From IMG/VR virus record IMGVR_UViG_3300017782_000230, positions 1-23,560 of that record: a stretch of 23,560 nucleotides of DNA; one strand, given 5' to 3'. A program made the translations under genes and the position numbers. The notes under the pieces were generated by a model. It did not search any database, had not been told where the DNA came from, and worked only from the letters and a program-made list of their open reading frames with translations. Shown here in pieces: positions 1 to 23,560 of the stretch (its first letter is position 1; each line of letters opens with the position of its first letter). The DNA comes from a virus.

Positions 1-2
1 TT

Positions 3-80
3 ATTCCTACAATTAAACAAGCTATTTCTTTACAAAAACACATGAGAAAACCGTATGACTCAAGATATTACGGAAGATAA
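3..80 (+). CDS. 3' end of a gene cut by the window edge
   Basis: An open frame enters from the left edge and stops with TAA at 78-80. The visible tail is about 25 residues and ends in a basic, Tyr-rich sequence (MRKPYDSRYYGR). An ATG at 42 is in frame, but the frame stays open upstream of it to the window edge, so this is more likely the C-terminus of a longer gene than a 12-residue gene. The product cannot be identified. It is followed 10 nt later by the next gene on the same strand. Confidence 0.4.
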   Translation: MPTIKQAISLQKHMRKPYDSRYYGR

Positions 81-83
81 ATA
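76..83 (+). promoter_or_regulatory. possible variant late promoter (GATAAATA)
   Basis: GATAAATA differs by one base from the T4-type late promoter TATAAATA found elsewhere in the window. Its distance to the ATG at 91 (7 nt) matches the spacing at the clear late promoters, which would give a leaderless mRNA. It overlaps the end of the upstream gene, so it may be chance. Confidence 0.3.
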
Positions 84-90
84 GAGTATT

Positions 91-276
91 ATGAGCGAAC
101 TATTTGACTTTGGATTTACCGCAGTAGACGAAACTGAACTTGCATCTTATCAACAAGCAGAAGCTAAAGTTGAGGATGCAGAAGAAGAGGCCCTTGCGGT
201 ATCAGAAAAAATTGACAACCTTTATAACGCTATTCAACCTTTGCTGAATAATTTAAAAGCTAACCCCGAAAAATAA
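91..276 (+). CDS. small conserved-looking phage protein, probably truncated by a stop codon
   Basis: A 61-residue acidic protein with a helical, coiled-coil-like centre rich in Glu and Ala. It starts with MSELFDFGF and ends at TAA 274-276. The same frame continues without another stop for 24 codons to TAA 349-351, and this tail (YILWPNRLEKVEEFEKFL...) reads like genuine protein. I recall small proteins in T4-like marine phages with a similar ...NPEK-x-YI-x-WPNR-x-EK ending, which suggests the TAA replaces a sense codon (GAA to TAA would need one base change). The full product would be about 86 aa. Function unknown. Confidence 0.6.
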   Translation: MSELFDFGFTAVDETELASYQQAEAKVEDAEEEALAVSEKIDNLYNAIQPLLNNLKANPEK

Positions 277-316
277 TATATTCTATGGCCTAATCGCCTA
301 GAAAAAGTAGAAGAAT

Positions 317-345
317 TTGAAAAATTTCTTTATGACATTTATAAG
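317..345 (+). promoter_or_regulatory. putative sigma70-type promoter of the outer-membrane protein gene
   Basis: TTGAAA (317-322), a 17-bp spacer and TATAAG (340-345) give a plausible promoter with a start near 352, about 23 nt upstream of the ATG at 375. A 7-bp inverted repeat, TTATGAC (330-336) / GTCATAA (345-351), flanks the -10 box and could be an operator. It does not share the conserved cassette seen at the other early promoters. Confidence 0.4.
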
Positions 346-374
346 TCATAAGAATACACAAAACAAAAAAACAT

Positions 375-1100
375 ATGAACAAAAAAAATAAAAAACTAAG
401 TATTATTGCTCTTATCGCAGGAACCCTTATCAGTCTTTGTGGATTAGCAAACGCTAGCTATAAAGTTCCTGTTCTTGGTTGGGATCTCCATCCATTGCAG
501 CCTGTTGATATCGCAGGTGAAGTAAGTTTTAAGGAGAAAAGAATTGATCGAGGACTGTTCACCCACACTGACGCATTTGGTGTAGGAGGCAGCGCAGTTT
601 TTGGTTCAGCATACGACAATCGAATTGTCGGAGGTGTTGACTTTATTGACGGTAAAAACGATGATCTATTTACAGGATATCTTGGAATCGCAGGAGACAA
701 TCTTTATGTTGGATTGAATCTTGGAACTAACGCAGCTGACGGTGATCTTACAGGAGATACTGATTTCAACTTAAATGTTGGATACGCATATGATCCCAAT
801 TTCTTTGATGTTATCGTATCAAGTGAATTGAATTATATTTCTGGAGGAGCATTTGATTTTTCGTTTAACGTAACCCGAGAGCTATTTTCAGCATTTGGAG
901 TCTTTGTTAACGGATCAGTTGAAGTTGGAAAAACATGGCAGTATACCGAAGATTATGAATGGGTACAAGGCGCTGTTTCTGCAGTATATGGTCTTCCAGG
1001 CGGAGGACAGATTTTCGGAGAAGTAGCTTATGTAGATAACCAGGTGCAAACTGACGGTTTTGAGACTGTTTTTCAAGCTGGTGTTAAATACACATTCTAA
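375..1100 (+). CDS. exported outer-membrane beta-barrel-like protein
   Basis: A 241-aa protein with a clear Sec signal peptide: a basic N-terminus (MNKKNKK), a hydrophobic core, and probable cleavage after ANA near residue 28. The mature part alternates polar and hydrophobic/aromatic residues in Gly- and Asp-rich stretches, as in transmembrane beta strands and turns. It ends in GVKYTF: a terminal Phe with alternating aromatic residues is the typical BAM recognition signal of outer-membrane barrels. I see no enzyme motif. It is followed by a strong hairpin terminator, so it is likely its own transcription unit. In an infected Gram-negative cell it would sit in the outer membrane, perhaps changing the surface or blocking superinfection (inference). 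The exact family is not recognised. Confidence 0.7.
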   Translation: MNKKNKKLSIIALIAGTLISLCGLANASYKVPVLGWDLHPLQPVDIAGEVSFKEKRIDRGLFTHTDAFGVGGSAVFGSAYDNRIVGGVDFIDGKNDDLFTGYLGIAGDNLYVGLNLGTNAADGDLTGDTDFNLNVGYAYDPNFFDVIVSSELNYISGGAFDFSFNVTRELFSAFGVFVNGSVEVGKTWQYTEDYEWVQGAVSAVYGLPGGGQIFGEVAYVDNQVQTDGFETVFQAGVKYTF

Positions 1101-1124
1101 TTAAAAAAAGTAACTAAATCTATC

Positions 1125-1151
1125 AAAGCTCTGCGAAAGCAGGGCTTTTTT
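1125..1151 (+). terminator. rho-independent terminator after the outer-membrane protein gene
   Basis: Stem AAAGCTCTGC (1125-1134), GAAA tetraloop (1135-1138), GCAGGGCTTT (1139-1148), with one G-T wobble, running into a T tract ending at 1151. It begins 24 nt after the stop codon at 1100. Confidence 0.85.
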
Positions 1152-1155
1152 AGTA

Positions 1156-1169
1156 TGTTCATTTGAACA
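1156..1169 (+). promoter_or_regulatory. palindromic operator-like site (TGTTCATTTGAACA)
   Basis: A 14-bp inverted repeat, TGTTCA-TT-TGAACA, followed by CC and an A run. It ends 33 nt upstream of the -35 box at 1203. The same palindrome with the same right flank recurs at 7110-7123, and related copies lie at 1728-1741 and 1746-1759, always upstream of an early-type promoter. It is probably a binding site for a phage or host regulator. Confidence 0.5.
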
Positions 1170-1202
1170 CCAAAAAAAGTGCAATTATTAGTAAAAAAAG
1201 TA

Positions 1203-1231
1203 TTTACAATCCGCCGAGAATAGGTTAGAAT
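1203..1231 (+). promoter_or_regulatory. sigma70-type promoter, cassette copy 1, leaderless
   Basis: TTTACA (1203-1208), a 17-bp spacer, TAGAAT (1226-1231). The ATG at 1238 lies 7 nt past the -10 box, exactly where transcription should start, so the mRNA is predicted to be leaderless. About 53 bp, from the TTAGTAAAAAAAG upstream block through the ATG, match copy 2 at 1581-1609 base for base. Confidence 0.85.
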
Positions 1232-1237
1232 ATAGTC

Positions 1238-1531
1238 ATGATCAAAAAAGAAAAGGACATTTACAGGGTTCAAAAGGGTAACAATTATAGCCTGTACACA
1301 AAAAACGGTGTCAAACACAATTTGAATGGTCCTGCTCTAATAATTGATGGAGACGAATGGTACTATATTAAAGGAGTAAACTACACCTGGACTCAGTGGA
1401 CTGATTATGTTAGCCTTTTTCACGGGTTTGAGAAACAGCAGTTTGATATAGAAAAGAAACAATTTGAGCTGGCTGAAGAGTCTTCTGATGGGATATCCAT
1501 AGATTTGAAGGAAAAAAGCCGTAATCTGTAA
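1238..1531 (+). CDS. small hypothetical protein with a GPA-type repeat motif, leaderless
   Basis: A 97-aa protein. The segment NGVKHNLNGPALIIDGDEWYYIKG resembles the short phage repeats of the type HREDGPA...DG...W-Y-NG found in many hypothetical phage proteins. The C-terminal third is charged and helical (FEKQQFDIEKKQFELAEE). The start is fixed by the promoter: the ATG coincides with the expected transcription start, and there is no ribosome binding site. It lies in a run of small early-type genes. Function unknown. Confidence 0.65.
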   Translation: MIKKEKDIYRVQKGNNYSLYTKNGVKHNLNGPALIIDGDEWYYIKGVNYTWTQWTDYVSLFHGFEKQQFDIEKKQFELAEESSDGISIDLKEKSRNL

Positions 1532-1580
1532 TACAGATTGAAAAAAAGTGAAAAAAAGCCCATTTTTAGTAAAAAAAGTA

Positions 1581-1609
1581 TTTACAATCCGCCGAGAATA
1601 GGTTAGAAT
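1581..1609 (+). promoter_or_regulatory. sigma70-type promoter, cassette copy 2, leaderless
   Basis: TTTACA (1581-1586), a 17-bp spacer, TAGAAT (1604-1609), ATG at 1616. It is identical to copy 1 from the upstream AGTAAAAAAAG block to the start codon, but the TGTTCA palindrome is missing upstream. Confidence 0.85.
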
Positions 1610-1615
1610 ATAGTC

Positions 1616-1726
1616 ATGCAAGGTAAAAAAAGTTTAGAAGAAAGACTTAAAGAGTCTCTTGAAAAAGGTCATATCAGCGAACAAGACGCTCGCGAGATCC
1701 TCAAATTGAGTGAAATTGAAGATTAA
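1616..1726 (+). CDS. 36-residue leaderless hypothetical protein
   Basis: The short frame MQGKKSLEERLKESLEKG... ends in LSEIED and TAA at 1724-1726. It is highly charged and probably one or two helices. Support comes from the promoter: the ATG sits 7 nt after a perfect copy of the TAGAAT box, exactly as for the gene at 1238. No Shine-Dalgarno sequence. Function unknown. Confidence 0.6.
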   Translation: MQGKKSLEERLKESLEKGHISEQDAREILKLSEIED

Positions 1727-1727
1727 T

Positions 1728-1741
1728 TGTTCAGCTGAACA
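1728..1741 (+). promoter_or_regulatory. perfect palindrome TGTTCAGCTGAACA
   Basis: A perfect 14-bp palindrome right after the stop at 1726. A second, weaker copy (TATTCATCTGAACA, 1746-1759) follows 18 bp later and lies 33 nt before the -35 box, the same distance as the site upstream of copy 1. The tandem arrangement suggests cooperative regulator binding. Confidence 0.5.
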
Positions 1742-1792
1742 CCAGTATTCATCTGAACACCAAAAAAAAGCTCATTTTTAGTAAAAAAAGTA

Positions 1793-1821
1793 TTTACAAT
1801 CCGCAGAAAATAGGTTAGAAT
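1793..1821 (+). promoter_or_regulatory. sigma70-type promoter, cassette copy 3
   Basis: TTTACA (1793-1798), a 17-bp spacer, TAGAAT (1816-1821). The spacer differs from copies 1 and 2 at a few bases. The start near 1828 leaves a leader of about 18 nt before the ATG at 1846; it has a purine stretch (ACAAGAAATC) but no clear Shine-Dalgarno. Confidence 0.85.
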
Positions 1822-1845
1822 ATAATCAGAATCAAACAAGAAATC

Positions 1846-2289
1846 ATGAAAAGAAACGGCAAAAAGAACATCCAAATCCTCCGCAACCTCATTTCAACCT
1901 TCAGTGGAGATATTCCACGAAAAACAGTTGTTGCTCTTGCTACTAGCAACAATCTCATTGAAAATGATACCTATCCACTCATCAAGCCTATTGCTCGAGG
2001 AAATGAGCGAGGAACATATAGCGTTGATAAAATGTTAGAACTCGCCGACAAAATCCTTAACAAAGGTAAAAAGGTCAAGCCTAGTACAAAAAAGGCTGTC
2101 AAAAAACCTTCTCTCAAGGAAGAAATTTTGGCGATGACTCCAACTGAATTGGTTGACGAGTCTGGAATGTTTGAGGTTGCAGCTGCAATCCACGAGGAAA
2201 AAAACTACAACAATCGAGTATGGGGAGAAGTTCCATACACTGAAGACGACGTCAATGACGAGCTCAGCCTTATGGGAACCTACCTTTAA
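1846..2289 (+). CDS. hypothetical protein, basic linker in the middle
   Basis: A 147-aa protein. The N-terminal ~75 residues are basic, with alternating helices and a possible nucleic-acid-binding look (MKRNGKKNIQILRNLIS...). A Lys-rich linker (KKVKPSTKKAVKK) follows, then an acidic C-terminal region of about 55 residues. No family recognised. It is the first gene of a four-gene run (to 2918) behind promoter copy 3, with gaps of 1-27 nt. The ATG at 1846 follows the promoter at a sensible distance. Confidence 0.7.
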   Translation: MKRNGKKNIQILRNLISTFSGDIPRKTVVALATSNNLIENDTYPLIKPIARGNERGTYSVDKMLELADKILNKGKKVKPSTKKAVKKPSLKEEILAMTPTELVDESGMFEVAAAIHEEKNYNNRVWGEVPYTEDDVNDELSLMGTYL

Positions 2290-2316
2290 TTTGAAAGATT
2301 GGATATAAAATTAGAT

Positions 2317-2532
2317 ATGAAAGAAATGAGTAAATGCTACAAGTTGATTAAGCACTATGGATCGGATCATAGTGAGAGCGTGGTAGCGGTATCACACAAA
2401 ATGGAGAAGCTTCACAAGGCTTTAAAGGTGCTTAATGTTAAAGGATGGGAGGTCTTATCTGAAGATCAACTCGAATGGGCACACCAGCGAGAAGGCAACT
2501 ACTTCGCAGTTGTTCCAGTCACTTACCTCTAA
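2317..2532 (+). CDS. small hypothetical protein
   Basis: 71 aa from the ATG at 2317; a TTG at 2299 in the same frame would add six residues but is less likely. It is mixed helical with several His residues and ends ...FAVVPVTYL. Function unknown. It lies 27 nt after the previous stop and is followed within 2 nt by the next ATG, consistent with one operon. Confidence 0.6.
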   Translation: MKEMSKCYKLIKHYGSDHSESVVAVSHKMEKLHKALKVLNVKGWEVLSEDQLEWAHQREGNYFAVVPVTYL

Positions 2533-2533
2533 T

Positions 2534-2731
2534 ATGAAAACAATAGAACTGAAATACCTACTAAAGAAGATCGCGCTCTCACCGAAAGAGGAGCCCGTGA
2601 TCATGGGTGAGATCACTCTGGCACTCAACGTGCTTGAAAGAGTTAAGCACCAGAATCCGGGGCTTTATAATGGTTGGGTTCTAAAAATGATCCCGGACTT
2701 CGCGGCTAAAGTTAATCCCCTAGATAAATAG
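2534..2731 (+). CDS. small hypothetical protein
   Basis: 65 aa starting MKTIELKYLLKK at the ATG one nucleotide after the previous stop. The frame is open further upstream to 2435, but only over the preceding gene, so the ATG at 2534 is preferred. It is mostly helical and alternates basic and hydrophobic residues. Function unknown. Confidence 0.6.
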   Translation: MKTIELKYLLKKIALSPKEEPVIMGEITLALNVLERVKHQNPGLYNGWVLKMIPDFAAKVNPLDK

Positions 2732-2732
2732 T

Positions 2733-2918
2733 ATGACAAAGCTAGAAGAGATGATGGAAGCACATGAGGACGCTATCAAGATGTCTAAAGTATGGGACTG
2801 TTCATATGAAGAGGCATTTAGAAAGGTATGGGGTAGTGTCTGGTATGATGAGGAGGGAGAGGCAAGAGCCAGACCATCAGAGAGGAAACCGGCTACTCTT
2901 TTGACACCCGGAGTATAA
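2733..2918 (+). CDS. small hypothetical protein
   Basis: 61 aa, starting MTKLEEMMEAHEDAIKM, acidic at the N-terminus and rich in Arg and Pro at the C-terminus. It starts 1 nt after the previous stop and closes the operon. The next promoter cassette begins within 30 nt of its stop. Function unknown. Confidence 0.55.
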   Translation: MTKLEEMMEAHEDAIKMSKVWDCSYEEAFRKVWGSVWYDEEGEARARPSERKPATLLTPGV

Positions 2919-2946
2919 AAAAAGCACGTTTTTAGTAAAAAAAGTA

Positions 2947-2975
2947 TTTACAATCTGCAAAAAATAGGTTAGAAT
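2947..2975 (+). promoter_or_regulatory. sigma70-type promoter, cassette copy 4
   Basis: TTTACA (2947-2952), a 17-bp spacer, TAGAAT (2970-2975), with the same AGTAAAAAAAG block upstream as copies 1-3. The leader of about 23 nt to the ATG at 3005 resembles the copy 3 leader (CAGAATCAAGCAAGAAAC). There is no TGTTCA palindrome upstream. Confidence 0.85.
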
Positions 2976-3004
2976 ATATTCAGAATCAAGCAAGAAACCA
3001 CATT

Positions 3005-3487
3005 ATGACTACCACAGCTACAGAAAAATTCACCCAGATTTTCACTCAAATCCACGAAAATTATGGTTCACACGACTGGGATGGATCTGGCGAATGTCCG
3101 AACCATTGGAAAGCTAAAGGAGGCACGACGTATATCCTTGAGGATGGCGTTAATGTTGATGCCTTTATCAAAGCTATTGAAAGTGAAGACGACTATTTCA
3201 TGGAAAAGGTTAGACACCAGGAAGTTGTTGAAGACCCATACGAAAATGTTGAGTCTTGGGATCCACCAACATGGGTTACGAGTGCAGAAGATGGTTTCTT
3301 CCTTGATATCACGCAAACAGCTGAAACTAGCTCTTTACACCCAAAAATCGCTGTAAAAAAGTCTGTCACATGTCTTAATTTTGAGGGCTATTACAACCAT
3401 CTTGAAACAGTTTACACTACGGTTGACGGAGAAATTCTCGGATCGTCTAAAATTGAAGCTTGGCTCAAAGCAAATCCTTCTCGATAA
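3005..3487 (+). CDS. hypothetical protein, 160 aa
   Basis: A soluble, acidic protein with many aromatic residues (HDWDGSGECPNHW near residues 23-35, ESWDPPTW near 83-90). Single Cys residues do not form an obvious metal site. It sits alone behind promoter copy 4, with the next promoter beginning 28 nt after its stop. No family recognised. Confidence 0.7.
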   Translation: MTTTATEKFTQIFTQIHENYGSHDWDGSGECPNHWKAKGGTTYILEDGVNVDAFIKAIESEDDYFMEKVRHQEVVEDPYENVESWDPPTWVTSAEDGFFLDITQTAETSSLHPKIAVKKSVTCLNFEGYYNHLETVYTTVDGEILGSSKIEAWLKANPSR

Positions 3488-3515
3488 TTAAAGTCTAATT
3501 ATCTGCAAAAAAATA

Positions 3516-3544
3516 TGTACAACTACCATTTTTTATGGTAGAAT
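3516..3544 (+). promoter_or_regulatory. sigma70-type promoter of the second subtype, with overlapping inverted repeat
   Basis: TGTACA (3516-3521), a 17-bp spacer, TAGAAT (3539-3544). The spacer holds CTACCAT-TTTTT-ATGGTAG (3523-3541), a 7-bp inverted repeat whose right arm runs into the -10 box. The stretch ATTTTTTATGGTAGAATA is shared with the promoter at 7156, defining a subtype distinct from copies 1-4. Confidence 0.8.
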
Positions 3545-3573
3545 ACTATCAGAAACAAAAAACAAACTATATT

Positions 3574-3963
3574 ATGAAACTAAGTCAATTCGATAAGTCG
3601 TCAGTAAAAGAAATCAGGGTAGCTATGGATGCTGCTCTCGCAAAAGTAGAAAAACAGTATGGAATTAAGATTTCTACAGGAAACGCTAGGTTCTCTGACG
3701 AGGAGATCGTTTTTAAGGTTAAAGCTAACGCTATTGATACTAGCGGAAACGTAAAAACTAAGGAAGCTAAAGCGTGGGAGACGATTCGACACGCTATTGG
3801 ACTAGGAAATTTGTCAGTAGGTGATGATGTTAAAGTCCAAGATAAGTTTTTCGCATTGAAAGGCTATAATAGTAGAGCCCGAAAATCACCTATCGAAATT
3901 GAAGATTACAACGGCCGAGCATACAAAATTTCAGTTGATACGCTAAAATTATTCAACAAGTAA
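3574..3963 (+). CDS. hypothetical protein, 129 aa
   Basis: It starts MKLSQFDKSS. An in-frame ATG at 3535 lies inside the promoter (it forms part of ATGGTAGAAT), so it cannot be in the mRNA; the ATG at 3574 is the usable start. A basic protein with alternating strands and helices and a central VGDDVKVQDKFFALKGY segment that looks like a small beta-barrel turn. Function unknown. The next gene begins 28 nt downstream, probably in the same transcript. Confidence 0.7.
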   Translation: MKLSQFDKSSVKEIRVAMDAALAKVEKQYGIKISTGNARFSDEEIVFKVKANAIDTSGNVKTKEAKAWETIRHAIGLGNLSVGDDVKVQDKFFALKGYNSRARKSPIEIEDYNGRAYKISVDTLKLFNK

Positions 3964-3991
3964 ACAAAACAAAAAGTAGAAAAAATATATT

Positions 3992-4816
3992 ATGGGATTC
4001 TTTAAACAAATTGACACACTTGATCAGGTACCGCAATTCGAAGTTGAAAAGGTAAAAGTTTTTGACGCAAATAATCGCGAAATTCCTAACACTTATTCAC
4101 TTCAGCGAGGTGATAATAACGAACATTTAGGTATGGTTAAGGAAAACTATCGGCCAATCCAAATGGATGAAATGATTGATATCCTTAACACTGCTTCAAA
4201 AAATGTTGGCGATATTAATCATGTTGCTTATGCATTTGCTAGGAAAGGTCGACAAGTCGTCATTCAATCTAAATTAGCTGAAGATATTAACGTTGACGGT
4301 GATATTTTGAAGCCATATTTTTACACTGTTATTGATAACAGCGGTAAAGGTTCTAACAAAACTATTCCTTCAACTGAGAGAATTGCTTGTATGAATGCGT
4401 TTCATTTAATTAAATCTGATGCTTCAAACCGAAGTTTGCATAACACTAACTTCGATGATAAGGTTGAAGCAATGACTGATAATATTGTCAACTCAGTAAA
4501 TAGAGCTAGACAGTTTAGCTCAGTTATTGAAAGACTAAAGGGTTTATCGTATACTAGAAAAGATATGGAAAACCTATCTGAAAATCTTATTCCAGTAAAA
4601 AAGGATGAGTCTACAAACCGAGTGAATAAAAGAGCAGAGCTTCTGCACTTATTTAGCAGAGGTCTTGGAAACTCAGGCCGTACTAGGTGGGATGCGCTTA
4701 ATGCTATTACTGAATACGAAACGCATAAAGGTAAAAAGACACCTGAAAAACTTGTGCATGAGCTTACCGTTTCTAACACTCTTTCAAAAAGAGGTTTTGA
4801 AATTCTAGCTGCTTAA
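3992..4816 (+). CDS. DUF932-like phage/plasmid protein
   Basis: 274 aa. The layout fits the DUF932 family (phage/plasmid-like proteins): an N-terminal part with LGMVKENYRPIQMDEMIDIL, a central segment with GRQVVIQSKL and IDNSGKGSNKTIPSTERIACMNAFHLIKS (near residues 85-145), and a helical charged C-terminal third ending KRGFEILAA. Members are common in phages and plasmids; the biochemical role is not established. No Shine-Dalgarno is seen before the ATG (AAAATATATTATG). It shares the transcript with the gene at 3574 and precedes a small membrane protein and tRNAs. Confidence 0.75.
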   Translation: MGFFKQIDTLDQVPQFEVEKVKVFDANNREIPNTYSLQRGDNNEHLGMVKENYRPIQMDEMIDILNTASKNVGDINHVAYAFARKGRQVVIQSKLAEDINVDGDILKPYFYTVIDNSGKGSNKTIPSTERIACMNAFHLIKSDASNRSLHNTNFDDKVEAMTDNIVNSVNRARQFSSVIERLKGLSYTRKDMENLSENLIPVKKDESTNRVNKRAELLHLFSRGLGNSGRTRWDALNAITEYETHKGKKTPEKLVHELTVSNTLSKRGFEILAA

Positions 4817-4821
4817 TTGTT

Positions 4822-4923
4822 ATGGAACACGAAACTATTATAGAAGCTATTAGTTTTATATTGAAACTAATCCTAGGTGGCTTAAGTTGTTTAGCTATAG
4901 GCACCTTTTTAATGGCAATATAA
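4822..4923 (+). CDS. 33-residue membrane protein
   Basis: A short frame beginning MEHETIIEAISFIL, with a single hydrophobic segment (about residues 10-31) that would span the membrane once. It begins 5 nt after the previous stop and ends 6 nt before the tRNA. Unrecognised; plausible by position and hydrophobicity only. Confidence 0.45.
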   Translation: MEHETIIEAISFILKLILGGLSCLAIGTFLMAI

Positions 4924-4929
4924 AAACAT

Positions 4930-5015
4930 GGCTCGGTGGCGGAATTGGTAGACGCTGTGGATTTAAAATCCATTGATCCTAGATCGTGCGGGTTCGATCC
5001 CCGCCCGAGCTACCA
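4930..5015 (+). tRNA. tRNA-Leu (UAA), CCA encoded
   Basis: Acceptor GGCTCGG (4930-4936) pairs with CCGAGCT (5005-5011; a G-T pair closes the end). Then come a D arm with GGAATTGGTAGACGC, an anticodon arm TGGAT-TTAAAAT-CCA with anticodon TAA, a variable arm long enough for a type II tRNA, and a T arm GCGGG-TTCGATC-CCCGC. Discriminator A and encoded CCA end at 5015. It probably supports reading of UUA codons in this AT-rich genome. Confidence 0.95.
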
Positions 5016-5041
5016 TTAAAAAAAAACATTAACAGAAAATT

Positions 5042-5200
5042 ATGAACGAAATTAATCATTCACCAGAACTAATCGATTACTGCATTGATAATAAGCTAAC
5101 ATTTGCTGAAGGATATGCAGCAATGATTGAACAAAAGCTTTCCAAGCTTGAAGAAGATCTACGTGATTTACGACGGGATATTGAATTTAGTATCGATTAA
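5042..5200 (+). CDS. 52-residue coiled-coil-like protein between the tRNAs
   Basis: It starts MNEINHSPELIDYC and ends in a strongly charged helix (EQKLSKLEEDLRDLRRDIEF). It sits tightly between two tRNA genes on the same strand, ending 6 nt before the second tRNA. Function unknown. Confidence 0.55.
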   Translation: MNEINHSPELIDYCIDNKLTFAEGYAAMIEQKLSKLEEDLRDLRRDIEFSID

Positions 5201-5206
5201 TAAAAT

Positions 5207-5282
5207 GCGCTTGTAGCTCAGTGGTTAGAGCAGGGGTCTCATAAACCCTTGGTCGCTGGTTCGAGTCCAGCCAGGCGCACCA
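5207..5282 (+). tRNA. tRNA with CAU anticodon (Met, or Ile after lysidine modification)
   Basis: 76 nt: acceptor GCGCTTG pairs with CAGGCGC, D arm TAGCTCAGTGGTTAGAGCA, anticodon stem GGGGT/ACCCT around loop CTCATAA (anticodon CAT), T arm CTGG-TTCGAGT-CCAG, encoded CCA. The sequence alone does not separate elongator Met from Ile2. Initiator features are absent. Confidence 0.93.
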
Positions 5283-5290
5283 TTTATATG

Positions 5291-5298
5291 TATAAATA
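5291..5298 (+). promoter_or_regulatory. T4-type late promoter TATAAATA
   Basis: An exact TATAAATA octamer. Transcription should start about 6-7 nt later, at or next to the ATG at 5305, giving a leaderless mRNA for the beta-propeller protein. Confidence 0.8.
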
Positions 5299-5304
5299 AT
5301 TTTA

Positions 5305-6573
5305 ATGAAAACAAGACAACAGGAAATCGCTAAAGTGATTAGCGACATTGAATCTTCTATAGAGAAATTAAAAGATTTTAACTCCTTTAAAGATTTACCA
5401 AAAGTGGAAGAAGATTCTTCTGCTGAATCTAGTGCAGAGTCTTCTGCTGAATCAAGTGCAGAATATTATTCTTCTTCGGAATCTAGTGCAGAGTCTTCTG
5501 CTGAATCAAAACCATTTAAAGACGAAGTTTTTTTTTCTCGTGGCTTAACAAAATCGTGGCCAAGATTCAAGTATCTCTCAGGGGAGATACACGGTAATTT
5601 GACTAAAACACGTACTATGGCATTGGATGACTCTAATGTCATTCATTCTCTTGGTTATAAGTCTGATATGCATATCAAGACTGACATTCTTTTAAATAGC
5701 ATTAATAGAGAACTACCAGGACATAAGGGTTTTATCGGAACTGTTGAAGCATCTAACGGAATTACATATTTCATGCCGGCATATTCCACCTCTATTGGAA
5801 AGTTAGATCGTGCCACCGGCAAAATTACTCTAGAAAATAAATTTCCTACAACGCCTCAGGTTAGGTCTGGTGCTGAAGGAAATAATGGTATCATTTATAT
5901 GCCATCATATACTAGAACTCTTAAAATATTTACATACGACACTAAAACTGGACAAACGGGCTCGTTTACACCTGAAAAACCTAAGCGAAGTGGGATTGGT
6001 GGTTGCAACCATATATGGGGAGCAGTTAAAGATAAAAAAGGAGAGATTTATATGCCTCAAGTTTTAGGTTCTAGTGTTGCTAAGATTGACAAAAATGGTG
6101 TTTTTAAATACCTCGAAGGTCCTCCTGCTACTTCTGGAGTTTCTGGGTGGACACATAAATACGTTGGAGCTATTTACGTAGAAGCTGTTAATAAAGTTTT
6201 TTGTTTACCTCGTCAAGGAAAAAAGATTTTGGTTATCAATTGTGTTAATGATACATATGAAGAAGTAGATCTCCCGGCCGACTATTTAAAAGTGGCAAAC
6301 AAGAATAAAAACTTTCACGGATTTTTAGGTCCTGATGGTTGGGTTTATAGCGCTTTCTGGGCTGACACGATATGCTTTAGAATTAATCCATACACTAATG
6401 AAATTCAATGGAGAGATTATGACTTTCATTTTATGGACGGCAAACCAACAGTGAAGGAAGGTTCAGGAATTATGAGTCTTGGAACCGGATACTCTACAGC
6501 AGCACTAGTTAAAAATAAAAGTGTATACTTAGGATTAGCTGGCACATCACGGGCTATTAAGCTTGAGTTTTAA
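5305..6573 (+). CDS. beta-propeller protein with a Ser-Ser-Ala-Glu repeat linker, probable virion or adhesion protein
   Basis: 422 aa. Residues 1-35 form a charged helix. Residues about 38-67 are a low-complexity linker of repeated SSAE units interrupted by YYSSSE. From about residue 85 on come at least five repeats of a blade-like pattern: NGITYFMPAYSTSIGKLD, NGIIYMPSYTRTLKIF, GEIYMPQVLGSSVAKID, NKVFCLPRQGKKILVIN, GWVYSAFWADTICFRIN. Each is a G-x-(I/V)-Y strand followed by a strand with I-D/N, typical of NHL/YncE-type propellers. No signal peptide. Late promoter control and a flexible linker suggest a structural or host-recognition protein attached to the particle (inference). It is followed 1 nt later by the next gene. 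Confidence 0.65.
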   Translation: MKTRQQEIAKVISDIESSIEKLKDFNSFKDLPKVEEDSSAESSAESSAESSAEYYSSSESSAESSAESKPFKDEVFFSRGLTKSWPRFKYLSGEIHGNLTKTRTMALDDSNVIHSLGYKSDMHIKTDILLNSINRELPGHKGFIGTVEASNGITYFMPAYSTSIGKLDRATGKITLENKFPTTPQVRSGAEGNNGIIYMPSYTRTLKIFTYDTKTGQTGSFTPEKPKRSGIGGCNHIWGAVKDKKGEIYMPQVLGSSVAKIDKNGVFKYLEGPPATSGVSGWTHKYVGAIYVEAVNKVFCLPRQGKKILVINCVNDTYEEVDLPADYLKVANKNKNFHGFLGPDGWVYSAFWADTICFRINPYTNEIQWRDYDFHFMDGKPTVKEGSGIMSLGTGYSTAALVKNKSVYLGLAGTSRAIKLEF

Positions 6574-6574
6574 A

Positions 6575-6790
6575 ATGAAAAGCTATAAACAATATTATAA
6601 AATAGCAAGAGATCGAGGTTTTTCATGTCAACCTGTTGCAAATACACCAGAGTTTAGTCATGTAGAAGAAGCTTTAGTGTATTGGAAGTATAACGCAAAA
6701 AGAATCCAGGACACTAATTTTTATAACGATCCGACAGTTTTAATTAGACGAGAGGTGCACACTGTTATTGAGAAAGAACTTGATTCATGA
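6575..6790 (+). CDS. small hypothetical protein
   Basis: 71 aa starting MKSYKQYYKIARDRG at the ATG one base after the previous stop; the upstream frame extension to 6563 lies inside the previous gene and is not used. Basic and Tyr-rich N-terminus, mixed charge after. The stop overlaps the next start (ATGA at 6787-6790). Function unknown. Confidence 0.6.
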   Translation: MKSYKQYYKIARDRGFSCQPVANTPEFSHVEEALVYWKYNAKRIQDTNFYNDPTVLIRREVHTVIEKELDS

Positions 6791-6945
6791 ATAAATTATG
6801 GAGAATATGGTGTAAAACTATGGGAGAAAAGGTGAGTGCAGATTCACGAGAAGCCGACGTTGCTGCACTCATTAGAACATTTTGGTGGTTTGTTCATATC
6901 ACAACGTGCGGTTTTATTATTGCAAACACAATTAGACATTGGTAA
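6787..6945 (+). CDS. 52-residue membrane protein, conserved type in T4-like marine phages
   Basis: It starts MNKLWRIWCKTMGEK, with a middle EADVAALIRTFWWFVH and one membrane-spanning helix ending in IANTIRHW. I recall very similar small proteins (MNKLWRIWAKALGEK..., ending IRHW) in marine T4-like phages; this is from memory, not a search. Translationally coupled to the gene before by an ATGA overlap. Role unknown, probably inner-membrane associated. Confidence 0.65.
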   Translation: MNKLWRIWCKTMGEKVSADSREADVAALIRTFWWFVHITTCGFIIANTIRHW

Positions 6946-6948
6946 ATT

Positions 6949-7101
6949 ATGAGTTTTGAGAATTCTACATTAGACGAATTAGGCCGTCCCATTTATAAAA
7001 TAGTCAGAAAGGTTGGATATACCGAAGAATGGTGGTTTAAATACGACAATAAAGGAAATAGAATATGCGTAAAGCATATTAAAGAAAAAAAGCCCTTTTA
7101 G
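6949..7101 (+). CDS. 50-residue hypothetical protein
   Basis: It starts MSFENSTLDELGRPIYKI, with a Trp-rich middle (EEWWFKY) and a basic C-terminus ending in KPF. It follows the preceding gene by 3 nt, so it is likely co-transcribed. Unrecognised. The TGTTCA palindrome begins 9 nt after its stop. Confidence 0.5.
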   Translation: MSFENSTLDELGRPIYKIVRKVGYTEEWWFKYDNKGNRICVKHIKEKKPF

Positions 7102-7109
7102 AGGTTAAT

Positions 7110-7123
7110 TGTTCATTTGAACA
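7110..7123 (+). promoter_or_regulatory. palindromic operator-like site (TGTTCATTTGAACA)
   Basis: Identical to the site at 1156-1169, including the following CC and A run, and at almost the same distance (32 nt) upstream of the -35 box at 7156. Confidence 0.5.
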
Positions 7124-7155
7124 CCAAAAAAAGTGCATTTTTTGTAAAAAAAGTA

Positions 7156-7184
7156 TGTACAGTAGTCATTTTTTATGGTAGAAT
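7156..7184 (+). promoter_or_regulatory. sigma70-type promoter of the second subtype
   Basis: TGTACA (7156-7161), a 17-bp spacer, TAGAAT (7179-7184). It shares ATTTTTTATGGTAGAATA with the promoter at 3516 and the GTAAAAAAAGTA block with copies 1-4. It leads to the ATG at 7214. Confidence 0.8.
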
Positions 7185-7213
7185 ATTACTAGAATAAAGC
7201 AAGAAACTACCAT

Positions 7214-7426
7214 ATGACCAAAGAATTCGAAGAGTGGAAAAAACTCAGACAACAAAAAATTGAAATTGCCCAGAAAGTTTACGCAATCGTAAACTATAAT
7301 CTTCCTCCGGAAGACGATGCTGGAACTATTCAAAACGTGTTAAACCTTGTTGATGATCTTACAGATTACGCAAAGCATTTAACTGAAATCGATCCAGTCA
7401 TTGATCAACGAGTACTTTCTATATAA
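7214..7426 (+). CDS. small hypothetical protein, 70 aa
   Basis: Helical and acidic (MTKEFEEWKKLRQQKIEIAQ...), no membrane segment, no known motif. First gene behind the promoter at 7156 and followed 1 nt later by the lysozyme gene, so an early-type promoter would also read into a lysis gene. Confidence 0.6.
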   Translation: MTKEFEEWKKLRQQKIEIAQKVYAIVNYNLPPEDDAGTIQNVLNLVDDLTDYAKHLTEIDPVIDQRVLSI

Positions 7427-7427
7427 T

Positions 7428-8111
7428 ATGAAAAACACACTAATTATCATTTTTACAGTTATCGCAGCTGGTTTTTATTTCGATCGAAAACCAAAAGTTG
7501 TTGAGACTGTAAAGGAAATCGAGACTATTAAGGAGATGACACCTATTCTCGTAAAGCCAAATTTTACTTTTGTAACTCATTCTATCGAAATGCCTGTTAA
7601 GCAAAAACCTTTGCTCGTTAAACCCAATGTTGTTCCTTTAGAACCTAAACCTAAATACGATTTTCACAACGAAATGTTAAAAGGTGTTAAATTTTTTGAA
7701 GGATTTAAACCTAAATCATATTATTGTTGTGCTGGTGTTAAGACTATTGGTTATGGGTGTACAGACAGAAAAATTGTTAATCTTGGAGTTATTACAAAAG
7801 ATAAAGCTTCTACTCTTTTATCAGATGAATTACGTTCTGTTCGTGAAAAAGTAAAAAAAGAAGTAAAGGTACCACTGACTGAATATCAGCTGTGTGCTCT
7901 TACTTCTTTTACATACAACTTAGGCCTTACTAATCTCAAAGAATTGATTAATAGCCCTAACCGTCTTAATGATGGAAACTACAAAAGTGTAGAAAAAATC
8001 ATGCCTCTTTATCGTAATGCAGGTGGCAAAATTAAAAAAGGTTTAGTTAAGCGGCGAGCTTGGGAAGTTTCTTTATGGAATGGTGAGCCGAATTGTTTAA
8101 TTACACACTAA
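7428..8111 (+). CDS. membrane-anchored GH24 phage lysozyme (endolysin), SAR-type candidate
   Basis: 227 aa from the ATG at 7428; the frame is open to 7401 without an ATG. The catalytic domain begins near residue 78: FFEGFKPKSYYCCAGVKTIGYG contains the GH24 triad as Glu91, eight residues, Cys100, five residues, Thr106. This is the known Glu-Asp/Cys-Thr arrangement with Cys in the Asp place. ALTSFTYNLG (a classical lysozyme signature) and a C-terminal RRAWEVSLW also fit. The N-terminus MKNTLIIIFTVIAAGFYF is a short, weakly hydrophobic segment followed by basic residues and a 55-residue Pro/Lys/Val linker. It could be a signal-anchor-release element or a permanent anchor. It would cut the glycan strands of the host wall from the periplasm. 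Six Cys residues allow disulfide control as in some SAR lysozymes (inference). Confidence 0.88.
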   Translation: MKNTLIIIFTVIAAGFYFDRKPKVVETVKEIETIKEMTPILVKPNFTFVTHSIEMPVKQKPLLVKPNVVPLEPKPKYDFHNEMLKGVKFFEGFKPKSYYCCAGVKTIGYGCTDRKIVNLGVITKDKASTLLSDELRSVREKVKKEVKVPLTEYQLCALTSFTYNLGLTNLKELINSPNRLNDGNYKSVEKIMPLYRNAGGKIKKGLVKRRAWEVSLWNGEPNCLITH

Positions 8112-8118
8112 AATAAAT

Positions 8119-8268
8119 ATGAATATGAATGTGAAAGTAGGAGATTTTACGGGGTACGGTGTAGTTACTTTGGTTGCTCACTGGGGATTTATTGCAGTAA
8201 CTGAAGATGAAAAAGTTACTGTAAAGCCAAATTCAGATTGGGCCGAATGGTACGAGCAAGGACGTTAA
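8119..8268 (+). CDS. 49-residue hypothetical protein
   Basis: It starts MNMNVKVGDFTGYGVVTLVAHWGF, with a small beta-rich look (VKPNSDWAEWYEQGR at the end). Alternative start at the ATG at 8125, two codons in. A near-late element (AATAAATA, 8112-8119) lies just before and would give a start near the second ATG, but with one mismatch. Function unknown. Confidence 0.5.
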   Translation: MNMNVKVGDFTGYGVVTLVAHWGFIAVTEDEKVTVKPNSDWAEWYEQGR

Positions 8269-8271
8269 GAT

Positions 8272-8610
8272 ATGAAGTTGCCATTATTAATACTTATAGC
8301 TTTAGTAGGCTTAACTAGTTTAGTAGCAGGGGACACAAAATATGTTTCGATAATGTCCGGAGTATCGATTGGTAAAGGTAGAATTCATGTTTGGGAGACA
8401 TTAACAAAAACATTTAAGGCATCACAAATCCGTATCAAAAAAGGAGAAGAACGTAAGCCTATTAAATGGGCTACAATTGGAGACTATGTGATTGTAACGT
8501 TTGTATCTAAAAATGATAAGATTACAAGATCACAAGTAGAAAAAGCAATTAAAGCTCCTCCTGAATACGGTGAGCTTTATCTTGTTTGGAAATTACAAAC
8601 TTATAAATAA
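8272..8610 (+). CDS. exported hypothetical protein, 112 aa
   Basis: Signal peptide MKLPLLILIALVGLTSLVAG with probable cleavage near residue 20. The mature part of about 90 residues is basic and strand-rich (IRIKKGEERKPIKWATIGDYVIVTFVS). No catalytic motif seen. Located between the two endolysin genes, so a role at the envelope during lysis is possible but unproven. A late promoter for the next gene overlaps its final codons. Confidence 0.6.
   Translation: MKLPLLILIALVGLTSLVAGDTKYVSIMSGVSIGKGRIHVWETLTKTFKASQIRIKKGEERKPIKWATIGDYVIVTFVSKNDKITRSQVEKAIKAPPEYGELYLVWKLQTYK
8602..8609 (+). promoter_or_regulatory. T4-type late promoter TATAAATA
   Basis: An exact octamer overlapping the stop of the previous gene; the start near 8615-8616 gives a leader of about 10 nt to the ATG at 8625. 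Confidence 0.6.
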
Positions 8611-8624
8611 TACACACTACAATT

Positions 8625-8699
8625 ATGCATGATATTTTTATTACAACACTTATTTTTATCTTGGTTGTTATTTTATTTCGGGTACTAGATAAACCTTAA
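8625..8699 (+). CDS. 24-residue single-span membrane peptide
   Basis: MHDIFITTLIFILVVILFRV then LDKP and TAA at 8697-8699. Almost the entire chain is one hydrophobic helix. It has its own exact TATAAATA box and lies 23 nt ahead of the amidase gene, so it may be a small holin-like or accessory lysis peptide (inference). It could also be a chance frame in AT-rich DNA. Confidence 0.45.
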   Translation: MHDIFITTLIFILVVILFRVLDKP

Positions 8700-8706
8700 A
8701 AATTAT

Positions 8707-8714
8707 TATAAATA
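8707..8714 (+). promoter_or_regulatory. T4-type late promoter TATAAATA
   Basis: An exact octamer followed by G. The expected start, 8720-8721, leaves only 2-3 nt before the ATG of the amidase gene at 8723. Confidence 0.75.
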
Positions 8715-8722
8715 GTAATCTA

Positions 8723-9373
8723 ATGAAATTTAAAGGGAAAGACAATGTTGTCAAACAAGTTCAAAATAAACTTGGACTTAAAGCTGATGGAATCGATGGT
8801 CCAAACACATGGAAAATGATTTGGGAAAATTTAGTTCATGACGGAAAGGGAGAGCCTGAAAAACCTGAACCTCCAGTTGTTGATCTTAAAGAAGCTATTA
8901 ACCTTAAAGACGATTACGATGAAGTTTATAAAGCAAGTCCAAATCAATCTGGTTCAATTAGACCAAAGTTTATTGTACTTCATCATAGTAGTGGAAGCCA
9001 CAATGGAACAAAATCTTGGATTTTAAACAAGGCTTCACAAGTTAGTTATCATTACCTAATTGCACCCGATGGTTCTAGAACACAATTCGTTTATGACAAA
9101 AAAAGAGCATGGCACGCTGGAAGATCTTCTTGGAAAGGTGTAAGTGGTTTAAACGGACATAGTGTTGGCATTTCTTTTTATGGAGATACAAACAAAAGGA
9201 CACCCTCATCAGTTGAAATTGATTCTGCTGCTAAAAAATGCAAGTACCTTATGGACAAATTTGGTTTTGGCGTTGAAAACGTTATAACGCACAAAATGAT
9301 TTCACCTGGTAGAAAAAACGATCCTTCAGACGAAACTTACCAAAAGGTTATTGATCGTATAAAAGAGCTTTAA
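8723..9373 (+). CDS. N-acetylmuramoyl-L-alanine amidase endolysin with N-terminal peptidoglycan-binding domain
   Basis: 216 aa. Residues 1-40 match a short peptidoglycan-binding domain (VQNKLGLKADGIDGPNTW). A Pro-rich linker follows. Residues 80-216 match the Amidase_2/PGRP fold: FIVLHHSSG (zinc His near 87-88), SYHYLIAPDGSRTQ, AWHAGRSSW, GHSVGISFYG, and ITHKMISPGRKNDP, where His190, Lys198 and Asp200 fill the ligand and catalytic positions. The enzyme should cut the bond between muramic acid and the stem peptide. No signal peptide, so release needs a holin. The stop codon overlaps that of the convergent DUF1501 gene, with no terminator between. Confidence 0.9.
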   Translation: MKFKGKDNVVKQVQNKLGLKADGIDGPNTWKMIWENLVHDGKGEPEKPEPPVVDLKEAINLKDDYDEVYKASPNQSGSIRPKFIVLHHSSGSHNGTKSWILNKASQVSYHYLIAPDGSRTQFVYDKKRAWHAGRSSWKGVSGLNGHSVGISFYGDTNKRTPSSVEIDSAAKKCKYLMDKFGFGVENVITHKMISPGRKNDPSDETYQKVIDRIKEL

Positions 9374-10566
9374 GCTATAACCTTTTTTATAATTTCACCT
9401 TTGTCGGCTACTTCAAATGGTCGACCCGATGGTGATGAGTGTTTTAATAAAACATCTAAACCTGCTAAGTGTGCAATAGTGGCATTAACATCTGAGATCG
9501 TAACAGGGTCTGAGATGACTTTAGATGCGGTTTTATCGGTTTTACCATATACATAACCGCCTTTAACTCCAGCACCAATCATGACCGTTGAGTAAGCTTG
9601 AGGGTGATGGTCACGTCCATCATTAACATTTATGTTTGGTGTTCTTCCAAATTCAGTAGCAATGACTACTAAGGTTGAATCTAACAATCCTTCTTCTTCT
9701 AAATTAGAAACTAAGCTGCTTACAGCGTCGTCTAACTCCTTAAGTTTATTGTCTAATTTATCGAAGTTTTCTGTGTGTGTATCCCACCCACCATTATTGA
9801 CTTCGATAAATCTAACATCACCTTGTACTAGTCTTTTAGCTAAGAGTAACCCTTGTCCTAAACGCGTATCTCCATAGCGCTCTCTATTTTTTTGAGGTTC
9901 TTTTGATATGTCAAATAGTTCTAAGTCTTTTGACTTAAGAAACTCGACAGTGTTATCGTAAAATTGGTTATATGAACTAGCTATAGGAGAACTAATGTGT
10001 TTATTAACTTCTCTAAGTAAAGCCATTCTTTCGTTTAATTTATTATCGGTTTTAGCGTTTTGTAATCCAGACTTAGGATCAACAATTGGTAATGGAGCTT
10101 TCACCTTTGGTAAAAAACCAGAACCTGGATGAGAAGATGCGCCAGAAACTAATACAAAATCTGGAATAGTTTTACCCCTATCAGATAAGTGTGAAATCCA
10201 TGAACCAAGTGATGGGTGTGTAATAGTACCAAGTTGTTTATATGAAGTTCTATTCAAATATTGTGCTTGCTGGTGAGCTCCTGTTTTAGATGTTGTTGAT
10301 CTGATTACCGAAGCTTTATGCATTACTTCAGCTAATTTAGGAAGACGGTTGCCTATTTCAAAGTCAGCGCTTGTAGAAATTTTTGTAGTATTTCCTTTTA
10401 CTCCTTCGTCATCCTTTGGATCAAAAGAATCAATGTGGCTCATACCGCCATCTAAGCAAATGAAAATAATATTTTTAGCTTTAGTGTCAGCAATAGGTTT
10501 TGCATTAAGAGTTTTAACACCATACGTTGCTGCAGCAAGTGATTGAATAAATATACGTCTGTCCAT
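9370..10566 (-). CDS. DUF1501 family protein, Tat-type signal, alkaline phosphatase/sulfatase-like fold
   Basis: 398 aa. The N-terminus MDRRIFIQSLAAATYGV has twin arginines followed by a hydrophobic stretch, as in Tat signals of this family. Family landmarks: NIIFICLDGGMSHIDSFDPK (residues 32-51), TGAHQQA and HPSLGSWISHL (95-126), GGWDTHTENF (259-268), VIATEFGRTPNIN...GRDHHP (301-322), MIGAGVKGGYVYGKTD (329-344). DUF1501 proteins belong to the alkaline phosphatase-like superfamily, so Asp and His residues in these motifs could bind metal; the reaction is unknown. Length is close to the family norm, and no truncation is seen. It starts 2 nt after the stop of the DUF1549 gene, forming an operon typical of Planctomycetes and Verrucomicrobia. 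Its presence in a phage is unusual. Confidence 0.88.
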   Translation of the reverse strand: MDRRIFIQSLAAATYGVKTLNAKPIADTKAKNIIFICLDGGMSHIDSFDPKDDEGVKGNTTKISTSADFEIGNRLPKLAEVMHKASVIRSTTSKTGAHQQAQYLNRTSYKQLGTITHPSLGSWISHLSDRGKTIPDFVLVSGASSHPGSGFLPKVKAPLPIVDPKSGLQNAKTDNKLNERMALLREVNKHISSPIASSYNQFYDNTVEFLKSKDLELFDISKEPQKNRERYGDTRLGQGLLLAKRLVQGDVRFIEVNNGGWDTHTENFDKLDNKLKELDDAVSSLVSNLEEEGLLDSTLVVIATEFGRTPNINVNDGRDHHPQAYSTVMIGAGVKGGYVYGKTDKTASKVISDPVTISDVNATIAHLAGLDVLLKHSSPSGRPFEVADKGEIIKKVIA

Positions 10567-10568
10567 AA

Positions 10569-12308
10569 TTACATTATAAGTTTAAATTCGTGTGAGTTAA
10601 GAAGAACCCAGACAATGTCTGAAAATTCAGCGTTTTTAAATGCAACCTTCTCTTCTTTTGAAGGCTTTCTTCCGATATAAGATGTAAAAATATAATCAAC
10701 TGCTTTATCTCTATTGAACGTTACAAGTTTTTTAGCGATTTGGCCTTTATCGTTCATAAGCTCTGCAGTTACTCTACCGTTCATTAACGTGAGTATTTGT
10801 GTGATATTAGCATCCTGATCTCCAGTTTCAATTAGCTCTCTATCAGATCTACCAAACTCTAACATAAAATTAGAATTACGACCTTCAAATATATTTGATG
10901 AACGAATCATCATTAAACCACCGACTTTAGGAGCTCCTTCGTAGTAACTACCTTGAAACTTTTGATATCGATCATAAATTTTAAGAGCTCGTTTAGCATT
11001 TAGTGTTTTAACATCTGGAAACATATTTACATACTCTTGTCTACGATCTTTTGGTTGCCATTTATCAACATCTCCTGTATAAAGAGTTACGATACTATCC
11101 CAAAGTTGGGCAGAAGTCATCCGCCTTTGTTTAGGGCCTCTAAATTCATCTTTACCGTCTGTCGTTGCTGCGTAGAACTTAGTGTTATAGAGTACCTTAT
11201 TAAATGCTCTTGTATCATACTTAAAATCCTTTAAAGTTCGAATAAGATACTCCATAAGCCGATCGTTGCGGCTTTCTCTAAGCTCATCAAACTCTGCAAT
11301 GTCATTTAAATTATCAATAAGTTTAAACCCCATTGCTTTAAACCATAAACGGTTAACAATATTAGCTGCAAACGAAGGATGGTTTTCACTAATAATCCAA
11401 TCAGTAAAACTTTGCCTTAAACCTTCACGCTTTCTTTTTTCCTTTACGTAATCGCCGACAGCAGTTTTTCCTTCTACAATTTCACCAGGATCTCCATCTT
11501 TATATTTGTAATCGTGAGGAAGTTTGAGAACCTTTTTAAGATTGTTGTCAACATGGTTTCGGTACCCACCGACCTGCCAAAATTGTCCAATACGATTGAT
11601 AGATCCCTTTTCTTTACCAGACTTATCTAATTCTTGGCACTCTTTTCTAAGCTCCTGATAATGCTTATTGTCTTCTTTTTTTGCTCGCGTATCAACAGTA
11701 GTAAAGAAAGCTGTCATTTCATAATATTCCATTTGTATCCAATCGTCAAATGGGTGGTCATGGCATTGTGCACAAGATATATTCATTCCAGCAAATGCTT
11801 GAAATGTGTTTGATACATTGTCAAGTAACATACCTTCATCTCTAAGAAAGTATCCTACAGCAGGATTAGTAAAAATCGTACCCTCAGCAGTGAGAATAGA
11901 TTTAACAAATTGGTCGTATGGAGTATTATTTTTAATTTCGTTTTTAATCCACGCTATGTATGTTTCGCCTGTTACATTATTAAGAATTTTTTTCTTAACT
12001 CTTAAAAGGTCAGCGTAAAAATTAAACGTAGACTCGACGTATCCTTGTGAGTTAATTAAATCATTAATGAGTTTCTCTTTATTAGGATTTTCTAAAAACG
12101 ATGTTGTTTCGTTAAAAGTAGGTATACGGCCGACAATATCTAAATATGCACGCCTTACAAATACTTCGTTAGAAGCTTTTTGAGGCATAGGAACCTTTCT
12201 ATAACTAAGGTCCTTTGCTATAATTTCGTCAATCTTTAAACTATGATTGACATCCTTTGAAAATAAGCTTGTAGCTAAAGCTAAAATTAGTATTCCAAAT
12301 TTAACCAT
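10569..12308 (-). CDS. DUF1549/DUF1553 protein with cytochrome c-type CxxCH motif
   Basis: 579 aa. Signal peptide at residues 1-17 (MVKFGILILALATSLFS). DUF1549 starts near 35: FVRRAYLDIVGRIPTFNET (50-68), WIKNEIKNNTPYDQFVKSIL, and AFAGMNISCAQCHDHPFDDW (171-190), where Cys179, Cys182 and His183 form a heme-c-like site. The C-terminal DUF1553 begins near 300 (FTDWIISENHPSFAANIVNRLWF, GRNSNFMLEFGRSDRE) and runs to about 575. Host relatives are often longer, with added cytochrome or concanavalin-like domains, so this is a compact version. These proteins are exported and paired with DUF1501; function is undetermined, though polysaccharide or sulfate-ester degradation has been suggested for such clusters. 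The start codon sits exactly at the expected start of a phage late promoter, so the gene is wired into late expression. Confidence 0.9.
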   Translation of the reverse strand: MVKFGILILALATSLFSKDVNHSLKIDEIIAKDLSYRKVPMPQKASNEVFVRRAYLDIVGRIPTFNETTSFLENPNKEKLINDLINSQGYVESTFNFYADLLRVKKKILNNVTGETYIAWIKNEIKNNTPYDQFVKSILTAEGTIFTNPAVGYFLRDEGMLLDNVSNTFQAFAGMNISCAQCHDHPFDDWIQMEYYEMTAFFTTVDTRAKKEDNKHYQELRKECQELDKSGKEKGSINRIGQFWQVGGYRNHVDNNLKKVLKLPHDYKYKDGDPGEIVEGKTAVGDYVKEKRKREGLRQSFTDWIISENHPSFAANIVNRLWFKAMGFKLIDNLNDIAEFDELRESRNDRLMEYLIRTLKDFKYDTRAFNKVLYNTKFYAATTDGKDEFRGPKQRRMTSAQLWDSIVTLYTGDVDKWQPKDRRQEYVNMFPDVKTLNAKRALKIYDRYQKFQGSYYEGAPKVGGLMMIRSSNIFEGRNSNFMLEFGRSDRELIETGDQDANITQILTLMNGRVTAELMNDKGQIAKKLVTFNRDKAVDYIFTSYIGRKPSKEEKVAFKNAEFSDIVWVLLNSHEFKLIM

Positions 12309-12313
12309 AGAGT

Positions 12314-12321
12314 TATTTATA
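12314..12321 (-). promoter_or_regulatory. T4-type late promoter TATAAATA of the DUF1549-DUF1501 operon
   Basis: On the minus strand this is an exact TATAAATA (plus strand TATTTATA). The ATG at 12308 begins 6 nt past the octamer, so the mRNA should be leaderless. Confidence 0.8.
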
Positions 12322-12352
12322 AAAAAAGCCGAGGTATTATTACCTCGGCTTT
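12322..12352 (-). terminator. rho-independent terminator of the minus-strand lysis cluster
   Basis: A perfect 12-bp stem, AAAGCCGAGGTA (12325-12336) / TACCTCGGCTTT (12341-12352), with a 4-nt loop. Read on the minus strand, it runs into a T tract (A run at 12321-12327 on plus). It separates the lysis cluster from the DUF1549-DUF1501 operon, whose promoter starts right behind it. Confidence 0.9.
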
Positions 12353-12362
12353 GCTTATTTTT

Positions 12363-12605
12363 TTACTTGTTATAATACAACTTTCTCTCTAAATCTCTAT
12401 ATCTTTTATCAGAATGCCAGATTTCTTCTAATTGAGGTGTATAAACACCTTCTTTAGTTTGAACTGTCGTTCCTGGAGACAAGGTCAGTGTAGATGGCTG
12501 ATATATGTTCAAAGTGCTGTTTTTCAGCGATGAGTTGCTGCTGCAAGAGGTCAGCACGCTCAGTAGCAGCGCTAGTCCGCTTATCACGTAAACTTTCGAT
12601 TTCAT
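12363..12605 (-). CDS. Rz1-like outer-membrane lipoprotein (o-spanin candidate)
   Basis: 80 aa with a lipoprotein signal: MKSKVYVISGLALLLSVLTSC, lipobox LTSC with Cys near residue 21, then Ser/Asn-rich residues. The mature part is about 60 residues and ends in charged KRYRDLERKLYYNK. The gene starts inside the preceding 88-aa gene in another frame and runs past its end, the classical overlap of Rz/Rz1 pairs. As an o-spanin it would sit in the outer membrane and join the inner-membrane partner to fuse the membranes at lysis. Assigned by architecture and lipobox, not by sequence match. Confidence 0.65.
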   Translation of the reverse strand: MKSKVYVISGLALLLSVLTSCSSNSSLKNSTLNIYQPSTLTLSPGTTVQTKEGVYTPQLEEIWHSDKRYRDLERKLYYNK

Positions 12606-12720
12606 TGATTATGCTTTGTTGCTTATCTCTAGACTTTTCAGTTATATCATAATAGAATGCTTTATTGCGCAATTGCAAATAAGCATTTAAAGCAGATAGT
12701 ACTGTTTTGATTAAGCCCAT
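12454..12720 (-). CDS. spanin-like coiled-coil protein (i-spanin candidate)
   Basis: 88 aa. The N-terminal helix MGLIKTVLSALNAYLQL is moderately hydrophobic. It is followed by a long charged helix (SRDKQQSIINEIESLRDKRTSAATERADLLQQQLIAEKQ in parts) and a short tail. I recall similar small proteins next to holin genes in marine T4-like phages. With the overlapping lipoprotein gene it makes a plausible Rz/Rz1-type pair, but the N-terminal helix is weaker than a normal inner-membrane anchor, so the spanin role is uncertain. It begins 14 nt after the holin-like gene. Confidence 0.55.
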   Translation of the reverse strand: MGLIKTVLSALNAYLQLRNKAFYYDITEKSRDKQQSIINEIESLRDKRTSAATERADLLQQQLIAEKQHFEHISAIYTDLVSRNDSSN

Positions 12721-12734
12721 AAATCAAAAGGTCG

Positions 12735-12929
12735 TTACTTTTTTTCGCCTTTGTCTTTAGCTTTACCAATGTTAAGAGCAAATACGTCGATAACACTATA
12801 AACCTTTGCAAGGATAGATCCTTTTTTTGGTGTAGGTGTAATAGCGGCAATAGAGGATGCAAGTGCAACAGCTGCAGCTAAAACTCCGAACCATGGTTGA
12901 TCTTGGATGAATGTAATTAAGAATTCCAT
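12735..12929 (-). CDS. holin-like membrane protein
   Basis: 64 aa: MEFLITFIQDQPWFGVLAAAVALASSIAAITPTPKKGS..., with one Ala-rich membrane helix (about 13-31), then a TPTPKKGS turn, a second amphipathic helix (KVYSVIDVFALNIGKAKDK) and a basic tail. This PTPKKGS-(x)n-ALNIGKAK pattern is one I associate with putative holins of marine phages. First gene of the minus-strand lysis cluster, behind a TATAAATA box. It would release the amidase by forming holes in the inner membrane. Confidence 0.7.
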   Translation of the reverse strand: MEFLITFIQDQPWFGVLAAAVALASSIAAITPTPKKGSILAKVYSVIDVFALNIGKAKDKGEKK

Positions 12930-12981
12930 ATTTTTTTTATTGTTATTTTAGTTTGACAGCCATATTGACCGCCTACAAATA

Positions 12982-12989
12982 TATTTATA
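12982..12989 (-). promoter_or_regulatory. T4-type late promoter TATAAATA of the lysis cluster
   Basis: An exact octamer on the minus strand (plus TATTTATA). The start near 12975 gives a leader of about 46 nt before the holin-like ATG at 12929. It lies 28 bp from the divergent plus-strand octamer at 13018. Confidence 0.65.
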
Positions 12990-13017
12990 CATATATTCAT
13001 TTTAAAAGAGCTTTTTT

Positions 13018-13025
13018 TATAAATA
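13018..13025 (+). promoter_or_regulatory. T4-type late promoter TATAAATA
   Basis: An exact octamer after a T run; the start near 13031 leaves about 10 nt to the ATG at 13041. Divergent to the lysis-cluster promoter. Confidence 0.75.
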
Positions 13026-13040
13026 CGAATATACAAGCCC

Positions 13041-13949
13041 ATGGCTACCTTTATACCACATCGACCTGACGATGAAAATCGTCCAAAACTTTCACTTGAA
13101 CAGGCTAAAGATTTCGCTAGTAGATTTTGCCAGCCTGAAGATAATGATTTAGTAGAAGACTTCGATGAGTCTGCTCGCGAGGCTGCATGGCGATTACTTC
13201 AGGCTCTCGAAGATGTACAACACCAAGAGTGTAACGAATTTGTTTGCGAAAAGTGTAAAGAAGTAGAAGAGGAAGAATCAATAGACGAAGAGGGTGCCGA
13301 TGAGATTGAAGAAGAGACTGTTGAGTCAAATGAACCAATAGTTGGTGAGACAGAAAAGCCATCCACTATTGAAAAATTAAACGAAATAGCTGAAAATAAT
13401 AAGGAATTGATTAAAAAAGCAACAGGCACTGTAGCGGGTGCTGGTGTAGCAGTAGCAACAACACAAGCTGCCGCGGCTGAAATTGCTGCTCCTACTATAA
13501 AAGCTTCAGTAATTTCCTTCGTACAAGAAACAACATCTAAAGTTGCAGCAATTGGAACAGCAGGTGTAATGTCTATTGGCAGTGGAGCATATTTTCAAGC
13601 TAAAACTGCTAAGGCTGAAGGAATGGAAGTAGCTGTTATTACAGAGCAAGAATATGGAGCATTTACAAAATTTAGTGGTTTTACAGAGTCAGTTTTAGGT
13701 GTAACAGCATTTGACAATGTCAGAAAATATGCAGAAGAAGGATATGGTGATATTGAAGGAACAGGCCCTATCGAAGATAAAGAAATGTCTGCGGAAGAAA
13801 AATTGGCTGAAGAAGAGCAATCTAAACGAGCCGCAGAAGCATCTAAACTTAGAAAAGAATTGGACGAAAAAGGCATTTTAAAAATTGAAGATGATGAATT
13901 AGAAAAGGATAAGGCTGTAACGCCCGTGCCTAACGTAACGGACCTATAA
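13041..13949 (+). CDS. large unrecognised late protein, Glu-rich with Ala-rich hydrophobic centre
   Basis: 302 aa. Residues 1-60 hold a compact domain (LSLEQAKDFASRFC, DESAREAAWRLLQALEDV), followed by a Cys trio HQECNEFVCEKCKE near 61-73. A strongly acidic linker follows (about 74-110). An Ala/Val/Thr-rich region (about 128-200: GTVAGAGVAVATTQAAAAEIAAP, AAIGTAGVMSIGSGAYF) could form helices in or near a membrane. The C-terminal end is charged and helical. No signal peptide at the N-terminus. Late promoter and position suggest a virion or lysis-time protein. Function unknown. Confidence 0.7.
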   Translation: MATFIPHRPDDENRPKLSLEQAKDFASRFCQPEDNDLVEDFDESAREAAWRLLQALEDVQHQECNEFVCEKCKEVEEEESIDEEGADEIEEETVESNEPIVGETEKPSTIEKLNEIAENNKELIKKATGTVAGAGVAVATTQAAAAEIAAPTIKASVISFVQETTSKVAAIGTAGVMSIGSGAYFQAKTAKAEGMEVAVITEQEYGAFTKFSGFTESVLGVTAFDNVRKYAEEGYGDIEGTGPIEDKEMSAEEKLAEEEQSKRAAEASKLRKELDEKGILKIEDDELEKDKAVTPVPNVTDL

Positions 13950-13954
13950 TAAAT

Positions 13955-14146
13955 ATGCAAGAAATATTTGAAAAAATTTTAGAACCATATATGAATTCAA
14001 TGCCTGAACTCATTGTGGCAGTTATGGGTCTTGTTGGAACCCTCGCGTGTATCGTACCCGAAAACAGTAAACTAGGTAAGCTACTTGGTTTAGTTACCGG
14101 CAATTTGTCAAAACTAAAAAACTTTTTACTTAGAAAGAAAAAATGA
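13955..14146 (+). CDS. second small holin-like membrane protein
   Basis: 63 aa. One membrane helix MPELIVAVMGLVGTLACIVP (about 15-34), a Gly/Leu-rich second amphipathic part (SKLGKLLGLVTGNLSKLKNF) and a basic tail LLRKKK. The layout, with one helix, a proline turn, an SKLGK segment and a basic end, mirrors the holin-like gene at 12735 without being a close copy. It starts 5 nt after the previous stop and overlaps the next gene by ATGA, so it is translated with the PEP-CTERM protein. Confidence 0.6.
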   Translation: MQEIFEKILEPYMNSMPELIVAVMGLVGTLACIVPENSKLGKLLGLVTGNLSKLKNFLLRKKK

Positions 14147-14973
14147 AAGCGTTTATTTTATCACTTATCCTAATTACCTTTGCTAAAGCTGCTGTCATAA
14201 CATCTGTAGAAGGTGTTATACTCGTAATAGATCCAATAGAAAATCCTACTATTAATCCTTTAGTCAATATTCAAAGGCCTGTCGAGATTAATAATGGTGA
14301 TGTCATAAATCTGAACGAAAGCGAAGATAAAAAAATAGATACAACTATTACATGGAACGCAGACGAAGAGGAAATTTATGATTTTTATGATGCTCAAAAT
14401 TGGGATTTCTTAGAATCGGGTTTAGAGGAATTTGATCGCGAGCTTGCTATTACTAATATATTAACCATAACAGATTCTTTTATAATCGAAGATAGCCCAG
14501 CTTATTCGCATATTGAAATCGGTGATGGATTTTCAGTGACATTAAAATCAACGGATTTTACTTTCCAAAACGCTAATGGATTTACTGGAGTGAATGACAA
14601 TGATAACGTATATTCAACTTTAAACATAACCGACGGATCAAGTATGAATGCTGGGTTTTCTGCAATTGGTCTAGAAATAAATGTGGATTCGACTAGTAGC
14701 CTGACGCTTCGCGGATTTGGAGCCTCAATTAATAGTCAAGTAGAAAGATCTGTCGTCAACTTATCCCCGAACGCACAACTCACTTTAAGTTCCATAGAAA
14801 AGTTTGCACAGCAGGGCGACGATATTTACTTGAATGGCGTATCATTCTCTCAGAATCCATCCATTTTAAAGTTTAATGGCACTACAGGAACTGCCATTCC
14901 AGAACCCAATTCTTTTTTATTGATGTCTATATGTGTTCTTTTACTATCAATACTCCGCGGGAGGAGAAATTAA
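14143..14973 (+). CDS. exported protein with a C-terminal PEP-CTERM sorting signal
   Basis: 276 aa. Signal peptide MKAFILSLILITFAKAA with cleavage near residue 17. The mature part is acidic and strand-rich with many Asn, Asp, Ser and Thr (NLTITDG-type repeats), like a secreted beta-solenoid or adhesin-like surface protein. The C-terminus is a textbook PEP-CTERM: AIPEPNSFLLMSICVLLLSILRGRRN, with PEP near residue 253, a single membrane helix and a basic RGRR tail. PEP-CTERM proteins are processed by the host exosortase in Gram-negative bacteria that make exopolysaccharide, Verrucomicrobia among them. This gene therefore relies on the host sorting system. Coupled by ATGA to the small membrane protein before it. 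Confidence 0.85.
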   Translation: MKAFILSLILITFAKAAVITSVEGVILVIDPIENPTINPLVNIQRPVEINNGDVINLNESEDKKIDTTITWNADEEEIYDFYDAQNWDFLESGLEEFDRELAITNILTITDSFIIEDSPAYSHIEIGDGFSVTLKSTDFTFQNANGFTGVNDNDNVYSTLNITDGSSMNAGFSAIGLEINVDSTSSLTLRGFGASINSQVERSVVNLSPNAQLTLSSIEKFAQQGDDIYLNGVSFSQNPSILKFNGTTGTAIPEPNSFLLMSICVLLLSILRGRRN

Positions 14974-15158
14974 ATAGCATCTCCGTATTTGAGTAGCGCA
15001 TAAACAAACAGAACATAGGTTGTTCCTAGCAATATTGTTAAGAACAGCCTTTTTTGTCTTTGCAATTTTATCATTTGAGAATTGGCAGGGTATGAGCTCC
15101 TGAAAGGCCTCATTTGTTGATTTTTTAGAAATTCAGGCCCTTTATTTTGCATTTTCAT
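14970..15158 (-). CDS. small membrane protein, opposite strand
   Basis: 62 aa: a basic N-terminal half with Pro and Gln, one hydrophobic helix (LFLTILLGTTYVLFVYALL) near the C-terminus. Convergent to the PEP-CTERM gene, overlapping its stop by 4 nt. A variant late box CATAAATA (minus, 15200-15193) lies about 35 nt upstream. No family recognised; moderate confidence because the gene is short. Confidence 0.45.
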   Translation of the reverse strand: MKMQNKGPEFLKNQQMRPFRSSYPANSQMIKLQRQKRLFLTILLGTTYVLFVYALLKYGDAI

Positions 15159-15179
15159 AGTAATTAGTCAATTTTGTTA

Positions 15180-15208
15180 TTTACTTATTCTGTATTTATG
15201 GTTATAAT
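15180..15208 (+). promoter_or_regulatory. sigma70-type promoter of the replication block, leaderless
   Basis: TTTACT (15180-15185), a 17-bp spacer, a consensus TATAAT (15203-15208), and ATG at 15215, 7 nt past the -10 box. Same geometry as promoter copies 1 and 2 although the flanks differ, predicting a leaderless mRNA. Confidence 0.8.
15193..15200 (-). promoter_or_regulatory. possible variant late promoter CATAAATA
   Basis: One base off TATAAATA on the minus strand, reading toward the ATG at 15158. It lies inside the spacer of the plus-strand promoter at 15180-15208, so the two promoters would exclude each other. Confidence 0.35.
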
Positions 15209-15214
15209 ACTGAC

Positions 15215-16381
15215 ATGAAAACAAAACGAGCTAGGAAGTTTCTTAAATCCGGATTGGTTGCATCCCCTGATTTTAAATTTACGGGTGATGAACCAACGTG
15301 GCACAACGTTCCAGAAGAAAGGCGTGAAAGACAACTTAGCCGAAGTTTAGGATTTTATAATTACTACCTTGATCGTGATGATTATATTCCAATTATGCAA
15401 GAGTTTATGAAAAACAACTCTAAAATGTATGATGATAATGACATTAAAGTTATTGAATATGTGCCAAAGACATGTGCTATTTTTAATACTACAGGAAAAC
15501 TTTGTCGCTGTTACAATATGGGAATGCCTTTGTTTGGCAGATACCCAGAAATAGTTAAAGAAAATATTAAAACGATTATTTCTGAAGCTAAAGCAGAATT
15601 GTCAATTAAAAAGAATAGCTCTGAGAAAAAGGTTACTACATCTAAAAAACCGAATGTGCATGCTATCATGACTGAAAAGGTTAGGAAAAATGTATTATGT
15701 GAACTTGAAGGTATGCTTGATGAGTGGACTAATGTTAAAGCAAAAATTAAAAAATTTCCTATTGCATCAGTTCTTCGAGGTGAGAATATACCTATTGCGT
15801 TTTTAGGACCAATTGTTGAATGGCTTGAGCGTCATAAGAATGACTATACAGACGCATTTGAAAAACGTTGTCCTGATATGGTTGAAGGTTTTTCATACCT
15901 GTCTAAGCCGCAATTGCGTAATAGAATTAAAGCGTTGGAAGATACCTTAAATGAGATTGTTCTCTATAAAGCGTCAAAGAAAGGATCACGCAAACCTAGA
16001 ACTAAAAAACCAAAAACCGCAGATAAACAAGTAGCAAGGTTAAACTATTTGAATGAATCAAAAGAATATGCAATGCAATCGTGTGATCCTACACGGATTG
16101 TTGGTGCTGATGTATTCTATGCCTTTAACACAAAATATAGAAGAGCTACAATTTTCAAAGCTCAAAGCCGTGATGGATTTACTATTTCCGGCAGCACACT
16201 AAAAGGCTTTGATCCAGATAAATCGTTTTCACTTACACTTAGAAAACCTAAAGATATTTTGCCAATCCTGGCATCTAAAACAGAAAAGCAAATTGATAAA
16301 GAGCTTTCAAAAATTAAAACAAAAAGAAATTCAGCTAATGGAAGAATCAATAAAGACACTATTTTAATTAAATCGCTATGA
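15215..16381 (+). CDS. conserved T4-like phage protein of unknown function, 388 aa
   Basis: It starts MKTKRARKFLKSGLVASPDF. A motif TWHNVPEERRERQLSRSLGFYNYYLDRDDY (about 28-57) resembles proteins I recall from marine T4-like phages just upstream of gp33. The central part is basic (KKGSRKPRTKKPKTADKQ near 253-270), and the C-terminal ~100 residues look like a compact domain (FYAFNTKYRRATIFKA..., GFDPDKSFSLTLRKPKDILPIL). The many Lys and Arg residues suggest nucleic-acid contact (inference). It is the first gene of the gp33-gp59 block and overlaps gp33 by ATGA. Confidence 0.75.
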   Translation: MKTKRARKFLKSGLVASPDFKFTGDEPTWHNVPEERRERQLSRSLGFYNYYLDRDDYIPIMQEFMKNNSKMYDDNDIKVIEYVPKTCAIFNTTGKLCRCYNMGMPLFGRYPEIVKENIKTIISEAKAELSIKKNSSEKKVTTSKKPNVHAIMTEKVRKNVLCELEGMLDEWTNVKAKIKKFPIASVLRGENIPIAFLGPIVEWLERHKNDYTDAFEKRCPDMVEGFSYLSKPQLRNRIKALEDTLNEIVLYKASKKGSRKPRTKKPKTADKQVARLNYLNESKEYAMQSCDPTRIVGADVFYAFNTKYRRATIFKAQSRDGFTISGSTLKGFDPDKSFSLTLRKPKDILPILASKTEKQIDKELSKIKTKRNSANGRINKDTILIKSL

Positions 16382-16641
16382 GCACAGAAAAAGAAAAAAC
16401 CAAAAAACCAAAAATCATATTTAAACCAGCAATTACAAAAGAGCAATTAAGACTTGCTGTAGAAAAACTTGTTCATGGTGATGGGATGACATATACAGAA
16501 TCAATTATTGAAATTTGCGAACAAATGGAAATTGACCCTGAGGACATGGCTAAAATTGTTAAAGGTCCTTTAAAGAGTAAATTGCAAGTTGAAGCTATGG
16601 ATCGAAATATTATTAAAAGAACAACATCAACATTATTTTAA
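16378..16641 (+). CDS. gp33: late-promoter transcription co-activator (T4 gp33-like)
   Basis: 87 aa, shorter than T4 gp33 (112 aa). The core TYTESIIEICEQMEIDPEDMAKIVKGPLKSKLQVEAM (about 37-75) matches the helical pattern of gp33 of T4-like marine phages as I remember it. The C-terminal end TTSTLF is short and hydrophobic, as expected for the tail that binds the sliding clamp gp45. gp33 joins RNA polymerase to the clamp so that gp55-loaded polymerase starts at TATAAATA promoters, which occur throughout this window. The position in a cluster with gp59 and gp32 is as in T4 (order 33-59-32 in transcription direction). ATGA overlap with the gene before. Confidence 0.7.
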   Translation: MSTEKEKTKKPKIIFKPAITKEQLRLAVEKLVHGDGMTYTESIIEICEQMEIDPEDMAKIVKGPLKSKLQVEAMDRNIIKRTTSTLF

Positions 16642-16644
16642 ATT

Positions 16645-16773
16645 ATGAAAAAATTAGGACATTACGAAACTAAAAAGAAAATTCGTCGAAAAGGCGTGCA
16701 TGCTAAATCAAAAACATCGAGAAATAAAGGATCGACAAATTATAAAAAACCTTATAAAGGACAAGGACGATGA
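16645..16773 (+). CDS. 42-residue highly basic protein
   Basis: MKKLGHYETKKKIRRKG, then VHAKSKTSRN, ending YKKPYKGQGR; about one third Lys/Arg and no acidic stretch. Similar tiny basic proteins (RKGVHAK...YKGQGR type) occur, as I recall, near gp33/gp59 in marine T4-like phages, so it is probably real. It may bind nucleic acid (inference). It overlaps the next gene by ATGA. Confidence 0.65.
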   Translation: MKKLGHYETKKKIRRKGVHAKSKTSRNKGSTNYKKPYKGQGR

Positions 16774-17108
16774 ACGAAATTGAAGTAATTAGAAGTGCAG
16801 ATGAGCACTGGTACGAAATACGGTGGAATAGTGTTGTTGAATACAAAGGTGAGAAATATGTCATCTGCGTAGAGGAAACACCTAAATGGGGTAATCGATC
16901 TTTACATCACTATGACACTTGTCGAAGATATGATATTGGAGATGAGGTTGAAAGTGATGAAATTTATGCGGATATAATTGAGACAATTGAAACTGAGGTC
17001 GGATTAAGTCAAGGTGAATTTTGTAAAGGAGTTTGTTTTGGTGGAGATCCGGATACTGAATCAACACCTCCACTCTATATTCCAGATTTTTCCAAAAAAA
17101 CTGAATAA
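16770..17108 (+). CDS. hypothetical acidic protein, 112 aa
   Basis: It starts MNEIEVIRSADEHWYEI. Aromatic- and acid-rich, with a possible small beta domain (WNSVVEYKGEKYVICVEETPKW). Three Cys residues in the second half (CRRYD, CKGVC) do not form a clear zinc motif. Coupled on both sides: ATGA with the gene before, TAATG with gp59 after. Function unknown; the context suggests a replication or recombination accessory protein. Confidence 0.65.
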   Translation: MNEIEVIRSADEHWYEIRWNSVVEYKGEKYVICVEETPKWGNRSLHHYDTCRRYDIGDEVESDEIYADIIETIETEVGLSQGEFCKGVCFGGDPDTESTPPLYIPDFSKKTE

Positions 17109-17701
17109 TGAGCGGATATATAGCGTATCAAATTTACCAATCGTTAAAGCTGCATTTCACTACTGATTACAATGCTGTAAAATATAACTATAAGACTGCT
17201 GTAAAACAAAGCACCTTTGAAAAACGTAGAGATCGCTACTTTTTTGAAAAGTTATCTCGTCGATTTAACAGAGAACAACTCATTGACTACTTTACTGCTA
17301 ACATAATTGAAAAAAATAATGTTTGGATTGGTGATATGTCTGATGATGTGTATAGTGATTATACGGCGCGATACGATAAATTGACGTATATGTTCGAACA
17401 AGATATGAAAACACTTTCTAATAAAGGGTATACCTTTAATGAAATTTGTTCGGCAACATCCGACTTTTCTCAGAGTCCTGTATTAGAGGCTCTCAGAAGC
17501 GGCCAAATTAACTCTGAAAGCGTTATCCTATTGGATATATTGGTTAATTTTTTAAAGAGCCTGAGGAGCATTCTAAGTGATCCTATGGGTATAAATAAAG
17601 ACATGATTGATATGCTTATTAGCTATAAATCAATCATGCTGCAAAAGCCATTACCAAAAAATAAAATTAGGGATAAAGCACTTTTAGTATTTACAAACTA
17701 A
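17108..17701 (+). CDS. gp59: DNA helicase loader (T4 gp59-like)
   Basis: 197 aa against 217 in T4. Shared landmarks: YNAVKYNYKTAVKQSTFEKRRDRYFFEKLSRRF (about 21-53; T4 has YDVIKYNW...YQKRRDKYFFQKLSEKY), WIGDMSDDVYSDY (73-85; T4 WIGDISDADAL), and a helical C-terminal domain with VILLDILVNFL (T4 FILLDSFLNII). gp59 loads the gp41 replicative helicase on gp32-coated forks and recombination intermediates. It lies directly before the gp32 gene, as the partner it binds. Start at the TAATG overlap. Confidence 0.88.
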   Translation: MSGYIAYQIYQSLKLHFTTDYNAVKYNYKTAVKQSTFEKRRDRYFFEKLSRRFNREQLIDYFTANIIEKNNVWIGDMSDDVYSDYTARYDKLTYMFEQDMKTLSNKGYTFNEICSATSDFSQSPVLEALRSGQINSESVILLDILVNFLKSLRSILSDPMGINKDMIDMLISYKSIMLQKPLPKNKIRDKALLVFTN

Positions 17702-17718
17702 TCATTTTATGGTAATAT
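17690..17718 (+). promoter_or_regulatory. sigma70-type promoter of gp32
   Basis: TTTACA (17690-17695), a 17-bp spacer, TAATAT (17713-17718), inside the end of gp59. The flanks (AGTATTTACA, ATTTTATGGTA) are related to the early cassettes. The start near 17725 gives a leader of about 44 nt, room for autogenous control as known for T4 gp32 mRNA. Confidence 0.75.
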
Positions 17719-17768
17719 AGCTCTTGTCAGGGAAAACAAATAATACACTGCAAATACAAAAAAATACT

Positions 17769-18677
17769 ATGTCATTCGAAAAACTAAAACAAAATCGTGA
17801 AAGCGCAATTTCAAAACTTGTCTCTGCTGCTGACACAAATACAGAAAAAAAGAATTATGGCGATGATCGTCTGTGGAAGCCAACTGTCGATAAAGCAGGT
17901 AATGGTTACGCCGTTATTCGTTTTTTGCCAGCTGGTGCTGGTGAAGATCTTCCGTGGGTTCGATATTGGGATCACGGATTTAAAGGTCCTACTGGACGCT
18001 GGTACATTGAGCGGTCTTTGACTTCTATTGGTCAGCAAGATCCTGTTTCAGAACTTAATTCGCAACTTTGGAATACTGGTCGCGATGAAGACAAAGAACT
18101 TGCGCGACAGCGTAAGCGCCGTCTACATCACGTTTCAAATATTCTTGTTGTATCAGATTCTGCAAATCCACAAAATGAAGGAAAGGTTTTTCTTTATGAG
18201 TATGGTAAAAAAATCATGGATAAAATTATGGATGTTATGCAACCACAATTTGAAGATGAAAAACCAGTCAACCCATTTGATTTTTGGGCAGGTGCTAACT
18301 TTAAGTTGAAAATCCGTCAAGTAGAAGGTTATCGTAATTATGATAAATCTGAATTCGATTCATCGAGTGAATTGTACGATGGTGATGAAACTCGCTTAGA
18401 AGAAACTTATAATAAACTATATAAACTTAGCGAATTTACTGACCCTGAAAACTACAAGTCATACGCTGATCTTAAACGTAAAATGTTTGAAGTTCTTGGG
18501 GAAGCTGAAGTAGCATCAACCATGACTACTGAACAGCAAGTAGAAATGAATACTACAAAGGAAGCTGCACCTTTTAAAACGGCAGAAGCAAATAACGACG
18601 ACACTGTTGCAACTGAAAGTAACTCTGAGTCTGATGAAGACACCCTTAGTTATTTTGCAAAACTAGCATCTAGTTAA
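17769..18677 (+). CDS. gp32: single-stranded DNA-binding protein (T4 gp32-like), zinc ligands missing
   Basis: 302 aa, like T4 (301). It starts MSFEKLKQNRESAISKL, the cooperativity domain. The frame is open with a TTG at 17724, but that lies at the promoter start and the ATG at 17769 is preferred. Core: YAVIRFLPAGAGEDLPWVRYWDHGFKGPTGRWYIERSLTSIG (about 48-89), RRLHHVSNILVV, NEGKVFLYEYGKKI. The T4 zinc site CPVC is replaced by DPVS, and the whole protein has no Cys. The acidic C-terminus (SDEDTLSYFAKLASS) is the part that recruits partners such as gp59. It coats single-stranded DNA in replication, repair and recombination. Confidence 0.93.
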   Translation: MSFEKLKQNRESAISKLVSAADTNTEKKNYGDDRLWKPTVDKAGNGYAVIRFLPAGAGEDLPWVRYWDHGFKGPTGRWYIERSLTSIGQQDPVSELNSQLWNTGRDEDKELARQRKRRLHHVSNILVVSDSANPQNEGKVFLYEYGKKIMDKIMDVMQPQFEDEKPVNPFDFWAGANFKLKIRQVEGYRNYDKSEFDSSSELYDGDETRLEETYNKLYKLSEFTDPENYKSYADLKRKMFEVLGEAEVASTMTTEQQVEMNTTKEAAPFKTAEANNDDTVATESNSESDEDTLSYFAKLASS

Positions 18678-18690
18678 TACATATAAAGTA

Positions 18691-19065
18691 ATGAAAAATA
18701 AACTAATAACACTAATTGTTGTATCTCTCACAATGGGAGTTTGCGCAGCTGACCATCACAGCAAAGATGGAAAACACAAGGTTAAACCTGCAAAAGTTGA
18801 TGGGAAGCGTAAGCTACCTCCACATATGGCTAAGTTCGATAAGAACAAAGATGGAAAACTTTGCGAAGCCGAACGTAAGGTTGCTGCAGCCGCTAGACAG
18901 AAAATGCTTATCAAGAAATTTGATAAAGATGGAGATGGTAAATTAAACTCTGAAGAACGAAAAGCAGCGATTGCAGCTACTGAAGCTATGAAAAAGCGTA
19001 AAGGTAAAGGCAAGCTTCCTAAAGGTGCAAAGGGTAAAGTTAAACCTACTCCTAAAAAAGGCTAA
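18691..19065 (+). CDS. exported EF-hand calcium-binding protein
   Basis: 124 aa. Signal peptide MKNKLITLIVVSLTMGVCAA. Two canonical EF-hand loops: DKNKDGKLCEAE (50-61) and DKDGDGKLNSEE (78-89), with Asp/Asn at positions 1, 3 and 5, Gly at 6 and Glu at 12. The rest is very basic (Lys-rich, GKGKLPKGAKGKVKPTPKKG at the end). Small secreted EF-hand proteins are common in Planctomycetes and Verrucomicrobia, rare in phages. It lies 13 nt after gp32, likely in the same transcript, and ends before a strong terminator. A host origin is likely (inference). Confidence 0.85.
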   Translation: MKNKLITLIVVSLTMGVCAADHHSKDGKHKVKPAKVDGKRKLPPHMAKFDKNKDGKLCEAERKVAAAARQKMLIKKFDKDGDGKLNSEERKAAIAATEAMKKRKGKGKLPKGAKGKVKPTPKKG

Positions 19066-19097
19066 TACATATACAACATAATACTAGTAAATAAACG

Positions 19098-19130
19098 AAG
19101 GAGGGTGGTCGAAAGGTCACCCTCCTTTTA
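19098..19130 (+). terminator. strong hairpin terminator between convergent genes
   Basis: Stem AAGGAGGGTGGTC (19098-19110), GAAA loop (19111-19114), GGTCACCCTCCTT (19115-19127) with two G-T wobbles, followed by TTTA. It begins 32 nt after the EF-hand stop and sits 4 nt before the end of the minus-strand tape-measure gene. On the minus strand only a short T tract (two A's, then CGTTT) follows, so it is mainly for the plus-strand block. Confidence 0.85.
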
Positions 19131-19133
19131 TTT

Positions 19134-20603
19134 CTATCCGGCCGCGGCTTGAAGAGCGTCAGTAGCAACGTTGCTGCCATTTTGAATGACGTAAGTCACG
19201 TTGTTAGTTGTATTTACAGCAGTACCTCCATCTTGCATATTAACACCTCCACCGCCTGATCCGGCCGAAGATTCCTTATCTTCAGCTTTTAGTTTTTCTT
19301 CAAGCTCGTCTTTTTTCTTCAATTCAGCTTTTAAACTTTTAATACTTTCAATATCATTGTCCACCCTTCTTTTTGTTGCCTTTGTAGCAGCATCCATCTC
19401 ATCAATAAAATTCTCTGCAGACTCGGGTAAAAGCCAATCCGGGACTTTTTGAAGAAGGCCATTAATTGATTCCGCTAGGTATAAAAAGAAACTCTGAATT
19501 TGTAAGCCAATTTGTTTTAAAGTCAATATTCCTCTTTTAATCGCGCTACCTCCAAAAATATCTTTTATGACAGATCCGATTATATTAAACGGAGCCATAA
19601 GAGCACTTGTAATTCCATCCCATATTTTTGATAAACCTCCAAATACTTTATCACCGTCCCAAGTAAATATTCCTACGATTACATCAATAAGTCCTCCGAA
19701 TACATCTTTAACGCTTTGAATAATCGTTTCAGTATAACGACCAATTTCTTCCGCTAAGTTGTCAAAACCAAGCCATTCAGCTATTTTAGTTGGTATCCAC
19801 ATTAGAATACGCAGAAGGCCACCTATTAATCCTTCAAATAAACTGTTAAAACCTTCCTTTATGCCACCTACAATACCATCTTCTTTGTAACCTTTCATGA
19901 AACCTGTGACAAAATCAAAGATTCCCATAATAATGGTAATTGGTAAAAATACTTTTCCTAGTATTCTTCCTATTTTACCAGCAAAACCTATAATTGCTCT
20001 AAAAGGCCCGCCGGTTGCAAACTTTACAATTCCTTTAAAAATACTAGCTAGTCTACTAAAGAATCCACCCTTTCCGGCACCGAACACTTTTTGAAATAAT
20101 CCGCTGATTGATTTAAATAATTTGCTATTTTTAAGTCTATCAATAATTCCACCGATCCATTTTCCTAGCTTACTATTTTTAAGTTTGTCAAATATACCAC
20201 TAAATAAACCTTTAAAACTAACCTTCAATTTCTTTAAAAATTCTCCGGCTCTTCCTTTAGTAAAGAAATTTAATTCTCTGCCTAATTGGCCAAGAAAGCT
20301 AATAAATCCTACAAATGGTGCTAACAACAAACCAAGACCTAAGCCCAACAATTTACTTAAACCACCATCAGTTTTAGGAATTAAAGACTTAAGTCCTGAA
20401 ATAAGAGAATCGCCAAGGCCTTTAACGCCGTCTGCAATATCTTGAAAAAGAACTTTTTGTTCAATATTTTGCTCTAAATCCTTAAGATCATTCTTTTTCT
20501 GTTGATCTATAAGAGGTTGAGCAATTTTTTTAGCATTGTCAATTGTTACTTTTTGCGTAACAGTTTCTAAATCCTTTCTAGTGATGTATGGTTCGTTAGC
20601 CAT
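19134..20603 (-). CDS. tail tape-measure-like protein (gp29 position)
   Basis: 489 aa. Long runs of hydrophobic and amphipathic helices with Gly/Phe/Leu (GLGDSLISGLKSLIPK, LLGLGLGLLLAPFVGFISFLG, repeated KLKNSKLGKWIGGIIDRLKNSKLFKSI), many short internal near-repeats, a charged coiled coil (about 410-445: DIESIKSLKAELKKKDELEEKLKAEDKE) and a Gly-rich tail before NNVTYVIQNG. This is typical of tape measures, and it follows gp26 and the frameshift extension, the usual tail-chaperone/tape-measure order. Shorter than T4 gp29 (590 aa), which would predict a somewhat shorter tail. No direct sequence match to gp29 recognised. Confidence 0.6.
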   Translation of the reverse strand: MANEPYITRKDLETVTQKVTIDNAKKIAQPLIDQQKKNDLKDLEQNIEQKVLFQDIADGVKGLGDSLISGLKSLIPKTDGGLSKLLGLGLGLLLAPFVGFISFLGQLGRELNFFTKGRAGEFLKKLKVSFKGLFSGIFDKLKNSKLGKWIGGIIDRLKNSKLFKSISGLFQKVFGAGKGGFFSRLASIFKGIVKFATGGPFRAIIGFAGKIGRILGKVFLPITIIMGIFDFVTGFMKGYKEDGIVGGIKEGFNSLFEGLIGGLLRILMWIPTKIAEWLGFDNLAEEIGRYTETIIQSVKDVFGGLIDVIVGIFTWDGDKVFGGLSKIWDGITSALMAPFNIIGSVIKDIFGGSAIKRGILTLKQIGLQIQSFFLYLAESINGLLQKVPDWLLPESAENFIDEMDAATKATKRRVDNDIESIKSLKAELKKKDELEEKLKAEDKESSAGSGGGGVNMQDGGTAVNTTNNVTYVIQNGSNVATDALQAAAG

Positions 20604-20787
20604 TGTTTTGTTTTTGTTTTAATTCTTCTTCTTCAATGTGATCTTTTAAAAGTGTTATGTAAATCTCCCTTTCCCACGGTATCATGCTGTCCAATTCCGA
20701 TAAGCTATATTTATGGTGCTGTAGTAGTGAAAACTGAACGTGATAATAATTTTCAAGTGAGTTATGAGAAAGGGTTATATGAAAAAA
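20596..20787 (-). CDS. gp51-position open frame without a start codon, probable -1 frameshift extension of gp26
   Basis: On the minus strand this frame has no ATG in its first half. It is entered exactly by a -1 shift on T_TTT_TTC (20787-20781), two codons before the gp26 stop at 20775. The -1 product continues HITLSHNSLENYY...HHKYSLSELDSMIPWEREIYITLLKDHIEEEELKQ and stops at TAA 20598-20596, overlapping the tape-measure start. The MIPWEREIY segment resembles small proteins after gp26 in marine T4-like phages. The alternative is internal initiation at the ATG at 20685-20683 (29 aa). The arrangement matches the G/GT tail-chaperone frameshift of many long-tailed phages. Confidence 0.55.
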   Translation of the reverse strand, partial: FFHITLSHNSLENYYHVQFSLLQHHKYSLSELDSMIPWEREIYITLLKDHIEEEELKQKQNNG

Positions 20788-21476
20788 TCATTAAGTCCAC
20801 TTAGTATTTTTGTGTTTTTATGACCAGTTGGTCCTACAAATTCAATTTCGTGACTCAATGAAGGTGTGCAATCAAGCCAATTTTTTATTTTTTGTACTTG
20901 TTCTGAGCTCAACGAATCAACAAAGTTTTCTATTTCCTTTGGTGAGGCATCACCGAATGGATAAACTTCGTTATTATCATAGACACTTTCAATAACGCTT
21001 ATTAAAGCTTGAATAAGTGGATTAGTGTCTTTTCTTCCTTTAGCAGCTCGTTCAGCATCTTTAAGGCCTGGTGATTTAAGAGTAATTCCAACGTCATCAG
21101 TAAGTTGAATATTGTTATCAACCTTTTTTTCTTTTTTAACAGTGATTTCTGATAAATCTAATGTTACGTTTACGAATTCTCCACTTTCATCGCATTTTAC
21201 ACGTATTTCAGTTGTTTCGCCTACACTTTTAGATCTAATCTGTAATAAAATATATTCTAAATCGCTCATTGTAAGTGAATACAAATCCAATTTGTTAAAA
21301 GTGCACGCTTTAATAATGTCTTTCATTGCAGCAATCATACTAGCGTCAGAGCCGGCTTCTTGTGCAATCATTAATACTTTTTCTTCTTTTACAAGGAATG
21401 GTCTAAATTCAATTGATTCTTCGCTAGAAGGTACAGTTAAAAAGTATTTTGGTGTTTCAATTGTTGGTAATGGCAT
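20775..21476 (-). CDS. gp26: baseplate hub / tail assembly protein (T4 gp26-like)
   Basis: 233 aa (T4 gp26: 208). The N-terminus MPLPTIETPKYFLTVPSSEESIEFRPFLVKEEKVLMIAQE is the hallmark of gp26-like proteins of marine T4-like phages. Also FNKLDLYSLTMSDLEYILLQIRSKSVGE (about 60-87) and IRVKCDESGE. The rest is acidic and helical. In the frameshift reading it would be the short (G-like) product of a tail chaperone pair for the tape measure. The last codons GAT TTT TTC ATA TAA contain the slippery heptamer. Confidence 0.75.
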   Translation of the reverse strand: MPLPTIETPKYFLTVPSSEESIEFRPFLVKEEKVLMIAQEAGSDASMIAAMKDIIKACTFNKLDLYSLTMSDLEYILLQIRSKSVGETTEIRVKCDESGEFVNVTLDLSEITVKKEKKVDNNIQLTDDVGITLKSPGLKDAERAAKGRKDTNPLIQALISVIESVYDNNEVYPFGDASPKEIENFVDSLSSEQVQKIKNWLDCTPSLSHEIEFVGPTGHKNTKILSGLNDFFI

Positions 21477-21495
21477 AATGTTTTTTGTTTATAAT

Positions 21496-22152
21496 TTAAA
21501 TGAGTTGCCTAAACATGTTAAGCTTGTCGTCAGTACTATTTATGATCGATCTAAGTCGTGTTTCGTGTACGAATCTACGATAAGTCATATTAACTGAGAC
21601 TTGTGTTTTATTGTCAGCATTTTCGTTCGAAAGATCAATACTATTTACAGAAGTTGGGTACGAATCAATTAATCGAACTCCGTAGATAGTAGCATTATTT
21701 TTATCTAACATTTGAATGTGAGTATCGACTTTGTATTCGGTGTCGTAAGAAACTAAATTTGAAACAGGGTCAATGATACTTTCAAGCCAATTGTCAAAAA
21801 GTTTTTTAATATAAACATCATTAGTTAGTGTAAACGTAAACGCTACATCTTCTTCCATAATATTTGTAGGGTACTTCCTTGGTGTTGCTCCGAAAGCATC
21901 ATAATCACCTGTTTGAATTGCTCTTCCTGGAATAGAGCACGAATCACAAAGAATGCTTATATCCCGCGGATCATTGACAACAGGGCCTTCTCCGAACAGA
22001 CCACCTAGATTTAATAGTGTGGCGGTTGGAGGAACTATAGTAACAGAAAATCTATTTGATGCGGCGAGGCCGCCTCTTTTTCCAATTGTTGATTTGAAAT
22101 CATCAATTGTAGAAGGGTTTAGTGCGTTATTGATATCGTTTTTTAATGACAT
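21496..22152 (-). CDS. tail-tube-like baseplate protein (gp54/gp19 type)
   Basis: 218 aa from MSLKNDINNALNPS; the upstream frame extension to 22185 lies in the previous gene and is not used. C-terminal half: ILCDSCSIPGRAIQTGDYDAFGATPRKYP, FTFTLTNDVYIKKLFDNWLESIIDPVSNLVSYDTEYK, YGVRLIDSYPTSVNSIDLS, VSVNMTYRRF. This matches the tail-tube fold of gp19/gp48/gp54 (T4 gp54: WVNSVQDPVTGL). By position between a head gene and gp26 it is probably the baseplate tail-tube initiator (gp54) rather than the major tube protein. It starts 2 nt after the previous stop. Confidence 0.6.
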   Translation of the reverse strand: MSLKNDINNALNPSTIDDFKSTIGKRGGLAASNRFSVTIVPPTATLLNLGGLFGEGPVVNDPRDISILCDSCSIPGRAIQTGDYDAFGATPRKYPTNIMEEDVAFTFTLTNDVYIKKLFDNWLESIIDPVSNLVSYDTEYKVDTHIQMLDKNNATIYGVRLIDSYPTSVNSIDLSNENADNKTQVSVNMTYRRFVHETRLRSIINSTDDKLNMFRQLI

Positions 22153-22154
22153 AA

Positions 22155-22745
22155 TTAGGTAAACTGTTTTCTTGATTTTGTCCAAACTGAGTTGGCTTTG
22201 TTTTTCTTAAATTGTTCTGTCGGTAAAAATAAAACAGTCTCCCAATGGTTCGCAGGAACTTCCACAATTCTCGATTTTACATGATCAGTTAAATAGTGCT
22301 TAAAACAAGGAGCAAAATAACGTAATTTAGAACTAGAAGATAAAAAATCATATGTCAATCTCAGTCTAGTTGATTGATTATATTTTTCGTTATTTGCAAA
22401 ATCTGTTAGGTTATCAAAGAAAATTGCTCTATATTTTGGTGATAGATAGTGTAGATTTAAACCATAAAACCCACCTTTTGCTTTTTCAACTAAAAAAATT
22501 AGAGGAAACATGTCGTAATAAGGCAATGTGTCTTTATGCTTTGGAATGTATTTGTACATGAACATTCTGCCGGGTAAAGGTCGGGTTCTGTTAACAAAGT
22601 TTTCGTCTGACAAAAGTTTAGGCCTGGTTGGTATAGTTTTAAGGGAAGCTAATTCCTTTTTAAACCAATTAAGAGACTCCTTTGTATTTCTTTCTATACC
22701 AGAAAGTGTTGCCCTATCTTCGAGTCTGTTAATAAACGTTGCCAT
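22155..22745 (-). CDS. conserved T4-like structural protein
   Basis: 196 aa. Motifs LPYYDMFPLIFLVEKAKGGFYGLNLHYLSPKYRAIFFDNL (about 74-113) and RYFAPCFKHYLTDHVKSRIVEVPANHWETVLFLPTEQF (about 142-179) recall a conserved protein next to gp4 in marine T4-like phages, usually annotated only as a structural protein. Its numbered T4 equivalent is not clear to me. Soluble, basic, no catalytic motif. A late promoter lies 8 nt upstream of the start, so the mRNA has a leader of only about 2 nt. Confidence 0.65.
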   Translation of the reverse strand: MATFINRLEDRATLSGIERNTKESLNWFKKELASLKTIPTRPKLLSDENFVNRTRPLPGRMFMYKYIPKHKDTLPYYDMFPLIFLVEKAKGGFYGLNLHYLSPKYRAIFFDNLTDFANNEKYNQSTRLRLTYDFLSSSSKLRYFAPCFKHYLTDHVKSRIVEVPANHWETVLFLPTEQFKKNKANSVWTKSRKQFT

Positions 22746-22752
22746 CTATCTC

Positions 22753-22760
22753 TATTTATA
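22753..22760 (-). promoter_or_regulatory. T4-type late promoter TATAAATA inside the end of gp4
   Basis: An exact octamer on the minus strand (plus TATTTATA), overlapping the gp4 stop codon. The start near 22747 is next to the ATG at 22745, so the tail genes can be transcribed separately from gp4. Confidence 0.7.
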
Positions 22761-23196
22761 GGATTTTTATACCAAATGAACGTAAAGTGTCCTCAGTCCA
22801 AATTTGAAATACCATATCGTGTTTGTTAGCAAATGCTGTAGCAGCTTCCCATTTAGATTCATTTTTAATATAAGTCATCACCTCAGTCAAATACCTTTTT
22901 GTTTTCCTAGAAGGTTTTTTAGGTGGCTGTGTCTGTTTTTTTGGCTTTATTTCGATAATGTACAACTTATTATCCTTTGTACGCACAAACAAATCTACAA
23001 AATAACGATGGATTTTATTGTCAGTTTTGCAACGATATGGAATTATGACTTCTTCTGAATTCCATCCGACAATATCTGGATTATTGTCTAACCACTTAAA
23101 AGCCTGCCTTTCCCAAAGCGAACGATATTTGACCTTTTTAAAGTCACCTTCGTATTTTTTAGGGTTCTTTACCTTATAACGTCCCGAATAAGCCAT
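22756..23196 (-). CDS. gp4: head completion protein (T4 gp4-like)
   Basis: 146 aa (T4: 150). Close match to what I know of T4 gp4: YSGRYKVKNPKKYEGDFKKVKYRSLWERQAFKWLDNNPDIVGWNSEEVIIPY (T4: YNGKYRVKNPKKYKGNPTKVTYRSLWERHTFAWCDTNPNIVAWSSEETVIPY), then IIEIKPKKQTQPPK, KRYLTEVMTYIKNESKWEAA, FQIWTEDTLRSFGIKIL. It has the look of a restriction-endonuclease-type fold (E, D and EIKPK residues). It joins DNA-filled heads to tails or finishes the head portal in T4. First gene of the minus-strand tail operon behind a late promoter. Confidence 0.92.
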   Translation of the reverse strand: MAYSGRYKVKNPKKYEGDFKKVKYRSLWERQAFKWLDNNPDIVGWNSEEVIIPYRCKTDNKIHRYFVDLFVRTKDNKLYIIEIKPKKQTQPPKKPSRKTKRYLTEVMTYIKNESKWEAATAFANKHDMVFQIWTEDTLRSFGIKIL

Positions 23197-23204
23197 GTTT
23201 TTAT

Positions 23205-23212
23205 TATAAATA
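23205..23212 (+). promoter_or_regulatory. T4-type late promoter TATAAATA for the gp48-like gene
   Basis: An exact octamer on the plus strand, 19 nt before the ATG at 23232; leader of about 14 nt. Confidence 0.7.
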
Positions 23213-23224
23213 ATATCAAAGGAT

Positions 23225-23232
23225 TATTTATA
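23225..23232 (-). promoter_or_regulatory. T4-type late promoter TATAAATA for the gp4 operon
   Basis: On the minus strand an exact octamer (plus TATTTATA) just before the plus-strand ATG at 23232. It reads left into gp4 (start 23196). The two promoters face into each other's transcribed region. Confidence 0.7.
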
Positions 23233-23560
23233 TGGCAGAACATACTAAAGAAAAAATCGTATCAGCGGCTCAGGCCGGGGTGGAAAAATTAGCAGGAAAG
23301 ATGTCTGATAAAATCCCTAAGGCGACTGTCGTAGAGACCGCGCCACAAATGCTAACGTTTCCACAAAATCTTCAAGATTTTGGCAGGCCTTATATTCGGT
23401 TTAGGTGTAAAACACGACCCGGAGAAGGTCCTGTAAATATTCATTTGCCTTGCCCCTCAGGGATATCTTTTAGTGACGGTGCCTCGTACAGTACGATCGA
23501 CATGGGATTAATTGATACCGTAGCCGAGGCTGCAGCTGCTACAGTTAGTGCATTTAAAAA
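23232..23560 (+). CDS. 5' part of a baseplate tail-tube cap-like gene (gp48-like), cut by the window edge
   Basis: About 109 residues visible, frame open to the right edge. It begins MAEHTKEKIVSAAQAGVEK, an N-terminal helix. The part LTFPQNLQDFGRPYIRFRCKT and VNIHLPCPSGISFSDGASYSTIDMGLI, then an Ala-rich helix, resembles gp48-type tail-tube cap proteins of T4-like phages (a strand block with FP...Y-I-F and an I-x-LP segment). The assignment is tentative, as most of the gene is missing. Transcribed divergently from gp4. Confidence 0.45.
   Translation, partial: MAEHTKEKIVSAAQAGVEKLAGKMSDKIPKATVVETAPQMLTFPQNLQDFGRPYIRFRCKTRPGEGPVNIHLPCPSGISFSDGASYSTIDMGLIDTVAEAAAATVSAFK

Follow-up and report, generated by a model that had tools for sequence, protein, structure and literature searches.

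Few genes of PVC bacteria are as highly multiplied and as poorly understood as those encoding PSCyt2-PSD1 (DUF1549/DUF1553) proteins, paired with those of DUF1501 proteins. Rhodopirellula holds 41 copies of each PSC2/PSD1 domain, and one PSC2/PSD1 gene there is presumed to be under a stress-induced extracytoplasmic sigma factor (PMC2754498). Neither family (DUF1501 or DUF1549/1553) has a known biochemical function, the host PSCyt genes often neighbour sulfatases, and a role in carbohydrate metabolism has been proposed (PMC5615132). On the viral side, phage lysis cassettes consist of holin, endolysin and Rz/Rz1 spanins, and none of the known ones includes DUF1549 or DUF1501. No paper joining DUF1501, DUF1549 and phage was found in the PMC literature, and the phage copies are apparently unreported; where DUF1501 is mentioned for Pseudomonas phage ZC03, the match is a weak one and the protein has 61 aa (PMC5418858). 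Particles of P8625, presented as the first lytic phage of a verrucomicrobium, are long-tailed (PMC4642752).

The stretch of DNA analysed here, called the window, is a whole IMG/VR record of 23,560 bases in which such a pair is found (Table 1). Its virus is a marine T4-like phage: the window encodes gp59, gp32, a baseplate hub, a tail tube and gp2, and homologues of T4 gp23 and gp55 (a gp55-like late sigma factor) are present on the long carrier contigs of its relatives. The closest genome for gp32 (58%) and gp2 (49%) is that of the T4-like Kyanoviridae phage C48C1 (OQ984149), which shares the order gp32, hub, tube, gp2, gp4 and, unlike the window, lacks both DUF1501 and DUF1549. Neither gene had a match by tblastn in all 50,697 GenBank phage records, no copies were found in PHROGs, and megablast of the whole window against GenBank phages returned no match.

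Table 1. Position of the gene pair, its predicted control elements and neighbouring genes in the window.
Feature	Position	Strand	Basis or remark
Phage lysozyme	7401-8111	+	Pfam 4e-30
N-acetylmuramoyl-L-alanine amidase (endolysin)	8723-9373	+	Pfam Amidase_2 2e-25
DUF1501 gene, 398 aa	9370-10566	-	PF07394 E=4.9e-95, intact ORF
DUF1549/DUF1553 gene, 579 aa	10569-12308	-	PF07583 and PF07587, intact ORF
Predicted T4-type late promoter box TATAAATA	12314-12321	-	5 nt before DUF1549/1553 ATG
Predicted intrinsic-terminator hairpin	12325-12352	-	Terminator scan; dG -22.7 kcal/mol, z -6.2
o-spanin-like lipoprotein, lipobox LTSC	12363-12605	-	Overlaps i-spanin-like gene out of frame
i-spanin-like protein, coiled-coil type	12454-12720	-	Overlaps o-spanin-like gene
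Holin-like small membrane protein	12735-12929	-	phrog_9685 (no assigned function)
EF-hand protein	18691-19065	+	Pfam; signal-like N-terminus in its relatives

An HMM search agrees with an earlier note on this DNA, which had read the two genes as DUF1549/DUF1553 and DUF1501, both with intact frames. The first product matches PF07583 (PSCyt2/DUF1549; 5.5e-40, 138 bits) and PF07587 (PSD1/DUF1553; 6.2e-20, 72 bits) above the gathering score, and carries at residues 179-183 a CxxCH motif (CAQCH; C179/C182/H183) that is invariant in 74 sequences and kept in 83/83 long (>500 aa) phage copies; heme may be covalently bound there. The second matches PF07394 over 390/390 profile positions (319 bits against a gathering cut-off of 27), with GGWDTH at residues 259-264 and GRDHHP at 317-322. 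Both proteins are probably exported, the N-terminus of the first being Sec-like when judged by eye and that of the second showing the RR start of a Tat-type (twin-arginine) signal.

The couple had also been called a hallmark of Planctomycetes and Verrucomicrobia, highly multiplied there, and its standing as a PVC hallmark holds. When 84,980 species were searched, the 80 cellular relatives retained all came from PVC bacteria or Acidobacteriota, and PSCyt2 occurs in 15-67 copies per genome in the four PVC/Acidobacteria genomes tested and above cut-off in none of 14 control genomes. Cellular pairs from Planctomycetota, Verrucomicrobiota, Lentisphaerota and Acidobacteriota share with the phage pair its domains, strand and order (DUF1549 then DUF1501 being usual in cells as well), together with the CxxCH motif and the conserved residues of DUF1501. 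However, the DUF1549 proteins of the window's clade are compact, with a length of about 580 aa where most cellular relatives have 640-850 aa, and the pair is there single-copy, driven by a putative late promoter and placed beside lysis genes, unlike the cellular pairs. Identity of the window's proteins to the best-ranked cellular relative is 35% for DUF1549 and 42% for DUF1501.

A pair of host type, missing from PHROGs and from GenBank phages, might denote a chimeric contig or host DNA wrongly assigned to a virus. This explanation, vanishingly unlikely, is already refuted by independent contigs: the same arrangement is seen in the relative L002, synteny extends across many contigs from independent metagenomes, and gp23/gp55 share contigs with the pair. 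Furthermore, base composition of the gene-pair region is continuous with the phage part of the window, and the stop codons of amidase and DUF1501 overlap at 9370-9373. Chimerism or misassembly is thus ruled out, and neither it nor reading-frame decay, which the earlier note had named beforehand as refuting, was borne out.

IMG/VR contains 89 distinct viral DUF1549 sequences, 83 of them longer than 500 aa, and the T4 markers gp23 and gp55 are encoded on the long contigs among their carriers. DUF1501 comes next on the same strand after almost every viral DUF1549 (in 38/38 phage neighbourhoods examined). Phylogeny with host homologues places the window, in both protein trees, inside a phage-only clade (31 viral rows), whereas another group of phages is nested with marine Opitutia (Verrucomicrobiota); the DUF1501 and DUF1549 of one phage, L189, are 88% and 72% identical to those of an Opitutia copy. 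A single all-phage clade is rejected (AU p=8e-7), also with two Opitutia copies included (p=0.006), and therefore phages captured the pair at least twice. Its dN/dS in phages is 0.02-0.10; the pair is phage-resident and under purifying selection. Recent acquisition as a fragment, which had been doubted from the outset, is ruled out by these values, by a conserved promoter spacing and by the overlapping stop codons. The pair is conserved in many contigs. Taking the PVC-type genes and the Opitutia-nested sister phage clade as indirect indications, the host is probably a PVC bacterium, most likely one of the marine Verrucomicrobiota.

Adaptation to late expression had been suggested from the promoter box, and the relatives strengthen this proposal. 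The window has 10 copies of TATAAATA where 3.5 would be expected, a count of 10 being reached in 0/100 shuffles, and exact TATAAATA-N5-ATG is found in 17/24 window-clade phages, with CATAAATA in 3 more. This fixed spacing, together with the gp55 homologues of the relatives, points to a T4-type late transcription unit. Since the box lies exactly 5 nt before the ATG, a leaderless late mRNA is predicted, with the A of the DUF1549/1553 ATG as +1. The hairpin, also present upstream of the pair in L002, separates the spanin gene from the late box, its T-run running into the box, and is predicted to insulate the pair from the upstream spanin and holin genes.

The location between phage lysis genes, likewise anticipated, is evident in the window: lysozyme and amidase lie on one side, and on the other a holin-like gene and a putative Rz/Rz1 spanin pair, recognised by an out-of-frame overlap in which the second product is a lipoprotein. 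In the window's lineage the pair stands directly downstream of the holin-like and spanin-like genes, in the manner of a lysis cassette; in contrast to known cassettes, it has its own predicted promoter behind a terminator. The holin-like gene is upstream on the same strand in 17 contigs, and the counts of neighbourhoods, all from the window's clade, are 17 for holin-like, 16 for o-spanin, 14 for i-spanin and 17 for amidase genes. In 9 relatives, homologues of the EF-hand protein are encoded downstream of the pair, and lysozyme genes adjoin it in other neighbourhoods. However, in other phage clades the pair has gp32 or further replication genes as its neighbours, or is located near nrdA/nrdB, and universal lysis linkage is ruled out by its absence from clades B and C. 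Thus, the suggested role at release retains the linkage seen in the window's clade; release cannot be the universal role of the pair and may not be its selected function.

These neighbourhoods bear on two other roles. In superinfection exclusion or surface masking, the pair would change receptors or surface glycans, and neither progeny nor competing phages would then bind to the infected cell or to lysis debris. The export signals and late expression would suit such a function, as would a gene of outer-membrane beta-barrel type found close to the pair in 10 window-clade neighbourhoods and the GDP-sugar and glycosyltransferase genes adjoining it in clade B phages. Nevertheless, exclusion genes are mostly expressed early, whereas the promoter here appears to be late, and a receptor-related linkage common to all clades was not found, making this role unlikely, though far from negligible. 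Alternatively, like a classical auxiliary metabolic gene, the pair could enhance redox, sulfur, phosphorus or glycan-scavenging metabolism in the periplasm of the infected host. Its place among nucleotide or replication genes in clade B and C phages agrees with this, as do the sulfatase neighbours and proposed carbohydrate role of the host genes (PMC5615132); however, a late box beside lysis genes in the window's clade implies expression when metabolic gain would be small, and each phage carries one DUF1549 copy against 15-67 in cells. A metabolic role is likewise unlikely, slightly more so than exclusion.

As to what the proteins could do, the AF2 model of DUF1501 (pLDDT 90.8, pTM 0.88) has the alkaline-phosphatase/sulfatase-superfamily fold. 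Foldseek gave sulfatases as its top PDB matches (E down to 8e-9, TM about 0.4), and nearly all of the best 50 PDB matches are sulfatases or related hydrolases; a PDB sequence search gave nothing meaningful, the top matches being designed helical repeats aligned to a single helical stretch. The overall fold is common to formylglycine sulfatases and the alkaline-phosphatase superfamily (PDB 1p49, 4miv, 6bia). In contrast to these, DUF1501 lacks the formylglycine signature C/S-x-P-x-R, seen in 1/120 phage sequences, and has no conserved Ser/Thr nucleophile at the canonical helix start; residues 94/95 are variable. It is thus not a canonical formylglycine sulfatase, and its catalysis is not assured; the trimming of sulfated glycans, raised in the earlier note, keeps the backing of the fold and, with signature and nucleophile missing, is only a possibility.

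The DUF1549/1553 model (pLDDT 91.5, pTM 0.91) is all-helical; a fold search against PDB and BFVD found no solved relative, and a PDB sequence search nothing meaningful. A weak local likeness of its helices to phycobilisome-linker/DUF4214 helices, with no recognised enzyme fold, and the missing nucleophile of DUF1501 would fit a non-enzymatic function, in which a catalytically altered protein of alkaline-phosphatase fold and its partner are exported and serve in binding, as structural elements or in the virion. This is improbable: H98, H117, D262 and H320 never vary in DUF1501 of cells and phages, and H264 and E305 hardly do, as is typical of a metal site, and a Tat start is ill-suited to a virion protein.

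The reading we prefer, to which we give an even chance, is that the two genes form a functional late operon in a T4-like phage infecting a PVC host, and that their exported products remodel the envelope or its surface glycans and aid release. A phage lineage would have captured the host pair as a unit and retained it by purifying selection, with late transcription starting at the TATAAATA box. Export of the DUF1549/1553 protein would be by Sec, possibly with covalent heme acquired at CxxCH, and that of DUF1501 by Tat, in the folded state. Periplasmic or surface-located, both would then act jointly on material of the envelope or on surface glycans, DUF1501 as a metalloenzyme of sulfatase/phosphatase fold and DUF1549/1553 as its partner in redox or in binding. 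For the window's lineage, such action would be timed with holin, spanins and endolysins, and release would be eased by a PVC envelope that is loosened or taken apart. More broadly, it may tentatively be proposed, at somewhat less than even confidence, that PVC phages carry a dedicated module for envelope dismantling or remodelling, matched to the PVC surface and additional to holin, endolysin and spanins.

The phage version, single-copy, compact, apparently late-expressed, captured at least twice and strongly selected, represents the system in a minimal, tractable form and indicates the cell envelope as the target of the pair. Moreover, the pair can serve as a sequence marker by which to recognise T4-like phages infecting Verrucomicrobiota and their relatives, which are nearly unknown in culture. 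If the envelope module is real, the fact that phages captured it repeatedly would show what this pair, present in tens of copies in PVC genomes, does.

Both open reading frames reported in the earlier note are present and intact in the window, separated by 2 bases. The profile searches that it proposed assign the upstream gene to PSCyt2/DUF1549 (5.5e-40) and PSD1/DUF1553 (6.2e-20), and the downstream gene to DUF1501 over the entire profile (E 4.9e-95). The 23,560 bases of the window make up an entire IMG/VR record, without matches to GenBank phages at the DNA level, in which T4-type genes flank the pair on both sides, and the gp32-to-gp4 block of the window is colinear with that of the T4-like phage C48C1. 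A protein without Pfam match, distant from the pair in the window, is encoded directly downstream of DUF1501 in the carrier contigs L006 and L007.

Coordinates of the features in the window and in compared sequences (L and G numbers)
Sequence	Position	Strand	Feature
Window	10569-12308	-	DUF1549/DUF1553 (PSCyt2-PSD1) gene
Window	9370-10566	-	DUF1501 gene
Window	12314-12321	-	TATAAATA, late promoter box before DUF1549 ATG
Window			Phage-type flanking genes: lysozyme, amidase
Window			T4-type genes: helicase loader gp59, gp32, baseplate hub, tail tube, gp2
Window	5305-6573		Protein without Pfam match
L006	12931-14412		Protein without Pfam match
L010	12936-14357		Diverged DUF1501 paralogue
G007:C1	4955-6217		Diverged DUF1501 paralogue
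Window	18691-19065		EF-hand protein
L010	14461-14820		EF-hand protein
L136	13648-14121		EF-hand protein
L017	12995-13495		Outer-membrane beta-barrel-like phage gene
L010	8268	+	TATAAATA exactly 5 nt before ATG, holin-like gene
L010	14820	-	TATAAATA exactly 5 nt before ATG, EF-hand gene
L006	12985	+	TATAAATA exactly 5 nt before ATG, downstream gene
L269	11827	+	TATAAATA exactly 5 nt before ATG, probable structural gene

Neither protein has a PHROG, and tblastn of both against 50,697 GenBank phage records gave no match. Within IMG/VR, 24 loci were found with the window protein as query and 33 with its profile, in addition to 39 loci of a second family and 110 confirmed DUF1501 relatives. The motif CxxCH is kept in all 83 sequences longer than 500 aa among the 89 distinct viral DUF1549 sequences gathered, and DUF1549 precedes DUF1501 on the same strand in 38/38 phage neighbourhoods examined. 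The gene of the T4 major capsid protein, gp23, was found on 9 contigs (up to 222 kb in length) of the first 28 carriers and on 5 among another 38, and in none of 14 control genomes; gp55-like late sigma factors occur on four of the long carriers; large second-clade carriers bear phage replication genes and terminases (12/22 tested records). The suggested search for the pair beside T4-like genes was productive, and a chimera of phage and host DNA is rejected by the many IMG/VR copies and by gp23, gp55 and terminases on the carriers. Approximate NG86 estimates of dN/dS among phage copies, at dS 0.36-1.4, are 0.04-0.10 for DUF1549 and 0.02-0.06 for DUF1501.

Some window-clade phages encode an extra DUF1501 paralogue that has diverged deeply; in L010 it immediately follows the pair. 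Other viral contigs (L255, L259, L264-L266; L256, L261-L263) carry 2-4 clustered, mostly tandem DUF1501 genes, without DUF1549 within the fetched stretch.

The window's clade shows, on one strand, a holin-like gene (17 neighbourhoods), an overlapping spanin-like pair (o-spanin 16, i-spanin 14) and then DUF1549/DUF1501, with a divergent amidase (17) beyond; the window departs from this in having its amidase on the opposite side of the pair, and in L006 and L010 a phage lysozyme gene (PF18013) abuts the pair. Homologues of the EF-hand protein, which looks PVC-like by eye and has a signal-like N-terminus in relatives, are encoded downstream of the pair by the other strand in 9 relatives, and the beta-barrel-like gene close to the pair in L017 (PF13505 below cut-off) has homologues in 10 neighbourhoods.

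The spanin gene and the pair are separated by a terminator predicted to be strong (-22.7 kcal/mol, z -6.2), whose T-run runs into TATAAATA. The late promoter previously placed at the start of the pair is supported by this box, which is followed after exactly 5 nt by the ATG in 17/24 window-clade rows, while CATAAATA has identical spacing in three further rows; this spacing is kept while neighbouring sequence changes, and no clade B or C row (other phage groups) has the box there. As the T4 late box lies at roughly -13 to -6, transcription (+1) would begin on the A of the DUF1549 start codon, and a leaderless late mRNA is predicted. A Shine-Dalgarno-like motif, even by a loose criterion, precedes only 4/31 starts in the window. 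The same spacing is seen in single cases at other exported or late genes, and the L010, L006 and L269 phages may make leaderless late mRNAs, a reading that is only suggestive because few boxes lie near structural genes.

All 80 best cellular relatives belong to Planctomycetota, Verrucomicrobiota, Lentisphaerota or Acidobacteriota, where the pair is usually adjacent and ordered as in phages. PSCyt2 copy numbers are 15, 67, 25 and 65 in four such genomes and one in each of three long phage contigs, with none above cut-off in control genomes; in Rhodopirellula, PSC2 and PSD1 domains occur 41 times each (PMC2754498). The proposed phylogeny with host homologues groups the window with phages only in both gene trees (SH-aLRT 83 and 89; 96 in the enlarged DUF1549 tree). 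A second phage group joins two marine Opitutia genomes (support 99), whose contigs both carry ordinary cellular genes. A test for one clade of all phages rejects it (p 8.2e-7, and still p 0.006 when the Opitutia copies are added to that clade), which on tree evidence indicates at least two entries of the pair into phages, the deep placement being tentative since the trees come from quick searches and contain some long branches. The subgroup L189, L191 and L193 sits with an Opitutia copy (identity 88% for DUF1501, 72% for DUF1549), which suggests a more recent exchange, in either direction.

The DUF1501 model is confident (pLDDT 90.8) and, among PDB structures, matches sulfatases and hydrolases related to them best, but the C-x-P-x-R signature of sulfatases is missing from phage DUF1501 (present in 1/120 sequences). 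Across 86 cellular and phage sequences, four residues (H98, H117, D262, H320) never vary and two (H264, E305) hardly do; residues at the putative nucleophile site, assigned by sequence reasoning alone, are variable. RR at residues 3-4 indicates probable Tat export. The DUF1549/DUF1553 model, confident and all-helical (pLDDT 91.5, pTM 0.91), has no significant relative among solved and viral structures; a weak local likeness to phycobilisome-linker/DUF4214 helices was observed. Its CxxCH may be a putative heme c site, as the family name implies.

The best-supported mechanism is that a late, exported two-protein module would act on a PVC (Planctomycetes/Verrucomicrobia-type) host, at its envelope or surface glycans, the action being timed with lysis in the window's lineage. 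Export, late timing, pairing and selection are supported by sequence, and we infer the PVC host, the heme, catalytic activity, the substrate and a part in release. In other phage clades the pair lies near nucleotide-metabolism, replication or glycan-synthesis genes, and superinfection exclusion or auxiliary metabolism by the pair are possible. Given these differing neighbours, the core function may be envelope remodelling during infection, not release itself. An envelope role agrees with the control by a stress-induced extracytoplasmic sigma factor suggested for a Rhodopirellula PSC2/PSD1 gene (PMC2754498). In a second set of carriers (L208-L212, L215 and L219) the pair is found about 2 kb downstream of gp32, without lysis-gene neighbours, and in the clade B contigs L180 and L186 it comes, by eye, after a series of genes of nucleotide-sugar and glycosyltransferase type.

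The PSCyt2-PSD1/DUF1501 domains were already known, though functionally blank (PMC5615132), and no report of phage copies was found in the literature searched, subscription papers and preprints lying outside it. Host-derived phage cargo as such is of a known kind; what is new is that this cargo belongs to a family not expected there, was captured repeatedly and has been placed beside a lysis cassette.
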